Source of the DNA: an uncultured Gemmatimonadota bacterium
GTDB taxonomy: Bacteria; Gemmatimonadota; Gemmatimonadetes; Gemmatimonadales; Gemmatimonadaceae
NCBI GenBank assembly: GCA_903910555.1
Contig: CAIVZZ010000029.1
Coordinates: 62,001 to 126,000, forward strand
DNA length: 64,000 nucleotides
Direction of reading: 5' to 3'
In this document: positions 1 to 64,000 of the stretch, one piece after another
How the letters are laid out: every line of letters starts with the position of its first letter
Position numbering within the stretch: position 1 is the stretch's first letter
Position numbers and translations under genes: made by a program
The notes under the pieces: model-generated
What the model was told of the DNA's origin: nothing
The model's input: only the letters and a program-made list of their open reading frames with translations
Database searches by the model: none

Positions 1-72
1 CGCGTGCTGCCCTTGCTTTAGCCAGTTAATACTAACGCGCGTCGATAGGGCCGCCAGCGATTGCTTTTCGGC

Positions 73-2164
73 TTACAGTATGCGCCAAAAATCGCGGGTG
101 AAGTCGACGGCGAAGGTCCAGCGGCCGCCACGCACGCCGCGCGCAATATCGAACCTGAGCGCGTCAAAGAGCGTCAATACACCGAGGCCGACCGAATCAT
201 GCCACCCGGCAGAAACGGCCGCGTTTGGGCCGCTGGAGCCGATCCAAATGCCCTGTACGAACGGCGCCAGGGTGACAGGCATCGCCAATGCGCCAAAACG
301 TCCGAGCGGGACGGGAATATCGAACGCCGGATGTCGCCATTCTACACGCTCGCCGATTCCGACAGTTCCGCTGAACTGGTGATAGCCGTAACCGGGGCCG
401 GAGATAGGGCCGCCGAAATACACCAGATCCTGCGCGGGCGCGCCGGCGCCGAGCACTGCGGAGGCGTTGGTTTCGAGCACGAGGTGGTCTGTTCCGAACG
501 GCCGCTCGAACTGAGCGGCGCCGACGACGCGGCCGGTCCACAGCTCCATACCGGCGCGCGCGGCAGCGTCGAAGTGAGCGCGCGCCGCACTCACGGAGCC
601 GCTCAGCTGCAACGTCGATCCGAGCGGCGCATCGCTGCGCGCGTGACGTGCGCTGAGCGTCGCGCGCCATTCGGTGAGAGAGTCCGCAGCGAACGCCGGC
701 TGAAACGCGCCACTCACCGGCTTCGCGTGCACGGCGAGCGGCGACTGCTGATCGCGGTCGAGCGTGAGCTTCCATCGCGCGCCGAACAGCTCGCCGGCGT
801 CGATGCCAAGCGTGAGGCCGCGCGAACGGAACTCGTCACTCATATCCGAGCCGAACTCCTGCGCCGCGATCGTATTGCGAAGCCCGCTGACTTCCTGCAC
901 ATCGCCGGCCGAGCGGAAGTTGTCGTGCGCGCCGAGCGAAACCCCGGCGCCGCTCGCGCGATTCCACGCAGCCGTCAGCGATTCCTTGAATGCGTGATCG
1001 CCGGTGCCGAATCGCACCTGTGCACCGGCGGAGAATCCGCTCCCCAGACTGCGCATGAGGCCGGCGCCGAACGCGAGCCCTTCGACGCGATTCATCCGCA
1101 CGATGTCGCTGATTGACGGGATACTCAGCGCGGTGCGCTGCACCCGCGCCAGCGCGTCTGCACGAACGAGTGCGCGCGCCTCATCCTGCACGCGGCGCAC
1201 GTCGTCGTTTTCACCGAGCTTCACATCGCCGGGCATCGCGTCGAGCACGGATCCCTTGAACGGATATTTTTTGAGCGCGTCCGGTGAGAGTGAGACTATT
1301 TCGGGGCCCTGGAACAGCGGCGTGCCGAGATCGGCGTTCACCTGCACACAGCAGATTTCCCAGCGGCCGCGGATGATTCCGCGGGCAGGAAATTGCAGCC
1401 AACTCCCCGTGCGGCGAATCTCGATCTCCTGCCGGCGCGGAAGCCAGAAGCGGCCGTCGACAAGACCGCTCTCGAGAATGATCGAGACGTCTTCAAGCTG
1501 ATCGTCTTTCAGCGCGGCACGCGTAAAGCTGAACGTCATCCGCACGACGCTGCCGTTCGCGCGATCCAAATACACCGCGCCGACCGCCCGCGGCTTCGTG
1601 ACGTCCTTGGGACGCACGCTCACCATCACGACATCGAACGTGCGGTCGTTCGTCTTGATCGTCAGCGAGTCGGTTACCGCAAAATCGTAGAGCGCGCGGC
1701 CGAGCGCGGAGAGTGGGTGCGGCACATCCCGAACTTCATCGCCATCACCGAGGCGAATGATCGACGGAAAGTTGTTTTGGACGATCGCAAGATGGTCGCG
1801 GTGGTACTGAATGTCCGTCGGAAGCAGCAGCGTGTCGCGGCGGCCGACGATCCTCTGCTTGCTCTCATTCGGCGCGCGCCAATAGACTTCCACGGCGAGC
1901 TCGTCCGTGCGCACCACTTTTGGCGGGTCGGGGAACCCTTCGCCCAGCTGGGCGAGGAAGGTCAGCGATCCGTGGGCAGTGGCGTGAAAGTTGGCGAGCC
2001 CGGTGTCGGCCAGCTGTGCGGCACGACGTGCAATCGCGAGGTCCACCAGGCCCATCGTGCGCGCGTCGTTCCACTGCTGCGCTCGCGCTGTGACTGGAGC
2101 ACATGCCACGCCAAACACGAGAACAACGCCGGCGAGTGCATGTTTCGTCGCGAACAGAGGACGC

Positions 2165-2166
<2 letters not shown>
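73..2166 (-). CDS. Exported outer-membrane β-barrel protein, Omp85-like C-terminus
   Basis: Predicted outer-membrane protein of 697 residues. The chosen ATG at 2166 gives a clean signal peptide (basic start, hydrophobic ALAGVVLVFGVAC core, cleavage near ARA/QQ). An upstream in-frame start at 2280 would bury this signal, so it is less likely. Residues ~30-370 form a soluble region; ~370-697 alternate like β-strands and are rich in Gly and aromatics. The last ~110 residues (GPGYGYHQF, then WRHP, ending FAVDFTRDFW) resemble the terminal strands of BamA/TamA-type (Omp85) barrels, but no POTRA domain is obvious. The ATG overlaps the trpE ATG on the other strand within one CATG. Function unknown; barrel call fairly sure, Omp85 relation tentative. 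Confidence 0.7.
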
Positions 2167-3703
<1,537 letters not shown>

Positions 3704-3727
3704 CGACCCGCACGCATATTTAGCGCA

Positions 3728-5332
3728 ATGGCATACCAGCTCGCCGGAATCGAGAACGAATTCAGCTTCGAACTGCGCCCTGGTGCGACGATGGTCGTTG
3801 GCCGGGCCGTGAATTCGGATTGCGCCGTGGTCGACGCGACGGTTTCGCGGCGCCACGCCGAGCTGACGATCGCGCAGAATGGCGTGCAGGTGAAGGACGT
3901 TGGATCGAGCAACGGCACGTTCGTGAACGGCGTGAAGGTCGACAGCTATTTCGTCGTGCCGGGCGATACGCTCACGTTCGGAAAAGTCGCGTTTCGTCTT
4001 GAGGAGCTCGCGCCGGTCGTGGTGGCTGAGCCAGAGCCGGAAGCGCGGAAGCCGGAAGCAGGAGGGCCGAAGGCCGGCGCGACGATCGTGCGGCAGGTGC
4101 CATCCTCGGGCGATGCAATCGCGGCGCTCGGCCGGCACAGCGGCAGCATCAAAGCCGTCATGGCGGGCGATGCCGATCCGGCGGACAAGGACCGCCAGAA
4201 GCTCCAGATTCTGCTCGAAGTCTCGAAAGGACTGACACGCGCAACGGATGTCGACGCGCTGCTGCGGAAAGTCGCCGACTACGCGTTCCAGATTCTCGAG
4301 GCCGACCGCTGCGCGATCCTCCTCGTTGACGACAAGGGCCAGCTCAACACAAAAATCTCGCGCGACAAGCGCGGCGCCGACGCACCGCAGGCCGTGCCGC
4401 AATCGATAGCGCGCATGGCGGTGGACGACAAAGTCGCCGTGCTCTCGGACAACGCGGGCGAAGACCAGCGATTCACGGGCCAGTCGATTCTCATGCAGCG
4501 CGTGCGATCGGCGCTCTGCGCTCCGCTGATCGGCTCCGAGAATAAAGTCCTCGGCGTGTTGTACGTCGACAATTTTCAGAGCACGCATCGCTTTGGCGAG
4601 GCCGATCTCGATTTCCTGATCGCATTCGCCGGCATCGCAGCGGTTGCAATTGAAAACGGCCAGTTCGGCGAGCGGATTCGTCGCGAGGCGCTCGTGCGCA
4701 GCAATTTCGAGCGCTTCTTCACACCGCATCTCGCGGCACGCATCGCGAACAGTGCAGATGCGGTCAAGCTCGGCGGCGACAAACGTCCGGTGGCGGTTCT
4801 CTTCTCCGACATTCGCGGCTTCACGCCGCTCTCGGAAACACTGAATCCTGACGCGCTCGCGAAACTGCTCACCGAGTACTTCACCGAGATGGTCGAGTGC
4901 GTGTTCAGACATGGCGGAACCCTCGACAAGTTCATCGGCGATGCCGTGATGGCGCAGTGGGGTGCGCCACTCGGCGAATCCGACGACGTCGATCGCGCGA
5001 TGGAAGCCGCGCTTGATATGATGGTCGCGCTCGATCAGTTGAACGAGCGGTGGACTGCGGCGGGGCGCGACACGCTGCAGATCGGGATCGGCCTCAACTA
5101 CGGCGAGGCATTCGCCGGAAACATTGGCAGCGAGCGCCGTCTTGAGTACACAGTGATCGGCGATACCGTGAACACGGCAAGCCGCCTCTGCTCGAACGCA
5201 GGCCCCGGTGAGATTCTGGTGAGCGAAGAGTTTCGCGCCGCGCTCAAGACTCCGCCGCGCCTCGCCGCGAAGCCGCCGATGACGCTCAAAGGGAAGAGTC
5301 AGCCGGTGCCGGTCTTCGCCGTGGTGCGGTGA
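3728..5332 (+). CDS. FHA-GAF-class III adenylate cyclase
   Basis: Cytoplasmic signalling enzyme of 534 residues. An FHA phosphothreonine-binding domain spans ~1-93 (VGR, SRRHAEL, GSSNGTFVNG). A linker of ~60 residues rich in Pro, Glu and Ala follows, then a GAF sensor domain (~155-320) and a class III cyclase domain (~340-530). The cyclase has both metal Asp residues (SDIRGF and FIGDAVMA), the adenine-selecting Lys (TLDKFIGD) and Asp (VIGDTVN), and the NTASR transition-state Asn/Arg, so it should be active and make cAMP. No membrane segment. Its stop overlaps the next start by 4 bases (GTGA), coupling it to two LPS-core-type genes. The ligand of the GAF domain cannot be told from sequence. 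Confidence 0.92.
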   Translation: MAYQLAGIENEFSFELRPGATMVVGRAVNSDCAVVDATVSRRHAELTIAQNGVQVKDVGSSNGTFVNGVKVDSYFVVPGDTLTFGKVAFRLEELAPVVVAEPEPEARKPEAGGPKAGATIVRQVPSSGDAIAALGRHSGSIKAVMAGDADPADKDRQKLQILLEVSKGLTRATDVDALLRKVADYAFQILEADRCAILLVDDKGQLNTKISRDKRGADAPQAVPQSIARMAVDDKVAVLSDNAGEDQRFTGQSILMQRVRSALCAPLIGSENKVLGVLYVDNFQSTHRFGEADLDFLIAFAGIAAVAIENGQFGERIRREALVRSNFERFFTPHLAARIANSADAVKLGGDKRPVAVLFSDIRGFTPLSETLNPDALAKLLTEYFTEMVECVFRHGGTLDKFIGDAVMAQWGAPLGESDDVDRAMEAALDMMVALDQLNERWTAAGRDTLQIGIGLNYGEAFAGNIGSERRLEYTVIGDTVNTASRLCSNAGPGEILVSEEFRAALKTPPRLAAKPPMTLKGKSQPVPVFAVVR

Positions 5333-6090
5333 GCGTTCAAACACGCTCGGCGCCACCGGGGTACGAGTCATTTCTCGTTGGGCGCGCACAAGTAGTTGCG
5401 CAGCAGTCGCTGGGCGGCGCGGTGCGCGAGGCGATGGCCGCGGGGTCACTGCACGAGTGGGCGGCACGGCAGCCCGGCGCGCGCGGAATGCAGGGGCGCG
5501 CGATTGCGTGGGCGACGGCGCTTCCGAATGGCGTTGAGGTTGTGGTGCGTCATTCGCAGCACGGTGGACTGCTCGCATCGCTCACACAGGATTTGTTTCG
5601 CGCCCCCGCGCGCGCGCCGCTCGAACTGGCCGCGGCCCTGCGACTCGCGGATGCCGGTGTTCCGACTCCTGAAGTGCTGGCATACGCCGTGTATCCGGCG
5701 TTCGGCCCTTTCGTCCGCGCCGATGTCGCAACGCGTTTGCTGCACGGCGCCGCGCTCCCGGAAGCGTGGAACGCGGCCAACACAGAGGACGCGCGATCCG
5801 CGCTGGTCGATGCGCTCGCCGCGCTGCTCGCGGCACTTCGCCGGGCAGGGGCACACCATCCGGATTTGAACGTGCGCAATGTGTTCATTCTCGGCGCCGC
5901 GGCTGACCCGACGGCCGCGGTGCTCGACGTGGATCGCGTGACGTTCGGTGCGGCCGGCGACCCGGCGCTCGCTGTTTTGAACGTGCGCCGGCTGCTGCGC
6001 TCGATGGCGAAGGAACGTGTGGGCTACGGAGTCAATCTCACTTCACGGCAAGCGCAGCGGCTCAACGCGACTGCCGGAGCGGCTGCGTGA
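5329..6090 (+). CDS. Kdo kinase / WaaP-type lipopolysaccharide kinase
   Basis: Predicted kinase of 253 residues phosphorylating an LPS core sugar, most like KdkA (3-deoxy-D-manno-octulosonic acid kinase). The kinase catalytic loop is HPDLNVRN (about residue 180), matching the family's HxDLNxxN, followed by LDVDR in place of DFG. Many family members have Lys-rich C-termini; this one is shorter there. GTG start at 5329 within the 4-base overlap with the cyclase gene; it ends with the same GTGA overlap to a glycosyltransferase 9 gene, supporting a role in inner-core LPS assembly at the cytoplasmic face. Substrate is inferred from family and neighbour, not shown. Confidence 0.8.
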   Translation: MSVQTRSAPPGYESFLVGRAQVVAQQSLGGAVREAMAAGSLHEWAARQPGARGMQGRAIAWATALPNGVEVVVRHSQHGGLLASLTQDLFRAPARAPLELAAALRLADAGVPTPEVLAYAVYPAFGPFVRADVATRLLHGAALPEAWNAANTEDARSALVDALAALLAALRRAGAHHPDLNVRNVFILGAAADPTAAVLDVDRVTFGAAGDPALAVLNVRRLLRSMAKERVGYGVNLTSRQAQRLNATAGAAA

Positions 6091-7115
6091 CGCGCACGCC
6101 GACAGAACGCGTATGCATCGTGATGATGAGCGCGGTGGGCGACGCCGTTCACGTGCTCCCCGTGATCAACGCGTTAAAGAAAGCGAATCCGGCAACGCAT
6201 ATCACCTGGGTTTTGCAGCCGGGTCCGGCGACGCTTGTGCGCGGGCATCCGTACGTCGACGAAATTATTCTGTTCGATCGGTCCGCCGGTGTGCGCGGCT
6301 TTCTCGATATCCGTCGCGAACTGCAGACGCGCCAATTCGATCTCGTGATCAATCTGCAGGTCTATTTTAAAGCGGGAATCATCACGTCGTTCACCCGTGC
6401 GCCGGTGAAGCTCGGTTTCGATCGTGCACGCGCGCGCGATTTCAATTGGCTGTTCACCACGGACAAGATCGTGCCGCATGCGATGCAGCATGTGCAGGAT
6501 CAGTACTTCGAATTCTGCGACTGGCTCGGCATTTCGCACGAACCCGTGAAGTGGGGATTGGGACCGTGGGACGGCGAGCGCGAATGGCAACGCGATTTCT
6601 ATTCGCGGATCGAACGCCCGGCCGTGCCGATCGTGGTCGCGACGAGCAAACCCGACAAAGACTGGATGCCCGAGCGCTGGGCTGAAGTGTGCGATGCGCT
6701 GTACGCGGACTTCGGAATGCAGCCGGTGCTCGTGGGCGGTCGATCGCCGCGCGAGGAACATGCAGAGCACGTGATTCTCGAGCGCACGAAGTACAAGCCG
6801 ATATCGGCGCTTGGATCCGGGCTGCGCAAACTCGTTTCGATTTTCGACGGCGCGGCGCTGGTGATTTCGCCGGATACCGGGCCGCTGCACGTGAGCGTTG
6901 CGCTCGATAAGCCGGTGGTCTCGCTGATCGGCTATTCAAATCCGAAGCGCGTCGGGCCCTACAGAAAATTCGGCGACCTGATGATCGATGTGTACGGCGA
7001 GGCGGGCGAGGATTATCCGGTCAGCATGGAGAACCGCACCGGACGCATGCACCGCATCAGCGTGCGCGACGTGCTCGACAAAGTCGAACTGTGGCGGACA
7101 ACGAGCAAAAAATAA
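6087..7115 (+). CDS. Glycosyltransferase family 9 (LPS heptosyltransferase-like)
   Basis: Transfers a sugar, in the best-known members L-glycero-D-manno-heptose from its ADP form, to the LPS inner core. The 342-residue protein has the family's N-terminal MMSAVGDAVHVLPVINAL motif, the KPDKDWMPERWAEV donor-domain segment (~190) and the C-terminal PDTGPLHVSVALDKPVVSL nucleotide-binding block (~265). GTG start overlaps the kinase stop by 4 bases. It is the last gene of the trpE-cyclase-kinase run; a long palindrome (7122-7232) follows at once and probably ends transcription. WaaC versus WaaF versus a non-heptose donor cannot be decided from sequence alone. Confidence 0.88.
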   Translation: MTRTPTERVCIVMMSAVGDAVHVLPVINALKKANPATHITWVLQPGPATLVRGHPYVDEIILFDRSAGVRGFLDIRRELQTRQFDLVINLQVYFKAGIITSFTRAPVKLGFDRARARDFNWLFTTDKIVPHAMQHVQDQYFEFCDWLGISHEPVKWGLGPWDGEREWQRDFYSRIERPAVPIVVATSKPDKDWMPERWAEVCDALYADFGMQPVLVGGRSPREEHAEHVILERTKYKPISALGSGLRKLVSIFDGAALVISPDTGPLHVSVALDKPVVSLIGYSNPKRVGPYRKFGDLMIDVYGEAGEDYPVSMENRTGRMHRISVRDVLDKVELWRTTSKK

Positions 7116-7121
7116 AAGCCT

Positions 7122-7232
7122 CCCGCGGATTTCACGGATTTAGCGGATCAAACTTCTTGAGGGAACTGCGCTCGCGGAAACGAGTGCAGTTCCCCCAAGT
7201 ATTTAATCCGCGAAATCTGCGAAATCCGTGGG
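7122..7232. repeat. Nested ~110-bp imperfect palindrome between convergent genes
   Basis: Outer arms at 7122-7148 and 7206-7232 match as inverted repeats at 23 of 27 positions. An inner hairpin at 7156-7199 has a 9-bp GGGAACTGC/GCAGTTCCC core, extended by CTCG/CGAG around a CGGAAA loop and by CTTG/CAAG outside. The right arm is itself built of three degenerate 9-mers (AATCCGCG, AAATCTGCG, AAATCCGTG). It lies between the converging glycosyltransferase and maf genes, so it can serve as a bidirectional terminator. Confidence 0.85.
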
Positions 7233-7246
7233 AAAACAGTTGCAGT

Positions 7247-7852
7247 TCAGCGTCGTACGAATTCATACGCCACGCCGAGGCGTTCCAACAGCGCAATCAG
7301 CCTCCGAAGACCCAGCCCCATCACGCTGAAATAATCGCCGTTTACGCGCTCGACGATCGTCGCACCGAACCCCTGAATACCGTACGCGCCCGCCTTGTCC
7401 ATTGGTTCGCCGGTCGCGATGTACGATCCTATTTCATCGTCGGTCACCGTGCGAAAGGTGACTTCTACGGACTCGACGGCTGATTCGGTGTGCGTGCCGC
7501 GCGCGACGGCGATCGCCGTGAGCACGATGTGCGTGCGCCCGCTCAAGCGCTTGAGCATCGCACGCGCGGCGGCCTGATCGGCGGGTTTGCCGAGCACATC
7601 CCCGTCGACCACAACGATCGTATCGGCCGCGATGATCACCGCATTTGGTTCGCGCTCTGCAATCGTGTGCGCCTTGGTGCGCGCGAGACGTTCGGCGTGC
7701 GCCGCCGGTTTCTCTCCCGGCAGCAACGACTCATCAATATCAGCCGGGCGAACCTCGTGCGCGATGCCGACCAGCGACAGCAGTTCCCGGCGGCGGGGCG
7801 AAGCAGAAGCGAGAATTACGCGTTCGGTATGAATGCTCACTTTTCCAGCCAT
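7247..7852 (-). CDS. maf: Maf-like nucleotide pyrophosphatase
   Basis: House-cleaning enzyme that hydrolyses non-canonical or modified nucleoside triphosphates (dTTP/UTP or m7GTP, depending on subfamily) to monophosphates. The 201-residue protein shows the family signature [13 protein letters not shown] at residues ~13-25, then [23 protein letters not shown] and the C-terminal [20 protein letters not shown] block, which together form the active site. The QGFG wording is typical of the dTTP/UTP subfamily. It overlaps the 3' end of dtd by 16 bases, so the two are cotranscribed; a slightly later start is possible. Cytoplasmic. Confidence 0.92.
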
Positions 7853-8274
7853 AGAGTTACAGGGCCGTCGTTCACGAGCTCGACATCCATCATCGCGCCG
7901 AACTCACCGGTTGCCACTTCGAGCCCGCGCTCGCGCAGCAGCGCGATGAATTTTTCATAGAGTGGGATCGCGACTTCAGGACGCGCCGCGTCGATAAAGC
8001 TCGGACGACGACCCTTGGCGGCATCGCCGTACAGCGTGAACTGGCTGACGACCAGCACGGCGCCGCCGACGTCCGCGAGTCCGAGATTCATTTTTTCATC
8101 GGCGTCTGAAAAGAGGCGCAGGCCGGCAATCTTGTCGGCCATCCAGACGATTTGCTCTGGGGTATCGCCGTGCGTGAAACCCGTGAGCAAGAGAAATCCG
8201 ACGCCAATCGAGCCGGTGACCCGGCCCTCGACGCGCACCTCGGCACGCTTCACCCGCTGTAGCAGAACTCTCAT
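7837..8274 (-). CDS. dtd: D-aminoacyl-tRNA deacylase
   Basis: Removes D-amino acids (and glycine misloaded on tRNA-Ala) from tRNA. The 145-residue length is standard for the family. Key motifs are present: [13 protein letters not shown] at the start, the catalytic SQFTLYGD motif (~78), and the C-terminal chirality-checking [10 protein letters not shown] in place of the usual NxGPVT. It is the upstream gene of a two-gene operon with maf and diverges from the TPR-like membrane protein gene after 18 bases, so both promoters are packed into a very short region. Confidence 0.95.
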
Positions 8275-8292
8275 GAACGAGTAGAATAGTGT

Positions 8293-8934
8293 ATGTCAGA
8301 GAGCGAACGCTACGTCGATTGGCTGAACAGAGGAGGGTTGCCGGCCATCTGGTGCTGCCCGCTCGGCGCGATTTTTCTCCCTGCCGGGTGGTACGCCTCC
8401 GGACGACCGCTTCCCTTTTCGCTGATGTGGCTGGTTCCCGTCGGCGGATTCGCGGGCTATTGGATCGGCAAAATGATCGGGTACGTGGTGGTTCAGGGTG
8501 CGGGTTCCACCGCGCAGGCTTTCACGCTGCCCACGACGACAGGGTTCTACGCGAACGAGCACTCGGAAATCAAGACACTCGAAATCCGCGGTGACTTCAA
8601 GGGCGCGGTGTCGGCATGGGAAGCAGTCGCGATCGCGGAGCCGGGGAATCCCTGGCCGCTCGTGCAATCGGCTGAGTTATATGCGCGCGAACTCAACGAG
8701 CCAGCTCTCGCCGTTGAACGATTCCGGATGGCGCGCGCGATGCCGGAGCTCAAGCCCGAGCTGTATCGGTACGTCAGCCAGAAGATCATCGATCTGCTGC
8801 TTGGCCCGCTCGATGACAAAGGACGCGCCATGACTGAGCTTCGGATGCTGATCGACAAATATCCGGACTCACGTGAGGCCGATGGTTCCCGTGAGGCGTT
8901 AAGAAATCTTAAGGCGCAAACGCCTAACGATTAA
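8293..8934 (+). CDS. Membrane protein with TPR-like C-terminal domain
   Basis: Unrecognised 213-residue protein. Two hydrophobic segments (~18-35 and ~42-65, including [18 protein letters not shown]) make a hairpin in the membrane. From ~90 on it is helical with tetratricopeptide-like spacing: a [14 protein letters not shown] helix, [12 protein letters not shown], and a last repeat with [18 protein letters not shown] that resembles TPRs of the outer-membrane assembly type. This suggests a protein-interaction scaffold facing the cytoplasm. It diverges from dtd and lies 85 bases before the MacB-type permease gene; no functional link is evident. Confidence 0.7.
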
Positions 8935-9019
8935 AAAACGGCGCGCGTCATAGAGGGTGGAGCGGGTCTGCCGATGCTGACGACCTTCCTTTTGCGCCCC
9001 CTCCACGCTGGAGCTGTAT

Positions 9020-10237
9020 ATGCTCCTTTTCGAAATCGCCCGCGTCGCGATCGACGCGCTGCGCGTGAACAAGCTGCGCTCTCTTCTCACAATGCTCGGC
9101 ATCATCATCGGCGTTGGCGCCGTGATCGCGATGATCGCCCTGGGAAATGGCGCGCAGCAATCCGTGCAGGATCGTATTGCCAGTCTGGGCACAACGCTGC
9201 TGCAGGTGAACCCGTCGCGCGTCGTGCAGGCCGGAATCCAAACCACGAGCCTGCGCCGGCTCACGCCCGACGATGCCAAGGCCATCGCGGCGAAGCAAGA
9301 CCACATCACGGAAGTGCAGCCCGAGCAGGACGGCACCCAGCAAATCGTGTACAAACGACAGAACACGAGCATCCAGATCGTCGGCACCACGCCGAACTAT
9401 CTCGAGGTCCACAAGTATGAGCTGGATCGCGGGCGGATGTTCACGACGAAGGAGAACGTCGCACGCCTTCGCGTTGTCGTGCTCGGTGCCGGGGTGGCAC
9501 CGTTGATCGACGTCTCGGACCCCGAAGAACTCCTCGGACAAGACGTGCGCATCGCCGGCGAACAGTTTCAAGTCGTCGGGATACTGAAGAGCAAAGGTCA
9601 GGCGAACTCGTTCGGCAATCCGGACGAGATCGCGCTGATCCCGTTCAACACCGGGCAATTCCGCGTTTTTGGAAACAACAGGCTGAACAGCTTGTACGTG
9701 CTCGCCGCGTCAGAAGCGGAAATCCCAGATGCAATGTCGGATGTCGAGACCGCCGTCCGGCGGTCACAAAAACTGCACGGTGGGGAACCCGATGATTTCT
9801 CGATTCGGAATCAGTCCGATTTCCTCACGACACTCGGCGAAACGACGCAGACATTCACGATGCTACTTGCCGGCATCGCCGCGGTATCGCTGCTGGTCGG
9901 CGGGATCGGCATCATGAACATCATGCTCGTCTCGGTAACGGAGCGCACGCGCGAAATCGGAATTCGCAAAGCGCTCGGCGCCACGCGCGCGAGCATTCTC
10001 TTTCAGTTCTTGATGGAAGCCGTTGTGCTCTGCGCGTGCGGCGGGCTGATCGGAGTGGGTGCAGGGATGGGCGCCGCGGTGGAGCTGCACAAACTGATGG
10101 GATGGCGGACGAGCGTTGACGCCGCGTCGATCGCGCTGGCGTTCGGATTTGCGGCGGCGACCGGTTTGATATTCGGAGTTTGGCCCGCGAAGCAGGCCGC
10201 CGCGCTCGATCCGATCGAAGCTTTGAGGTTTGAGTAG
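9020..10237 (+). CDS. MacB-type ABC transporter permease
   Basis: Inner-membrane permease of 405 residues with the MacB/FtsX layout: one N-terminal membrane helix (~20-42, LLTMLGIIIGVGAVIAMIAL), a large extracytoplasmic MacB_PCD domain (~45-270), then three C-terminal helices starting near LLAGIAAVSLLVGGIGIMNI (~280). The VTERTREIGIRKALGA coupling loop typical of the family is present. It has no ATPase domain and no ATPase or membrane-fusion gene lies beside it, so its partner must be encoded elsewhere. GGAG before the ATG serves as the ribosome site. Such permeases move lipoproteins, peptides or toxins, or transmit mechanical signals; substrate unknown. Confidence 0.88.
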   Translation: MLLFEIARVAIDALRVNKLRSLLTMLGIIIGVGAVIAMIALGNGAQQSVQDRIASLGTTLLQVNPSRVVQAGIQTTSLRRLTPDDAKAIAAKQDHITEVQPEQDGTQQIVYKRQNTSIQIVGTTPNYLEVHKYELDRGRMFTTKENVARLRVVVLGAGVAPLIDVSDPEELLGQDVRIAGEQFQVVGILKSKGQANSFGNPDEIALIPFNTGQFRVFGNNRLNSLYVLAASEAEIPDAMSDVETAVRRSQKLHGGEPDDFSIRNQSDFLTTLGETTQTFTMLLAGIAAVSLLVGGIGIMNIMLVSVTERTREIGIRKALGATRASILFQFLMEAVVLCACGGLIGVGAGMGAAVELHKLMGWRTSVDAASIALAFGFAAATGLIFGVWPAKQAAALDPIEALRFE

Positions 10238-10240
10238 TGG

Positions 10241-10384
10241 TAGTTAGCTCACAGTTCAAGCTTGCGGCTTAGCGGCTCCCGGCTTGGCATTGTCAGAGCT
10301 CAAGCTCTCAGCAGCTACATGCTTGGGCTTTGACAAGGCCAAGCTCGGAGCTACCGAGCTTGCAGCTCGAACTCTGAGCTAACC
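10241..10384. repeat. ~145-bp palindromic element with AGCT/GGCT words every 7-8 nt (copy A)
   Basis: Inverted ends (10242 onward, TTAGCTCAcAGTTCaAGCT, against its complement ending near 10382) and matching inner arms (GGCTTGGCATTGTCA against TGACAAGGCCAAGC) fold the whole stretch on itself. AGCT or GGCT recurs at mostly 7-8 nt spacing. It fills the junction between the converging permease and glmS genes. A clearly related copy lies at 32971-33112. Confidence 0.85.
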
Positions 10385-10387
10385 ACC

Positions 10388-12223
10388 TCATTCCACCGTC
10401 ACACTCTTCGCCAAGTTCCGCGGCTGATCTACATGCGCCCCGCGCTTCACGGCGATGTAGTAGGCCAACAATTGCAGCGGGACCGATGCCAAAATCGGCA
10501 TCAGCATATCCTGCGTCTCGGGAATTCTGATCTCGTGATCGATCAGCCCCTTCAGCGCCGGTTCATCGCGGCTGGTGATCACGATCGTCGTGCCGCTGCG
10601 CGCTTTCACTTCCTGAATGTTCGACACGACCTTGTCGAATACCGCGTCGTGCGGCGCAATAAAGACCACCGGCATGCTTTCATCGATCAGCGCGATCGGT
10701 CCGTGTTTCATCTCCGCCGCCGGATAGCCCTCGGCGTGGATATATGAAATCTCCTTGAGCTTCAGCGCGCCCTCGAGTGCGGCCGGAAAATTGTAGCCGC
10801 GGCCGAGGTACAGGAAATTCGTCGCGTTCTTGAACTTCTCGGCAATCATCTCGACGGCCGGCGCGGTATCGAGCACGGCCTGGATCTGCGATGGCAGCGC
10901 AGCGAGCGCCTGTGCTATTTCACGACCGCGCACGACTGACAAATCCCGTTTGCGCGCCAGCTTCAGCGTGAACAACGCGAGCGCGACAACCTGGCTGGTG
11001 AACGCCTTCGTGCTCGCGACACCAATCTCTGGGCCCGCGTGCAGATACACGCCGCCGTCGTCTTCGCGCGCGATGGTCGATCCAACCACATTCACGAGCC
11101 CGAGGGTGCGGGCTCCGCGCCGTTTGGCCTCGCGCATCGCAGCGAGCGTGTCGGCCGTCTCGCCCGACTGCGACATCACGATGCACAGCGTACGCTCGGT
11201 GACAATCGGGTTGCGATAGCGGAACTCTGACGCGTATTCGACTTCCACCGGAATGCGCGCGAGCTCCTCTATCAACAATTCGCCGATCAGCGCGGAATGC
11301 CAGCTCGTGCCGCACGCGGTGATGATGATATTATCGATGCGAAGCAGATCTTCGTGAGACAGATTCAGGCCGCCGAGCTTCGCGGTGCCGTCTTCGAGAA
11401 TGAGTCGCCCGCGCATCGTGTTCTCAACCGACTGCGGCTGCTCGAAGATCTCCTTCAGCATGAAGTGCGCGTAGCCGCCTCGCTCGATCTCGGCGAGATC
11501 CCAGTCAATGCGGTCGACCGTCCGCGGGAGCGGCATCGCGTTGAGGTCGATCACGCGGTAGCTGTCGCGCTCGATCACCGCGACGTCGCCGTCGTCGAGG
11601 TACACAACCTGGCGCGTGTGCGCGAGAATCGCCGATGCGTCGGACGCGAGAAAGTTCTCGCCATTCCCCACGCCGATCAGCAGAGGACTTCCCTTTCGCG
11701 CCGCGACGATCTTGCCCGGATCGCGGCTCGAGACCACCGCGATGCCGTAAGTCCCTTCGACTTTGCGCAGCGCGTGAATCACGGCTTCTTCCAACGACCC
11801 GTCGAACAGTTCCTGCACGAGGTGCGCGAGGACTTCCGTATCGGTATCCGAACGGAAGACATAGCCCAGATCCTGAAGCGCGCCGCGCAGCACACTGGCG
11901 TTCTCGATGATTCCGTTGTGCACGACCGCGACACTGTTGTCGTCGCTCAAATGCGGGTGCGCGTTCTTCTCATTCGGCGGACCATGCGTGGCCCAGCGCG
12001 TGTGACCGATCCCGACGTGGCCGGTCACCGGATTCGCGGCGATCGCGGCTTCGAGTTTTGCGATCTTCCCGGCCGCACGCCGAACTTCGACCGCGCCGCC
12101 CCGGCTGCTATCGATTAGCGCGACGCCGGCGGAATCGTAGCCGCGATATTCCATCCGCCGCAGCCCTTCGATCAACAGCGGCGTCGCCTGCTTCGGTCCG
12201 ATGTAGCCGATGATTCCACACAT
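10388..12223 (-). CDS. glmS: Glutamine-fructose-6-phosphate aminotransferase
   Basis: Makes glucosamine-6-phosphate from fructose-6-phosphate and glutamine, the entry step to UDP-GlcNAc for peptidoglycan and LPS. The 611-residue protein is the usual length. The N-terminal class II amidotransferase domain starts directly with catalytic Cys (MCGIIGYIG) and has the [11 protein letters not shown] loop (~72). Two SIS sugar-isomerase domains follow (~290-420 and ~460-600), with [19 protein letters not shown] and the C-terminal KSVTVE. It lies 31 bases downstream of glmM on the same strand, forming a glmM-glmS operon. No glmS ribozyme-like leader fits in the 31-base gap, so control is probably not of that type. 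Confidence 0.96.
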
Positions 12224-12254
12224 GAATTATTTCAGTGCCTCGTTGCTATGAATG

Positions 12255-13625
12255 CTATGTAAGCTGAGCCAGCAATTCGCGTCCGCGGTCGATGAGCTTC
12301 TGCGCTTCGGCACGCGTCGGCGCCTCGGCAATGACGCGTACCACCGGCTCCGTGCCCGACGGACGTACGTGCACCCAACGATCCGGCCAGCCCAGACGCA
12401 ATCCGTCCTGCGTATCCGCCTCGGCATCCGGGAACGCGGCCTTCAGCGCGGCGTAGACGGTATCGAGCGGAGCGTCGGGTCTCGCGAGCTTATCCTTGAT
12501 GATCGCGTAGCGCGGCGATGCCGCGACGACTTGCGAAACCGTACGCGGATCTTCGAGCAGCATTTGCAAAATGAGTGCCACGCCAAGCGGCGCATCGCGC
12601 CCGAGATGAAGCTCTGGAAGAATCACTCCGCCATTCCCTTCACCGCCGATCACCGCTTTCTCTTCGCGAATGCGCAGCGCGACGTTGACCTCGCCGACGG
12701 GAGCGCGAATGACGCGCTGGCCGTACTCGGCGGCGGCATCGTCGAGCACGCGGCTCGTGGAGAGGTTGGTGACAACGTGTCCTTTCCGATGTCGCAACAC
12801 GACACGGGCTGCAAACGCGAGCGTATAATCCTCGCCGATCGCGACGCCTTCGTTCGATACCACTGCGAGGCGATCAACATCCGGATCTGTTGCGAATCCA
12901 ATCTGCGCACCGGTGTCCTTTACGAGTTGCTCGAGATCGCCAAGGTTTTCCGGAATCGGCTCGGGCGGCCGTGGAAAGCGGCCGTCCGTCTCGACGTTAA
13001 TCTCGTGAACCTCGCACCCGAGCAACTCGAGCAAGTGCGGAATGATCGCGCCGCCCGCGCCGCGGCATGCATCGTACGCCACGCGAAATCCGCGCGCGCG
13101 AATCGCGGCGACGTTGATGTACGGCAGCTTGAGCACGAGCTCGAGGTGGCGCTCGATCGCGTCGCCGTCGAAGTGAGTCGTGCCGAGTTTGTCGACGGTC
13201 GCGTACGGGATGCCGTCATCGATCAGCGCGCGCATCGCCGCGCCTTCCGCGGCGTTTAGAAAGAGGCCGGCAGGACCGACGCACTTGAGCGCGTTCCACT
13301 CGATCGGATTGTGGCTCGCGGTGATGCACAGACCGCCGGCCGCGTGATGGTGTTCGACGGCGAGTTGCAGAGTCGGCGTGGTGGTGAGGCCGAGGTCGAT
13401 CACATCGGCGCCGACCGCTTCGAGTGCCGCGCGTGCGACCTGATGGAAGAGTGGCCCGGAAACGCGGCTGTCGCGCCCGAGGACCACCGCGCGCTTTTTG
13501 GGGTCGTTCTTGAGTGCCCAGGCGCCGAACGCGGACGCGTAACGGGCAACGACCTCGGGCGAGAGGCCGAAGCCCACGCGCCCGCGGATGCCGGACACGC
13601 TGATCATCAATGCGGAGTCAGTCAT
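12255..13625 (-). CDS. glmM: Phosphoglucosamine mutase
   Basis: Interconverts glucosamine-6-phosphate and glucosamine-1-phosphate. The 456-residue α-D-phosphohexomutase has the phosphoserine loop ITASHNP (Ser104), Mg-binding DPDVDRL, sugar-binding GEGNGG and phosphate-binding RPSGTEPVVRV, all in order. Start at the ATG at 13625 (MTDSALMISVSGIRG); in-frame codons further upstream encode nothing family-like. The mutase family overlaps phosphomannomutase in sequence, but the direct link to glmS decides for GlmM. It diverges from the Cys/Met enzyme gene over a 103-base region that contains a heptad repeat. Confidence 0.9.
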   Translation of the reverse strand: MTDSALMISVSGIRGRVGFGLSPEVVARYASAFGAWALKNDPKKRAVVLGRDSRVSGPLFHQVARAALEAVGADVIDLGLTTTPTLQLAVEHHHAAGGLCITASHNPIEWNALKCVGPAGLFLNAAEGAAMRALIDDGIPYATVDKLGTTHFDGDAIERHLELVLKLPYINVAAIRARGFRVAYDACRGAGGAIIPHLLELLGCEVHEINVETDGRFPRPPEPIPENLGDLEQLVKDTGAQIGFATDPDVDRLAVVSNEGVAIGEDYTLAFAARVVLRHRKGHVVTNLSTSRVLDDAAAEYGQRVIRAPVGEVNVALRIREEKAVIGGEGNGGVILPELHLGRDAPLGVALILQMLLEDPRTVSQVVAASPRYAIIKDKLARPDAPLDTVYAALKAAFPDAEADTQDGLRLGWPDRWVHVRPSGTEPVVRVIAEAPTRAEAQKLIDRGRELLAQLT

Positions 13626-13672
13626 CGTGATTGTAAGGTAGCCGTGAGTTATCTTTGAGGCACCTGATCGGG

Positions 13673-13700
13673 CGGCAGACGGCGGACGGCGGACGGCAGA
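13673..13700. repeat. Heptanucleotide tandem array, 4 units
   Basis: Four adjoining 7-mers: CGGCAGA, CGGCGGA, CGGCGGA, CGGCAGA. It lies in the divergent region between glmM and the Cys/Met γ-enzyme gene, about 30 bases from the latter's start, so length changes here could alter promoter spacing. Confidence 0.85.
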
Positions 13701-13728
13701 TTCCCACCTCAAGCATCGAGCAAACCAC

Positions 13729-14898
13729 GTGACCCGCGCATTCGACGAAGACCTTCCGTTTCGGTTCTCCACCCGGGCGATTCACGCAGGGCAGCGCCCC
13801 GACCCGACGACCGGCGCGATCATGCCGCCGATCGTGCAGACCTCGACGTACGTGCAGGACGCGCTCGGCGTGAACAAAGGGTACGAATACGCCCGCGGAA
13901 AGAACCCCACGCGTGAAGCGCTCGAACGGAATGTTGCGGCACTCGAAGGTGGGCACCATGGCTTCGCGTTCTCGAGCGGAATGGGGTGCACCGACTCCCT
14001 CATGAAGCTGTTCAAGGCGGGCGACCACATCGTCTGCGGCGAGAATGTCTACGGTGGAACGTACCGGCTGTTCGATAAAATTCTGACGAACTTCGGGATG
14101 TCGTTTTCGTTCGTTGATACGCGCGATCCGCAGATGATCGAAGACGCGATCAAGCCGAATACCGTCGCGCTCCTGCTTGAGACGCCGACGAATCCGCTGA
14201 TGCGGTTGACCGACCTCGCGGCTGCAGCATCGATTGCAAAGAATCGGAAGCTCATGCTGATCGTCGACAACACCTTTGCGACGCCCTACTTCCAGCGGCC
14301 GCTGGAGTACGGCGCGACCATCGTGTTTCACTCGACGACCAAATATTTGAACGGCCACAGCGACATGATCGGCGGCATTTGTGTGCTGAACGACGACGAT
14401 CTCGCGGCGCGCATTCAGTTTATTGCGAACGCTGCGGGGGCGGTGCCGGGTCCCATGGACTCGTGGCTTGCGCTGCGCGGCACGAAGACGCTCGCGCTGC
14501 GCATGCGTCAGCACGATGCGAACGGCCGGAAGATTGCCGACGCGCTGGCAAAGCAGCTCGGTGCAGAACGCGTGTTTTATCCGGGACTTCCCTCGCACGC
14601 GCAGCACGAACTCGCGAAGAAGCAAATGTCCGGGTTCGGCGGCATGATTTCCGTCGAGTGCAAATCCAAGGATGCAGCGGCGAAGGTGCTCGGCCGCGTG
14701 AAGGTGTTTTCGTTGGCCGAGTCACTGGGTGGCGTGGAATCGCTGATCAGCCATCCGGCATCGATGACGCATGCGTCGGTAGAGTTGGAACGGCGGGCGA
14801 AACTCGGTGTTACCGAGGGACTTGTGAGGCTTTCTTGCGGCGTTGAGGACGTTGAAGATCTGCTCGAGGATTTGGAGCAGGCGTTCAAGGGTATCTAG
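13729..14898 (+). CDS. Cystathionine γ-synthase / γ-lyase family PLP enzyme
   Basis: PLP-dependent Cys/Met metabolism enzyme of 389 residues, a normal family length. It has STRAIHAGQRPDPTTGA near the start, YEYARGKNPTREALE (substrate/PLP phosphate contact), the VDNTFATPYFQRPLEYGA segment and the PLP lysine in HSTTKYLNGHSD (~209). The C-terminal SLGGVESLISHPASMTH is typical of both MetB (cystathionine γ-synthase) and MccB/CTH (γ-lyase), which cannot be separated confidently here; O-acylhomoserine sulfhydrylase is less likely given the length. GTG start. No neighbouring methionine or cysteine gene helps decide. Cytoplasmic tetramer expected. Confidence 0.88.
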   Translation: MTRAFDEDLPFRFSTRAIHAGQRPDPTTGAIMPPIVQTSTYVQDALGVNKGYEYARGKNPTREALERNVAALEGGHHGFAFSSGMGCTDSLMKLFKAGDHIVCGENVYGGTYRLFDKILTNFGMSFSFVDTRDPQMIEDAIKPNTVALLLETPTNPLMRLTDLAAAASIAKNRKLMLIVDNTFATPYFQRPLEYGATIVFHSTTKYLNGHSDMIGGICVLNDDDLAARIQFIANAAGAVPGPMDSWLALRGTKTLALRMRQHDANGRKIADALAKQLGAERVFYPGLPSHAQHELAKKQMSGFGGMISVECKSKDAAAKVLGRVKVFSLAESLGGVESLISHPASMTHASVELERRAKLGVTEGLVRLSCGVEDVEDLLEDLEQAFKGI

Positions 14899-14961
14899 CT
14901 GCGATCTCGCGACACTTTTGCCGGGCCGCACCCGTAAGAGAGAGCAACCCCGGAGGCCATA

Positions 14962-15942
14962 ATGTCCGACCGTAAAGTTCTCACTGATATTTCGTCCACC
15001 GCATGGGAGCATCCAGCGGATCGCGCCGCGCTGAATGCGTTGCGCGCGCTTCCGCTGTTCGACGAAGTCGTCCGCAAAGTGGTCGGATTCTTTGGCGATA
15101 CCGGCGTGCGCCAGCTCTTCCTCGCGAACGCCGTGCTCGTCGGTCCGAATCAGCGGCCGGGGCTCAATGAGCTTTACGAGGAAGTGCTCGCGACGATGAA
15201 CTGCCCGACCAGACCGCAGCTCTACGTCACACAGACGCCGATCGCGAACGCTGGTGCCGTAGGGTTCAACGAACCGTTCATCGTCATCAACTCCGGCACA
15301 CTCGGCCTGTTGAATCGCGAAGAGCAGCGCTTCGTGATTGCGCATGAAGTCGGTCACGTCATGAGCGGGCACGTCATCTATCGCACGCTCGCTGCCATTC
15401 TTCTGCTCGTCGGGCTGCGCGGGCTTCCGTTTCTCGCCGGCGTCGCGATCCTCCCGATTCAGGTCGGGCTGCTCGAGTGGTACCGCAAGAGCGAACTCTC
15501 GGCCGACCGCGCCGGGCTTCTTGGATCGCAGAGTCGCGACGATACGCTGATGTCCTTCCTGAAATTCGCCGGCGGCGCTGGCGGCGATGACAAAATCAGT
15601 TTGGATGAGTTCATGAAGCAGGCCGCTCAGTACGAAACGCAGGGCGGCGCTTGGGAAACGGTCATGAAGGTGCTCAATACCGTGTTCCGCGAGCATCCGT
15701 TCAACACCGTGCGCGCTGGCGAGCTGCAGCGTTGGATCGAAAGCGGCGCGTACGACAAAGTCCTCGCCGGTGAGTATGCCAGGCGTTCGGATCCATCTAC
15801 GCAGCGCCCGCTAAACGAAGACTTCGCAGATGCCGCCACCTATTACGGCGACGAAGCACGCGCCGCGTTCGGCAAGATTGGCGATGTGTTCGATCGCGCG
15901 AAAGGCGCATTCGACGACGCCTTCAAAGGCGGCCGTCGGTGA
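14962..15942 (+). CDS. M48-family zinc metalloprotease (HtpX/Ste24-like)
   Basis: Membrane-associated zinc protease of 326 residues. The HEVGH zinc site (~128) is followed ~50 residues later by the third ligand in ELSADRAG, and a hydrophobic pair of segments (~140-178) lies between them. Unlike E. coli HtpX it lacks the two N-terminal membrane helices, so the N-terminal ~125 residues are likely cytoplasmic. The last ~80 residues are charged and amphipathic (ending AFDDAFKGGRR) with no clear match. The good ribosome site CCGGAGG precedes the ATG. It overlaps purD by 4 bases (GTGA). Probable role in membrane-protein quality control; substrate unknown. Confidence 0.85.
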   Translation: MSDRKVLTDISSTAWEHPADRAALNALRALPLFDEVVRKVVGFFGDTGVRQLFLANAVLVGPNQRPGLNELYEEVLATMNCPTRPQLYVTQTPIANAGAVGFNEPFIVINSGTLGLLNREEQRFVIAHEVGHVMSGHVIYRTLAAILLLVGLRGLPFLAGVAILPIQVGLLEWYRKSELSADRAGLLGSQSRDDTLMSFLKFAGGAGGDDKISLDEFMKQAAQYETQGGAWETVMKVLNTVFREHPFNTVRAGELQRWIESGAYDKVLAGEYARRSDPSTQRPLNEDFADAATYYGDEARAAFGKIGDVFDRAKGAFDDAFKGGRR

Positions 15943-17225
15943 AAGTTCTGGTCGTCGGCGGGGGCGCACGCGAACATGCGCTCGGCTGGAAGCTCCTCGC
16001 CGACGACCCGAAGCTCGAACTCATCTCCGCGCCGGGCAATCCGGGACTGGCGGAGATCGGACGTGTCGAAGCAATCGCGCCAACTGATATCGCGGCGCTC
16101 GCCGCACTCGCGCGCCGCGAAGAAGTCGCCTTCACTATTGTGGGCCCTGAAGGTCCGCTCGACGCGGGACTCGTCGATCACTTTCGCACCAGCGGGCTCG
16201 CGGTGTTCGGGCCGTCGAAAGCTGCCGCACGCATCGAGACGTCCAAGCGGTTCGCGAAAGAGCTGATGCTCGCGGCCGGTGTTCCGACGGCGAGCGCGCG
16301 AACGTTTACGACGGTGGCAGCGGCGAACGCGGAAGCCGAGCGTCTTGGTGCGCCCGTTGTGATCAAGGCATCCGGGCTCGCGGCGGGAAAGGGCGTGATC
16401 GTCGCGACGAGTATCAGCGAAGCGCGAGACGCGATCGCGTCGATGCTCGAGGGCAATGTGTTTGGCGAGGCGGGGCACGAAGTTCTCGTTGAGGAGTTCA
16501 TGAGCGGCGAGGAGATCTCAGTGTTCGCGCTCACGGATGGCACTCACGTGCTGCCGATGATTGCGGCTCAAGACCACAAGCGCATTGGCGAAGGCGACAC
16601 GGGGCTGAACACGGGCGGCATGGGCGCGTACGCTCCGGTCTCGATCGAGACTGACGCGATCGCTGCGCAGGCGGTGGAACAGGTCTTTCTGCCTACGCTG
16701 AAGGCGCTCCGCGCCGCCGGCTCGACATTTACCGGTCTGTTGTACGCGGGGCTCATGCTCACTCGCGATGGTCCGAAGGTGGTCGAGTTCAACTGCCGCT
16801 TTGGCGATCCTGAGACCGAAACGATTCTTCCTCTGATGGCGTCGGGATTGATCGAGCCAATGCGCGCAATTGCAAACGGCGATTCGATCGCCGGCGCAGC
16901 ACCGATCTCGTGGCGGAAAGGCGCAGCGGTCACAACGGTTGTCGCCGCTGAGGGATATCCCGGCGCGGTTCGCGCCGGCGACGTGATCACGCTGCCGCCG
17001 GAAGAGCACGACGTGATTGTCTTTCACGCCGGCACAAAACGAAATGCGGCGGGTGAACTCGTGACAGCGGGCGGACGTGTGCTGGCGGTGACTGCGCTCG
17101 CCGACACGCTTGCCTCTGCACAGAAGCTCAGCGCCGCTCATGCGGCACGCGTTCACTTTGCAGGTCGCCAGTATCGGCGTGACATCGGCTGGCGCGAACT
17201 TGCGCGGCAGTTCGACGGCGCCTGA
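15939..17225 (+). CDS. purD: Phosphoribosylamine-glycine ligase
   Basis: ATP-dependent ligation of glycine to 5-phosphoribosylamine, second step of de novo purine synthesis. The 428-residue length fits. It starts MKVLVVGGGAREHAL (N-terminal Rossmann-like domain) and has the ATP-grasp elements GLAAGKGVIV (~150), HVLPMIAAQDHKR, NTGGMGAYAP and the Mg-binding EFNCRFGDPETE (~287). GTG start in the 4-base overlap with the M48 protease gene; fpg follows after 22 bases. No other pur gene is present nearby, so purD is detached from a purine operon here. Confidence 0.96.
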   Translation: MKVLVVGGGAREHALGWKLLADDPKLELISAPGNPGLAEIGRVEAIAPTDIAALAALARREEVAFTIVGPEGPLDAGLVDHFRTSGLAVFGPSKAAARIETSKRFAKELMLAAGVPTASARTFTTVAAANAEAERLGAPVVIKASGLAAGKGVIVATSISEARDAIASMLEGNVFGEAGHEVLVEEFMSGEEISVFALTDGTHVLPMIAAQDHKRIGEGDTGLNTGGMGAYAPVSIETDAIAAQAVEQVFLPTLKALRAAGSTFTGLLYAGLMLTRDGPKVVEFNCRFGDPETETILPLMASGLIEPMRAIANGDSIAGAAPISWRKGAAVTTVVAAEGYPGAVRAGDVITLPPEEHDVIVFHAGTKRNAAGELVTAGGRVLAVTALADTLASAQKLSAAHAARVHFAGRQYRRDIGWRELARQFDGA

Positions 17226-17247
17226 CGGTGACGAAACGTGTGTAAAG

Positions 17248-18075
17248 GTGCCTGAACTCCCCGAAGTCGAAACGATGGCGCGCGATCTTGAGGCGGCGGT
17301 GCGCGGTGCCACCGTCAGCGCGGCCCACGTGCACCGGCCGAACGTTTTGCGCGACCGGACGTCAAAGAACTTCGCAGCGCGTATCGCCGGCGCGACCTTC
17401 GATCGTTTCTGGCGCCGCGCAAAGTATGTCGTGGGCGAACTGTCCACGGGCGATCGCCTTGTAGTCTCCCCGCGCTTCACCGGCGCGCTTTTGATTGAAG
17501 CTGGTCCGTTCAAACGGAGCGGCGACGACTACACCTGCATTCAGTTCCCGCTCACCGACGGGCGCACGCTGCGGTTTCGTGACGTCCGCAGGCTCGGCAC
17601 CGTCGAACTCATGGATGCAAAACGGTTCGCAGCGTTCACTGCGGCGATCGGTCCGGAGCCACTCGAACCGGCATTCACGGCGGAGCTATTCACAGAAATC
17701 GTGCGGTCTTCATCGCGGGCGATCAAGACGATCCTCATGGACCAGAAGCGCATGGCGGGCATCGGAAATATCTATGCGAACGAGGCGCTCTGGCGCGCGT
17801 TCATTCGTCCGACGCGCCGTGGATCTTCGCTGACGCACGCGCAGGCTGCGCTGCTGCATCGCGAGTCGGTGGCCGTGCTGCACGCCGCCGTCGAACAGCG
17901 AGGCACCAGCTTCCGCGACTATCAGGACCCGTACGGCGGCCGCGGCGGGTTTCTTGGCCTCGCGAAAGTCTACGGCCGCGATGGCGAACCGTGCGTCCGC
18001 TGTGAAACTATTTTGAAATCATCGCACGCGCTCGAGAATCGCATCACGGTCTGGTGCACCACATGCCAGAAATAG
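17248..18075 (+). CDS. mutM: Formamidopyrimidine-DNA glycosylase
   Basis: Base-excision repair enzyme removing 8-oxoguanine and formamidopyrimidines, with AP-lyase activity. The GTG at 17248 is chosen because it places the catalytic proline right after the start Met (V/M-PELPEVETM). The 275-residue protein has the conserved lysine in RRAKYV (~58), the helix-two-turn-helix MDQKRMAGIGNIYANEALW (~165-183) and a C-terminal zinc finger CVRC…CTTC with the DNA-binding Arg (ENRITVWC). The loop before the finger is a little unusual (LENRI for the common GRxT), but all key residues are in place. Fpg rather than Nei is supported by the PELPEVET start. It lies between purD and the UvrC-like gene. Confidence 0.94.
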   Translation: MPELPEVETMARDLEAAVRGATVSAAHVHRPNVLRDRTSKNFAARIAGATFDRFWRRAKYVVGELSTGDRLVVSPRFTGALLIEAGPFKRSGDDYTCIQFPLTDGRTLRFRDVRRLGTVELMDAKRFAAFTAAIGPEPLEPAFTAELFTEIVRSSSRAIKTILMDQKRMAGIGNIYANEALWRAFIRPTRRGSSLTHAQAALLHRESVAVLHAAVEQRGTSFRDYQDPYGGRGGFLGLAKVYGRDGEPCVRCETILKSSHALENRITVWCTTCQK

Positions 18076-18079
18076 ACGC

Positions 18080-19207
18080 GTGACCCGCAAGCGCAAATCC
18101 CGCTCGGCATCGGCCGCGATCGAAGCACGCGTCGAGTCGCTGCAGATGCAGGTCAAGGCTGAAGTGCGCAAGCGCCCCGGTGTGTACCGCATGATCTCGC
18201 CGGAAGGTGAGATTCTCTATGTGGGCAAAGCGAAAGATCTGCGCACGCGTTTGCTCGGCTACTTCCGCGCGGCATTTCCCGCCGAGAAGAGCGCGCGAAT
18301 CATTCGCGAAGCCGGTGAGGTCCAGTGGGATTATCACCCGAGCGAGTTCGCCGCGCTGATCGAAGAGCTACGGCTGATCAAGAAATTCCGGCCGCGCCTG
18401 AACGTGATGATGAAGCGCGATGCGCGGCACTTCGCCTTCATCCGGATCACGCCGGGGGCCGCGCCGAAGTTCATGGTCGTGCGCGGCGCGGGCAACGATG
18501 ACCACGGGACCTACTTCGGACCGTTCCATGGCGCGTGGCAGCTGGAGGAGGCGCTGCGCGAGCTTAACGATGTGCTCGGCCTGCGCGATTGCCGGCTCGA
18601 TCAGCCGATGCACTTTTCCGATCAGCAGGAGCTGCCGGTCGGTCCTACACGCACGCCCGGCTGCATTCGATTTGAGATCGGAAAGTGCCTCGGGCCGTGT
18701 GTATCGGGCGTGAGCCAGCGTCAGTACAAGGCTCGGTTCAAAGTGGCGCGCGATTTTCTGGAAGGACGGCAGGACAGTCCGCTCAACACGCTGCGCGAGG
18801 CGATGGAAGAATCGAGCGATCGCATGGAGTTCGAACGCGCCGCGCAGCTGCGGGACAAAATGCAGCGACTCGAATCATTGAGAGAACAATTCGATCGGCT
18901 GCGATTCGCAGTAGAGTCGCTCTCGTTCGTTTACACCGTGCCGGGCCACGGAGGTGAGGATCGTTCTTACGTGATTCGTCGTGGTCGCATTCGCGCCGAG
19001 CTTCCCGCGCCGCAGAGTGTCGACGAACACAGTACGCTTGCGAGTCGCGCCGCCGAGATCTTCTCGCCATCAGAGCTGAAGAGCACGACCGTTCCCGCGC
19101 ATGAGGTGGACGAACTCATGCTGTTGTCGAGCTGGTTCAGGAAGTTTCCTGCGGAGTTGGAGCGGACTGTTGCCGCCGCCGAGTACCCGCGGATGCGGAC
19201 GGCTTAG
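18080..19207 (+). CDS. Short UvrC-like GIY-YIG nuclease with UVR motif
   Basis: 375-residue relative of the N-terminal half of UvrC. The GIY-YIG nuclease (~30-115) keeps its catalytic residues: GVYRM, LYVGKAKDLRTRL and the Glu in IEELRLIKKFRPRLN. A Cys-rich segment follows with four Cys (LRDC, GCIRF, GKCLGPC), like the cysteines reported to bind an iron-sulfur cluster in UvrC. A UVR (UvrB-binding) motif sits at ~235-265. The C-terminal RNase H-like endonuclease and HhH domains of full UvrC (~600 aa) are absent; ~100 other residues replace them. GTG start 4 bases after mutM. It may make only the 3' incision, as Cho does, or do another job. Confidence 0.85.
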   Translation: MTRKRKSRSASAAIEARVESLQMQVKAEVRKRPGVYRMISPEGEILYVGKAKDLRTRLLGYFRAAFPAEKSARIIREAGEVQWDYHPSEFAALIEELRLIKKFRPRLNVMMKRDARHFAFIRITPGAAPKFMVVRGAGNDDHGTYFGPFHGAWQLEEALRELNDVLGLRDCRLDQPMHFSDQQELPVGPTRTPGCIRFEIGKCLGPCVSGVSQRQYKARFKVARDFLEGRQDSPLNTLREAMEESSDRMEFERAAQLRDKMQRLESLREQFDRLRFAVESLSFVYTVPGHGGEDRSYVIRRGRIRAELPAPQSVDEHSTLASRAAEIFSPSELKSTTVPAHEVDELMLLSSWFRKFPAELERTVAAAEYPRMRTA

Positions 19208-19211
19208 CGAG

Positions 19212-19679
19212 TCAGTCCTGGCTGGCGAGGTTCGCGCGCTGCTTCCCCTCTGCGGCGAGCGTGCGCTGGCGATCGAGATAGCGCTGATACATCGCGAGGC
19301 GTTCGTCGGAGTTTGCACCGGCAGTCGCGACGCTCTCGAGATTCATTAGATAACCCGGATTCCCCGCACCGGCGCGGACGTCGGCGAGAAACGGGCGGAG
19401 CTTTGCGTACGTCACGAAGTGCTCTGTATTTGCCGCGTTGAACAGTTCAACGGGAATCGCGCCTTGTACGACGAGCGACGCGGCCATGTCCCAGTAGGTC
19501 GTCACCATTCGATAGGGCGCGCTCTCGTGACCAGGGCCCAGCCAGGTCGCGAGAACTTCCTTCGCGCTTTGGGGGTGAAACTCGAATCCGAACCACGCGC
19601 GGGCGGTGCGGAGCGTGGGTTCGGTTCTCAGTTCATACAGCTTGAGCAGCAGCCCTGCGGCGCTCGTGGTGTCGGTCAT
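19212..19679 (-). CDS. Conserved-looking hypothetical protein
   Basis: Unrecognised 155-residue protein. The ATG at 19679 (MTDTTSAAGLLLKLYELR) is preferred to an in-frame start 54 bases upstream. No signal peptide or strong membrane segment; predicted mainly helical with several aromatic residues (RAWFGFEFHP, YRMVTTYWDMAASLVV, YQRYLDRQ). It ends just 4 bases from the converging UvrC-like gene, so the two 3' ends share almost no terminator space. A hairpin at 19734-19772 separates it from the quinone cluster upstream, so it is probably its own unit. Function unknown. Confidence 0.6.
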   Translation of the reverse strand: MTDTTSAAGLLLKLYELRTEPTLRTARAWFGFEFHPQSAKEVLATWLGPGHESAPYRMVTTYWDMAASLVVQGAIPVELFNAANTEHFVTYAKLRPFLADVRAGAGNPGYLMNLESVATAGANSDERLAMYQRYLDRQRTLAAEGKQRANLASQD

Positions 19680-19733
19680 TCGAAATCGCGTTTGGGTTGG
19701 GGAGTTATTTGCCGAGCAGAAGGACAAACGCAC

Positions 19734-19772
19734 AACGGAGGGCCGGGCGATTGTGTGCCCTTGCCCTCCGTT
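19734..19772 (-). terminator. Hairpin, likely terminator of the quinone cluster
   Basis: A perfect 10-bp stem (AACGGAGGGC/GCCCTCCGTT, 19734-19743 with 19763-19772) encloses a further GGGC/GCCC pair. It lies 150 bases downstream of the phosphoesterase gene on the minus strand and is followed there by a T-containing run. The rest of the 242-base gap (19680-19921) holds nothing I recognise. Confidence 0.55.
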
Positions 19773-19921
19773 GCGACCGCCTGCGAAGCAATCAAACGAT
19801 ATCTCCTCGGTGCCGCGAGGTCAATGAAACGCAATGACTCGTCCGGTACCCGGCAACTGTACGCGTTTGAACGCCATGTGGGCTCAGAGGCAGTCTCCGA
19901 GCATGCATTCTGTGAACGCGT

Positions 19922-20398
19922 TCATGGCTGCGACGGTGAGAGAGTCACGATCTCGACAGAGCTCTTACCATCCTTCAACGCGAGGATGGCAACCGACGCC
20001 TCAAGATTGAACCGTCGCGGACCGGCGGCACCCGGATTTACGATGAGCCTCCCATCGACCCGCGTGATCTTCTGAATGTGCGTGTGTCCGTAGACGACCA
20101 CATCGGCATCGTACGCCGCCGCGATATTCGCGGGAGTCACCTTCCCGACCTCGTGGCCGTGGCTCACGTGCACTCGCACGCCATCGAAGATGTCATCGAT
20201 CGCGGCGACGAGCTGCGGATCCCACGGCGCGTCGTTGTTGCCGCACACGGCGCGCACCGGCGCGATCAGCGCGAGCTCATCGAGGATGTCATCGCCGCAG
20301 ACGTCGCCGGCGTGAAGGATCAAATCCACACCGGCGAGCGCCGTGTGGACCTCCGGCCGCACGAGGCCGTGCGTATCGCTGATCAGGCCGATCAACAC
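19922..20398 (-). CDS. YfcE/MJ0936-type metallophosphoesterase
   Basis: Calcineurin-like phosphoesterase of 158 residues. The GTG at 20398 (one base after the ubiX stop) is chosen because it puts the metal-binding motif LISDTHG at residues ~4-10, the usual place. Other metal ligands follow: HAGDV (~32), GNND (~52), SHGHEVG (~83) and the C-terminal YGHTHIQK (~105), then NPGA. Family members hydrolyse phosphodiesters in vitro; physiological substrate unknown. It is the last gene of the quinone-synthesis run, with no obvious metabolic link to it. Confidence 0.88.
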   Translation of the reverse strand: MLIGLISDTHGLVRPEVHTALAGVDLILHAGDVCGDDILDELALIAPVRAVCGNNDAPWDPQLVAAIDDIFDGVRVHVSHGHEVGKVTPANIAAAYDADVVVYGHTHIQKITRVDGRLIVNPGAAGPRRFNLEASVAILALKDGKSSVEIVTLSPSQP

Positions 20399-20399
20399 C

Positions 20400-21011
20400 T
20401 CAGTGCGCCGCCTCGCCCCATCTCGGCGCGAGTGTGTTCTCGACGCCGAGGTGATCGAGAATGCGCGCGACAATGAAGTCGACGAGATCTGAGATGGCCG
20501 CCGGCTTGTGATAGAAGCCCGGCGACGCCGGCAGAATCACTGCTCCGGCGCGCGTGAGGCGCAGCATGTTTTCGAGATGGATCGCACTCAGAGGGCTCTC
20601 GCGCGGCACGAGCACGAGCGGCCTGCGCTCTTTCAGCGTGACATCTGCGGCGCGTTCCACAAGCGAGCGCGATGTCCCGGCCGCGATCGACGCGAGCGTT
20701 CCCATCGAACAGGGACAGATTACCATCCCGCTCGTTTTTGCCGATCCCGACGCAGGGCCCGCGCCGCGATCAGCGTCATCGTAAGTCGTGACGTGAGCGT
20801 CCCACGCCTTCGCCCCGACCGCCGCGCGCAGCCCCGCCACATCGCCGATATCCGTTTCTGTTTTCAGCAGCCGGAGTCCATGCGACGACACGATCAACTG
20901 AACATCGCGGCCCTTCGCAGCGAGTTGCTCAAGCAGCCGAACTCCATAGGGCGCGCCAGACGCTCCGGTAAACGCCATCACGATCGGCGGCTGCTTCGCC
21001 TCGGCGCTCAC
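20400..21011 (-). CDS. ubiX: Flavin prenyltransferase UbiX (MqnM-like)
   Basis: Makes prenylated FMN, the cofactor of the UbiD-type decarboxylase encoded two genes upstream. The 203-residue protein has the flavin-binding AFTGASGAPYGVRLLEQL at its start, the CPCSMGTLASIAAG segment (~103) and the RPLVLVPRESPLSAIHLENM dimethylallyl-phosphate site (~135), then PASPGFYHKP. GTG start in a 4-base overlap (GTGA) with ubiA. Pairing with ubiD and ubiA on one transcript supports a role in quinone ring decarboxylation, which in menaquinone producers of the futalosine type is done by the MqnL/MqnM pair. Confidence 0.94.
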   Translation of the reverse strand: MSAEAKQPPIVMAFTGASGAPYGVRLLEQLAAKGRDVQLIVSSHGLRLLKTETDIGDVAGLRAAVGAKAWDAHVTTYDDADRGAGPASGSAKTSGMVICPCSMGTLASIAAGTSRSLVERAADVTLKERRPLVLVPRESPLSAIHLENMLRLTRAGAVILPASPGFYHKPAAISDLVDFIVARILDHLGVENTLAPRWGEAAH

Positions 21012-21898
21012 TTCCAGAGCCGCTGCGCGAGCACGAACGCAAAGAACGTACTCGACAACGCCATGTTCACCGTGAAGAACGCCTTGTCGACTTTCGAGAC
21101 GTCGTCCGCGTGCACGAGCGAATGCTCGAACACGAGCAGCGCTGCGGCCACGCCAACACCCGCATCGTACAGCCAGCCTTCGCCGGCCGCGTACCCCACG
21201 AGGATGAGCAGCGCGATCGTGCCAACATGCAGGAAGCGTGCGATTTCCAGGGACCGATGCGCGCCGACTTTAGCCGGGAGCGAGTGCAAGCCGTTCGCAC
21301 GATCGAAATCAATGTCCTGCAGCGCGTAGAGAATGTCGAAGCCGCCCGTCCAGCACATCACCGCTCCGGCGAGCGCAACGAGCATCCACCACGGATCGCT
21401 CCACGATCCGGCTATAGCCAGATAACCACCCACCGGTGCAATGCCGAGCCCGAGGCCGAGCACCAGATGCGACCAGCGCGTGAACCGTTTGGTGAAGCTG
21501 TAGCAGAGCACCCATGCCAGCGCGAACGGCGAAAGCGCGTAGCAGAGAAAATTCAATTTCCACGCAGCCAGTTCAAACAGCAGAATCGCGACGATCACAA
21601 GCAACTTTGCTTCTTTCACGCCCATCGTACCACTGGGGATTTCTCTCATCGCTGTACGCGGATTCTTCGCATCGTAGGTGCGATCGACAATGCGGTTGAA
21701 TCCCATCGCCGCGAATCGCGCCGACGTGAACGCGAGCACAATCCACGCAATCGCGACGTAAGAAACCGGCGCCACATACGACGCCAGCACGACGCCCACC
21801 AGCGCGAACGGCAGCGCAAATACGGTATGCGGCAGCTTCACAAAGTTCGCATAGCGAACCACGCGCGATCCACCCGAAATCGTCTGACCCTCAGCCAT
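21008..21898 (-). CDS. ubiA: UbiA-family prenyltransferase (MqnP-like)
   Basis: Integral-membrane enzyme joining a polyprenyl chain to an aromatic acid in quinone synthesis; 296 residues with about eight or nine membrane helices. The two Asp-rich prenyl-diphosphate motifs are present: GFNRIVDRTYD (~67) and LQDIDFDRANGLHSLP (~190). I chose the ATG at 21898 because GAGGAG sits six bases before it; a TTG one codon upstream is also possible. The gene overlaps ubiX by 4 bases. Family members prenylate 4-hydroxybenzoate (UbiA), 1,4-dihydroxy-6-naphthoate-type acids (MqnP) and others; the neighbours and likely menaquinone use favour the MqnP role. Confidence 0.9.
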   Translation of the reverse strand: MAEGQTISGGSRVVRYANFVKLPHTVFALPFALVGVVLASYVAPVSYVAIAWIVLAFTSARFAAMGFNRIVDRTYDAKNPRTAMREIPSGTMGVKEAKLLVIVAILLFELAAWKLNFLCYALSPFALAWVLCYSFTKRFTRWSHLVLGLGLGIAPVGGYLAIAGSWSDPWWMLVALAGAVMCWTGGFDILYALQDIDFDRANGLHSLPAKVGAHRSLEIARFLHVGTIALLILVGYAAGEGWLYDAGVGVAAALLVFEHSLVHADDVSKVDKAFFTVNMALSSTFFAFVLAQRLWK

Positions 21899-21904
21899 CA
21901 AACA

Positions 21905-21910
21905 CTCCTC
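21905..21910 (-). promoter_or_regulatory. Ribosome binding site deciding the ubiA start
   Basis: GAGGAG on the minus strand, six bases before the ATG at 21898. It abuts the 23-bp tandem repeat that begins at 21908. Confidence 0.6.
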
Positions 21911-21953
21911 ACCCGTGACTGATCTTCCCCCTCACCCGTGACTGATCTTCCCC
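21908..21953. repeat. 23-bp direct repeat, two exact copies
   Basis: Two adjoining identical 23-bp units (21908-21930 and 21931-21953, CTCACCCGTGACTGATCTTC plus CCC) followed by a partial third. The array fills the ubiD-ubiA intergenic space and overlaps the ubiA ribosome site. Confidence 0.9.
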
Positions 21954-21954
21954 C

Positions 21955-23436
21955 TCACCCCTCACCCAATCCGAGCCGATCCCACATCCCATCAACTCTG
22001 CCTTTCGTGTCAGCATCCATCTCAATCAGCGGCGGCCAATTTCGCGAGAACCCTTCCTCCGGAAGCTTCTTGGTCGCATCGAGTCCCATCTTCGATCCAT
22101 ACGTGAACGCGCGACTCGAATGATCGAGCACGTCCACCGGCCCCATCGTGAACCGCGCATCCCTCTCAGGATCGATGTTATTCAACGCCACCCACCATGC
22201 CTCCTGCGGATTGCGCACATCCACCCACGAGTCAACGATCACCAGCACCTTCGCAAGCGACATCAACCCCTGCCCCCACATCGCGTTCATCACCTTGAAC
22301 GCCTGGCCGGGATATTCCTTCTTGATCGAAACAAAAACCAGGTTGTGAAAAATTCCCTCGGCCGGCATGTGATAATCCACGATCTCCGGGATCGTCAGCT
22401 TGAGCAGCGGCAGAAAAATTCGTTCGGTGGCGTGGCCCAGATAAAAATCTTCCATCGGTGGGCGACCGACGATCGTTGTTACGTACACGGGATTCTTGCG
22501 CATCGTCACGGCGGTGACGTGCACGAGCGGATACAAATCCGCCTCTGAATAGAAGCCGGTGTGATCGCCGAAAGGCCCCTCGGTCACGAGCGGCTCTGCG
22601 GGATCGATATACCCCTCGATCACAAACTCCGCGTCGGCAGGCACTTCGAGATCGCATGTCACCGCTTTCGCGAGATGCACCGGCGCTTTGCGCAGGAAGC
22701 CCGCGAAAATGAATTCGTCCACCGTCGGCGGCAGCGGCGCGCTCGCCGAATACATCGATGCCGGATCCGCCCCGATCACGATCACCACCGGCATCCGCTC
22801 GCCGCGCTCGGCCATCTCCCGCCAGTGCGCCGCGCCAACCTTGTGCCGCTGCCAATGCATCGCGAGCGTGTTCTTCGAAAGCTGCTGCACGCGGTACATC
22901 CCGACGTTCCGAACTTTCGTCTGGGGATTCTTGCTGATCACCATCGGCAGCGTGATGTACGGGCCGCCGTCGTCCGGCCAGCATTTGATGATCGGCAGTT
23001 TGTTGAGATCGATTTCATCGCCGCGCCAGACTATCTCCTGGCAGGCGGGGGTCCCGCTCTTCATGCGCGGCGGGAACTTCGCGATCTCCATCAGGCGCGG
23101 AAGCAGCGAGAACTTTCCGAGCAATCCTTCGGGCACTTTGAGATCAAGCAACTTGGTGATGCGCGCGCCGTGGTCGTCGAGGTTCTCGACTCCGAGCGAG
23201 AGCGCCATCCGTTTCATTGAGCCGTACAGATTAATCGCGACGGGATAAGGCGACCGTGAGCCGTCGGCGAGAATCGGATGCTCGAACAGCAGCGCCTTTC
23301 CCCCGCCCGGCTGCTTCATCACGCGATCGGCGATCTCACAAAGCTCCAGTTCGATACGAACGGGTTCGCGAATGCGCACGAGCTCTCCAATCGCGTCGAT
23401 CGCGGCAATGAATTCAGATAGTGTGTCGAGGCTCAT
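21955..23436 (-). CDS. ubiD: UbiD-family decarboxylase (MqnL-like)
   Basis: Prenyl-FMN-dependent decarboxylase of 493 residues acting on the prenylated aromatic acid in quinone synthesis. It shows the family's GTPACQEIVWRGDEIDLNKL segment, the VGMYRVQQLSKNT block with a prFMN-contacting Arg (~180), GPFGDHTGFYSEADLYP with the catalytic acid residues (~290), and VNAMWGQGLMSLAK-like helices late in the protein. Length fits UbiD/MqnL. The start ATG overlaps the methyltransferase stop (ATGA). Cofactor supply by the ubiX gene two places downstream makes the set self-contained. Confidence 0.93.
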   Translation of the reverse strand: MSLDTLSEFIAAIDAIGELVRIREPVRIELELCEIADRVMKQPGGGKALLFEHPILADGSRSPYPVAINLYGSMKRMALSLGVENLDDHGARITKLLDLKVPEGLLGKFSLLPRLMEIAKFPPRMKSGTPACQEIVWRGDEIDLNKLPIIKCWPDDGGPYITLPMVISKNPQTKVRNVGMYRVQQLSKNTLAMHWQRHKVGAAHWREMAERGERMPVVIVIGADPASMYSASAPLPPTVDEFIFAGFLRKAPVHLAKAVTCDLEVPADAEFVIEGYIDPAEPLVTEGPFGDHTGFYSEADLYPLVHVTAVTMRKNPVYVTTIVGRPPMEDFYLGHATERIFLPLLKLTIPEIVDYHMPAEGIFHNLVFVSIKKEYPGQAFKVMNAMWGQGLMSLAKVLVIVDSWVDVRNPQEAWWVALNNIDPERDARFTMGPVDVLDHSSRAFTYGSKMGLDATKKLPEEGFSRNWPPLIEMDADTKGRVDGMWDRLGLGEG

Positions 23437-24182
23437 CGTTTCTCGCCGACATGCAGGGCCGCCACGCCGAACGTGAGGGTGGTGATCGAAACATTTGCAA
23501 AACCGGCATCGGACATGATGGTCTTCAGTTTTTCCGCCGCCGGGAACTGTGCGATGCTGTCAGGGAGATACTGGTACGCAGTCGGGTGGCCGGAAATCAG
23601 CGCGCCGACCAACGGCAGCACGCGACGCGAATAGAGCTCATAGGTCCAGCGGATGATCGCCGACCGCGGCGTCGAGAACTCGAGAATCACGAACTTCGCG
23701 CCCGGAGCGAGTACACGCAGGATCTCGCGAAACGCCGCCGGCATGTCGATCACATTGCGAATTCCGAACGCCACGATCGCGCCGTCGCACGATCCCGCGG
23801 CGAGCGGCAGCGCCAACGCGTCGGCCACCACGGGCGCGAGCACGGCGGCCAGCGCCTTTCCGCGCCCTGCGCGCAGCATCGGCTCCGCGAAGTCGGCACC
23901 TACCACGCTCCCCGTGAACCCGGGGATGCGCGAGATCGCCGCGCCCACGTCGAGTGTCCCCGCGCACAAATCCAGATATGCGCCCGCGGGGCGCCGGACG
24001 ACGTCGAGCTTCGCGATCGCGGCACGCCGCCACGCGCGATCGATGCCGCCGCTGAGCAGCCGGTTGAGCAAGTCATACCGTGGCGCGATCTCGGAGAAGA
24101 TCCGCTGCACGTAGGAGCGCTTCACGGGTGCGCCGGCCGCGGCCGCACGCGCGTCGTGAACCTCCAATTGTGGCGTCGTCAT
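23433..24182 (-). CDS. ubiE: Demethylmenaquinone / quinone C-methyltransferase
   Basis: SAM-dependent methyltransferase completing menaquinone (MenG) or ubiquinone (UbiE); 249 residues. The MenG/UbiE signature is clear: VQRIFSEIAPRYDLLNRLLSGG (~25), SAM motif YLDLCAGTLDVG, the FGIRNVIDMPAAFREI block (~132) and KFVILEFSTP (~155), then the PTAYQYLPDSIAQFP C-terminal segment. First gene of the minus-strand quinone cluster ubiE-ubiD-ubiA-ubiX, all joined by 4-base overlaps or short gaps. It diverges from an ECF sigma factor gene across 53 bases that contain an 8-bp stem hairpin. Confidence 0.93.
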   Translation of the reverse strand: MTTPQLEVHDARAAAAGAPVKRSYVQRIFSEIAPRYDLLNRLLSGGIDRAWRRAAIAKLDVVRRPAGAYLDLCAGTLDVGAAISRIPGFTGSVVGADFAEPMLRAGRGKALAAVLAPVVADALALPLAAGSCDGAIVAFGIRNVIDMPAAFREILRVLAPGAKFVILEFSTPRSAIIRWTYELYSRRVLPLVGALISGHPTAYQYLPDSIAQFPAAEKLKTIMSDAGFANVSITTLTFGVAALHVGEKR

Positions 24183-24194
24183 GAGACGCGAAAG

Positions 24195-24220
24195 TTGCCC
24201 GCTGGTGAGAGGGCGGGCAA
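24195..24220. promoter_or_regulatory. Inverted repeat in the ubiE-sigma factor divergent region
   Basis: Perfect 8-bp arms TTGCCCGC (24195-24202) and GCGGGCAA (24213-24220) around a 10-base spacer, in the only 53 bases between two divergent starts. It could be an operator or a 5'-UTR hairpin for the sigma factor. Function inferred from position only. Confidence 0.4.
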
Positions 24221-24235
24221 GGTTCGCTCACGCGA

Positions 24236-24844
24236 ATGGCGGCCAAAACTCTACTAGACCTCCAGAACCTCCCCGACGCGGACGTCGTCGCACTCGCCCA
24301 GCGAGGGCGCGAGGATGCATTCCGTGAGTTGGTGCGCCGTTACGAGCGCCCGGTTTTCTCGCTGATCTTCCGCATGGTGCGCGACAGCGCCACCGCCGAG
24401 GATCTGGCGCAGGACACCTTTATCAAGATTCTGAACCACATCGACAAATACCGGCCCGAGTTCAAACTCTCGAGCTGGCTGTTCAAGATCGCCAACAATG
24501 TCGCCATCGATCACTTGCGGCGGCGGCAGATCGCGACGATCTCCATGAGCGGCTCGCCCCACGCCAGTACGGCGTCAGACATCGAGGCGACCTCGTTTGA
24601 CATCGCCAGCGACGACGAATCCGCGCTGGACGAGATGGAATCGAAGGAACTGGGCTCGTCGATCGAGAAGGCCATCGCGCAGCTCAGGCCGGAATACAGG
24701 TCCTGCATTCTCCTCCGGCACGTGGAAGGCCGAAGCTATGAGGAGATCGCGGCGACGCTCGATCTGCCGCTCGGTACCGTGAAGACATACATCCACCGGG
24801 CGAGACATCAGCTTCGAGAGTCGCTGGATCATCTAAGAGAATAG
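24236..24844 (+). CDS. ECF-type RNA polymerase sigma factor
   Basis: Extracytoplasmic-function sigma factor of 202 residues. Region 2 (~25-95) has YERPVFSLIFRMV and DLAQDTFIKILNHIDKYRPE, with the FKLSSWLFKIANNVAIDHLRR DNA-melting helix; a ~45-residue acidic, Ser-rich linker follows; region 4 (~140-195) has LRPEYRSCILLRHVEGRSYEEIA and the GTVKTYIHRARHQLRE recognition helix. No region 1 or 3. The anti-sigma gene follows after ~100 bases, which matches the common pairing. Likely directs genes for the envelope proteins downstream and itself. Confidence 0.93.
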   Translation: MAAKTLLDLQNLPDADVVALAQRGREDAFRELVRRYERPVFSLIFRMVRDSATAEDLAQDTFIKILNHIDKYRPEFKLSSWLFKIANNVAIDHLRRRQIATISMSGSPHASTASDIEATSFDIASDDESALDEMESKELGSSIEKAIAQLRPEYRSCILLRHVEGRSYEEIAATLDLPLGTVKTYIHRARHQLRESLDHLRE

Positions 24845-24873
24845 GCCCGCACAAACACCGAATCACAGTGGTG

Positions 24874-24908
24874 AGTTTTGAGTTTCCAGTTTCCAGTGAT
24901 GAGTTGAA
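24874..24908. repeat. Heptanucleotide array, 5 AGT-initial units
   Basis: Five in-register 7-mers: AGTTTTG, AGTTTCC, AGTTTCC, AGTGATG, AGTTGAA. GAGTTTC (24880-24886) and GAAACTC (24906-24912) can also pair as a hairpin. It occupies the gap between the sigma and anti-sigma genes. Confidence 0.75.
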
Positions 24909-24946
24909 ACTCCCGTAACCCAGATGGCGTAGTCAGAGGAGAAACC

Positions 24947-25537
24947 ATGCAACACCGTCACCTGCTCCCTAACGAGATCGACCTGCTGCTCGACGGCGAG
25001 GTCGGCTTTGGCGTCGCACCACTCCGCGCTCACGTGGATGGGTGCGAGGATTGTCAGGCGCGTCTGGCACGATCGCGGAAGATCGTCGACGTGCTTGAAG
25101 ATCTCGAACATTTCGCGCCTTCCGTGAGATTTGCGGATCGCGTGATGGCGCAGGTACAGATCGTCGAACCGTGGCATGTTGCCGCTCTCGATACGGCTCG
25201 GCGGTTCGTACCGCAGTCGGCATCGATGCGGACCATCATGGCGGCAACGGCGTCTGCTGCGGCGCTCGCGCTCACCTCGGGCGCGGTGTGGCTCGCATTG
25301 CACGCCGATCTAACCCTGTACTCGCTCAACCTCGCCGCCGGTCGCGCGCGAACCATGCTCATGGATTCGGCGGCCTCAATCATCGGAACTGCATTCGGAC
25401 AGAGCGGACTCGACACGCTTCGCTCCAGCGGCCTGCGCGGACTCGCGCTCGGCGCCGGAGTGATGATCGTCGCAGTCGGCGGAGCGACATTCGGACTCCG
25501 CGCGCTTGCGTCGTCGTCTCGCCGCAGCCGGGAGTAG
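24947..25537 (+). CDS. Zinc-finger anti-sigma factor
   Basis: Membrane-anchored anti-sigma factor of 196 residues with a putative zinc motif HVDGCEDC (HxxxCxxC, ~29-36) in an N-terminal cytoplasmic ZAS-type domain that would hold the ECF sigma factor. A hydrophobic segment lies at ~100-120 (MAATASAAALALTSGAVWLAL) and a second at ~165-185 (GLALGAGVMIVAVGGATFGL), so a short extracytoplasmic loop between them could sense the envelope. GAGGAG before the ATG is a strong ribosome site. It lies directly after the sigma gene and before two envelope-protein genes. Confidence 0.85.
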   Translation: MQHRHLLPNEIDLLLDGEVGFGVAPLRAHVDGCEDCQARLARSRKIVDVLEDLEHFAPSVRFADRVMAQVQIVEPWHVAALDTARRFVPQSASMRTIMAATASAAALALTSGAVWLALHADLTLYSLNLAAGRARTMLMDSAASIIGTAFGQSGLDTLRSSGLRGLALGAGVMIVAVGGATFGLRALASSSRRSRE

Positions 25538-25542
25538 CGGCC

Positions 25543-26688
25543 ATGCGTACTCTGCAAGCGCGTGCCGCCATGTTCAACATGGTGGGCATGGCCCTGATAG
25601 CCGCTATTGGACTGGTCTCGCGCGCATCCGCGCTCGTCGCGCAGCAGCGCCCCGCGCACATCACGGTTGATTCGCTCTCTAAGGCGCTCGCGGGGCTTCA
25701 TGAGTCCTCAGACTCCGCCTCGATTCCCGCCGCTTCGGCGTTCGCGTTTGGTGATTCCACGGTCGCGGCAGGCCGCCACGCATCAGGCACGGTCGCAATA
25801 GCCGACGGTGCGCTTCACGTCCGCGGCACGATCGACGGCGACGCCGTCACGTACAACGGCGACATCATCGTGCATCAGGGCGGAGCGATTCGCGGCAATG
25901 CGTTCGCTGTGCTCGGCAAGGTCGTCCTCGATGGCGGCACTGTTGCTGGCGACTCACGGGCGATCGCCGGCGACATGCGCAGAGTCGGTGCCGGGGGTGC
26001 AGCGCCGAATCAGTCGCGCGCTTCGATCATGGCGCACGCGCTCGCGCTCTCCGCGGGATGGCTCGCGGTGCTCGTGATTGTCGGGATCGGCGTTCACATT
26101 TTTGCCTCCCGGAATCTTGACGCCGTTTCCGATGCGCTCGAACGCGGATTCGGCAGATCGTTTCTCGCCGGGATCGCCACGCAGCTCGCGCTCGCGCCCG
26201 CACTGGCGCTCCTCTGTGTCGGGCTCGCGCTGACGATCATCGGCGCGCTCCTCATTCCATTTGCGGTCGTCGCGTATATCCTCGCGGCGGCCGGACTCGT
26301 GACGCTCGGGCTTCTTGCCATCGCGCGCATCGCGGGGCGCTCGGTGCTCGGCGATATCGACACGAGCGACGGCGCACGCCGCGCGGCTGCACTGCGCAGC
26401 ATGGTGTACGGATTGCTCCTGCTGATGCTGCCATGGTTCATCGCGGCCGGACTGACGTGGTCGCCGAGTCTTGAATTGATCGTCCGGATGGTCGCAGTCT
26501 CTATCACCTGGGTTGCCGCGACCGCCGGACTCGGCGCGGCAGTCGTCTCGCGCGGCGGTGTACGTCGCGCGACCACGCCGCGGGCGCAGTCGTCGCTGAA
26601 CACGGCAAGCTGGGCGACGCCAACACCCGTTGCCGGAGTCACCGCGGCGCGCCGCCCGACACCGTACACGACGGCCGCACCAAAGTGA
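25543..26688 (+). CDS. Exported/membrane protein with polymer-forming-like repeat region
   Basis: 381-residue protein with an N-terminal signal or anchor (FNMVGMALIAAIGLVSRASA). Residues ~85-145 hold short β-turn repeats such as ADGALHVRGTIDGDAVTYNGDIIVHQGGAIRGNAF, broken here, resembling the bactofilin-type right-handed β-helix often found next to ECF sigma genes. Four or so membrane helices follow (~165-330). The C-terminal ~50 residues are low complexity, rich in Thr, Ala, Pro. GGAG precedes the ATG at 25543. It overlaps the next gene by 4 bases. Probable envelope-stress target gene of the adjacent sigma factor; exact function unknown. Confidence 0.7.
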   Translation: MRTLQARAAMFNMVGMALIAAIGLVSRASALVAQQRPAHITVDSLSKALAGLHESSDSASIPAASAFAFGDSTVAAGRHASGTVAIADGALHVRGTIDGDAVTYNGDIIVHQGGAIRGNAFAVLGKVVLDGGTVAGDSRAIAGDMRRVGAGGAAPNQSRASIMAHALALSAGWLAVLVIVGIGVHIFASRNLDAVSDALERGFGRSFLAGIATQLALAPALALLCVGLALTIIGALLIPFAVVAYILAAAGLVTLGLLAIARIAGRSVLGDIDTSDGARRAAALRSMVYGLLLLMLPWFIAAGLTWSPSLELIVRMVAVSITWVAATAGLGAAVVSRGGVRRATTPRAQSSLNTASWATPTPVAGVTAARRPTPYTTAAPK

Positions 26689-27533
26689 GCGCGCGCGCGT
26701 TCGTATCAATCGCGGCGCTCGTCGCGACTGCATTGCCCGCCGGGGCGCAAACGTGGCGCACGATCGACGCATCGCGGCAGGCGCGCGACACCGGCGCGAT
26801 TGCCACGCACATCGACTACGCCGCCGGAAAGCTCGACGTCCGGCCGGCGACCGGGCCCGCGCTCTATCACGCGACCCTGCGTTACGATGCCGATCAAACC
26901 GACCCGGTCACGCGTTTCGACAGCGCCAGCCGCGTGCTGTCGCTCGGGGTTCATCTCCGCAGCATGCACATATCGAGCGGCAATCACGAGAACGACGCCG
27001 GGTCGATGCTGGCGGAGCTGAACTCAGCCGTGCCGATGGACCTGTCGCTCGATTTGGGTGCCGTCGAAGCAGATCTGCAACTCGGCGGACTTCGTCTCAC
27101 CGACCTTTCGCTCCGAAGCGGCGCCGCCGATGTGACGGCCCACTTCAATCAGCCCAACCACGGAACGCTTCGCACGATGACGCTTCAGGTCGGCGCGGCG
27201 CAGGTGAAGCTGATGGACGTCGCAAACGCGGGTGTGTCGCGTATCGTCGCCGAGGTCGGCGCCGGATCGCTATCGATTGATTTGGGCGGCACCCTCGCAC
27301 GCGACGTCGACATCACCGCCACGCTCGCGATGGGCGGACTGACGCTGAACGTGTCGCCGGACGAAGGTGTGTTCGTCGACGAACGGTCATTTCTCGGCGG
27401 GTTCGAAAAAAACGGCTTCACCAAGAAAGCAGACGGCTGGTACTCCGCGAACTACGACGCCGCCACGCACCATGTGCGCGTGCACCTGCACGCCTTCGTC
27501 GGCGGGATGACGCTCACCGGCCTGCAGAAATAG
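26685..27533 (+). CDS. Exported LiaF/DUF2154-like envelope protein
   Basis: 282-residue protein with a signal peptide (AFVSIAALVATALPAGAQ). The remainder reads as repetitive β-strands (SLDLGAVEADLQLGGLRL, LSLRSGAADVTAHF, MTLQVGAAQVKLMDVA, VAEVGAGSLSIDLGG), a pattern like the toast-rack/LiaF C-terminal β-solenoid of cell-wall-stress proteins. GTG start in a 4-base overlap with the preceding gene, so translation is coupled. It closes the sigma/anti-sigma run and converges on mrp with only 12 bases between. The family call is by pattern and context, not by a motif unique to it. Confidence 0.6.
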   Translation: MSARAFVSIAALVATALPAGAQTWRTIDASRQARDTGAIATHIDYAAGKLDVRPATGPALYHATLRYDADQTDPVTRFDSASRVLSLGVHLRSMHISSGNHENDAGSMLAELNSAVPMDLSLDLGAVEADLQLGGLRLTDLSLRSGAADVTAHFNQPNHGTLRTMTLQVGAAQVKLMDVANAGVSRIVAEVGAGSLSIDLGGTLARDVDITATLAMGGLTLNVSPDEGVFVDERSFLGGFEKNGFTKKADGWYSANYDAATHHVRVHLHAFVGGMTLTGLQK

Positions 27534-27545
27534 CGTTGGCGCCGG

Positions 27546-28652
27546 CTACGACGCGATCTTCGCGGCGACCTCAATAAGCTTTTTCGCCGCGGTCGACTTC
27601 GGGTCGGCAGCAACAATCGGCCGACCGTTGTCTCCACCGTCCATCACCGGCGGATAGAGCGGAATCTCGCCGAGCAGCGCGACGCCGAGTTCGTCAGCGA
27701 GACGCTTTCCGCCGCCCGTTCCGAACAGTGCGATCGGCTTCCCTGTTTCCGGCGACTCGAAGTAACTCATATTTTCGACGACGCCAATCACCGGCACCCC
27801 AACGCGCTCGAACATCTTCGCACCGCGGAGCGCATCGCCCACGGCGACTTCCTGCGGCGTCGTCACGATGATCGCGCCCGCGACCTGCGTGGCCTGCACG
27901 AGTGAGAGCTGCGCATCGCCGGTACCGGGCGGCATGTCCACGAGCAGGTAGTCGAGCTGACCCCACTGTACATCGCGCAGAAATTGCGTGATGATTTTCA
28001 TGACGATCGGCCCGCGCCAGATTGCCGGCTGGTCGCGCTCGATCAGAAAACCAAGCGAGATGAGCTTCACCCCGAACGCCTCGAGCGGCTGGATTTTGTC
28101 GTCGGCCACGGGCGGCGCTGCGTTCACACCCATCATGCGCGGGATGTTCGGACCGTAAATATCGGCGTCCATCAGGCCGACGCGTTTCCCGAGCTGCGCG
28201 AGCGCAATCGCGAGATTCACTGTCACGGTCGATTTTCCGACGCCGCCCTTCCCCGAACTCACCGCAATCACCTTGCCGAGGTTCGGATATGAAACGGGCG
28301 TCGGCGCGGCAACGCGCGCTGCTGCCGGCTTCTGATCCATCACCGGGAGCGAAGCTCGTTTCGGTGCGGCCGGTGCGGCCGGCGCAGGTGCGGCGGCTCG
28401 CGGCAGTTCAGATGCGTCTTTCACATCGACGCGTACATCGGTGACGCCTTCGACGCGCTCGACCGCCTGACGCACATCGCGCGCCAGCGTCGCGTCATCG
28501 TCTGCGGAGAGAATCAGGGTAAGGCGGACGCGCCCTTCGGTCGACGTCGCGATATCGCGCACCTGCGACCCCGAGAGGACGTCGGCGCGAGTGCGCGAGT
28601 TCACCACTGTCGCGAGTGCTTCTTCAATTCGTTCGCTGAATGACGCGGGCAT
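27546..28652 (-). CDS. mrp: Mrp/ApbC-type iron-sulfur carrier ATPase lacking the CxxC
   Basis: P-loop ATPase of the Mrp/NBP35 family, thought to carry iron-sulfur clusters. Of 368 residues, the first ~80 form a MIP18 (DUF59)-like domain, then a Pro/Ala linker (~82-125) and the ATPase with deviant Walker A SSGKGGVGKSTVTVNLA (~133), GLMDADIYGPNIPRM and DYLLVDMPPGTGDAQL. Where most members have a cluster-binding Cys pair after ENMSYF, this one has ESPETGKP with no Cys. So it may use other ligands or not bind a cluster in the usual way. Converges on the envelope gene; nrnA-like gene lies 31 bases upstream. Confidence 0.9.
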   Translation of the reverse strand: MPASFSERIEEALATVVNSRTRADVLSGSQVRDIATSTEGRVRLTLILSADDDATLARDVRQAVERVEGVTDVRVDVKDASELPRAAAPAPAAPAAPKRASLPVMDQKPAAARVAAPTPVSYPNLGKVIAVSSGKGGVGKSTVTVNLAIALAQLGKRVGLMDADIYGPNIPRMMGVNAAPPVADDKIQPLEAFGVKLISLGFLIERDQPAIWRGPIVMKIITQFLRDVQWGQLDYLLVDMPPGTGDAQLSLVQATQVAGAIIVTTPQEVAVGDALRGAKMFERVGVPVIGVVENMSYFESPETGKPIALFGTGGGKRLADELGVALLGEIPLYPPVMDGGDNGRPIVAADPKSTAAKKLIEVAAKIAS

Positions 28653-28683
28653 TTTCTATGAGATCGGGAATTCAGAAGACGGC

Positions 28684-29712
28684 TTAGAGCATCGCTCGCG
28701 CGGCGGCGAGCACTTTGTCGCGAACTTCATCGAGCGTTCCGGAGACCAGCGCGCCTGACGCGCGCGCATGGCCTCCGCCGCCGAACTGTTTCGCCAGCGC
28801 GTTCGTGTCCACGCCGCGTACCGAACGAAATGAGATCTTCACGCGCGAGTGCCCGAGATCGCGAAACAGAATCGCGAGACGCACGCCCTTCACAGAACGC
28901 GGATACTCGGCGATGCCATCGAGATCCTCTGAGCTGACATCGTACTTCTCCAGCGCGCCCGCGGCGATCGTCACCCACGCGAGCCCTTTTGCATCGTCGG
29001 TCTCGAGACTGTCGAGTGCGTCGCGCAGGAGCTTGAGACGTCCACGCGGCACGGACGCATATATCCGCCGGTACATCTCTTCCGGATCAACACCGGCGGC
29101 GAGCAGCCGCGCGGCGATCGCATGGCAGCGCGGTGACGTGTTGCTGAAACGAAAGCCGCCCGTGTCGGTGAGGATCGCCGTATAAAGAGCGGTCGCGATC
29201 GCCGGCGTAACCTCAAGCCCGAGCGTCGCTGCAAAATCGTACACGAGTTCGCCGGTCGCGCATGCCGCCACATCGGTCACGCGAATCGGGCCCGGCGGCT
29301 CCTCGCCCGGCATGTGATGATCGATGACCATCGGCGGCGTCTTCAGCGCGCGCACGGCGCCCGCGAGCGAGCCGAGCCGTTTGATGTCGCTGATGTCGAG
29401 CACGATCAAGTGATCGATGTTCTCGAGCGCCGCCGGGCCATCGGCGGAGCGGTCGCGCACGTCGTCACCGAGCAGCGAGGTGAACATCTCCGGCCACGGC
29501 GTCGGGTTCACGATGTGCACGACCATCCCCATCTGCGCGAGCAGCCGCGCGAGGGCGGCCTCTGAACCGCAGCCGTCGCCGTCCGAGTTGAGATGCGTCG
29601 ATAGCGCGATCCGCTGGCCTGGCTTGAGCTCGGCGGCGAATCGTTCGATATCGGCGCGGCGCTGCGCCGGAACTTCGATGGGATCTGGAAGTGCGGAAGT
29701 TGTCGTGGTCAT
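28684..29712 (-). CDS. DHH-family phosphoesterase (NrnA-like)
   Basis: 342-residue DHH/DHHA1 protein, most like bifunctional oligoribonuclease/pAp phosphatase NrnA, which degrades nano-RNA and 3',5'-bisphosphate nucleotides. Motifs: HLNSDGDGCGSE (~36), LIVLDISD (~100), the DHH motif VIDHHMPG (~127), DTGGFRFSNTS and the C-terminal DHHA1 glycine loop FGGGGHARASG (~315). The start at 29712 (MTTTTSALPD) is chosen because upstream in-frame codons run through a strong hairpin and encode no family sequence. No RecJ-specific extensions and no membrane or PAS domain as in GdpP. Cytoplasmic. Confidence 0.88.
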   Translation of the reverse strand: MTTTTSALPDPIEVPAQRRADIERFAAELKPGQRIALSTHLNSDGDGCGSEAALARLLAQMGMVVHIVNPTPWPEMFTSLLGDDVRDRSADGPAALENIDHLIVLDISDIKRLGSLAGAVRALKTPPMVIDHHMPGEEPPGPIRVTDVAACATGELVYDFAATLGLEVTPAIATALYTAILTDTGGFRFSNTSPRCHAIAARLLAAGVDPEEMYRRIYASVPRGRLKLLRDALDSLETDDAKGLAWVTIAAGALEKYDVSSEDLDGIAEYPRSVKGVRLAILFRDLGHSRVKISFRSVRGVDTNALAKQFGGGGHARASGALVSGTLDEVRDKVLAAARAML

Positions 29713-29738
29713 GCCGTTTTTATCGTACCGGGAAAAGA

Positions 29739-29770
29739 CAGCGGCGCCCGGAATGCACCGGGCGCCGCTG
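29739..29770 (-). terminator. Strong hairpin terminator after the amino-acid permease
   Basis: Perfect 13-bp GC-rich stem (29739-29751 with 29758-29770; CAGCGGCGCCCGG and its complement) and a 6-base loop AATGCA. On the minus strand it follows the permease stop by 31 bases and is trailed by TCTTTTCCC, as in Rho-independent terminators. It also insulates the NrnA-like gene. Confidence 0.8.
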
Positions 29771-29801
29771 AAAGATAGCAACGTGCGCCTGACCGTTGTT
29801 T

Positions 29802-31280
29802 CTATTCCTTGTTGAGCAGGCTGTGATGCCGGCCGTACGAGAAGTAAAACACCAACCCGATGACGAGCCAAACTCCGAGGCGGGCCCAATTCGTCCAGCC
29901 CAGACCGTAGATCATCGCGCCGCACACGAGAATACCAAGCACCGAGACAACCGGTACCAAGGGCACGCGGAATGAACGCTGCAGTTCAGGGCGCTTCACC
30001 CGCAGGATCCATACGCCTGCACAAACGAGGATGAATGCAAAAAGCGTCCCGATGCTCGTCATTTCGCCGACGATGCTGTCCGGCAGGAAACCAGCGAACA
30101 GCGCCGTGAACACACCGAATAGAATGTTCGATTTCCACGGCGTGCGGAATTTCGGATGCGTATCGGAAAAGACCTTCGGAACAAGTCCGTCGCGGCTCAT
30201 CGAGTAAAACACACGCGACTGTCCGAGGAGCATGACGAGGATGACCGATGAGAATCCAAGCAGAATCGCGACCGTGACCGAGTTCGCGAGCCACGTGTAG
30301 CCCGTCATGTACTTCTGGATCGCGAACGAGATCGAGGCCTCGCTTCCTGCTCCGCGGAAGTCCGCGACGGTTGCGACGCCCGTGAGCACGTACGAGAAGA
30401 GGACATAGAGGATCGTGCAAACGACCAGCGATCCCAGAATGCCGATCGGCATGTCACGCGCCGGATTCTTGGTTTCCTGGGCGGCAGTCGATACCGCGTC
30501 GAATCCAATGAAGGCGAAGAACACCACGCCGGCCGCACCGAGGATGCCCATAATGCCGCCGAACGGATGCGTGACACCGAGCGGTGTGGTGTAGGTCGTC
30601 GCCTCAGGGATGAACGGCGTGTGGTTTGCCGGGTTCATGAAACTCCAGCCTATTCCGATCACCATCAGCACGATCGCCATCTTCGTTATGACGATGACTC
30701 CGTTCACAAACGCGGACTCCTGTGTCCCGCGGATCAGAACGGCAGAGAGCAGGAAGAGGATCAAAATCGCCGGAACGTTTGCTATGCCGTGCGTGCCGGT
30801 GCCGGCCATCGTCTCGAGCGGTGAGTGGCTCCATTCATATGGAACCGGACTCATGTGCATGATGCGGAGGAGATTGTTGAAGTACTGACTCCACGCGATG
30901 GCGACTGTTGCAGCGCCAACCGCGTACTCGAGCACCAAGTCCCAGCCGATGATCCAGGCGACCAGCTCGCCCATCGTGGTATACGAATAGGTGTACGCGC
31001 TGCCGGCGATTGGAATCATCGACGCGAATTCAGCGTAGCATAGGCCGGCAAATGCGCACCCGACGCCGGCAACCATGAACGCGAATACGACGGACGGTCC
31101 CGCACGTTCGGCGATAGCCGCCGCCGTGCGAACGAAGAGACCGGCGCCGATGATCGCGCCGATGCCCAGACCGATGAGCCCGAGCGGTCCGAGCGTCCTT
31201 TTCAGTCCGCTCTCGCTGCTGGCGCCGCTGTCGGCCATGAGCCGATCGATAGACTTCGTCCGCGTCAACGAATTGGCCAC
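29802..31280 (-). CDS. APC-superfamily amino acid permease (CAT-like)
   Basis: Inner-membrane amino acid transporter of 492 residues with twelve or more predicted helices. TM1 has the unwound GIGAIIGAGLFVRTAAA motif (~37) that binds the substrate's amino and carboxyl groups; TM6 has FFAFIGFDAVSTAAQETKNP (~248), typical of cationic amino acid (CAT/YfnA) permeases. The GTG at 31280 is chosen because AGGGGG lies five bases before it; a longer start has no such site. It carries its own terminator (29739-29770) and lies ~95 bases from guaB upstream, so it is likely a separate unit. Exact substrate unknown. Confidence 0.9.
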   Translation of the reverse strand: MANSLTRTKSIDRLMADSGASSESGLKRTLGPLGLIGLGIGAIIGAGLFVRTAAAIAERAGPSVVFAFMVAGVGCAFAGLCYAEFASMIPIAGSAYTYSYTTMGELVAWIIGWDLVLEYAVGAATVAIAWSQYFNNLLRIMHMSPVPYEWSHSPLETMAGTGTHGIANVPAILILFLLSAVLIRGTQESAFVNGVIVITKMAIVLMVIGIGWSFMNPANHTPFIPEATTYTTPLGVTHPFGGIMGILGAAGVVFFAFIGFDAVSTAAQETKNPARDMPIGILGSLVVCTILYVLFSYVLTGVATVADFRGAGSEASISFAIQKYMTGYTWLANSVTVAILLGFSSVILVMLLGQSRVFYSMSRDGLVPKVFSDTHPKFRTPWKSNILFGVFTALFAGFLPDSIVGEMTSIGTLFAFILVCAGVWILRVKRPELQRSFRVPLVPVVSVLGILVCGAMIYGLGWTNWARLGVWLVIGLVFYFSYGRHHSLLNKE

Positions 31281-31285
31281 GCAAA

Positions 31286-31291
31286 CCCCCT
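31286..31291 (-). promoter_or_regulatory. Ribosome binding site deciding the permease start
   Basis: AGGGGG on the minus strand, five bases before the GTG at 31280. Confidence 0.6.
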
Positions 31292-31375
31292 GTGTGCTCT
31301 GGAAAAACGTCGGTTGAGAGTACGACGCAAAACGTCGCCCGCGGCACAAGCCGCGTCAAGAACAAACGAACGATA

Positions 31376-32947
<1,572 letters not shown>

Positions 32948-32970
32948 CTATGGAATTCAACCGTAATAGT

Positions 32971-33112
32971 CGGCTCACAGTTCAAGCTCCGAGCTCGCCG
33001 GCTCCCAGCTTAGCCTTGTCACCGCTCAAGCTATCAGCTGCTTACAGCTCGAACTCTGAAAATGCCAAGCTTGGTGCTGGCGAGCCCGGGGCGGGAGCTT
33101 TGAGCCAGCTAC
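32971..33112. repeat. ~142-bp palindromic element, copy B
   Basis: Related to the element at 10241-10384: shared GGCTCACAGTTCAAGCT, GGCTCCCAGCTTAGCCTTGTCA, GCTCAAGCT and CAGCTCGAACTCTGA blocks in the same order. The arms fold back (start GGCTCA… with end …TGAGCC, and GCTCGCCGG with its partner GGCGAGCC). AGCT/GGCT words recur mostly every 7 nt. Unlike copy A it lies between two genes on the same strand: it overlaps the last bases of the small-protein gene and precedes guaB. Confidence 0.8.
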
Positions 33113-33420
33113 TCTTTAGGGGTGGTGGCATTCACAACATCATTCGCCACCGACTTCCCCGCCGCCGCGACTCCCTGCAGAACATTCATCGCCTTATTCA
33201 TCAGATTCATTGTCTCCGCCACCGCACTGGTCGAGATTTTCCCCGCGCGCATCGTGTCTTCCACCCCTTCCGCGAACCGCTGAAAAACATTCGGCGGCGC
33301 CGCCTCGTGCTGCGCGTACTTCGACTCCAAGAACTCGATGTAGTCGAGCACCTGGTACAGCCGTTCATCGGACAGCGTCTCCATCCGCCGCAGCACTCGC
33401 TCTTTCATGAACTCGTTCAT
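33109..33420 (-). CDS. Small helical hypothetical protein
   Basis: 103 residues, no signal or membrane segment. The N-terminal half, with RMETLSDERLYQVLDYIEFL, resembles DUF2281-like helical modules (LxxLPxExLxEVLDYIEFL) seen in small antitoxin-like and regulatory proteins, but no toxin gene is adjacent. The second half is an amphipathic, alanine- and methionine-rich helix (AVAETMNLMNKAMNVLQ) that might be phasin- or coiled-coil-like. It lies 2 bases from the peptidase gene and is cotranscribed with it. Function unknown. Confidence 0.65.
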   Translation of the reverse strand: MNEFMKERVLRRMETLSDERLYQVLDYIEFLESKYAQHEAAPPNVFQRFAEGVEDTMRAGKISTSAVAETMNLMNKAMNVLQGVAAAGKSVANDVVNATTPKE

Positions 33421-33422
33421 TG

Positions 33423-34412
33423 CTACCCCCTCCAGCGGGACGGTTTGCCGCGTACGTCTATATGAACGTATGGCGAGGTCCCATGGTTTCCGTAAAGCCC
33501 CAATCCGCCAACGAGCTCCGGATGGCGGTGCTCGACCCGCTCCACCGCGCGGGCAACCGCCACGGCATCCGCGTACGTCACACGACCATCTCCGTCGACA
33601 TCGATCGCCAGATCCGCGGCATCGCCGTATTGATGGCGGCTGTCGCCAGCGGCGCGCGGCACGGTGCGATTGTAGATCGGCGTACGAAAGCCTGACGAGA
33701 CGTCCATAGGCATCTCGAAATCTTTGACGTCGAGATCGGTCAGAACGAGTTCGATTTTGTCGAGAATGCGCGGATCGAGCGCGACGTACTTGGGCCAGAG
33801 TTGCTGATCGTCATGCGTGACGAACGCGCGCAACCGCAGATGCGCGCTGAGCTGGAGCTCGAGATCCTCGGGCAGTACCTGAAGAAATCCGACGGGCGGT
33901 GGCGATGCGTCTCCACCGAGACGCTCCCATTGGTATCGTCCGATTTTGTAGCCATTGAGCGTAGAACCCATTTTCGTCGAGAATGGAACGAGCACGCCGA
34001 CGAGCACAGAGTCGATGATTTGGCGACCCGTCGCCGTGACCAGCGCGAGGCGGTAGAACCCCGGCAGCACCGGCGCTTTCACTGTCGTTCCGGTGAGCGC
34101 GCGCGGCTCGATCACGCCGCTCGAATCCGACGCCTTCACCCAGAGATACGATGGTGGAGCGCCCGCACCGCTCACATCGATGGGAAAATCAAAGAGCTCG
34201 CCCGGCATGCGCACCTGAAGACGCACCTCACCGCTCTGCCCGAAAGCCGTCGGTGATGCGGTGATCTTCGGCTCGCTGTGCTTCGTGCCGAATCCGTTCG
34301 CGATGAGCAGCGCCGGCGGATCGGCCACGACGACGCCGACCACTCCGATTGCAATCAGCCCGACGACGACGACGCGGCCGAGTGTCCAGCCGTCAGTCGG
34401 CGTCGTGCGCAT
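33423..34412 (-). CDS. Exported M15-like peptidase with EF-hand/dockerin-like loop
   Basis: 329 residues with one N-terminal membrane segment (GRVVVVGLIAIGVVGVVVA), so anchored outward or secreted. The first ~200 residues are a β-rich region. The last ~110 show the zinc D,D-/L,D-peptidase M15 pattern: SGFRTPIYN, then SRHQYGDAADLAID (His and Asp ligands) and YVHIDVRG (last His). Between these lies DVDGDGRVTYADAVAVARAVE, here cut, a textbook EF-hand/dockerin calcium loop. Likely acts on peptidoglycan stem peptides, possibly with calcium control. It sits between a small protein and an SH3-like cell-wall protein. Confidence 0.75.
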   Translation of the reverse strand: MRTTPTDGWTLGRVVVVGLIAIGVVGVVVADPPALLIANGFGTKHSEPKITASPTAFGQSGEVRLQVRMPGELFDFPIDVSGAGAPPSYLWVKASDSSGVIEPRALTGTTVKAPVLPGFYRLALVTATGRQIIDSVLVGVLVPFSTKMGSTLNGYKIGRYQWERLGGDASPPPVGFLQVLPEDLELQLSAHLRLRAFVTHDDQQLWPKYVALDPRILDKIELVLTDLDVKDFEMPMDVSSGFRTPIYNRTVPRAAGDSRHQYGDAADLAIDVDGDGRVTYADAVAVARAVERVEHRHPELVGGLGLYGNHGTSPYVHIDVRGKPSRWRG

Positions 34413-34424
34413 GTCTATTTTTCC

Positions 34425-35549
34425 TCAGCGCTTCGAAATCGACTTGAGATCGAGAATCGGCGTTCCAACCGGCTCGCTATGGCCGGCGCGTACACGCGCG
34501 GTGATCAACACGCGCGAGAGCGGCTGGAGCGCTTTCGCCTGCGTCAACAGCGACGGCGGGATCGCGAGATAGAGCAGCGCGTTCTCGGTGCCCGGCCCCT
34601 TTGCGAGCAGGTACGGCTCATCGCGCGCGAGCTCCCGGCGCAGCGGATCGGCGATTTGAAATGAGAGCACCTCGACTTCCCACTGCACGAACTTCCCGCG
34701 CGTGCCGTCGGGATCGGCGCGCAGATCGGCCGCCGTGAGCTGAGCGCCGACTGAACTATCCGCCGGCGAGAGTTCGCGCTCCGGAACCCATCCTTCAATG
34801 CGAACTTTTGCGAATCCGTGGTCGTGGGCGAGCGTCTGCACGACGGCGCCCTTTCCAAGCTCGCCGATCGTACCGCCGCCGGGTGCTGCGAGAAGCTTGG
34901 TTGGCTTGGACACGGACATCGAACCGGCAGGAACGCTCGGCGCCGGAGATGGAGTCGCAACAGCCGGCGCAACGGGAACGGCAACGGGCGCAGCTGCGCT
35001 GGCAAGCTGCTTCGCCGGCGGCTTGGCGTCTGACGTCTTTGCCGTTTGCGGCGGTTTGGTCTCTGACGGCTTTGCCGTTTGCTTCGGCGGCGGCGGTGTC
35101 GACTTCGGCAGCGCGCTCCCCAGAATCCAGGCGCTCCGCTTGATGCGTATCCACGTCCCGGATTTGCCGAGCGTGTGCACCCCCGTCCGCGGCCGCAGCT
35201 CGGCCAGAATCGCTGCATTCGCCGACGCCGACGCGCGCACGCGCAGCGGCGCCTTCGAATCAACCGACGCCGGGAAGGTGTCGAGCTTCGCGGCGAGACG
35301 CGACGCGTCCACCCAGCCGTCTACCGTCACCAGTACATGCGTCTCTTTCGTCGAGACCACAGCCACTTTGGTCCCCGCGCGAATCGCGATCACCAGGTCG
35401 CCGCCGGGAGCGTTCCGCCCGTCTGCCGCCGCCGTGAGCGCCGTCTGCGCACCGGCCAGTGTCCAGCCCGCTCCGATCGCGATGAGCGCCATCGCGGAAC
35501 AGAGGCGGCGAATCGCTGGTAGCTGGGCATGCTCCCGAATAGCTTTCAC
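34425..35549 (-). CDS. Exported protein with bacterial SH3-like domains
   Basis: 374 residues. A signal peptide (AMALIAIGAGWTLAGAQ) is followed by two SH3b-like stretches (~45-150, with APLRVRASASANAAILAELRP and TWIRIKRSAWILGSAL), a ~60-residue Pro/Lys/Ala linker, another SH3b-like unit (~205-260, KPTKLLAAPGGGTIGELGKG, then FAKVRIEGWVPEREL) and a C-terminal β domain (~270-374). SH3b domains often bind peptidoglycan or peptides, which fits the M15-like peptidase gene 12 bases downstream. It diverges from gpmI within 37 bases. Confidence 0.75.
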   Translation of the reverse strand: MKAIREHAQLPAIRRLCSAMALIAIGAGWTLAGAQTALTAAADGRNAPGGDLVIAIRAGTKVAVVSTKETHVLVTVDGWVDASRLAAKLDTFPASVDSKAPLRVRASASANAAILAELRPRTGVHTLGKSGTWIRIKRSAWILGSALPKSTPPPPKQTAKPSETKPPQTAKTSDAKPPAKQLASAAAPVAVPVAPAVATPSPAPSVPAGSMSVSKPTKLLAAPGGGTIGELGKGAVVQTLAHDHGFAKVRIEGWVPERELSPADSSVGAQLTAADLRADPDGTRGKFVQWEVEVLSFQIADPLRRELARDEPYLLAKGPGTENALLYLAIPPSLLTQAKALQPLSRVLITARVRAGHSEPVGTPILDLKSISKR

Positions 35550-35586
35550 ACTCGAAAACTACCCTCATACACTTCGCCGGGCCACG

Positions 35587-37137
35587 ATGGCGCGAGCTGC
35601 AAACCAACAGAGTCCGGTCGTGCTCGTCGTGCTCGATGGCTGGGGATACCGTCCCGAGCGAGAGGGAAATGCCGTCGCGCTCGCGAACGTGCCGACATGG
35701 AACACACTCTGGGCACGCCCGCAGCGTACGCTCCTCGACGCGTCCGGTCTCGCCGTTGGTCTCCCCGAAGGACAGATGGGGAACAGCGAGGTTGGCCACC
35801 TCAACCTCGGCGCGGGACGCGTGGTGATGCAGGACCTCGTGCGCATCAGCGAAGCCATTCACAACGGTGACTTCTTTCGCAACCAGGTGCTCGTCAACGC
35901 ATGCGCGGCCGCTCGAAAAAGCGGTGGTACGCTGCACTTGATGGGGCTGGTCGGTGATGGCGGGGTGCACGCGCACCAGGATCATCTCCTCGCGCTGATA
36001 GATCTCGCGACCCGCGAGCGCGTGCCGCGCATCGCGATCCACGCCGAGCTCGACGGCCGCGACACGATGCCGACGTCCGCGCATGGATTCATCGAACGGC
36101 TCGAACAGAAAATCGCGGGACGCGCCGTGATTGCGAGCGTCGGCGGCCGCTACTACGGCATGGATCGCGACAATCGCTGGCCGCGCGTCGAGCTCTGGTA
36201 CCGCGCCGCAGTCGAGGGAACGGGTCCGTCGACGAGCAGCGCCGAACAATTCATTCGCGAAGCGTACGGCCGCGGTGAAACGGACGAGTTCATCAAGCCC
36301 GCGGTGATCGTGAGCGCGGGAAAGCCCGTCGCACCGATGCGCGACGGCGATGCGCTCATTTGCTGGAATTATCGTTCCGACCGCATGCGGCAGATCGTCC
36401 GTGCGCTCACCTCCGACGGGTTTGATGGATTTCCGGTCGGCAAGCGTCCCGCCCTTCACGTCGCGACAATGACGCAGTACGATGCGACGTTCGGACTGCC
36501 GGTCGCATTCGAGCCGTTCTCGATGGCGAAGATCGTCGCCGAAGTGCTGTGCGACTCCGGCATGACCACGCTGCGCACGGCGGAAACCGAGAAGTACCCG
36601 CACGTGACATACTTCTTCAACGGCCGAGTCGAAACGCCGTACAGGGGTGAGGAGCGGATTCTCGTACCCAGTCAGAAGGTTGCCACGTACGATTTGATGC
36701 CGGAAATGAGTGCGCCGGGTATCACCGATGTCCTGTGCGCGCACATCGAGTCGCGCGCGCACAACTTTACGCTTGTGAACTACGCGAACGGCGACATGGT
36801 TGGACACAGCGGGAACCTCGCCGCGACGATCAAAGCGTGCGAAGTCGTCGATCAATGCCTGGCGCGCATCATCGCGAGCGCGGAAAAAACTGGAACACGA
36901 CTGCTCATCACGGCCGACCACGGGAACTGCGAAATGATGATCGATCCACTGACAGGCGGGCCTCACACGGCCCACACCACCAACCCCGTCCCGTTCGTGA
37001 TCGTCGGCGACGACGCGCCACTGCGCACAGGCGGCGCACTGCGCGACGTCGGACCCACGGTCCTCTCGATGCTCGGAGTCGAAACGCCCGCCGAGATGAC
37101 CGGCCGCGATCTCCGCCTCGCCGCGGTGGCGTCATGA
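35587..37137 (+). CDS. gpmI: 2,3-bisphosphoglycerate-independent phosphoglycerate mutase
   Basis: Interconverts 3- and 2-phosphoglycerate in glycolysis using two metal ions. The 516-residue protein starts MARAANQQSPVVLVVLDGWG, giving the metal-binding Asp; the phosphoserine nucleophile is in GQMGNSEVGHLNLGAGR (~66). DGRDTMPTSA, the RYYGMDRDNRWPR segment and the C-terminal metal ligands ITADHGNCE and GGPHTAHTTNPVP are all intact. Much longer in-frame upstream sequence is noncoding (it runs through the opposite-strand SH3 gene). First gene of a long overlapping run; its stop overlaps the next ATG. Confidence 0.95.
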   Translation: MARAANQQSPVVLVVLDGWGYRPEREGNAVALANVPTWNTLWARPQRTLLDASGLAVGLPEGQMGNSEVGHLNLGAGRVVMQDLVRISEAIHNGDFFRNQVLVNACAAARKSGGTLHLMGLVGDGGVHAHQDHLLALIDLATRERVPRIAIHAELDGRDTMPTSAHGFIERLEQKIAGRAVIASVGGRYYGMDRDNRWPRVELWYRAAVEGTGPSTSSAEQFIREAYGRGETDEFIKPAVIVSAGKPVAPMRDGDALICWNYRSDRMRQIVRALTSDGFDGFPVGKRPALHVATMTQYDATFGLPVAFEPFSMAKIVAEVLCDSGMTTLRTAETEKYPHVTYFFNGRVETPYRGEERILVPSQKVATYDLMPEMSAPGITDVLCAHIESRAHNFTLVNYANGDMVGHSGNLAATIKACEVVDQCLARIIASAEKTGTRLLITADHGNCEMMIDPLTGGPHTAHTTNPVPFVIVGDDAPLRTGGALRDVGPTVLSMLGVETPAEMTGRDLRLAAVAS

Positions 37138-37826
37138 AGAGGTCTCCGATCGCAATCACACTGCTGCTTTCATGCAGCACTGTTCTCGCCGCGCAGACCG
37201 TGGGCTCGCTGCCCGACCAGAGTCCGTTTCTCGATCTCCATGACAACATGCGGATCGGAGTCGTGGCGGGATGGCTGGCCACCGGACACGACGTGGTCGG
37301 GGTGAATCCCAAGAGCGCGCCGATCGTCGGACTCCGGTACGACTGGGCAATCGGCGGCCCGGTTTTCCTCACGAGTTCCCTTTTCGCCACGAGCACGACG
37401 CGTGCGGTGTTCGACTACACCAAGAGCGCGGCAACGCGAGACATCGGCAATCAGACGACAGGACTGTTCGTGTTCAACGTCGGGCTCGCGATGTCGCTCA
37501 CCGGCGAGCGCAGCTGGCATCACCTGCAGCCGCTCGTGAACCTCGGCGTCGGCATCGCAACGGGCCCCGGCGACAAGCAAGACATTTCCGGCTATGGATT
37601 TGGAAATCAGTTTTCCTTTTCGTACGGATTTGGCGTGCGTTACGTGACGGGAAAGAATCTGGAATTCCGCGCCGACCTGAATCAGTACTGGTGGCAGCTG
37701 AAGTATCCGCAGAACTACCGCTCGACGCAGGGCGATGCGGTGGCGATCAAGCCCACGGGTTCGCTCGATTCGTACACGGCAAACACCGCTCTGACCATCG
37801 GAGCGACGATCAGGCTCTTCCGCTGA
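37134..37826 (+). CDS. Exported outer-membrane β-barrel-like protein
   Basis: 230 residues with a clear signal peptide (IAITLLLSCSTVLAAQ). The mature part alternates as β-strands rich in Gly and aromatics (GVVAGWLATGHDVVGVN, PIVGLRYDWAIGGPVFLTSS, QFSFSYGFGVRYVTGKNLEF) and ends with LTIGATIRLFR, which fits an 8- or 10-strand outer-membrane barrel of the OmpA/porin-family type. ATG within a 4-base overlap with gpmI. Function unknown; barrel call moderately sure. Confidence 0.75.
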   Translation: MKRSPIAITLLLSCSTVLAAQTVGSLPDQSPFLDLHDNMRIGVVAGWLATGHDVVGVNPKSAPIVGLRYDWAIGGPVFLTSSLFATSTTRAVFDYTKSAATRDIGNQTTGLFVFNVGLAMSLTGERSWHHLQPLVNLGVGIATGPGDKQDISGYGFGNQFSFSYGFGVRYVTGKNLEFRADLNQYWWQLKYPQNYRSTQGDAVAIKPTGSLDSYTANTALTIGATIRLFR

Positions 37827-37839
37827 GACGCGACGCGTA

Positions 37840-38277
37840 ATGGCGGGACCCGTGCACGCGGCATCGCTCACGCGCAGCGTTTCGTTCAACGCGGCACACC
37901 GCTACCGCCGTCCCGAGTGGGACGACGCGAAGAACGAAGCAGTGTTCGGCCTCTGCGCACGGCCGCAGTATCACGGCCACACGTACAAGTGCGATGTGAC
38001 GGTCAGCGGTCCGATCGATGAGACCACGGGGATGATCGTCGACCTGCGCGCGCTCGACCGCGCGTTGCGCACAGAAGTCATCGAGCGCTTCGACCATCAC
38101 AATCTGAATACCGACGTCGCCGAGTTTGCCGAAGGGAAGCAGATCCCGACCGGCGAAAATCTGGCGCGGCTGATTGCGGTCAATGTGCAGCGCGCGCTCG
38201 GGTCGCTTGCGACCGTGACGCAGGTGACGGTCGCCGAGGACGCGACGCTGAGTTCGACCTGGAACTCCACTGCATGA
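37840..38277 (+). CDS. 6-pyruvoyltetrahydropterin synthase / QueD family enzyme
   Basis: 145-residue T-fold enzyme. The zinc histidines are in FNAAHRY (~21) and HGHTYKC (~47), the catalytic Cys in GLCARPQYHGH, and the DHHNLN/AED residues follow (~89, ~135). In bacteria this family mostly makes 6-carboxy-5,6,7,8-tetrahydropterin for queuosine (QueD), but PTPS and other roles exist and the spacing between Cys and HGH is a few residues longer than in E. coli QueD. It is followed by mobA in a 4-base overlap; both use GTP-derived chemistry, but no queC or queE gene is near. Confidence 0.85.
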   Translation: MAGPVHAASLTRSVSFNAAHRYRRPEWDDAKNEAVFGLCARPQYHGHTYKCDVTVSGPIDETTGMIVDLRALDRALRTEVIERFDHHNLNTDVAEFAEGKQIPTGENLARLIAVNVQRALGSLATVTQVTVAEDATLSSTWNSTA

Positions 38278-38885
38278 CCATCAGCGCGCACTGCACCGGC
38301 GCGATCATCGCCGGAGGGCGCGCGACGCGGTTCGGCGGCGTGGCGAAAGGACTGGAGCAGGTCGGCGGCGTGCGCATCATTGATCGCGTTGCCGCGGCGC
38401 TCCGCGAGTCGTGCGACGAACTGATCGTCGTCGCGAACGATCCCTCTGCCGCGGAATGGATTCCAGGCACGCGGGTTGTGGCGGATCTCCGCGCAGGGGC
38501 CGGTGCGCTCGGCGGACTCCATGCGGCGCTCTCGAACGCGCGCGGCGCCGTGCTCGTGCTCGCGTGGGATTCGCCATTCGTGCCCGCTGCGCTGATGCGC
38601 GCGCTGCGCGACGCAGGCGAAGCCGCCGGAGCTGACGCGGCGGTGCCGACGAGCGGCTCACCGTGGGGATTCGAACCGCTCTGCGCGTGGTATCGCACGA
38701 CCTGTCTCTCAACCGTCGAGCGCCATCTCGATTCGAACGATCTGCATGCCGGCAGCTGGCTGCGCGACGTGAAATCGATTCAACTGGACAGCTCGCCGTG
38801 GGGCGACGCGGATGAGATCTTTTTCAACGTGAACGCCGCGGACGATCTCGCAATGGCCAACATTCTCACGCGTCGCGCACCGTGA
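38274..38885 (+). CDS. mobA: Molybdenum cofactor guanylyltransferase
   Basis: Adds GMP to molybdopterin to give the dinucleotide cofactor; 203 residues. The nucleotide-binding GAIIAGGRATRFGGVAKGL (~9-27) is present, as are LAWDSPFVP (the Asp-centred metal site) and the FNVNAADDLAMA C-terminal block. It could alternatively be the cytidylyl type (MocA), which hydroxylases of the xanthine-oxidase family use; MobA fits the wording (GGLHAAL) better but the distinction is uncertain. Cotranscribed with moeA two genes on. A molybdenum hydroxylase gene lies at 61-63 kb. Confidence 0.88.
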   Translation: MTISAHCTGAIIAGGRATRFGGVAKGLEQVGGVRIIDRVAAALRESCDELIVVANDPSAAEWIPGTRVVADLRAGAGALGGLHAALSNARGAVLVLAWDSPFVPAALMRALRDAGEAAGADAAVPTSGSPWGFEPLCAWYRTTCLSTVERHLDSNDLHAGSWLRDVKSIQLDSSPWGDADEIFFNVNAADDLAMANILTRRAP

Positions 38886-40204
38886 GACGCGGGGCTGCTG
38901 CGTTCGCGCTGCTGCTCGTCGCCGTCGCGTGCCGCGGCCAGCCCAGCACATCGACGCTCGGACCGGCAACCGCGGCGGTCGCGCTTCGGCCGTTCGCCGA
39001 CTCGCTGATCGGCGATCCGATATTCCGCTCGGCGAACTGGGGCGTGCTCGTTGTCGACCCGCTCGCTGGCGACACGCTCTATTCGCGCAACGCCGGCAAG
39101 CTCTTCATGCCGGCATCGAACCAAAAACTGATCACCGGAGCCGCGGCGCTCGCGCAGCTCGGCGCTGACTTCCGTTTCGTGACGCGCTTCACCACGAACG
39201 GCGCACAGCACGACAGCACGCTGGACGGCGATCTTGTCGTGGTGGGTCGCGGCGATCCGACGTTCAGCGATTCGATGCGCACGGGCGACTATCGCAACGC
39301 GTTCCGCGACATGGCGGACTCGCTGCGCGCACACGGGATCCGCCGGATTCGCGGTGCGCTCCGCCGCGGCGGCGACGCATTTCCCGATGCGACGTACGGA
39401 TTCGGCTGGGAGGTCGACGATCTCCCGACGGCGTCTGGCGCGGTTGTCGACGAATTATTTGTGAACGAAGGCCTCTACCCGGCCAATCGCACGCGAACGA
39501 GTGGTGATACGATTTCCGGCCCGATTGCGATTCGCGATCCGGCCGCCGCGTTCCTGGGCGCGCTGGCAGACGCGCTGGCTGAACGCCACATCGCTCTCGA
39601 TGCGGGCGCGGACGCACGAGTTCCCCTTCCCGATTCCGCGCTCCACCCGCTCTTCGAGCTGCGTTCGGTTCCGCTGCCGGCGATTCTCGCGCGGATGGCG
39701 AAGCCGTCGCAGAACCAGATCGCGGAGATTCTGTACAAGACGCTGGCACTCGAGAAAACAGGAGTGGGCACGGCGGACAGCGCGCGCCGCGTCATCGAAC
39801 GTCAGCTGCTCGCATGGGGCGCGCTCCCCGACGGATACGCCGTGCGCGACGGAAGCGGGATGTCGCGCCACGATTACGTTACGCCGGAGACCATCGTGCG
39901 CGTGCTCGACGCGATGCGCACGAGCCGTGAATTTCCGCTCTGGTACGACGCGCTTCCCGTTGCCGGCGTCGACGGCACGATCGCGACGCGGATGACCGGA
40001 ACTGTCGCCGCGCGAAATGTTCACGCCAAGACTGGCACGGTGGACAAATCGCGCTCGCTCTCCGGATACGTCACGACGGCCGACGGCCGCATGCTGCTGT
40101 TCAGTTTTCTCTGCAATAATTTCTCGGTTCCAAATCGCGAGGTCGACCGGGTGCAGGAAGCGATGCTGGTGCTGCTCGCATCGAGTCGCGTGGGAGCGCG
40201 CTGA
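38882..40204 (+). CDS. dacB: D-alanyl-D-alanine carboxypeptidase/endopeptidase, PBP4/DacB family
   Basis: Peptidase S13 penicillin-binding protein of 440 residues that trims peptidoglycan cross-links. Catalytic triad motifs: SxxK in PASNQKLITG (~79), SxN in KPSQNQIAEI (~275) and KTG in HAKTGTVDKS (~382). The N-terminus is a signal (FALLLVAVACRG) ending in a cysteine, so a lipoprotein is possible though the lipobox is weak. GTG start within a 4-base overlap with mobA. Its place between mobA and moeA is odd, as no peptidoglycan role links to molybdenum; it is part of the same long transcript. Confidence 0.92.
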   Translation: MRRGAAAFALLLVAVACRGQPSTSTLGPATAAVALRPFADSLIGDPIFRSANWGVLVVDPLAGDTLYSRNAGKLFMPASNQKLITGAAALAQLGADFRFVTRFTTNGAQHDSTLDGDLVVVGRGDPTFSDSMRTGDYRNAFRDMADSLRAHGIRRIRGALRRGGDAFPDATYGFGWEVDDLPTASGAVVDELFVNEGLYPANRTRTSGDTISGPIAIRDPAAAFLGALADALAERHIALDAGADARVPLPDSALHPLFELRSVPLPAILARMAKPSQNQIAEILYKTLALEKTGVGTADSARRVIERQLLAWGALPDGYAVRDGSGMSRHDYVTPETIVRVLDAMRTSREFPLWYDALPVAGVDGTIATRMTGTVAARNVHAKTGTVDKSRSLSGYVTTADGRMLLFSFLCNNFSVPNREVDRVQEAMLVLLASSRVGAR

Positions 40205-40207
40205 GTG

Positions 40208-41479
40208 ATGGCCAACGCAGCGAACAAAGCGAAGCACGCCGCACCGCTCCAGGTCGCCGATGCCGTCGCGCGGATCCTCGCCGACGTGCGCACACTCGGC
40301 GCAATCAAAGTGCCGCTGATGGACGCGTACAACTGCGTGCTTGCCGTGGATGCCGTAGCGCCGGTCACGCTTCCGCCCTGGGACAACTCGGCGATGGACG
40401 GCTATGCCGTGCGCGCGCGCGATCTCGCAAAACTCCCCGTCACCCTGCGCGTGATCGAGAGCGTCGCCGCCGGACAGTTTCCGACGAAGAGAGTTGGCGC
40501 GGGCGAGGCAACGCAGATCATGACCGGCGCGCCTGTTCCCGAAGGAGTCGACACGGTCGTGCGCGTGGAAGACACAGACGGCGGCATGCCAGTCGTGGAA
40601 ATCCGCGACGCGCGCGACGCCGGGAAAAACGTGCGGCCGCGCGGAGAAGACATTCGCGAAGGACAGGTTGCGATCGCCGCAGGCACACCGCTGGGTGCGG
40701 CGCAGATCGGTGTGCTCGCGTCGCTCGGGTTTGCTGAAGTCGGGGTGATCCGCGCGCCGCGCGTTGCGATCCTCACATCGGGCGATGAACTCGTTGAGCT
40801 CGACGGATTCGACGAAGTTCGCGCGGGAAAGAAAATCGTATCGTCCAACGGGTATACGCTGCGTACGCTTGTGCGAGCGGCGGGCGCCGAGCCGGCGTAT
40901 CTGGGAATAGCGTCCGACACGCCAGAGTCGTTGCGCGCGCTGCTTGAGCAGGCGCGTGGGTGCGATCTGATTATTACGTCGGCGGGGATTTCAGTGGGAG
41001 AGCACGATCACATGCGCGACGTGCTCGAAGCGATGGGCGCGGAGATGAAATTCTGGCGCGTGCGCATGCGGCCGGGCGCGCCGATCGGCTTTGGTCTGCT
41101 CGGCGGAGTTCCGTGGATCGGACTCCCGGGAAATCCGGTGTCGACGATGGTCACGTTCGAACTGTTCGCGCGGCCCGCGATCCACAAGATGCGCGGCCAC
41201 ACAAAACTGTTTCGCCGGCCCGTACAGGTCGTGCTCGACGAGCCGATCACGATCACAGCCGATCTTACACACTTTCTTCGCGCAGTCGTGACGATGCATG
41301 GCGGCCGTGCCAGAGCCCGCCTCACCGGGCCGCAGAGTTCCGGTATTCTTACATCCATGTCGATGGCGAATGCCCTTCTCATAGTACCGGCTGACCGCCG
41401 GAATGTGGCGGCGGGCGAAACACTCAACGCGATGCTGATTGGCGACGACGCAGAACTGTCGGGTGACTTTGCCCTCTGA
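40208..41479 (+). CDS. moeA: Molybdopterin molybdenumtransferase
   Basis: Inserts molybdate into adenylated molybdopterin; 423 residues. It has the standard order: DAYNCVLAVDAVAPVTLPPWDNSAMDGYA split over ~38-66, TGAPVPEGVDTVVRVEDT (~105), RPRGEDIREGQ, GDELVELD (~193), the MPT-binding TSAGISVGEHDHMRDVL (~255) and GLPGNPVSTMVTFELFARP (~300). ATG at 40208 is preferred over a GTG one codon upstream. Next gene overlaps its 3' end by ~17 bases. With mobA it gives part of the Mo-cofactor pathway needed by the Mo hydroxylase at 61 kb. Confidence 0.95.
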   Translation: MANAANKAKHAAPLQVADAVARILADVRTLGAIKVPLMDAYNCVLAVDAVAPVTLPPWDNSAMDGYAVRARDLAKLPVTLRVIESVAAGQFPTKRVGAGEATQIMTGAPVPEGVDTVVRVEDTDGGMPVVEIRDARDAGKNVRPRGEDIREGQVAIAAGTPLGAAQIGVLASLGFAEVGVIRAPRVAILTSGDELVELDGFDEVRAGKKIVSSNGYTLRTLVRAAGAEPAYLGIASDTPESLRALLEQARGCDLIITSAGISVGEHDHMRDVLEAMGAEMKFWRVRMRPGAPIGFGLLGGVPWIGLPGNPVSTMVTFELFARPAIHKMRGHTKLFRRPVQVVLDEPITITADLTHFLRAVVTMHGGRARARLTGPQSSGILTSMSMANALLIVPADRRNVAAGETLNAMLIGDDAELSGDFAL

Positions 41480-42152
41480 GCTGGCGCCGGAACTTCAAGC
41501 GCTCGACCGCCGATTCGTGCTCGCGCACGTGAGCGTGACAGTCGGCGACGGCGAAATTTCGCTTGAGACGCCGCGCAGTGCCGACGAGCTCATCAACGAG
41601 ATCGACTTTGAGCACGACGAACGTCTGCCGTACTGGGCCGACGTGTGGCCGTCATCGACGGCACTCGCAGCCGTGGTGGCCAAATTGGACGGCGCGGGAA
41701 AGCGTGCGCTCGAACTCGGCTGCGGCCTCGGCCTGGTTACGATCGGCGCACTGCGCGCCGGATTCGACGTGCTCGCCACAGACTATTACGAAGACGCGCT
41801 CCTCTTTGCGCGACGCAACGGACTGAGCGCGACCGGCCGCGAACCGCACACGCGTCATGTGGACTGGCGTTCGTTTCCCACCGACCTCGGTGCGTTTGAC
41901 CTCGTGCTCGCGTCGGATGTACTGTATGAGCGCGAGTACGCAACGCTCGTCGCGGACGCGATTGTCGCATCACTCGCGCCGGGTGGCGTGGCGCTCGTTG
42001 CCGATCCGGGACGTGTGGCGCTGCTGTCGTTCGTGACCGCGTGCGAGCAGCGCGGATGCAACGTCGGCATTCGCACCCGCGTACCGTGGACCGACGGCAC
42101 CGCGAAGCAGACGATCACCATTCACGAGATCACCCGACCGCGCCACGCATGA
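41463..42152 (+). CDS. SAM-dependent methyltransferase (METTL/NNMT-like)
   Basis: 229-residue methyltransferase. SAM motif I is RALELGCGLGLVTIGAL (~78), preceded by the family's LPYWADVWPSSTALA (~57), and followed by ATDYYEDALLFARRNG and FDLVLASDVLYEREY (~130), the DxLY pattern typical of METTL-type protein lysine or small-molecule methyltransferases. GTG at 41463 is my choice; a TTG at 41439 would lengthen it by eight residues. Overlaps moeA by 17 bases and the next gene by 4. Substrate unknown; protein methylation is the most common role in this group. Confidence 0.8.
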   Translation: MTLPSELAPELQALDRRFVLAHVSVTVGDGEISLETPRSADELINEIDFEHDERLPYWADVWPSSTALAAVVAKLDGAGKRALELGCGLGLVTIGALRAGFDVLATDYYEDALLFARRNGLSATGREPHTRHVDWRSFPTDLGAFDLVLASDVLYEREYATLVADAIVASLAPGGVALVADPGRVALLSFVTACEQRGCNVGIRTRVPWTDGTAKQTITIHEITRPRHA

Positions 42153-42757
42153 GCTCGATCTTCAGCGGACCGCAGCTTTCATATCTGATCATCGCCGTTG
42201 TGGTGCTGGGGCTCGCGTTCGCCGGAATCGTGTGGGTCGGTCGGACGATCCGAGGCGAACTCGGCGGAGGCGCAACGGGGGGCGCGACTCCCGCCGGCCT
42301 CAAAATGCTCGAGCAGATTCCGCCCGCAATGATGAAAGAGGCGATCGCGCGCGGACTTGTCGTGCCCGCTCAACTGGCCGGCATGAGCGACATGGAGCGG
42401 ACCTTTTTGTTCGCGTCGCTCAAGCAGAAGCTCGCGGGCGAGATAGCGGCGGTCGCCGCACCGATTGCAACGGCTCCTGCAGCCCAGGCCGCGCCGATCA
42501 CCCCGCCGATCACGGCACCGATCACGCCGCATGTGCCGGCTCCCGCGATCGCCGTCGATATTCCGGCGGCGATGCAGGCCATTCTCAGCGCAGACAAACT
42601 GCGCGTCTGGTGCCCGCTGTGCGGGACTGAACTGCAACTGCCGACTTTTCCGCCGCTGCTCGCCAGATGCGCGAACTGCGGAATGAAATCCGCGGTGCGC
42701 GCAGAAGAGGGTGGGCGCTACGTAGTGATCGTATCACCACCGCCGAAGCTTTCTTGA
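42149..42757 (+). CDS. Membrane-anchored protein with C-terminal zinc ribbon
   Basis: 202-residue protein not recognised as a named family. One N-terminal membrane helix (YLIIAVVVLGLAFAGIVWVG, ~12-31) is followed by a helical segment (~50-100), an Ala/Pro/Ile linker (~105-140) and a C-terminal zinc-ribbon-like pair CPLCGTELQL and CANCGMKS (~158 and ~182). The topology puts the ribbon in the cytoplasm if the helix is N-out. ATG overlaps the methyltransferase stop; TTGA overlap with the hydrolase gene follows. Probably an adaptor or regulator; function unknown. Confidence 0.65.
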   Translation: MSSIFSGPQLSYLIIAVVVLGLAFAGIVWVGRTIRGELGGGATGGATPAGLKMLEQIPPAMMKEAIARGLVVPAQLAGMSDMERTFLFASLKQKLAGEIAAVAAPIATAPAAQAAPITPPITAPITPHVPAPAIAVDIPAAMQAILSADKLRVWCPLCGTELQLPTFPPLLARCANCGMKSAVRAEEGGRYVVIVSPPPKLS

Positions 42758-43965
42758 CGGTCCGGCGATCGCTCGCGCTGTTGATCGCCGCGAGCACGCT
42801 GCTGCTTGCTGTCTGGATCGTGCTCCCCGCGCCGACATATTTTTTTCTCACGTACAGCGTCGGCGCCGTTGAGGTCAGCGCGTGGATCGTCGTCGCGTCG
42901 CTCATCGCACTCGCGCTCGCGTGGCCGGACGTCCGAACGCGAGGGCGCGGCACCGCGGCATTCAACTGCGCCGCAGCCGCGCTCGTACTCGGACTCAGTC
43001 CATACGCGCGATTCCCGTTCGCCGCCAAGCGATTCGATCGCGAGATGACGCGCGCCCTCGGCAGTGATCCGCTGCGCAGCGTCGACAACGCGGCTCGCGC
43101 AAAGCTGCGTGAGCATCCGCTTTCCGTTCGCGATCTCTTTGCCGGGATTCCACTCGGCAGCGCGACGGTCACGCGTGGCGTTTACGTGGCGGCGCCGGGC
43201 GGAGTCACGCTGACCGTCGATATCCACCGGCCTGCCGGAGCCGGAACGTATCCGATCGTCGTGCAGATCTACGGCGGCGCCTGGCAGCGCGGCGCACCGG
43301 CGTCCAATGACGACTACGCGCAGTGGCTGTCGTCGCGCGGCTACGTCGTGTTTGCAATCGACTATCGCCACGCGCCTGCTTTTCACTTTCCAGCGCAGAT
43401 CGAAGACGTGCGCACAGATCTCGCCTGGATTCGCGATCACGCGGCGGAGTACGGCGGCGACACATCGCGAGTCGCGATCCTCGGACGGTCAGCGGGCGGC
43501 CATCTCGCGATGCTTGCTGCGTACACACCGGGCCCACTCGCAATGAAAGCTGTGGTGAGCCTGTACGGTGGAATCGATCTCGTGAACGGCTACGACCATC
43601 CGCCCTTCCCGGATCCGCTGAACATTCCCGACGTGGAGCTCAAACTCATCGGCGGCACACCCTCGCAGTTTCCCGAACTCTACCGCGAGGGTACGATCTT
43701 CACCTACGTCACGCACAAGCAACCGCCAACACTTCTCATTTATGGCGGCCGCGACAATCTGGTCGAAGCAAAGTACGGCGCGATCCTCCGCGATAGTCTC
43801 GCCGCCCAAGGCACGACGGTGGCGTTTCTAGAAATCCCGTGGGCGAATCACGCGTTCGATGAAGTGCTCAACGGGCCGAGTGATCAACTCGCGATGTATC
43901 ACACCGGGCGATTTCTCGCGTGGGCGCTCAGTCCCGATAGATCCACGCCACCACAACGGCGATAA
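42754..43965 (+). CDS. α/β-hydrolase with N-terminal membrane helices
   Basis: 403-residue protein of the BD-FAE/esterase-lipase α/β-hydrolase family. Three or so membrane helices fill residues ~1-95. The catalytic domain has the oxyanion segment VVQIYGGAWQRGAP (~168), the nucleophile elbow ILGRSAGGHLAM (~243), the acid near YGGRDNLVEAKYG (~330) and His in PWANHAFDE (~365). TTG start in a 4-base overlap (TTGA) with the preceding gene. Last gene of the nine-gene run that begins at gpmI. Its 3' end overlaps the converging membrane-protein gene by 38 bases. Substrate unknown. Confidence 0.8.
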   Translation: MTVRRSLALLIAASTLLLAVWIVLPAPTYFFLTYSVGAVEVSAWIVVASLIALALAWPDVRTRGRGTAAFNCAAAALVLGLSPYARFPFAAKRFDREMTRALGSDPLRSVDNAARAKLREHPLSVRDLFAGIPLGSATVTRGVYVAAPGGVTLTVDIHRPAGAGTYPIVVQIYGGAWQRGAPASNDDYAQWLSSRGYVVFAIDYRHAPAFHFPAQIEDVRTDLAWIRDHAAEYGGDTSRVAILGRSAGGHLAMLAAYTPGPLAMKAVVSLYGGIDLVNGYDHPPFPDPLNIPDVELKLIGGTPSQFPELYREGTIFTYVTHKQPPTLLIYGGRDNLVEAKYGAILRDSLAAQGTTVAFLEIPWANHAFDEVLNGPSDQLAMYHTGRFLAWALSPDRSTPPQRR

Positions 43966-44332
43966 GAACGATCGCGACGCCGTCAAACAAGATCTGATGC
44001 AGCGCGATCGCGTGCGAGATCGGCTGGATTGCGTAGTACGTGATGAACCTTCCGGCCGGCACCAGCGCCGCCATCGCGATTCCGTAGCGCAGCCCCTGAC
44101 CCAGCCACGGCTTGTTCTGCTTGCCACGCTCGTAGATCCACACGAACGGAATCGCCATCGTCAGATTCGCGATGAGGATGAACGGCATGTGCTTGGCCGA
44201 GTCATCCGCGGTACGCCAGAGATTCGGATAGTGGCTGTACGCACCGTCGAGGATGTACCCGTGCACGAGATAGCCGAGCCCGCTGAACAGCACGAACGCG
44301 ACAGCGACAGCAATTCCAAACTTCTTCGTCAT
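43928..44332 (-). CDS. Small four-helix membrane protein
   Basis: 134 residues with four predicted membrane helices (~6-27, ~48-68, ~83-100 and ~108-130), starting MTKKFGIAVAVAFVLFSGLGYLV in pieces. It contains His and Tyr residues at helix ends (GYLVHGYILDG, FITYYAIQPISHAI) but no motif I recognise. It overlaps the converging α/β-hydrolase gene by 38 bases at the 3' ends. A hairpin at 44357-44387 separates it from the propeller gene upstream on the same strand. Function unknown. Confidence 0.65.
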   Translation of the reverse strand: MTKKFGIAVAVAFVLFSGLGYLVHGYILDGAYSHYPNLWRTADDSAKHMPFILIANLTMAIPFVWIYERGKQNKPWLGQGLRYGIAMAALVPAGRFITYYAIQPISHAIALHQILFDGVAIVLIAVVVAWIYRD

Positions 44333-44356
44333 GGATTCTCTCTCGGTTAACGGAAA

Positions 44357-44387
44357 GGCGGCGTACCCAATAATGGGGCACGCCGCC
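44357..44387 (-). terminator. Hairpin terminator after the propeller gene
   Basis: 8-bp stem GGCGGCGT/ACGCCGCC (44357-44364 with 44380-44387) with an inner CCCA/TGGG pair. On the minus strand it lies 30 bases past the stop at 44418 and is followed by TTT. It separates the TonB-receptor/propeller unit from the small membrane-protein gene. Confidence 0.65.
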
Positions 44388-44417
44388 GTTTACAGCTATC
44401 CGCAATAGCGAAACGAG

Positions 44418-45770
44418 CTACTTGAGTCGCGCGCGCTCGAGATGCGTGATGTTGCCGTCGACGACGCCCATGTAAACCACGCCTCCCACACCAAAGCCCG
44501 CGATGACGCGGCCCGGCGGGATAAGGACTCGATCCTTGAGTTCGCCCTTGTTGTTGATCACATCGTAGACCGTACCACCCTTCACCATCTGGCTCGTACG
44601 AATCCAAAGGTTTCCGTCGAGGTCGCCGCGGGCCGCGCCCTGGCGAAACGCCGGTCGATAATCAGGCATCTCACTTGGCGTCACGAAGCTCAGCGGTGGC
44701 ATCGTGAAGCCTACCGGAACCATTCCCGCTCCACCGCCGTCACCGCCACGACCGCCGATCATGATCGTCATGTTCGTGCCGCCGTCCGCCGCCACTTTCT
44801 GACGGCCGCCTTTGGAGGTGTCCGGCGCATTGCCCTTGATGTTCGGATTCATGGCCTCGGCGGCCGCGACCTGCGCTGCCCGCATCTTTTCCATCTGGCC
44901 GCGCGTTGAGTCGATGATCGCGATTTTGTCTTCGTCGGTGAGCCGCTGCCAGTCGAACGCGATCTTCGGCCCCGCCGTCATCTTCCCGTCCGCAGCAAAA
45001 AAGTCCACGCGATAATCCTGACCGCGCACAATCGCGAGCGTTCCGTCGGAGAGCATTGCCCAGTCATCTGTCCACGGCATCGGATTCACCGTGGTCGTGA
45101 CGGTGATGCGCCCGGTGTTGTCATCGCGCGTCATGTTGAGATTGACTTTCGGAATCCGGAACGTTGCGACCGTGTCGACTTTGCGCGTCTTGAGATCGAC
45201 ACGGACGACAATCGACGACTCGGGAAGCTGCGGCATCTGCGGCACACCACCGGCGCCCATTCTGCCGAAGTTCGCTCCCGGTCGAAACTGCGACCGGTAA
45301 ACCAGCCTGCCCTGCGCATCGTAGCCGGGCGTTCCGTTCGGACCGCCGATGAGCGAGTTGACTTCATTCGGCAGCGGTGCGGCCATCGTGCGAACGATCT
45401 TGCCGTTCGGATCAATCACCAGCATCGAGATCGACTGCGGATCTACGAAGAGCGTCGAGTCACCGCGAAATGCGATCAGGCCGCCGATACGCGATCCGTA
45501 CGCCATACCGGTTGCGCTCGTGGAATCCGCGATCACGGTGACGCTCTTGAACGTCGAGTCGAGGAGGAGCACACGCCGTCCGGTGAGATCGTGCACAATC
45601 ACACGCCCCCCCGGCAGCGCGCGCACCTGCGAGACCGCCGCGAACGGCTCGGTCGAAGTCGCGAGCACGGGCCCGAGCGGGCGCACCGGCGGGAGCGTCT
45701 GCGCCCCCGCAATCGATGCGATTGCCGTACATGCGACGGCGAAAATCTTGCTGATGGTTTTCATGGCCAT
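44418..45770 (-). CDS. Exported β-propeller-like protein with a glycine-rich insert
   Basis: 450-residue protein with a signal peptide (IFAVACTAIASIAGAQ). Repeats of the kind GGRVIVHDLTGRRVLLLDST, RGDSTLFVDPQSISMLVIDP and DDWAMLSDGTLAIVRGQDYRVDFFA, here shortened, suggest a 6-bladed β-propeller. Around ~325-350 sits a low-complexity Gly/Arg insert (IGGRGGDGGGAGMVP), one of several in this region. It begins 15 bases after the TonB-receptor stop, so the two are cotranscribed and the propeller may be its periplasmic or surface partner. Specific function unknown. Confidence 0.7.
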   Translation of the reverse strand: MAMKTISKIFAVACTAIASIAGAQTLPPVRPLGPVLATSTEPFAAVSQVRALPGGRVIVHDLTGRRVLLLDSTFKSVTVIADSTSATGMAYGSRIGGLIAFRGDSTLFVDPQSISMLVIDPNGKIVRTMAAPLPNEVNSLIGGPNGTPGYDAQGRLVYRSQFRPGANFGRMGAGGVPQMPQLPESSIVVRVDLKTRKVDTVATFRIPKVNLNMTRDDNTGRITVTTTVNPMPWTDDWAMLSDGTLAIVRGQDYRVDFFAADGKMTAGPKIAFDWQRLTDEDKIAIIDSTRGQMEKMRAAQVAAAEAMNPNIKGNAPDTSKGGRQKVAADGGTNMTIMIGGRGGDGGGAGMVPVGFTMPPLSFVTPSEMPDYRPAFRQGAARGDLDGNLWIRTSQMVKGGTVYDVINNKGELKDRVLIPPGRVIAGFGVGGVVYMGVVDGNITHLERARLK

Positions 45771-45785
45771 TGGTGATGAGAGTTT

Positions 45786-48700
45786 CTAGCGTACGATCGA
45801 GATGAATTGCCCGCCGCCGCCGATCGCCGCCGTCGTCGAGGAGAACGGATTGCCACCCGCGCCGGCAGTGCCTGACCGGATCGACTGCAGATACCAAGTG
45901 TCGAGCGAACTGGTGACGATATCCGGCAGCTTGCGGCGCTGCTCGGCCGTCAGCAGCGTCTTCACTCCTGGTGTGACTCTCAGCAGGAGATCAACGGTTG
46001 CTTCGCGAGCCGCACGATATCTGTTGTAGGCGGCGTTGTGATCGTAGTGCGTCGGCAATGCGGCGAGTTCCTTTGATACCGGCGTCCAGATCGAGTCGAC
46101 GCGAATCGTGTACCAGCGATTCAGCGTCGCAATGCTGTCTGCCTGATCACCCGTGAGATGCAGCGAGTCGGCCTGACGCAGGATTTGCGGCAGCGGATTG
46201 AAAATCGCGTTCGTGCCGTAGAGCGCCTTCAGAATCGGCTCCTGAATCCTGGTGCCGTCGGTGGTGCGCCCACGATCCAGCGTTTGCGTCAGGGTCTGCC
46301 GCTCGCGTGTCGGTGCCGTATCCCAGCGGAGCAGAGCAACGACGCTGACCGGTGCGAGCACCGAGTTGAACGCGGTGTTCGACGAGCCGAACCGCTGATT
46401 GACTGCGTAGCTATACTGTTTTGTGGTCTGATTGAAGCCGCGCACGTACAACAGGTTGTTGTCGATGAACGGCGTCTGTCCCCACCCCTGCAGATGGTTC
46501 TCGCCGTTCAGCACGAGGTCGGCGGCGCCGAGCGGGTTGTTGATCGACAGCGAGAACGTCGCGCGCTGCGGCAGGTGCAACTTCAGCGGATTGAACGAGA
46601 TGTTCAAACTCGCGCTGGTCGTCCACGGCCCTTCGCAGGTGTTCAGTGCCGCAAGCTGACCGATCTGGCCGCTGAGGCAGTCGCGCACGCGCTGCGATGC
46701 GCCACTCAGCAGCTGCTGCATCGACGCGGCGAGAACCGGGTCCGCCGTGGTCGCGGGATTGAAGACAAACGCGCGATCGTTGGAGTAGCCGTCGCCATTG
46801 ACGTCACCCTGAATGATCGGCGTGAACGGCGTACCCGACTGGAAGCGGCCGGTCCACTGCACGCGCACCGTATTGAAGAAGTTGTACGACAGCGTGTACT
46901 GAACCTGATGATGCCAGTCACCCTGCGCGCGCGCCCACTGCAGATCGAGCGGATCACCAACGGTGCTGCTGAATCCGCGCGTTTGCGTGCGGTTGTTCTG
47001 ATACGTGTACGAGAGATTCCAGCTCCACTGCGTATTGAACGTTGTCGGTCCGAGTGACAGCTGGAGCTGCTGCGTGCGCGAGGTGAGATCTGTGCGCAGC
47101 TGCGTCACGCGGTTGAACGCCGAACTGATGCGTCCGTCGCCCGACGCAATGATTCCCGAGTTCGGATCGATGCTCGTCGGGTTCACATACACCGGGCGAT
47201 TGCCTTCGCTTGCGAGCGCGAACCGTTCGGTCGGATTGAAGTTGAGATCGACCGTTTCCGGCTGGTTCATGTTGAGCGAGTACGTCCCGCCGAACGTCGC
47301 ATTGAACAAGTTGTTCAAAATTGCGCCGGTCCACTGCAGGTTGCCGCGCAGGCTGCGCGGCGACGTATAGTCGTTCGCGGCGAGAAGCACGTTCGGCGCA
47401 CTGCTCGCGAACGGCGTTCCCGCGGATCCTGCCGCGCACTGCGACGGAATCAGTCCGGGGCTGTTCGCGTAGTCCTGCCAATCAGGTGCCGGCGCGGCGT
47501 TGCCCGCGCAGGTGATTTGCTGCAGCGCATTCGCGAGGCCGGTGTTCGCCATCGTCCCCGAGAGCAGCGTGGTCGAAGGCGTGTTCTGGAAGAGACCGAC
47601 GCCGCCGCGCACCACCGCGCGCGGTCCGCGGAATGCGCCGTCGAATCCCGCCACCTGCGCCGCCGTGCCGTACGTGTACGAGAATCCGATGCGTGGGCTC
47701 ATGAAGACATGATCCGGCGCAAAGTTGTTCTGCGTGCCGTAGAGCTGCTGCACGAGCGGATTCGCAGTCGCCGCGCCGATGTACTGATTGCCGTCGAGAC
47801 GCACGCCATACTGAATCTGAAGGTCGCTGTTGACCTTGTACGAATCGCCGAGCGCGAGACCGGCAACGTACTGCCCGCCGTTCTGTTCGTTCAGGCTCAA
47901 CGTGCGCGAATACAGCGCCGGTGTGCCGGCGGCGAGATCGCCTAGCGAATTGAAATAGAAGCTGCCGAGCGTATTCGACGTCTGGTTCAGCACGTAGTCG
48001 TCGCGGCGGATTTCCGACGACAGTTTGATGCGGTGCTTGTTGTTCTCGCTGAACCACGACAGCGTGTTCGTGACGTCGAAGCTCGTGTTGTATGTGCTCG
48101 TGTTCTGGAGCGTGCTGCCACCGAACGAAATCGTTTTCGACACGTTCGATCCATCCGGGAAGACCGAACTCACCAGCACCGATCCACTCGGCAGCGCGTC
48201 GAACGGCGTGATGTACGTGCGGTTCGCGCTTGCCGACACGCCCGTTTCGCTCAGGATGCCGAACCAGAAATAGGTCGAGTGACGGAACTGCAGCTGACCA
48301 TTCCAGTTCGTCCGATCCGCGCCGTGCGCCGGGAACTCGGACGTGCTCACGCCGATCGGTGCAATCTTCGCCCACGATCCAAGCAGCGTAAGGTTGTACG
48401 CGGCGCCGGTCTTCGATCCGGGCGGCGCGAAGTCCATCACGGCGAGCACGCTGCCGTTGTCCGTGAGTCGGTCGCCGCCGAGTCCGCCGCCGTTCAGCGG
48501 AATCTGCTTCGCTTTGAGAATCGAGATCAGCCGCGCCGCCGAGTCAGGCGAAATGCCGGCAGTGGTGAAGCCGAGTGAATCAGTGTTCAGCGGTGACACG
48601 AGGTCGCTCGACCGCTGACCGAGCTGGTATGCAATGTTATAAAACGCCTTGTCGATCGAGAGCGGACCCGAGGTCTGGCCGCTGAGCGAGAGGTTCGAAT

Positions 48701-49508
48701 ACTCCTGGCCGAGGGCGCGCGCCGAAGATGTCGTGAACTCGAGCGCGGGCGCCTCGAGCACGAGGCTGGAGCTCTGATTGATGAAGTTCGATCCCGATCG
48801 CAGACGGATGTTCTGGTTCGCGCCGCTGAATCCGCCGCGTGCAACATCATAGGGCGAGATCGTCAGCGACGACGTCGTCTGCGCGTCACGCGGAAGATTC
48901 GACGCGTTGCTGTTCATCCCGTTCAGCGTCGTGCTGTTCTGATCCGGCGTCAGCCCGAGCACGGAGAATCCGGATGGATCCCCGTTGGCTCCCGCGACGT
49001 AGTTCACGCCCGGTATCGACGCGGCCATCGCGGCGAGGTCACCGAGCTGGTCGGCGGTGAGCGAACTGTTGTTGATGGTTTTTTCGGTGCCGCCGATATC
49101 GGGCTGCACGTCGTTGCGGGTCGTCTTGTCGCGCGGTGCGGTGACATGCACCGCGTCGAGCTGATTCGCGACGGTCGACATGCGCGCGTCGGCCACGAGA
49201 ATATCTTCGTCGGCCGCGCGTTTGAGCTCGTACTGCTTCGGCGCGTAGCCGAGCGCGACGAACTTCACGAGGTAATCACCGTCGCCATTCGGAAAGGTGA
49301 TCGTGTAGCGGCCGTTGCGATCGGTCTTCGCGGACCGGTTCACACCGCCGGAGATCGTCGTGACGGTGACGGTCGCGTTGGGGATGGCGGCGCTGTCGGC
49401 GGCGTTGCTGACGCGTCCGCGGATGACATCCGCCTGTGCGGCGGCGGAGCGGGCGAACGAAATCGAACCAAAAGCAATGAGGAGGCACGCGGCGCGTCGG
49501 AAGATCAC
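45786..49508 (-). CDS. TonB-dependent outer-membrane receptor with C-terminal LTxxQ extension
   Basis: 1240-residue outer-membrane receptor. The GTG at 49508 is chosen because AGAGGAG lies seven bases before it and a signal peptide (RRAACLLIAFGSISFARSAAAQ) starts right after. An N-terminal CarboxypepD_reg-like β-domain (~28-110, GRVSNAADSAAIPNATVTV, DRNGRYTITFPNGDGDY) precedes the plug (~120-240) and a 22-strand barrel. The barrel seems to end near residue 1065; the last ~170 residues are soluble and helical with two LTxxQ motifs (LTGDQ ~1118, LTAEQRRKLP ~1186), as in Spy/CpxP chaperones. No SusD partner is near. Ligand unknown. Confidence 0.88.
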   Translation of the reverse strand: MIFRRAACLLIAFGSISFARSAAAQADVIRGRVSNAADSAAIPNATVTVTTISGGVNRSAKTDRNGRYTITFPNGDGDYLVKFVALGYAPKQYELKRAADEDILVADARMSTVANQLDAVHVTAPRDKTTRNDVQPDIGGTEKTINNSSLTADQLGDLAAMAASIPGVNYVAGANGDPSGFSVLGLTPDQNSTTLNGMNSNASNLPRDAQTTSSLTISPYDVARGGFSGANQNIRLRSGSNFINQSSSLVLEAPALEFTTSSARALGQEYSNLSLSGQTSGPLSIDKAFYNIAYQLGQRSSDLVSPLNTDSLGFTTAGISPDSAARLISILKAKQIPLNGGGLGGDRLTDNGSVLAVMDFAPPGSKTGAAYNLTLLGSWAKIAPIGVSTSEFPAHGADRTNWNGQLQFRHSTYFWFGILSETGVSASANRTYITPFDALPSGSVLVSSVFPDGSNVSKTISFGGSTLQNTSTYNTSFDVTNTLSWFSENNKHRIKLSSEIRRDDYVLNQTSNTLGSFYFNSLGDLAAGTPALYSRTLSLNEQNGGQYVAGLALGDSYKVNSDLQIQYGVRLDGNQYIGAATANPLVQQLYGTQNNFAPDHVFMSPRIGFSYTYGTAAQVAGFDGAFRGPRAVVRGGVGLFQNTPSTTLLSGTMANTGLANALQQITCAGNAAPAPDWQDYANSPGLIPSQCAAGSAGTPFASSAPNVLLAANDYTSPRSLRGNLQWTGAILNNLFNATFGGTYSLNMNQPETVDLNFNPTERFALASEGNRPVYVNPTSIDPNSGIIASGDGRISSAFNRVTQLRTDLTSRTQQLQLSLGPTTFNTQWSWNLSYTYQNNRTQTRGFSSTVGDPLDLQWARAQGDWHHQVQYTLSYNFFNTVRVQWTGRFQSGTPFTPIIQGDVNGDGYSNDRAFVFNPATTADPVLAASMQQLLSGASQRVRDCLSGQIGQLAALNTCEGPWTTSASLNISFNPLKLHLPQRATFSLSINNPLGAADLVLNGENHLQGWGQTPFIDNNLLYVRGFNQTTKQYSYAVNQRFGSSNTAFNSVLAPVSVVALLRWDTAPTRERQTLTQTLDRGRTTDGTRIQEPILKALYGTNAIFNPLPQILRQADSLHLTGDQADSIATLNRWYTIRVDSIWTPVSKELAALPTHYDHNAAYNRYRAAREATVDLLLRVTPGVKTLLTAEQRRKLPDIVTSSLDTWYLQSIRSGTAGAGGNPFSSTTAAIGGGGQFISIVR

Positions 49509-49515
49509 TGAGATG

Positions 49516-49522
49516 CTCCTCT
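49516..49522 (-). promoter_or_regulatory. Ribosome binding site deciding the receptor start
   Basis: AGAGGAG on the minus strand, seven bases before the GTG at 49508; no comparable site precedes the longer in-frame start at 49565. Confidence 0.65.
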
Positions 49523-49591
49523 GCAGGGGATGTATGTCAACACGATGACAGTTAGTCTCGCGCAACTAATAAACGGTTTACTCCCGTGCGA

Positions 49592-49617
49592 CGTTGGTGA
49601 AGGTTAGTAACCCAACG
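49592..49617. promoter_or_regulatory. Nested inverted repeat in the receptor/VPS10 divergent region
   Basis: GGTTA-G-TAACC (49602-49612) lies within wider CGTTGG…CCAACG arms (49592-49597 and 49612-49617, sharing one base). It sits between two divergent genes of the same exported island and could be an operator. Position is the only support. Confidence 0.3.
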
Positions 49618-49664
49618 CGCGCAGTAGAGCGCAATAAGGATAAGCCCCGAGGAGAACTGGAACC

Positions 49665-52600
49665 ATGAGCCCCCGCCCCCACGCTGGTTTTTTTGCTCTT
49701 ACATTTTCGCTCGCGCTCGCTGCGGCGCAGCTGTCCGCACAGGGCGCGATCCCGGTTGCCGACCAATTCGAACGTCTCCACTTCCGTTCGATCGGACCGG
49801 CGATCATGTCGGGACGCATCTCCGATTTCGCCGTGTACGAGGCGAATCCGGCGATATTCTACGTCGGCACCGCGCACGGAGGCGTCTGGAAGACGACGAG
49901 CAACGGCGCACAATTCACGCCGCTATTGCAGGATCGCGGACTGCTTTCGATCGGCGCGGTTGCCGTGCAGCAGTCGAATCCGAATGTCGTCTGGGTCGGC
50001 ACGGGAGAGTCGAACAATCGCCAGAGCACGTCGTGGGGCGAGGGGCTCTACAAATCGACCGACGGCGGCAAAACGTTCGCACATGTCGGGCTGCGCGACT
50101 CCAAGCACATCAACCGCATCGTGATCGATCCGCGGAATCCGGATGTCGTGTTCGTCGCCGCGACGGGCCCGCTCTTCGGATCCGGCGGCGAGCGTGGCCT
50201 CTACAAGACCAGCGATGGCGGCAAGACGTGGAAAGCGGTCATCAAGGGCGACGCCGACACCGGTGCGAACGACGTGCGCATTTCGTATACCGATCCCGAC
50301 GTGATGTACGCGTCGATGTACCAGCGCCGCCGTACCGCCTGCTGCGTGAACGGCGGCGGGCCGGGCAGCGCGATTTTCAAATCGACCGACGCCGGCGAGA
50401 CGTGGACCAAGCTCGCGGGCGGCCTGCCGCCTTCGCCACTTGGCCGCATCTCGCTCGATATATATCGCGGCAGCTCGAATATCGTCTACGCAGAAATCGA
50501 AGGCGCCGCCGCGGCGACGGGACTGTATCGCACCGACGACGGCGGCACGTCATGGCGCAAAGTCAGCAGCGTGAATCCGCGCCCGCTCTACTTCTCGCAG
50601 GTCCGCATCGATCCGAAAACTCCCGACCGCGTGTACGAGGGCGGCGTGAAGATGCAGATGACGATCGACGGCGGGCGCACGATGGAGACGAGCGCGTCAC
50701 TCGCGATCCACGATGACATCCACGCGATCTGGGTTGATCCGAACAATTCCGAGCACGTGCTCATCGGCGGCGACGGCGGCATCGGCGTCAGCTACGACAT
50801 GGCGAAAACCTGGATTTTCCACGCGAATCTTCCGGTCGGTCTCTTTTACCACGTCGGCTTCGACATGGAGACTCCGTACAACGTGTGCGGCGGCATGCAG
50901 GACAACTACGACTGGTGCGGGCCGAGTGCGACGCGACAGGCGGTGGGGATCCTGAACAGCGACTGGTTCCAGATCGCCGGTGGTGACGGCTTCGTGTCGG
51001 TGCCGGACCTCAACAACTCGAAAATTATTTATACGGAAACGCAGGACGGCAACATGCAGCGCCGTGACAAGATCACCGGCGAATCGAAGAGCATCCGTCC
51101 GGGCGCACTGAACGTCACACCGGCGCCGGCAAAGGGAGAGGTATATCGCTGGGAGTGGGACACGCCGATGATCATCTCGCCGAACGACAACGGCACGCTC
51201 TTGGTTGCCGCGAACAAAGTCTTCAAGTCAACCGACCGCGGCGATTCATGGCAGGTGATCAGCCCGGATTTAACCAGCAACATCGACCGTGATTCCATCG
51301 TCACGATGGGGCTCAAAGGCGCAGACATCACCGTTTCGAAGAACGACGGCGTGAGCCTGTGGCCCGCGATCGTCACGCTCGCAGAATCACATCGCCAGCC
51401 GGGTGTGTATTACGCCGGCACCGACGACGGCAACGTGAGCGTCTCACGCGACGCCGGAAAATCGTGGCAGAACATCACGAAGAATCTCCCGGGCTTCCCG
51501 GCAGGCGGCTGGGTGAGCAAGGTTGCGCCGTCGCGCTACGACGCGGGCACGGTGTATGTCACCGTCGACAATCACCGTCTCAACGACTACGAGACGTACA
51601 TCTGGGTCTCGAGTGATTTCGGCGCGTCGTTTCACTCGCTGAAGTCGAACCTCCACGGCGAGTCGGTGAAGACGCTCACGGAAGACCAGCGCAATCAGGA
51701 CGTGCTGTACATCGGCACGGAGACGGGAATTTTCCTCTCGCTCGACCGCGGCAAGAGCTGGGCGCGCTTCAAGGCGAATCTTCCCACCGTTCGCGTCGAT
51801 GAGATCACGCTGCATCCGCGCGACAACGCGATGCTCGTGGCAACGCACGGACGCGCACTCTGGATCCTCGATCACCTCGAGCCGATTCAGGAGTACACCG
51901 CGGCAAAGGCAACTGCGGACGCAAAGCTGTACGGCATTCCGACGGCGCTCGAATGGAAGTCGAAGAACACGATCAACGAAGAGTTCTGGGGCCATCAGTA
52001 TTTCATTGGTGAGAATCCGTCGTTCGATGCGCTGATCAGCTACCAGGTGAACAAAGCGCTCCCCGATCTCAAGGTCCGCATCAACGATGGCAGCGGCAAA
52101 CTCGTGCGAGAGCTGACCGCTGCCGCGCGACAGACGCAGCCGGGGATCCAAACGATCTGCTGGGATATGCGCGTCGAGCCGCTGGCCGGCGATGAGGCCG
52201 CGGCTGCGGGCGGGCGAGCCGGCGGCGGCGGACGCGGCGGACGTGGCGGCGGCGCGGCCACACCGGCGGTGCCGGGCGTTCCGGTTTCGCCGAACCCCGC
52301 GGGATACCTCCCGGTGAATCCTTGCACTGGAGAACCATCCGGTGGGACGGAGCGAAACGCCGGCGGCGGCGGTGCCGCGCCCGCGAACATCGGGCCGCAG
52401 GTCGTACCCGGCAACTATACCGTCGCGCTCGTATCCGGCGGCAAGACGCTCGATAGCAAGTCAATGAAGGTGATCATGGATCCGGGGATCCCGGCATTCA
52501 CCGACGCGGCGCACCGCCGCTGGAACGAGGTGATTCTCGATCTGCAGGAAACACAGAGCCGCGGCAATGCGATGGAGCGCAAACTCGCGGCGCTCAACAC

Positions 52601-52985
52601 GCCGATGGTCGATGCAGTGATCAAGCTGAAAACCGCGACGAATGTTCCTGAGGCGGTAAAAACTCAGTTCGCGGACGTGAGCCGGCAGTTCGATAGTGTG
52701 AAGGTGAAGTTCGGAGTCGGAGCACCGCCAGCCGGCGGCCGCGGCGGTGGCGGCCGCGGCGGCGCAGATCCGGCGAACGCACTCGCGCGGACAGGCGCGA
52801 CGAAGACGGCGATCATGGGGATTTGGGAAGCGCCGAGTGCGGGGATGCTCAAGCAGTCGAGCGAGTCCAAGGCGGCACTGGTGCGGGCCATTGCTGAGGC
52901 AGAGGCACTGATGCCGAAGCTGTCGGCGGTGAGCGCGGAGCTTAAAAAGTATGAGATCGTGATTCCAGTACCGGCGGGTAAATAG
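49665..52985 (+). CDS. Exported VPS10/sortilin-like BNR β-propeller protein
   Basis: 1106-residue secreted protein; signal peptide FFALTFSLALAAAQLSAQG, and GAGGAGAAC ribosome site before the ATG. Residues ~30-740 carry many BNR/Asp-box-like repeats (SxDxGxTW: STDGGKTFAH, TSDGGKTWKAV, STDAGETWTKL, TDDGGTSWRKV, SRDAGKSWQNI, SLDRGKSWARF), the mark of sortilin-type propellers. A C-terminal β/helical region (~790-1106) is interrupted by two Gly/Arg inserts (52201-52260 and 52731-52770). Such proteins are annotated as glycosyl-hydrolase-like or photosystem-assembly-like without proven activity. Diverges from the TonB receptor; ends at a palindrome. Confidence 0.88.
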   Translation: MSPRPHAGFFALTFSLALAAAQLSAQGAIPVADQFERLHFRSIGPAIMSGRISDFAVYEANPAIFYVGTAHGGVWKTTSNGAQFTPLLQDRGLLSIGAVAVQQSNPNVVWVGTGESNNRQSTSWGEGLYKSTDGGKTFAHVGLRDSKHINRIVIDPRNPDVVFVAATGPLFGSGGERGLYKTSDGGKTWKAVIKGDADTGANDVRISYTDPDVMYASMYQRRRTACCVNGGGPGSAIFKSTDAGETWTKLAGGLPPSPLGRISLDIYRGSSNIVYAEIEGAAAATGLYRTDDGGTSWRKVSSVNPRPLYFSQVRIDPKTPDRVYEGGVKMQMTIDGGRTMETSASLAIHDDIHAIWVDPNNSEHVLIGGDGGIGVSYDMAKTWIFHANLPVGLFYHVGFDMETPYNVCGGMQDNYDWCGPSATRQAVGILNSDWFQIAGGDGFVSVPDLNNSKIIYTETQDGNMQRRDKITGESKSIRPGALNVTPAPAKGEVYRWEWDTPMIISPNDNGTLLVAANKVFKSTDRGDSWQVISPDLTSNIDRDSIVTMGLKGADITVSKNDGVSLWPAIVTLAESHRQPGVYYAGTDDGNVSVSRDAGKSWQNITKNLPGFPAGGWVSKVAPSRYDAGTVYVTVDNHRLNDYETYIWVSSDFGASFHSLKSNLHGESVKTLTEDQRNQDVLYIGTETGIFLSLDRGKSWARFKANLPTVRVDEITLHPRDNAMLVATHGRALWILDHLEPIQEYTAAKATADAKLYGIPTALEWKSKNTINEEFWGHQYFIGENPSFDALISYQVNKALPDLKVRINDGSGKLVRELTAAARQTQPGIQTICWDMRVEPLAGDEAAAAGGRAGGGGRGGRGGGAATPAVPGVPVSPNPAGYLPVNPCTGEPSGGTERNAGGGGAAPANIGPQVVPGNYTVALVSGGKTLDSKSMKVIMDPGIPAFTDAAHRRWNEVILDLQETQSRGNAMERKLAALNTPMVDAVIKLKTATNVPEAVKTQFADVSRQFDSVKVKFGVGAPPAGGRGGGGRGGADPANALARTGATKTAIMGIWEAPSAGMLKQSSESKAALVRAIAEAEALMPKLSAVSAELKKYEIVIPVPAGK

Positions 52986-52997
52986 AGTGTCAAACGA

Positions 52998-53141
52998 GTG
53001 AACTGTTAACTACTAACTGTTGGTCGGTTAACGAAGGTAAGAAAATCAGTCCTGGCCGCGAACTCGCTCGACGCAGTTCGCAGCCAGGACTGATTTTTTA
53101 ACTTTGCTTAACCGACCAACAGTTAGTGGTTAACAGTTCAC
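52998..53141. repeat. 144-bp palindrome with 59-bp arms
   Basis: Arms 52998-53056 and 53083-53141 are inverted repeats with about 53 of 59 positions matching; the 26-base centre holds a second small hairpin (GCGAACT/AGTTCGC). Left arm contains heptads AACTGTT, AACTACT, AACTGTT (53001-53021). It fills the junction between the converging VPS10-like and propeller genes and would form a very strong bidirectional terminator or cruciform. Confidence 0.92.
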
Positions 53142-53154
53142 GTTGTTGCTTTTT

Positions 53155-54297
53155 TTATTTCTTCGGCAGCACAACCCCCTGCTCCCGCTCCACCGACTTC
53201 ATCCCCTTGTACACAAACCGCTGAATCCTCTTCCCCTCGTATGTCTCCGTCGTAAATATATTCCCCTTCGAATCCGTCGCGATGCTGTGCACGGCAAACC
53301 ACTGCCCCGGCTGCCGCCCGCCGTCGCCGAACATCGTGAGAATCTCCAGCGACGCACGATCGATCACATAGATGTGCTCGTTCTTTCCGTCGGCCAGGAA
53401 GATGTACTTCTGCTCCTTGTCCTTCGAGAACGCGATGTCCCACACGGAGCCGTCGCCGAGTGTTTTCGGCGCGATGATTTTTTCCTTCACGAACGAGCCG
53501 TCTTTCTTGAACACCTGAATCCGGTCGTTCGGGCGGTCGCACACGTACACGAGACCGTCGGTCGACGGCTCGGCGCAGTGCACGGGATTCCGGAACTGCT
53601 GCGCGAGCGGCATCGCGTCGGGATTGTACGGTCCGAGGTTCGAATCCGACGGCACGTGGCCGTACGCGCCCCAAAACCGCTTGACCTTCCCGTTGTCCAT
53701 ATCGAGAACGGCCACTCTGTGATTCCCGTAGCCGTCCGCGATGTACGCTTCGTTCGCCGGAACATCAAAGGTGATTTTCGCGACTCGACCAAAATGATCC
53801 GTCGCGTTGCTGTTCACGGCCTGGTTCGGAACACCGATGGTCATCAAGTAGTGACCGTCGTGCGTGAACTTCAGGATGTGCGAATCAGTCGGGCCGTTCC
53901 CGCCGATCCAAACATTTCCTTTTGGATCGATCGAGATGCCGTGATTCGAACCCGGCCACACATAGCCATCGTGCGGACCGCCCCAAGCAGAGACGACATT
54001 GCCTTCCGGATCGAACTCGATCACCGGCGGCGCCGAAACGCAGCAGGCCGTGAGCGAATCCGCGGTGTCCGCGCGATGCACGACGAACACGTGATCGCGT
54101 GCATCGACGCCAACGCCAATGACGTTGCCGAGCACCCAGTGATTCGGCAGCGGCTTGGGCCAGAACGGATCGACTTCAAATGTTGGAGCGGTGACGGCCG
54201 CGTGGCGTGCGTGCGCGTCGAGCGCGCGCTGCCCGAACGAGAGTGCGGCGATCGCGGCAACCAGTGCTGCCGCACCGACCATTCCACGGCGCGTCAT
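53155..54297 (-). CDS. Exported NHL-type 6-bladed β-propeller (paralogue 1)
   Basis: 380 residues. Start ATG 54297, in a 4-base overlap with the upstream paralogue's stop; a longer in-frame start lies inside that gene. N-terminal signal/anchor (MVGAAALVAAIAALSFG). NHL repeats run through the rest: GVDARDHVFVVHR, GISIDPKGNVWIGGNG, DGYGNHRVAVLDMDNG, VYVCDRPNDRIQVF, SIATDSKGNIFTTET. It opens with FEVDPFWPKPLPNHWVLG. Closest family is the peptidyl-α-hydroxyglycine α-amidating lyase-like propellers, but no catalytic residues can be assigned safely. Four Cys (ACC, HCAE, VCDR) match paralogue 2. Confidence 0.82.
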   Translation of the reverse strand: MTRRGMVGAAALVAAIAALSFGQRALDAHARHAAVTAPTFEVDPFWPKPLPNHWVLGNVIGVGVDARDHVFVVHRADTADSLTACCVSAPPVIEFDPEGNVVSAWGGPHDGYVWPGSNHGISIDPKGNVWIGGNGPTDSHILKFTHDGHYLMTIGVPNQAVNSNATDHFGRVAKITFDVPANEAYIADGYGNHRVAVLDMDNGKVKRFWGAYGHVPSDSNLGPYNPDAMPLAQQFRNPVHCAEPSTDGLVYVCDRPNDRIQVFKKDGSFVKEKIIAPKTLGDGSVWDIAFSKDKEQKYIFLADGKNEHIYVIDRASLEILTMFGDGGRQPGQWFAVHSIATDSKGNIFTTETYEGKRIQRFVYKGMKSVEREQGVVLPKK

Positions 54298-55640
54298 GGT
54301 TTCGCTCCCGAGGCCGGCCAAAGTACGGCGCGCGCGCTCACAACTCCGAGTCCCTTGTAATTGAACTTCTGCACGCGCTTGCCCTCGTAGGTTTCCGCTG
54401 TGTAGATGTTCCCTTTCGAATCTGTCGCGATGCTGTGCAGGAATGAGAACTCGCCCGGAACACGTCCGCCGTCGCCAAAGCTCGAGACGATCGCGAGCGT
54501 CGCACGATCCACGATGTGCACCTGGTTGTTCATGCCGTCGGCGACGTACAGGTACTTCTGTTTCGCATCGCGCGAAAAGGCGATGTCGGACACGGAACCT
54601 TCGCGAACCGTTTTCGGCAGCACCGACATTTCCTTCACGAACGATCCGTCGGTCTTGAAAACCTGAATGCGGTCGTTCGCGCGGTCGCACACATACACCA
54701 TGCCATCCTTGCTGACCTCGGCGCACATCACGGCCGAGAACTGCTGCGACGGCGCTGCGTCAGGCGAATAAGCCGGGACAGCAGCGTCGGTGGCCGTCTT
54801 TCCGTATGCACCCCACGACCGCTTGATCGCGCCCGTGTTCATGTCGACCACTGCGACTCGGTGATTGCGCGAACCGTCGGCGACGTACGCTTCGTTCGCG
54901 GCATCATCGAGTGAAATCCGCGTCGCGCCACCAAAGCTCTCCGTGCTTCCGCTGTTCGCGGGCGTTGGCGGCGGTCCGCCGCGACCGCCTCTGCCACCGC
55001 GTCCGCCGCGACCCGCTGGCGCCGCCGCGCCGCGAGCAGCCGCGCTCATTCCCTGATATGCCGTGTCTGGGGCCGCAGCTCCCGCGGGCGCCGCGGCAGC
55101 CGGTGGCGCCACGATCTTGCCCGACGCCATCAGGAATTTGCCGTCGTGCGAGAATTTCAGAATCTGCGAATCGTTCGGACCGCTCCCCGCGATCCAAACA
55201 TTTCCCTGTTTATCGATCGCAATGCCGCTCGGATGCTGCGGCCAGCTGTAACCAGCGCCAGGGCCGCCCCAGTGTCCGACCACCGCGCCCGCCTGATCAA
55301 ACTCGAGCACGCTCGGCGCCGGTGTGCAGCACTCGCCGGTCGGCGGAGTCGTACCGGATCCGATCTCCGTGCGCGCGTTGAAAGCGTCGCCAATGTTCAG
55401 GACGAACACATGATCCTGCGCGTCGACCGCAACGCCGACCGAGGACCCTTCGATCCAATGGTTCGGCATCGGCTGCGGCCAGAGCATGGCCACTTCAAAA
55501 TGCGGCACCTGCCCGCCCGAGGCAGTTGCGGCAGCCGGCTTCGTGGCCGGCGCCTTTGACGCGCCTTGAGCGGAAACGGTGACCGAGCAAACCAGCGTGA
55601 GCGCAACGGCCGTGAACAGCGGTGGGGGACTTCGCTTCAT
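54294..55640 (-). CDS. Exported NHL-type 6-bladed β-propeller (paralogue 2)
   Basis: 448 residues with a signal peptide (LFTAVALTLVCSVTVSAQG) and a good ribosome site (GAGAGGAG before the ATG). The repeat order and wording match the downstream gene: FEVAMLWPQPMPNHWIEG, GIAIDKQGNVWIAGSG, DGSRNHRVAVVDMNTG, VYVCDRANDRIQVF, SIATDSKGNIYTAET. So the two are a tandem duplication. It differs by a ~60-residue insert rich in Ala, Gly, Arg and Pro (GRGGRGGRGGRGGPPP, near residue 205). Four matching Cys (ECC, MCAE, VCDR). Extracytoplasmic; enzymatic role unproven. Confidence 0.82.
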   Translation of the reverse strand: MKRSPPPLFTAVALTLVCSVTVSAQGASKAPATKPAAATASGGQVPHFEVAMLWPQPMPNHWIEGSSVGVAVDAQDHVFVLNIGDAFNARTEIGSGTTPPTGECCTPAPSVLEFDQAGAVVGHWGGPGAGYSWPQHPSGIAIDKQGNVWIAGSGPNDSQILKFSHDGKFLMASGKIVAPPAAAAPAGAAAPDTAYQGMSAAARGAAAPAGRGGRGGRGGRGGPPPTPANSGSTESFGGATRISLDDAANEAYVADGSRNHRVAVVDMNTGAIKRSWGAYGKTATDAAVPAYSPDAAPSQQFSAVMCAEVSKDGMVYVCDRANDRIQVFKTDGSFVKEMSVLPKTVREGSVSDIAFSRDAKQKYLYVADGMNNQVHIVDRATLAIVSSFGDGGRVPGEFSFLHSIATDSKGNIYTAETYEGKRVQKFNYKGLGVVSARAVLWPASGAKP

Positions 55641-55738
55641 CGGTCTTCTCCTCTCGGTTCGCCATCAGGCATTTGCGAGCGACGCCATGAAAATCGCCTA
55701 CAGCGACGGACGTGAATGCGGCGTATACTTTCGGTCGA

Positions 55739-57112
55739 ATGCAACGATCACATTTTACGCCGCGCAACGCCCGTTCGTTAGAGGGTGGCCGACCCCGACT
55801 TCGGTGGGCGCTTCTGCTCGCGGCAGCGTTCCTCTTTGCATCACCGTCGGTGCCGTCGGCGCACGAAATTCCATCGCGCGTTACGATCCTGGCCTTCGTA
55901 AAGCCCGAGGGCCACGTCCTCAGGCTGCTCGTGCGTGTGCCACTCGAAGCGATGCGCGACATGCAGTACCCGCTGCACGGCGCGGGCTACCTGGATATTG
56001 CCGCGACTGACTCGTTGCTCCCGGACGCCGCGCGCATCTGGATCGCCAACTCCGTCGACGTCTACGAAGAGGACCGCAAACTCGGCGACGCCAAAATCGT
56101 CGCGACCCATCTCGCGCTGCCGTCGGATCGTTCGTTCGAAACCTATGACGCTGCCGTGGCGCATGTGATCGGCGCCGCGCTCCCCGCGAAAACCGAGCTC
56201 GCGTGGCAGCAGGCGATGATGGACGTGCTCTTCGAATACCGCATTGATTCGGACCACGCCCGCTTCTCGATCAACCCCGCGCTCGCCCGGCTCGGCGTGC
56301 GCACCAACACGATTCTGCGGTTCGTTCCGGCCGGCGGCGCTGAGCGGGCCTTTGAGTACATGGGCGATCCGGGGCTCGTGCGACTCGATCCGCGCTGGAG
56401 TCAGGCGCTCTGGCGATTCGTACAGCTTGGCTTCGCACATATACTCGACGGCATCGATCACCTGCTCTTCATTCTCTGCCTGGTAATTCCGTTTCGTAAA
56501 ATCAGGCCGCTGATCGCGATCATCACATCGTTCACAGTTGCACATTCGATCACACTGTTTGCCTCAGCGCTGGGCTATGCTCCAACCGCCCTCTGGTTTC
56601 CACCGTTGATCGAAGTGCTGATTGCCCTTTCGATCGTGTACATGGCGTTCGAGAACATCGTCGGTGCGAAGCTCGAGCGGCGCTGGATTTTTGCATTTGG
56701 ATTCGGACTCGTGCACGGTTTCGGCTTTTCATTCGCGCTGCGGGAATCGCTCCAGTTCGCCGGGTCGCATCTGATCACCTCCCTGCTCGGCTTCAACATC
56801 GGCGTCGAACTCGGCCAGCTGTTCTGCCTCGCGCTCGCGATCCCGATTCTGAACGCGCTGTTCAAGTACGTGGTGGCTGAGCGCATCGGGACGATTCTTC
56901 TCTCTGCGCTCGTCGCGCATACCGCATGGCACTGGATGCTGGATCGCATTACGGTGCTGCAGCAGTTCACATTTCAATGGCCGGCGCTCGACGCCGCGTT
57001 TCTCGCCGGCGCAATGCGCGCGCTGGTGTTCATGCTCATTCTCACGGGAGTTCTCTGGCTGATGTTCGGACTGTACCAAAAGCTCAACCGCCCGCGTGGA
57101 GCGGATCGATGA
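55739..57112 (+). CDS. HupE/UreJ-type membrane protein with exported N-terminal domain
   Basis: About 457 residues from the ATG at 55739; a GTG at 55712 would add nine. A signal (WALLLAAAFLFASPSVPSAH) leads an extracytoplasmic β-rich domain (~30-225), then six or seven helices. The first helix has GFAHILDGIDHLLFILCLVI, the HxxDxxDHxxF pattern of HupE/UreJ nickel-cobalt transporters, and a later one FGFGLVHGFGFSFALRE. These His/Asp residues suggest a metal ion permease. Its stop overlaps the cytochrome c gene ATG, which in turn overlaps the PQQ dehydrogenase gene, so the three are coupled. Metal unknown. Confidence 0.8.
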   Translation: MQRSHFTPRNARSLEGGRPRLRWALLLAAAFLFASPSVPSAHEIPSRVTILAFVKPEGHVLRLLVRVPLEAMRDMQYPLHGAGYLDIAATDSLLPDAARIWIANSVDVYEEDRKLGDAKIVATHLALPSDRSFETYDAAVAHVIGAALPAKTELAWQQAMMDVLFEYRIDSDHARFSINPALARLGVRTNTILRFVPAGGAERAFEYMGDPGLVRLDPRWSQALWRFVQLGFAHILDGIDHLLFILCLVIPFRKIRPLIAIITSFTVAHSITLFASALGYAPTALWFPPLIEVLIALSIVYMAFENIVGAKLERRWIFAFGFGLVHGFGFSFALRESLQFAGSHLITSLLGFNIGVELGQLFCLALAIPILNALFKYVVAERIGTILLSALVAHTAWHWMLDRITVLQQFTFQWPALDAAFLAGAMRALVFMLILTGVLWLMFGLYQKLNRPRGADR

Positions 57113-57561
57113 CGCGCGCGGGATGGACGATCGCCGTCGCAGCGTGCATAATCAGCACCGTATCGACGGTGGCCGCCGCGCAGGACTCATCGGCAGTGAA
57201 GGCGGTCAAACCCGATTCAACGCGTTCAACGCAGCTTGGTGTGTACACCGATGTGCAGGCAAAGCGCGGACAGCAGGTGTACGCCGGAACGTGCGCGAGC
57301 TGTCACCAGCCAACCTCGCATCAGGGCACGGCGTTCACGCAGAATTGGGATCAGCACCCGCTGTCGGATTTGTTCAAGTACGTCAGCACCCAGATGCCGC
57401 AGGACAATCCGGGCGTTCTCGACCCGAACGATGCAGCAGACGTAGTCGCTTTTCTCTTGAAGATTTACGCGATGCCGGCGGGGACTACTGAAATCACCCC
57501 CGACACCGTGGCATTGAAGAAGATTCTCATCGACTCACGCACCACGAGGCCCCCACAATGA
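57109..57561 (+). CDS. Exported mono-haem cytochrome c
   Basis: 150 residues with a signal peptide (WTIAVAACIISTVSTVAAAQ). One haem motif CASCH (about residue 63) in QVYAGTCASCHQPTSHQG and a likely distal Met in STQMPQDNPG (~94). A class I fold of the size used as electron acceptor for quinoprotein dehydrogenases. ATGA overlaps on both sides couple it to the HupE-like gene before and the PQQ dehydrogenase after, so it most likely takes electrons from that enzyme in the periplasm. Confidence 0.9.
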   Translation: MTRAGWTIAVAACIISTVSTVAAAQDSSAVKAVKPDSTRSTQLGVYTDVQAKRGQQVYAGTCASCHQPTSHQGTAFTQNWDQHPLSDLFKYVSTQMPQDNPGVLDPNDAADVVAFLLKIYAMPAGTTEITPDTVALKKILIDSRTTRPPQ

Positions 57562-59837
57562 CGCGCAGTCAGATCAGTCTCTCTCGAAAAGCGGCGCTCG
57601 CCGCGGCGGTCGTCGGAATCGCCATCCTCGCGGCGACGACAGTGTCGAACGCCCGCCAAGGCAAAGCCATCATTCGCGGCAACGTCGCCGGTGAATGGCG
57701 CGTCTGGGGCGCGGACGCATGGAGCACGCGCTACTCGCCGCTCGACCAGATCAACGCGTCGAACTTCGGTTCACTGCAAGTCGCGTGGACGTGGGACGCG
57801 GCAAAGGACGGGAGCGACGAGTACTACCGCACCACGCCGCTCTTCGCGAACGGCCGCATTCTCACGGTCGCAACCACGCACCGCTACGCCTACGCCGTCG
57901 ACCCCACAAACGGCAGCACGCTCTGGACCTACAAGCTCGACGAAGGGATCCGCTGGCAGAAGGCGCCTCGTCAGTTTGCCGGTCGCGGCCTTTCGTATTG
58001 GACCGATGGCACGGCGGAGCGCGCGATTATCGTCACGCCGGGATATCACCTCGTCTCCCTCGACGCAAAGACCGGCAAGCCCGATCCGAAGTTCGGCAAA
58101 GACGGCGTCGTCGATCTCATGGAAGGGCTCGGCTACCCGCTCGTGCCGCTCGCCGTGGACGACACGCTCCCGCTCGAAATCAGCGAGGCCTACCCTGCGC
58201 GTCAGGCGAAGCCGGGCGAAACGTGGAATGCCACCACGCACACCGGCGCGGACGGCACGGTCGGAATCAGCCCGTCGCACGGCCAGATCGCGAACAGCTC
58301 GCCCGCGATCGTCGTTGGCAACACGATCATCGTAGGCAACTCGGCGATTCACGGCTACTTCCTGCTGCACATGCACAACATCTCCGGAGCCATTCGCGGA
58401 TTTGACGTGCACACGGGAAAACAGCAGTGGATTTTCCATCTGCTGCCGCGCCCCGGCGAGTTCGGCGCCGACACGTGGAAGAACGGATCGAACATCGACG
58501 ATCCGGGCACGGGCAAAGTGGATCCGTGGGCGACGTACAGCGCAGACCCGGAACTCGGCCTCGTCTACATCCCGGTTGGTGAAGGCATCGTCGACGATTT
58601 CGGCGGCCATCGTCCCGGAAATAATCTGTTCGCTACGAGCATCGTCGCACTCGACGTGAAGACGGGCAAGCGGAAGTGGCATTTCCAGATGGTGCACCAC
58701 GACGTATGGGACTACGACATCCCGATGGCGCCGAACCTTCTCGACGTCACGATCGACGGCAAGCCGCGGAAGATCATCGCGGCAACAACGAAAATCGGCT
58801 GGGTGTACGTGCTCGATCGCGCGACTGGTGAGCCGATCTGGCCGATCAACGAAACGCCGGTTCCGCCGAGCGAAGTGCCGGGTGAAATCCTGTCGCCGAC
58901 CCAGCCCGTGCCGACGCGGCCGGCACCGTATTCGCAGCAGGGATTGCTCGCGTCCGATCTGATCGACTACACGCCGGCCATCAAGGATTCCGCGCTGAAG
59001 CTCGCGAAGAAATGCCGCATGGGCCCGTACTTCATTCCGCCGTCGCCGGCGGACGGCAAGGGAAAGAACGGTCCGGCGGAGTACACGTGCTCGTGGTACG
59101 CGCCAGGCGCGGCGGGCGGCGTGAACATCGACGGCGGCACAGCAGCGGATCCCGAGACGGGAATGATTTATGTTGGCAGCCAGAGCGGAATGAGCACGAC
59201 GGAAGTTCGTCACGATCCGTGCTCGGAGATTCCATATACGCAGCCCCACAACAGCTGCGGTAAGCCGGGCGCACTGCCGGCTCCAGCCGGCTACAACGCT
59301 GAGACTGCACCTGTCGGTGCGGGCGGAGGGTTCGGCGCAGGACGCACGCAGATTCCGAACTCGATCGGCGGCATCTCGATCTTCAAGCCGAAAGAGATGG
59401 GCGGAATCACCTCGTACGATCTCAACAGCGGCGACAAGAAGTGGTGGCAGCCGAACGGTGGAATCTGGCGCGACCCGGTTCCGACAAACGATCCGATGTT
59501 CGCCGGCGTGACTCTGCCCAAAACTCCGAACAACACAAGTCAGCCGCAGGTGATTGTCACGAAGACGCTTCTCATCAATGGCACAGGTCGTCAGGGTGGC
59601 GCGGGTGCAGGCCGCGGCGGACGTGGCGCAGCGGGCGGCGGCCGTGCAGCAGCACCGTCGGCGCAGCTCTACGCGTTCGACAAGGCGTCAGGCAAGATGG
59701 TGGGTTCTGTTGCGATCCCGGGACCGACGACGGCCGTGCCGATGACGTTCATGCACAACGGCAAGCAGTACATCGTGTTTGCGGCGGGACAGGGCGATGC
59801 AACCAAACTCATCGCGCTGACGTTACCGCAGAAGTGA
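57558..59837 (+). CDS. PQQ-dependent dehydrogenase, membrane-glucose-dehydrogenase-like
   Basis: 759-residue quinoprotein with an N-terminal signal/anchor (AALAAAVVGIAILAATTVSNA). The 8-bladed PQQ propeller shows W-motif repeats (AVDPTNGSTLWTYKLDEG, VALDVKTGKRKWHFQ) and HHDVWDYDIPMAPNL, the segment holding the catalytic Asp in glucose/alcohol-type PQQ enzymes. No haem motif is fused, as electrons can pass to the coupled cytochrome c upstream. Ser/Gly inserts include a Gly/Arg-rich one at 59595-59650 (GAGRGGRGAAGGGR). I see no signature of lanthanide XoxF enzymes. Substrate is probably a sugar or alcohol. Ends at a palindrome. Confidence 0.88.
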   Translation: MTRSQISLSRKAALAAAVVGIAILAATTVSNARQGKAIIRGNVAGEWRVWGADAWSTRYSPLDQINASNFGSLQVAWTWDAAKDGSDEYYRTTPLFANGRILTVATTHRYAYAVDPTNGSTLWTYKLDEGIRWQKAPRQFAGRGLSYWTDGTAERAIIVTPGYHLVSLDAKTGKPDPKFGKDGVVDLMEGLGYPLVPLAVDDTLPLEISEAYPARQAKPGETWNATTHTGADGTVGISPSHGQIANSSPAIVVGNTIIVGNSAIHGYFLLHMHNISGAIRGFDVHTGKQQWIFHLLPRPGEFGADTWKNGSNIDDPGTGKVDPWATYSADPELGLVYIPVGEGIVDDFGGHRPGNNLFATSIVALDVKTGKRKWHFQMVHHDVWDYDIPMAPNLLDVTIDGKPRKIIAATTKIGWVYVLDRATGEPIWPINETPVPPSEVPGEILSPTQPVPTRPAPYSQQGLLASDLIDYTPAIKDSALKLAKKCRMGPYFIPPSPADGKGKNGPAEYTCSWYAPGAAGGVNIDGGTAADPETGMIYVGSQSGMSTTEVRHDPCSEIPYTQPHNSCGKPGALPAPAGYNAETAPVGAGGGFGAGRTQIPNSIGGISIFKPKEMGGITSYDLNSGDKKWWQPNGGIWRDPVPTNDPMFAGVTLPKTPNNTSQPQVIVTKTLLINGTGRQGGAGAGRGGRGAAGGGRAAAPSAQLYAFDKASGKMVGSVAIPGPTTAVPMTFMHNGKQYIVFAAGQGDATKLIALTLPQK

Positions 59838-59848
59838 GATCTGAGGCG

Positions 59849-59953
59849 GGGACGAGCGAAGCATGAGGGGCAATTGGTGAAGAGCGCGGCGCGAGGAGAA
59901 CTTCTCCTTGCACCGCGCTCTTCGCTTTTCGCCCCTCATGCTTCGCTCGTCCC
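59849..59953. repeat. 105-bp palindrome with perfect 23-bp outer arms
   Basis: Outer arms 59849-59871 and 59931-59953 are perfect inverted repeats. An inner pair GAAGAGCGCGG (59879 onward) with CCGCGCTCTTC, and GGAGAA with TTCTCC at the centre, continue the fold. Between the converging dehydrogenase and aminotransferase genes; a likely bidirectional terminator. The left arm can be read as loose heptads (ACGAGCG, AAGCATG, AGGGGCA). Confidence 0.9.
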
Positions 59954-59958
59954 TGCAG

Positions 59959-61152
59959 TTACCGACCGTTGTTGCCGGCTCCAACTGCACCCGCGCCCAT
60001 AATCTCCTTGAACGCCACCTGGAACCGCTGCATTTCGTCCGGGTTGCCGATCGATACACGGAGATGCTCCGTGAGCGGCGGGAAAGGACGCCCGACCAGC
60101 ACGCCCTTCTTGCGGAACGCCTCGATCACCGGCACGACCGGCTTCTTGAGGTGCACCATGAAGAAGTTCGTGTCTGACGGGATCGACTCGTAGCCGAGTC
60201 CCTTGAGATAGCCGATCGTCTGCTGGCGCAGGTCGATCGTGACTTTCTTCACGCGAGCCTGGCTCTCTGTATCTGCAAGTGCGGCAACGCCGCCCCATTT
60301 CACGACCGCGCTGATGCTTCCCATGCTGTACGGGCGCATCTGCGCGATGATGTCCTTCCGTGCAATCGCGTAGCCGAGGCGCATGCCGGCGAGCGCCGCA
60401 ATCTTCGAGAAGGTGCGCGTGACGATGACCGGGCGGCCTTCGAGCATGTACGGCACTGATGTCGCGTAATCCGAGTTGTCGACGAAGTGATGGTATGCCT
60501 CGTCGATCAGCACCGGCACGTCCGCCGGAATTCCGTCGAGCAGCTCGCGGACCTCACCCTTCGTGACGATGCGGCCCGTTGGATTGTTCGGATTGCAGAG
60601 ATAAATGAATCCGAGATCGCGATAGTGCTGCTTGGCGGCCTTGATGAGATCAGGAATCGGCTGGCGATAATCCGCAGTCAGCGGAAGCGTGATCGCCTCG
60701 GCCCGCACGCTCGTGACATGCTCATACACCTGCATGTACGACGGCGAGACGCCGATCACTTTCTTGTTGCCCTGCGTGAACGTCGTGCCGATCACGTCGA
60801 GCATCTCACCCGAGCCGGCGGAGAGCAGGATGTTGTCCGGGCTCACGCCGTGAAGCTTCGCGATTGCCTCGGTGATGCCGCCATCGGGATAGCCGTAGCG
60901 GTTCGCATACTTGAACGCCTTGGTCATCGCCTTCAGGACGGACTCGGGCGGCCCGTACGGATTCTCGTTGAACGAGATTTTTGCGAACGCATCATATTCG
61001 TCCAGCGTATCGCGGGCGATCTCGAGATCGCGCGGCGTCATCCGCGCGGTCTGCGCGAACAGGTTGCGCGACGGAGCCAGCCCGAGCACTCCAGCGGCGG
61101 CCGCCACTCCGCCAACGAACTTACGGCGCGAAACTGTGTTGTTCTCGTCCAT
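59959..61152 (-). CDS. Tat-exported class I/II aminotransferase (HisC-like)
   Basis: 397-residue PLP aminotransferase most like histidinol-phosphate aminotransferase. Features: KISFNENPYGPP (~60), GSGEMLDVIGTTF, YLCNPNNPTGRIV (~175), VLIDEAYHHFVD and the PLP lysine in TRTFSKIAALAGMRLGY (~248). Oddly, it begins with a Tat signal, VSRRKFVGGVAAAAGVLGLAP, so the folded, cofactor-loaded enzyme would be sent to the periplasm. ATG 61152 preferred over a GTG two codons earlier. Lies 52 bases after the Mo-hydroxylase gene, whose product is also Tat-type. Substrate probably an amine or amino acid outside the cytoplasm. Confidence 0.88.
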   Translation of the reverse strand: MDENNTVSRRKFVGGVAAAAGVLGLAPSRNLFAQTARMTPRDLEIARDTLDEYDAFAKISFNENPYGPPESVLKAMTKAFKYANRYGYPDGGITEAIAKLHGVSPDNILLSAGSGEMLDVIGTTFTQGNKKVIGVSPSYMQVYEHVTSVRAEAITLPLTADYRQPIPDLIKAAKQHYRDLGFIYLCNPNNPTGRIVTKGEVRELLDGIPADVPVLIDEAYHHFVDNSDYATSVPYMLEGRPVIVTRTFSKIAALAGMRLGYAIARKDIIAQMRPYSMGSISAVVKWGGVAALADTESQARVKKVTIDLRQQTIGYLKGLGYESIPSDTNFFMVHLKKPVVPVIEAFRKKGVLVGRPFPPLTEHLRVSIGNPDEMQRFQVAFKEIMGAGAVGAGNNGR

Positions 61153-61172
61153 ACTCACCCCCGTTGTAGTAT

Positions 61173-61200
61173 CGGTCTTCGGTCCTCGGTCTTCGGTCTT
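61173..61200. repeat. Heptanucleotide tandem array, 4 units
   Basis: Four adjoining 7-mers: CGGTCTT, CGGTCCT, CGGTCTT, CGGTCTT. It fills the intergenic space between the Mo-hydroxylase stop and the aminotransferase start, read on the minus strand as AAGACCG units. Confidence 0.88.
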
Positions 61201-61204
61201 CAGT

Positions 61205-63457
61205 TCAACTCCAGCTCAAATCATGCTTCGACAGCGGCAGCGACCGAACCCGCTTCCCCGTCGCCGCGAAGATCGCATTGCACAGCGCCGGAATCACCGG
61301 TGGCAGCGCCGGCTCACCCAACCCCGTGGGGTCACCCGCAGACTTCACGAACGACACATCCACCGGGCACGATTGTTTTATGCGCAGCAGCGGGAAGGTG
61401 TTGAAGTTCGTGTTCTTGGTGCGGCCGTTCTCGATGATGATTTCCTGGCCGAGCGCCGCCGCAATGCCATCCAGCGCCGCGCCCTGACACTGATTTTCAG
61501 CGTGGATCGGATTGATGATCTGGCTGCCGATATCGCCGACAACCCACACCTTGTCGACCTTCACGGCGCCGTCCTTTGCCACCGTCGCCTGAACGACTTC
61601 AGCAAAATATCCGGCGTGCGAGAAGTGAAATGCGACGCCCATTCCCGTTCCCTTGGGAAGCTTCGTCTTGCCCCATCCGGCTTTGGCCGCCACGGCTTCG
61701 ACAACGCCGCGAGCGCGCGCCGCATCGTAGCGCGCAGGGCCACCGCCGCGTCCGCCGGCGCCCGGTGCTGCACCCGCGGGCGGAGCGACCGGAGCCGGTG
61801 CCGGCTGTTGATTGCCGAGCAAGTCGAGACGGAACTGGACCGGATCTTTCCCGGCAGCGAGTGCGAGTTCGTCAATAAATGACTGAATCGCGAACGCGAT
61901 ACCGTTCGATCCCGGCGCGCGCATGGCCCCGGTCGGAACGCCGAGCGGCATCACCGATGCGTCGAGCGAATAGTTCGGCACGAATCCGCCCGGAAACTCG
62001 CCCGCGTTCATGTTCGCGCTCGCGACGAAATTATTTCCTTCGCCGAACGAAACGAAGTGATCGCGCCAGGCAACGAGCTTGCCCGCTGCATCGACGCCGC
62101 CGCTGAAATAATGCCAGCCGGCGGGACGATAGAAATCGTGCTGGATGTCGTCTTCGCGCGTCCAGAGCAGCTTGACCGGCACCGGAACTTTGGTGGCGAT
62201 GTACGCGGCCTCGATCATGTAATCGTTGCTCAACCGCCGGCCGAATCCGCCGCCGCTGCGCGAAATGTGGATCGTGAGATCCGACTCCTGCATGCTCAGC
62301 GCCGCCGCGACTTGCCGGCTCCCGCTCTGCGGCTGCTGCGTCGGCGACCAGATCTCGAGTTTGCCGTCTTTGAAATACGCCGTCGTGTTCTGCGGCTCGA
62401 GCGGCGCATGCGAGATGAACGGATAGAAGTACGCGCCTTCGACAGTCTTGGCGGCGGACTTCATCGTGGCGTCAAAATCGCCGTCCTTGCGCAGCGAGCG
62501 CTGCGCCGGCTGCTTCGAAAGTTCAACAGACTTCGCCTCGAAACCCGCGCTGCTCTGCGATGCGGTCGCGCCTTCATCCCACACGACATTCAGTTTTTTG
62601 CGCGCGGTTTGCACCTGCCACCAGCTGTCGCCGACGATCGCGACACCGCTCAGCAGACTGTTGAGCACAACCGGAGTCAGTCCGTCAACAACAAAGGCAT
62701 GCTTGATCCCCGGCATTGCCTTGATCTCATCGAGATTCGCGCTCACCACCTTGCCGCCGAACACGGGGCATTTGTGGAAGCAGGCGTAGAGCATTCCGGG
62801 CAGCACCATGTCGATGCCGTAGAGCGGCTGACCAGTGACGATCTTGTGATTGTCGACACCGTGCTGGCTCGTGCCGATGATCTTGAAGTCTTTCGGATCC
62901 TTCAACTTCACCGTCGCAAGATCCGGCGCGGTCACCGCAGCCGCGAGCGCACACAGCTCGCCATACTTCAGCTTCTTCCCGCTCGTGTGCATCACCACGC
63001 CGGCTGACGTCGAGCATTCCGCCTCGGGCACATTCCACGATTTCGCGGCGGCCGTCACGAGCATCGCGCGCGCTGCGGCGCCAACCCGGCGCATTGGCAG
63101 CCAGTTCGAAGGCGTGGCCGTGCTGCCACCCGCGCCCTGATTCTGAAAGTTGCGCATGTCGAACAACCCCTGTTCGACGCGCACATTCTTCCATTCGACG
63201 TCGAGCTCATCTGCGATGATCATCGGGAGCATGTTCTTCACGCCCTGACCGATCTCCGGATTCTTCGCGACGATCTGCACGATGCCATCAGGAAAAATCT
63301 TGATGAAGGCGTTCGGGACAAACTCGCCGGCAGGCTCCGCCGCCCAGGCCGTCGTCGGATCGAGCGTCTCGATGTACGCGGCGAACATGATCCCGCCGCC
63401 GATGATCGAGCTCACTTTGAAGAAGTTGCGGCGGTCCATCCGCATTGAAGTGGTCAT
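61205..63457 (-). CDS. Molybdenum hydroxylase large subunit (xanthine oxidase / isoquinoline 1-oxidoreductase β type)
   Basis: 750-residue molybdopterin-binding subunit of the xanthine dehydrogenase family. A twin-arginine signal ([19 protein letters not shown]) shows export by Tat. It reads as the IorB-type, with two aldehyde-oxidase-like halves ([17 protein letters not shown] at ~75, the [24 protein letters not shown] and [19 protein letters not shown] blocks), and the catalytic Glu in [14 protein letters not shown] near the C-terminus. A Gly/Arg insert lies at 61735-61775. The small 2Fe-2S subunit gene precedes it with a 4-base overlap. No FAD subunit or XdhC-type chaperone is near. Needs Mo cofactor, perhaps from mobA/moeA. 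Confidence 0.9.
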
Positions 63458-63921
63458 GCGCCCGCTCCCGCCATCTGCGAGGCACGATGAATGGCCGCGC
63501 GAATGCGCAGGTACGTCGTGCAGCGGCAGATGTTGCCGTTCATCGCGGTATCGATATCAGCGTCGGTCGGCTTGGGCGTTTTCGCGAGCAGCGCCGATGC
63601 GGACATCAACTGACCGGCCTGACAGTATCCGCACTGCGGCACGTCGAGCTCTTCCCACGCGCGCTGCAGCGGATGCTCGCCGTCGGGTGACAACCCTTCG
63701 ATCGTCGTGATGGTCGCGTTCGCGAGCGTTGACGCGCGACGCTGACACGAGCGCGTCGCCACGCCGTTGATGTGCACCGTACACGCACCGCACTGCCCCA
63801 CGCCGCAGCCGAACTTCGTGCCCTTCAGCTCGAGGTGGTCGCGCAGAATCCAAAGCAGCGGTGTGTCGTCAGCGACGTCGACTGTCTTCGAAGCGCCGTT
63901 AACCTTGAACGTGACTGTCAT
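63454..63921 (-). CDS. 2Fe-2S small subunit of the molybdenum hydroxylase
   Basis: 155-residue subunit with two [2Fe-2S] clusters. The N-terminal plant-type cluster uses [11 protein letters not shown] plus a Cys in TRSCQRRAS; the second, helical domain uses [10 protein letters not shown] and NICRCTTY. It passes electrons from the Mo subunit. It has no signal of its own and would be carried along with the Tat-targeted large subunit. Its ATG overlaps the stop of an upstream propeller gene and its stop overlaps the large-subunit ATG, so the three are translated as one unit. Confidence 0.95.
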
Positions 63922-64000
63922 GGGAGCCTCTCATATCGCTTGAGTGCCTTCGGTCCGACTTCGGCGCCGTAAATGACGCCCTTTGAGTCTACGGCAATCC
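63918..64000 (-). CDS. C-terminus of an NHL-like β-propeller protein (cut by the window edge)
   Basis: Only the last 26 residues are in the window, reading [20 protein letters not shown] and six more to the stop. [13 protein letters not shown] fits the last NHL repeat of the two propellers at 53-55 kb (SIATDSKGNIYTAET). The stop overlaps the 2Fe-2S gene ATG (ATGA). It suggests a third member of the same propeller group, here directly coupled to the Mo hydroxylase. The start lies beyond 64000. Confidence 0.65.

Follow-up and report, generated by a model that had tools for sequence, protein, structure and literature searches.

Proteins of the LTXXQ family (PF07813), which includes Spy and CpxP and has CnrX and STV as structural relatives, carry a pair of LTxxQ motifs, spaced by about 70 residues, on either side of a long antiparallel helical hairpin. 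They are free exported proteins of the periplasm. Spy, for instance, is an ATP-independent periplasmic chaperone that binds polypeptides in a cradle-shaped dimer (PMC8144458, PMC3910116). A second relevant system is the Oar receptor of Myxococcus xanthus, which consists of an N-terminal CarboxypepD_reg domain, a plug and a large barrel. Secretion of the protease PopC depends on Oar, and the two proteins interact (PMC6434023). In a published survey, receptors of this sort were grouped by their N-terminal domains only. A literature search found no paper joining TonB receptors with LTXXQ domains, and the two papers containing both terms are, by their titles, expression studies. Searching titles and abstracts for C-terminal extensions of such receptors also gave no match.

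The stretch of DNA analysed here, referred to as the window, comprises 64,000 nucleotides from a Gemmatimonadota bacterium. It encodes a receptor that shares the CarboxypepD_reg domain, plug and large barrel of Oar but, unlike Oar-type receptors, adds a C-terminal domain that would lie in the periplasm. This tail resembles LTXXQ proteins in its two motifs, their spacing and its predicted hairpin. However, it differs from the family in three respects: it is fused to a receptor barrel, it has diverged below Pfam detection, and it carries an additional conserved segment (YLDxRYLxSIRSGTAG) followed by a Gly-rich end. Both parts are known, while their fusion, together with a fixed partner gene, appears to be undescribed.

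The receptor and its C-terminal tail

The receptor reading frame (positions 45786-49565, minus strand, as are all receptor and partner features below) contains 1259 amino acids when counted from an in-frame TTG at 49565, and residue numbers given here follow this frame. The sequence makes another start likelier, a GTG at 49508 with AGGAG ahead of it. The resulting product would have 1240 amino acids, in agreement with the residue numbering of the initial annotation. Three Pfam matches, all above the curated cut-offs, identify an Oar-type TonB-dependent receptor: CarboxypepD_reg (4.9e-15; residues 48-117, 49215-49424), Plug (2e-5; residues 159-245, 48831-49091) and OMP_b-brl_4 (1.1e-14), the last covering residues 474-984 of the barrel (46614-48146).

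In an alignment with relatives, the final predicted barrel strand, APVSVVALLRWD (residues 1071-1082, 46320-46355), corresponds to their own last strands, after which their linkers and tails start. In the window protein, 177 residues lie past this strand. These comprise a linker delimited by alignment (residues 1083-1118, 46212-46319), modelled at lower confidence as short helices; the LTxxQ domain (residues 1119-1220, 45906-46211), defined through profile, PDB-sequence and structure comparisons; the conserved segment LDTWYLQSIRSGTAGA (residues 1221-1236, 45858-45905); and a Gly-rich end formed by the last 23 residues (45789-45857), which closes with the hydrophobic peptide QFISIVR. As the initial annotation had reported, the motifs LTGDQ (residues 1137-1141, 46143-46157) and LTAEQ (residues 1205-1209, 45939-45953) stand behind the barrel, exactly 68 residues apart. 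It had also located the extension correctly, in an interval that takes in a few residues from the end of the barrel. Since such barrels begin and finish on the periplasmic side, the tail is expected to share the periplasmic location of LTXXQ proteins.

Relationship of the tail to the LTXXQ family

The window protein itself does not match the LTXXQ profile, neither as the whole receptor (E up to 10) nor as the isolated domain (E up to 1), so that the HMM search proposed in the initial annotation as a check returned nothing. Used as a direct query of Pfam, NCBIfam and PDB sequences, the tail likewise matched nothing. Homology is visible through relatives only. For example, a strict profile of 30 window-type tails, built without the two paralogues, aligned with 26 free-standing LTXXQ proteins at an hhalign probability of 94.3 (E 1e-7, 87 columns), with both motifs in register, compared with 12.7 for a reversed decoy. 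This establishes homology to recognised family members at the profile level. When a tail profile including the paralogues was run by hmmsearch against 10,510 frames, every LTXXQ-bearing receptor that had been fetched was recovered first, followed by free LTXXQ proteins, which ranked above nearly all unrelated frames. Without the paralogues in the profile, the matches to sister receptors were weaker.

Some sister receptors carry a recognisable LTXXQ domain. In L148, L149 and L150, CarboxypepD_reg, OMP_b-brl_4 and LTXXQ (E 1.7e-7 to 8.3e-7, over the cut-off) occur in one frame each. At least 16 of the 149 genomes of the class that were scanned contain over-cut-off LTXXQ matches inside frames of 1225-1456 amino acids; six of these, along with a paralogue from the window's own genome, were confirmed as receptors by a domain check. 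When 32 tails were scanned singly against families, LTXXQ was the commonest weak match (5/32), and it matched weakly in 38 of 95 domains, a set that includes about 23 non-window-type members. Against PDB sequences, a mixed profile found E. coli Spy as its best match (1.1e-10) and also CpxP (1.7e-6), while a mostly window-type profile matched Spy at 7.6e-6. A profile of receptor tails only ranked Spy first at a non-significant E of 0.14.

The predicted structure is compatible with these results. An AlphaFold model of the trimmed domain (45858-46241, 95 sequences) reached a pLDDT of 90.2 and a pTM of 0.82. It consists of short helices, a pair of long helices running antiparallel (31-60 and 68-96) and further short helices, with no strands. 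The initial annotation had described about 170 helical residues, but the helical part spans about 100-130; model confidence is low for the barrel-adjacent residues and the Gly-rich last 23. In VIA-align, the trimmed domain aligned with STV (5ihf; Z 6.7, 99/109 residues, rmsd 3.3), CnrX (2y3h; Z 6.6) and CpxP (3itf, Z 6.0; 3qzc, Z 5.3), covering about 80-90% of those chains. Unrelated helical bundles tie with these family members (Z near 6-7), and the structure thus fits the LTXXQ assignment without proving it. Spy itself was not among the VIA-align matches listed, and Foldseek with the trimmed domain gave no significant match. A first model, with poorly predicted ends, had no LTXXQ-family member among the matches listed from Foldseek or VIA.

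LTxxQ is a short motif, and the plug region contains it twice more (residues 169 and 205), which makes the motif alone weak evidence; the pair was for this reason rejected as decisive proof by itself. These extra copies and the lack of a direct Pfam match in the window protein would fit chance motifs within an unrelated helical extension. However, shuffling the 181-residue tail produced a pair spaced 55-85 residues apart in 0.14% of cases (0.8% for the whole protein), and the evidence from profile-profile comparison, intermediate sequences, PDB profiles and structure points the same way, which renders a chance origin highly improbable. The Spy/CpxP-like domain recognised in the initial annotation is upheld by the hhalign match, the Pfam-positive sister receptors, the ranking of Spy among PDB sequences and the predicted hairpin. 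From profile comparison and modelling, the tail very probably belongs to the LTXXQ (Spy/CpxP/CnrX) fold family and is joined to the periplasmic C-terminus of an Oar-type receptor.

Conservation and composition of the tail

Among 72 aligned tails, nearly all window-type, the motifs are strongly retained. In motif 1 the leucine is invariant and the glutamine is present in 71/72; in motif 2 the glutamine is invariant (72/72) and the leucine is found in 69/72. Identity to the window protein is 58% in the tail and 51-56% in the barrel, so that the tail is conserved equally with the barrel, and LDTWYLQSIRSGTAGA has the highest mean identity of any tail part (69%). This conservation across genomes, at barrel-like identity and with the motif glutamines kept, also indicates that the tail is more than a chance extension. 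A sub-variant was seen in three receptors (L169, L170 and L171), whose tails end in FAFFF or similar Phe runs in place of the Gly-rich stretch with IxIIR.

The composition of the tail bears on whether it could act as a sensor. Like CpxP or CnrX, the tail could relay the state of the receptor, misfolding or the presence of metal to a sensor in the inner membrane or to an anti-sigma factor. Both CpxP and CnrX appear in the list of structural matches, and Metal_resist was matched by 11 members of the mixed alignment. Yet no column among the 72 tails exceeds 40% His or Cys, and Met is common at just two (58% and 40%). The tail thus has a predicted fold related to that of CnrX and ZraP (Metal_resist) without their conserved metal-binding residues. 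Metal sensing, which the initial annotation had suggested, is unlikely on these grounds and was set aside. In addition, the conserved adjoining gene encodes a propeller-like protein rather than a sensor kinase or a sigma/anti-sigma pair, and a signalling role as a whole seems improbable.

Distribution and genomic context

Tailed receptors are widespread among relatives of the window genome. The tail was detected (E up to 1e-3) in 122/395 genomes of the phylum, nearly all from the same family; in most cases it closes a frame of about 1,250-1,350 residues. While the initial annotation knew of no standard receptor type with such an extension, the architecture is thus no one-off and is common in the family. 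A scan of one genome per species across 84,980 species returned 79 loci, all but four labelled Gemmatimonadota. Two of these four (L066 and L106) are receptor contigs in a MAG labelled Candidatus Kuenenia stuttgartiensis; their receptors are Gemmatimonadota-like and they are probably contamination of the bin.

The window's own genome encodes four receptors with this barrel type, three of them tailed. One of the tailed paralogues is split over two overlapping frames (L147:3848-6865 and 6289-7578, G000:C13), pointing to a frameshift that may stem from mutation or assembly error. The fourth receptor ends in an ordinary final strand, and the tail must therefore be dispensable for assembly in general. 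This argues against a tail that has no role in transport and serves instead to help the barrel insert or to anchor the receptor, whether on peptidoglycan or on other envelope proteins. The position of the tail directly behind the final strand and the Gly-rich linkers of sister receptors would suit such a function, but no known peptidoglycan-binding family was matched in Pfam or NCBIfam, and we consider assembly or anchoring an unlikely role.

A second gene accompanies the receptor. Starting 15 bases downstream of it, this gene (44418-45770) encodes a 450-amino-acid protein with an apparent signal peptide. The protein has no family assignment of its own in Pfam or NCBIfam, and its profile found nothing significant in the PDB. 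Its relatives give weak propeller matches, on which basis we read it as exported and propeller-like. Downstream of the receptor, nearly always immediately, a homologue of this protein is present in 76/79 loci; in the remaining three (L057, L103 and L109) the contig stops within 150 bases of the receptor. Since the tailed receptor recurs throughout the family, with the same secreted partner wherever the contig extends, sequence comparison identifies it as a real, little-noticed architecture that is common in this bacterial family. The pairing also occurs in two genomes of other families: G349 (L158), which belongs to the same class, and G345, which belongs to the same order.

The partner is absent at the Pfam-positive sister receptors (L148-L157) and at the two paralogues in the window's genome (L146 and L147), and the partnerless sister receptors have divergent tails. 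Three orphan partners without an adjoining receptor (L167, L168 and L172) were also found, and the idea that the partner is exclusive to tailed receptors was rejected on their account. The partner family as a whole is widespread and has no family name, with matches in 221/390 genomes of the phylum, at times as tandem copies. On the other side of the receptor, the divergent neighbour (49665-52985 of the window) encodes a 1106-residue Sortilin/BNR-repeat protein.

Possible roles of the tail

The best explanation of the whole, put forward tentatively, is that a Spy-family periplasmic tail on an Oar-type receptor acts as a docking module for the partner. Judging from barrel topology, the LTxxQ domain would hang in the periplasm on its short linker, next to the plug. 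Its Spy-derived polypeptide-binding surface may hold the exported propeller-like protein at the barrel's periplasmic opening, and receptor and docked partner could then act together as a single transport unit. Against this account stand the window protein falling below LTXXQ significance, the null Foldseek result and the VIA-align scores tied with unrelated bundles.

Within the window-type subfamily, docking of the co-encoded partner is the likeliest function of the tail, though put forward with somewhat less confidence still. It is supported by the presence of the partner in 76 of the 79 loci, by the two genomes outside the main family that keep the pair, and by the divergence of partnerless tails. 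On the other hand, linkage between receptor and partner is a property of the whole gene and not of the tail specifically, and orphan partners occur with no receptor beside them.

Alternatively, the tail could be a tethered general holdase that binds the plug as it unfolds under TonB pull, or cargo in the barrel, much as Spy uses its cradle (PMC8144458, PMC3910116). The sequence relationship to the Spy family is in keeping with this, as is the need for Oar, a receptor of the same N-terminal architecture, in PopC secretion (PMC6434023). However, 58% identity in the tail and 69% in the segment behind the domain seem high for a non-specific binder, and Spy acts as a dimer, a state that is hypothetical for a membrane-bound tail. 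General holdase activity is accordingly the less likely function here, and the strong conservation of the tail together with its fixed partner suggests specific docking instead. In the divergent, partnerless sister receptors, the fold may retain an older role, that of a holdase loosely binding the plug or a passing polypeptide.

The interaction between Oar and PopC raises the possibility, and only suggests, that the window receptor has a role in protein movement. By analogy with Oar and PopC, the tail and the exported partner could together serve as a periplasmic station of chaperone and cargo, belonging to a protein-moving TonB receptor with a built-in chaperone, although we regard this extended scheme as improbable.

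Concluding remarks

In this large bacterial family, an outer-membrane transporter has incorporated a fold of a periplasmic chaperone family and retained it throughout, together with a dedicated partner gene. The architecture offers a concrete, testable case of a module placed at the periplasmic opening of a TonB receptor, a site where a resident chaperone domain is not commonly described. It also bears on whether Oar-type receptors move proteins.

Follow-up and report, generated by a model that had tools for sequence, protein, structure and literature searches.

The window, meaning the whole stretch of 64,000 nt analysed here, carries a long palindrome at 52998–53141. Two ORFs converge on it, ending at 52985 (+) and 53155 (−), and it takes up nearly all of the space between them. 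A preliminary description had correctly located this palindrome and assigned it 59-nt arms and a 26-nt centre; measured directly, the arms span 52998–53064 and 53075–53141, are 67 nt long each and 90 % complementary without gaps, and enclose a centre of only 10 nt. Folding was borne out on both strands, with −110.6 kcal/mol for the RNA of 52986–53154 (z −17.1; 0 of 200 dinucleotide shuffles as good) and −101.4 kcal/mol for its opposite strand (z −15.3). A chance origin was rejected because of the fold z of −17 and the dozens of copies described below, and an integron attC array was set aside since these copies stand singly between unrelated genes. Two neighbouring minus-strand ORFs within 53155–55508, whose DNA matches at 70 % with a spacing of about 1.2 kb, resemble tandem duplicates. 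The features of the locus are as follows.

52998–53141, no strand: whole palindrome, copy of the GTTAAC family (inverted-repeat search, BLAST, fold, alignment, covariance model)
52998–53028, + strand: left half of the outer stem, near-invariant among 31 copies (alignment A3, helix 1)
53111–53141, + strand: right half of the outer stem (alignment A3, helix 1)
53046–53060, + strand: left half of the inner GC-rich stem, with both-side changes at 9 of 13 pairs (helix 3)
53079–53093, + strand: right half of the inner stem; a T run comes directly after it at 53094–53098, a terminator-like arrangement on the + strand (helix 3)
49665–52985, + strand: left convergent ORF, putative VPS10-like protein, name from the preliminary description (ORF calls)
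53155–54321, − strand: right convergent ORF, putative propeller protein, name from the preliminary description (ORF calls)

The preliminary description named the lack of other copies in the genome as part of a refuting outcome; the palindrome is, however, not unique. A BLAST search of the window's own genome (G000; 3.2 Mb in 32 contigs) returned 84 matches on both strands, which reduce to about 40 places. The 40 places analysed comprise 34 two-armed short copies, five single-armed or truncated copies (two in L052, plus L060, L061 and L062) and one long member, so that inverted ends with many dispersed copies, a feature of MITEs, are present. At L053:5120–5220 and L063:2010–2110 we observed short copies of about 90 nt that retain only the outer arms. 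A covariance model built on 31 aligned copies detected the family in four of the 18 genus genomes. Its matches, counted over both strands, number 90 in G000, 41 in G002, 32 in G012 and 15 in G010, the weaker of which may include other palindromes, and 0 in the other 14. By BLAST, the family was found in four of 61 genomes, comprising the own genome and its relatives.

Among the 31 aligned copies the outer stem is almost invariant in sequence, and the inner stem is variable yet keeps its pairing, with G-U pairs among the pairs that are kept. Over all 41 pairs, 40 cells with both-side changes were counted versus 15.0 ± 2.7 in shuffles, and 10 pairs showed both-side changes versus 5.1 ± 1.1, values that were reached by none of 500 shuffles in either case. 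The copies therefore have the architecture tested for as a REPIN feature, a hairpin whose two ends are conserved and whose spacer changes in a compensating way. Adjoining the outer stem are two alternative modules, TTAACCAAGGT and GTGTTCTGT (alignment A3 columns 40–47 and 115–122), with their complements on the right, and both matched and mismatched combinations occur, which suggests that copies exchange half-palindromes. T-rich tracts lie beside the inner stem in 24 of 31 copies, and in 15 of the 31 they do so on both strands; a terminator pattern scan returned a single site, on the + strand, versus 0.5 expected.

The copies occupy a characteristic position with respect to genes, which were predicted throughout by a simple codon-usage caller. 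All 40 copies lie clear of predicted genes; 15 are in convergent, 22 in tandem and three in divergent gaps. As a background, the gaps of 100 nt or more in the window comprise four convergent, eight tandem and four divergent ones. For the 37 convergent and tandem copies the nearest stop codon is at a median distance of 10 nt, and at no more than 50 nt in 32 of them; tandem copies lie at a median of 13 nt from the stop codon versus 85.5 nt from the next start. In a gap survey covering 97 kb of G000 and 40 kb each of G002 and G012, all 14 convergent gaps of 80–500 nt folded at z below −5 (median −11), compared with three of 23 tandem and one of 10 divergent gaps. Convergent gaps were either shorter than 30 nt (six) or at least 80 nt long (14), with none in between. 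As sister species share sites and the sites of the three species are thus non-independent, the 14 filled gaps count as seven distinct sites.

At these sites the palindrome persists while its sequence family changes between species. The site of the window palindrome holds the same family in G002, a short hairpin with a GTTAACC core in G012 and a heptamer palindrome of another family in G010. Three different families were found in three species at the site of 59846–59956, site C29:140255 carries the window's family in G000 and G002 and another one in G012, and the family differs between G002 and G012 at one further orthologous site. Empty sites and target duplications were sought at the orthologous sites readable in G002, G012 and G010, and none were seen, all of these sites holding palindromes.

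The long family member (L045/L068; G000:C11:20875–21489) is located between genes that we name ychF and pth from reading their protein sequences. Its 52-nt arms lie about 570 bp apart and flank a 141-codon ORF belonging to PF05635 (23S_rRNA_IVP, E 3.8e-31) and, in NCBIfam, to TIGR02436, four helix bundle protein; we use the name S23 for this '23S rRNA intervening sequence protein' family (PF05635/TIGR02436). Solved relatives of the L045 protein are 2gsc (Xanthomonas XCC0516, E 4.3e-15) and 2rld. In G002 the ychF site likewise carries a member of the window's family with an S23 gene, so the S23 ORF inside inverted repeats, tested for as an S23 element feature, is present in L045/L068 and its G002 orthologue, whereas the window copy is without an ORF. 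No S23 ORF was found at the single-armed copies L060–L062. Altogether the genome holds 11 PF05635 genes, and all 11 lie between inverted repeats, 45 to 170 nt in length, each pair with a sequence of its own. An Rfam search of nine of these 11 loci (all except L073 and L074) detected no rRNA, i.e. these S23 genes do not lie inside a 23S rRNA gene. The sole contact with LSU rRNA was found in a relative, where the S23 gene at L088:1468–2075 and the 3' portion of an adjacent 23S rRNA gene lie at the end of a contig; this may be a genuine rRNA intervening sequence or reflect where the assembly stops.

The order ychF–S23–pth is conserved in 12 of the 16 genus genomes readable at this place, S23 being missing in G003, G004, G014 and G015. 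The arms at the site are of the GTTAAC type in G000 and G002, consist of CGGTTAA heptamers in G006, G008 and G016 and are of other types elsewhere, and a GCGAGT-like end was found in most genus genomes, not in all. Judging from these sequences, the arms and the S23 gene are not a fixed unit, because the gene is common to most of the genus at this site while the arms differ by species. Values of dN/dS of 0.077/1.91 (G000–G002), 0.008/0.113 (G006–G008) and 0.309/1.393 (G005–G009) indicate that the ychF-side S23 gene is under purifying selection. A stationary, vertically inherited gene per family that is flanked by the repeat, as tested for by analogy to REPIN-RAYT systems, is hence present here, but the gene is S23.

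The link to S23 is not limited to the GTTAAC family. We compared the other palindromes of the window with the arms of S23 elements and obtained the following features.

59846–59956, no strand: sister palindrome of another family, matching the arms of S23 element L075 at 83–86 % (palindrome scan, arm match)
10239–10387, no strand: sister palindrome, matching the arms of S23 element L066 at 72 % (palindrome scan, arm match)
32967–33111, no strand: second palindrome of the L066 family (arm match)
7115–7247, no strand: palindrome-filled convergent gap of the CCGCGGATTTCACGGATTT type, fold z −10.5, without a match among the S23 arms tested (gap fold, arm comparison)

Three families with a match to S23 arms (GTTAAC, L066 and L075) are therefore represented in the window, and both the L066 and the L075 palindromes have further copies. 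The preliminary description had neither this connection to S23 nor the three sister palindromes with matches to S23 arms, nor did it mention that families are swapped at fixed sites. At one site, the palindrome of G012 is built of CCGGAAG heptamers, as found at that genome's own S23 gene L084, and one G002 palindrome matches an arm of L069. Outside the phylum, an arm of S23 locus L141 of Granulicella (Acidobacteriota) matches 26 further places, and three inverted pairs among these matches fold as long hairpins of −111 to −149 kcal/mol with context.

Long inverted repeats were found at 32 of 40 S23 loci, comprising the 11 own loci and 29 from relatives among more than 150 matches (500-bp flanks, E<1e-4); in the controls, they occurred in one of 200 mismatched flank pairs (L103/L094, which have homologous flanks) and at none of 125 positions along the window. 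For a cross-phylum sample, we took the best 80 of at least 575 S23 loci from one scan of 84,980 species genomes, as ranked by the search tools, and tested 73 of the 80, the other seven having flanks that were too short. Among these best-ranked loci, repeats at E<1e-4 were present in 41 of 73 (unmasked) versus two of 127 shifted positions, leaving 32 of 73 (about 44 %) without a repeat at this threshold. At E<0.01 the counts for the same sample from the best 80 rose to 52 of 73 versus five of 127, and with low-complexity masking they were 30 of 73 with the control again at two of 127. The two control matches are L134 and L176, the latter being a second S23 gene in its own right. L130, L134 and L176 each have two S23 ORFs within a few kb. 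The arms of S23 genes are often tandem arrays of units of about seven bases. Strong periodicity was detected at 37 of 110 S23 loci, taken as ranked by the search tools, compared with 13 of 332 shifted positions, 10 of 120 loci being left out for flanks that were too short; the lags of the 37 periodic loci include 7 in 15, 14 in 12 and 8 in seven cases.

We interpret the window palindrome as part of an S23-centred system resembling REPIN-RAYT, in which gene-less copies of an S23-linked repeat would have spread to gene ends, where they would act as two-way 3'-end hairpins; we assign this reading a probability of roughly 0.57. The window palindrome would then be such a gene-less copy, the S23 gene at the ychF site being stationary and vertically inherited while short palindromes with its arms would have spread to many gene ends. 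A pentamer of S23 may bind the hairpin of its family, either as RNA or as single-stranded DNA, and may promote the copying and spread of the hairpin or its use at recombination. An inserted copy would place a long hairpin just behind one or two stop codons, where it would serve, or be tolerated, as a two-way 3'-end signal, and copies may persist there since they do little harm or act as two-way 3' ends. Such a role would account for the palindromes in convergent gaps and for the replacement of one family by another. The data establish the repeat family, its tie to S23, the location and structure of the copies and the exchange of families between species, whereas binding by S23, copying and termination are inferred. 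The bidirectional terminator considered in the preliminary description is plausible from the nearby stop codons, the convergent gaps and the inner GC stem with flanking T/A tracts. That T-rich tracts occur on both strands in no more than 15 of 31 copies speaks against our S23-centred reading, as do the lack of any empty site or target duplication at the sites readable, the variable arms at the ychF site and the absence of S23 from it in four of 16 genomes, the cross-phylum loci without a repeat (32 of 73 from the best 80 of at least 575) and the palindrome at 7115–7247.

Several of these observations would also be expected if the palindromes were host bidirectional terminators, spread or refreshed by ordinary recombination or gene conversion, with the S23 genes tolerating or using the same hairpins. 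Palindromes fill all 14 convergent gaps that reach 80 nt or more, the copies stay close to stop codons, the structure is retained while the sequence family changes between species, and the window copy combines an inner stem with a T tract. However, near-identical arms at dozens of unlinked sites require a copying process, 22 of 40 copies are in tandem and three in divergent gaps, an outer stem of 31 nt is unnecessary for termination, and the S23 genes found between such arms across phyla are left unexplained. We regard a purely host-derived origin of this kind as unlikely.

Movement by an ordinary transposase (RAYT or DDE) encoded elsewhere in the genome, which would make the palindromes classical MITEs or REPINs and S23 a mere passenger, appears very doubtful to us. 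The REPIN-like shape, in which both ends are conserved and the spacer varies with compensatory changes, as outlined in the cited part of PMC3116915, fits this origin, and the MITE-like nature proposed in the preliminary description holds as far as the many dispersed copies, the inverted ends and the one gene-bearing relative are concerned. Searches with PF01797 and PF00078 gave no candidate for a parent transposase, no target duplication or empty site was seen at the orthologous sites readable, and the gene that recurs between the arms is S23 and not a transposase. The Y1 (HUH) transposase family PF01797 gave 0 first-look candidates in G000, compared with 38 positives among 150 genomes of the phylum, and RAYT-driven REPINs were set aside on this ground. 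The search of G000 for reverse transcriptase (RVT_1, PF00078) likewise found none, and reverse-transcriptase-driven, DGR-like copying was set aside. The latter result also argues against a process at the RNA level, in which the hairpin would be an intervening sequence that is cut out of transcripts or trimmed by RNase III and spread by reverse flow through RNA. Here, G-U pairs among the kept inner-stem pairs would be in favour, as would the anatomy of the Coxiella element, for which the cited part of PMC4990558 describes an S23 ORF between complementary ends, excision by RNase III and tandem heptamers before the ORF; on balance we hold such an RNA-level process to be quite unlikely.

To our knowledge, S23 has no known catalytic site, a further point against our S23-centred reading. 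Very many bacteria have S23 proteins under the annotation 'four helix bundle protein', and no role is known for them outside rRNA. Titles and abstracts in the open-licence literature contained none that links S23 outside rRNA to palindromes, which is weak evidence of novelty. The protein is described as a pentamer of four-helix bundles (cited parts of PMC4990558 and PMC10053308), and its relative Avd as essential for retrohoming in diversity-generating retroelements (PMC10053308, same part). Together, the palindrome family and S23 suggest a little-described repeat-plus-partner-gene system in bacteria. More tentatively, at somewhat below even odds, S23/PF05635 proteins could be the partners of bacteria-wide, heptamer-built palindromes, each S23 having its own family and none having its own RAYT, DDE transposase or reverse transcriptase. 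The 23S rRNA insertions, and perhaps the heptamers of Xanthomonas and cyanobacteria, would then be special cases, and the families would compete for slots at gene ends as two-way 3'-end hairpins. If the partnership of S23 and palindromes is true, the orphan proteins, the scattered repeats and the nature of rRNA intervening sequences would become one testable problem, the REPIN-RAYT relation would have a second analogue of independent evolutionary origin, and the system would offer a ready source of two-way gene-end hairpins.

Among known systems, REPIN-RAYT likewise combines hairpins dispersed between genes, each with two conserved ends around a compensating spacer, with one gene per repeat flavour that stays in place, is inherited vertically and has the repeat next to it, RAYT being described as a stationary single-copy gene for each REPIN flavour (all in the cited part of PMC3116915). 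The partner here, however, is S23 (PF05635) instead of a Y1/HUH transposase, no RAYT was found in G000, and the arms are much longer and in many genomes built of heptamers. MITEs resemble the family in being short, with inverted ends, many copies and one longer gene-bearing relative, but no target duplication was seen here and no transposase parent was found with PF01797 and PF00078. The Coxiella 23S rRNA intervening sequence likewise has an S23 ORF between inverted repeats with tandem heptamers upstream (PMC4990558, cited part), whereas the present elements are intergenic at stop codons, belong to many sequence families and include dozens of copies that lack a gene. The GGGAATC heptameric repeats of Xanthomonas are also intergenic and near gene ends, with 70 (Xcc) and 75 (Xac) inverted pairs; unlike ours, they are described as G-quadruplex repeats (both in the cited part of PMC4692102). 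The term 'four helix' has 0 matches in that heptamer-repeat paper, and the S23 gene of Xanthomonas is XCC0516, the source of PDB entry 2gsc.
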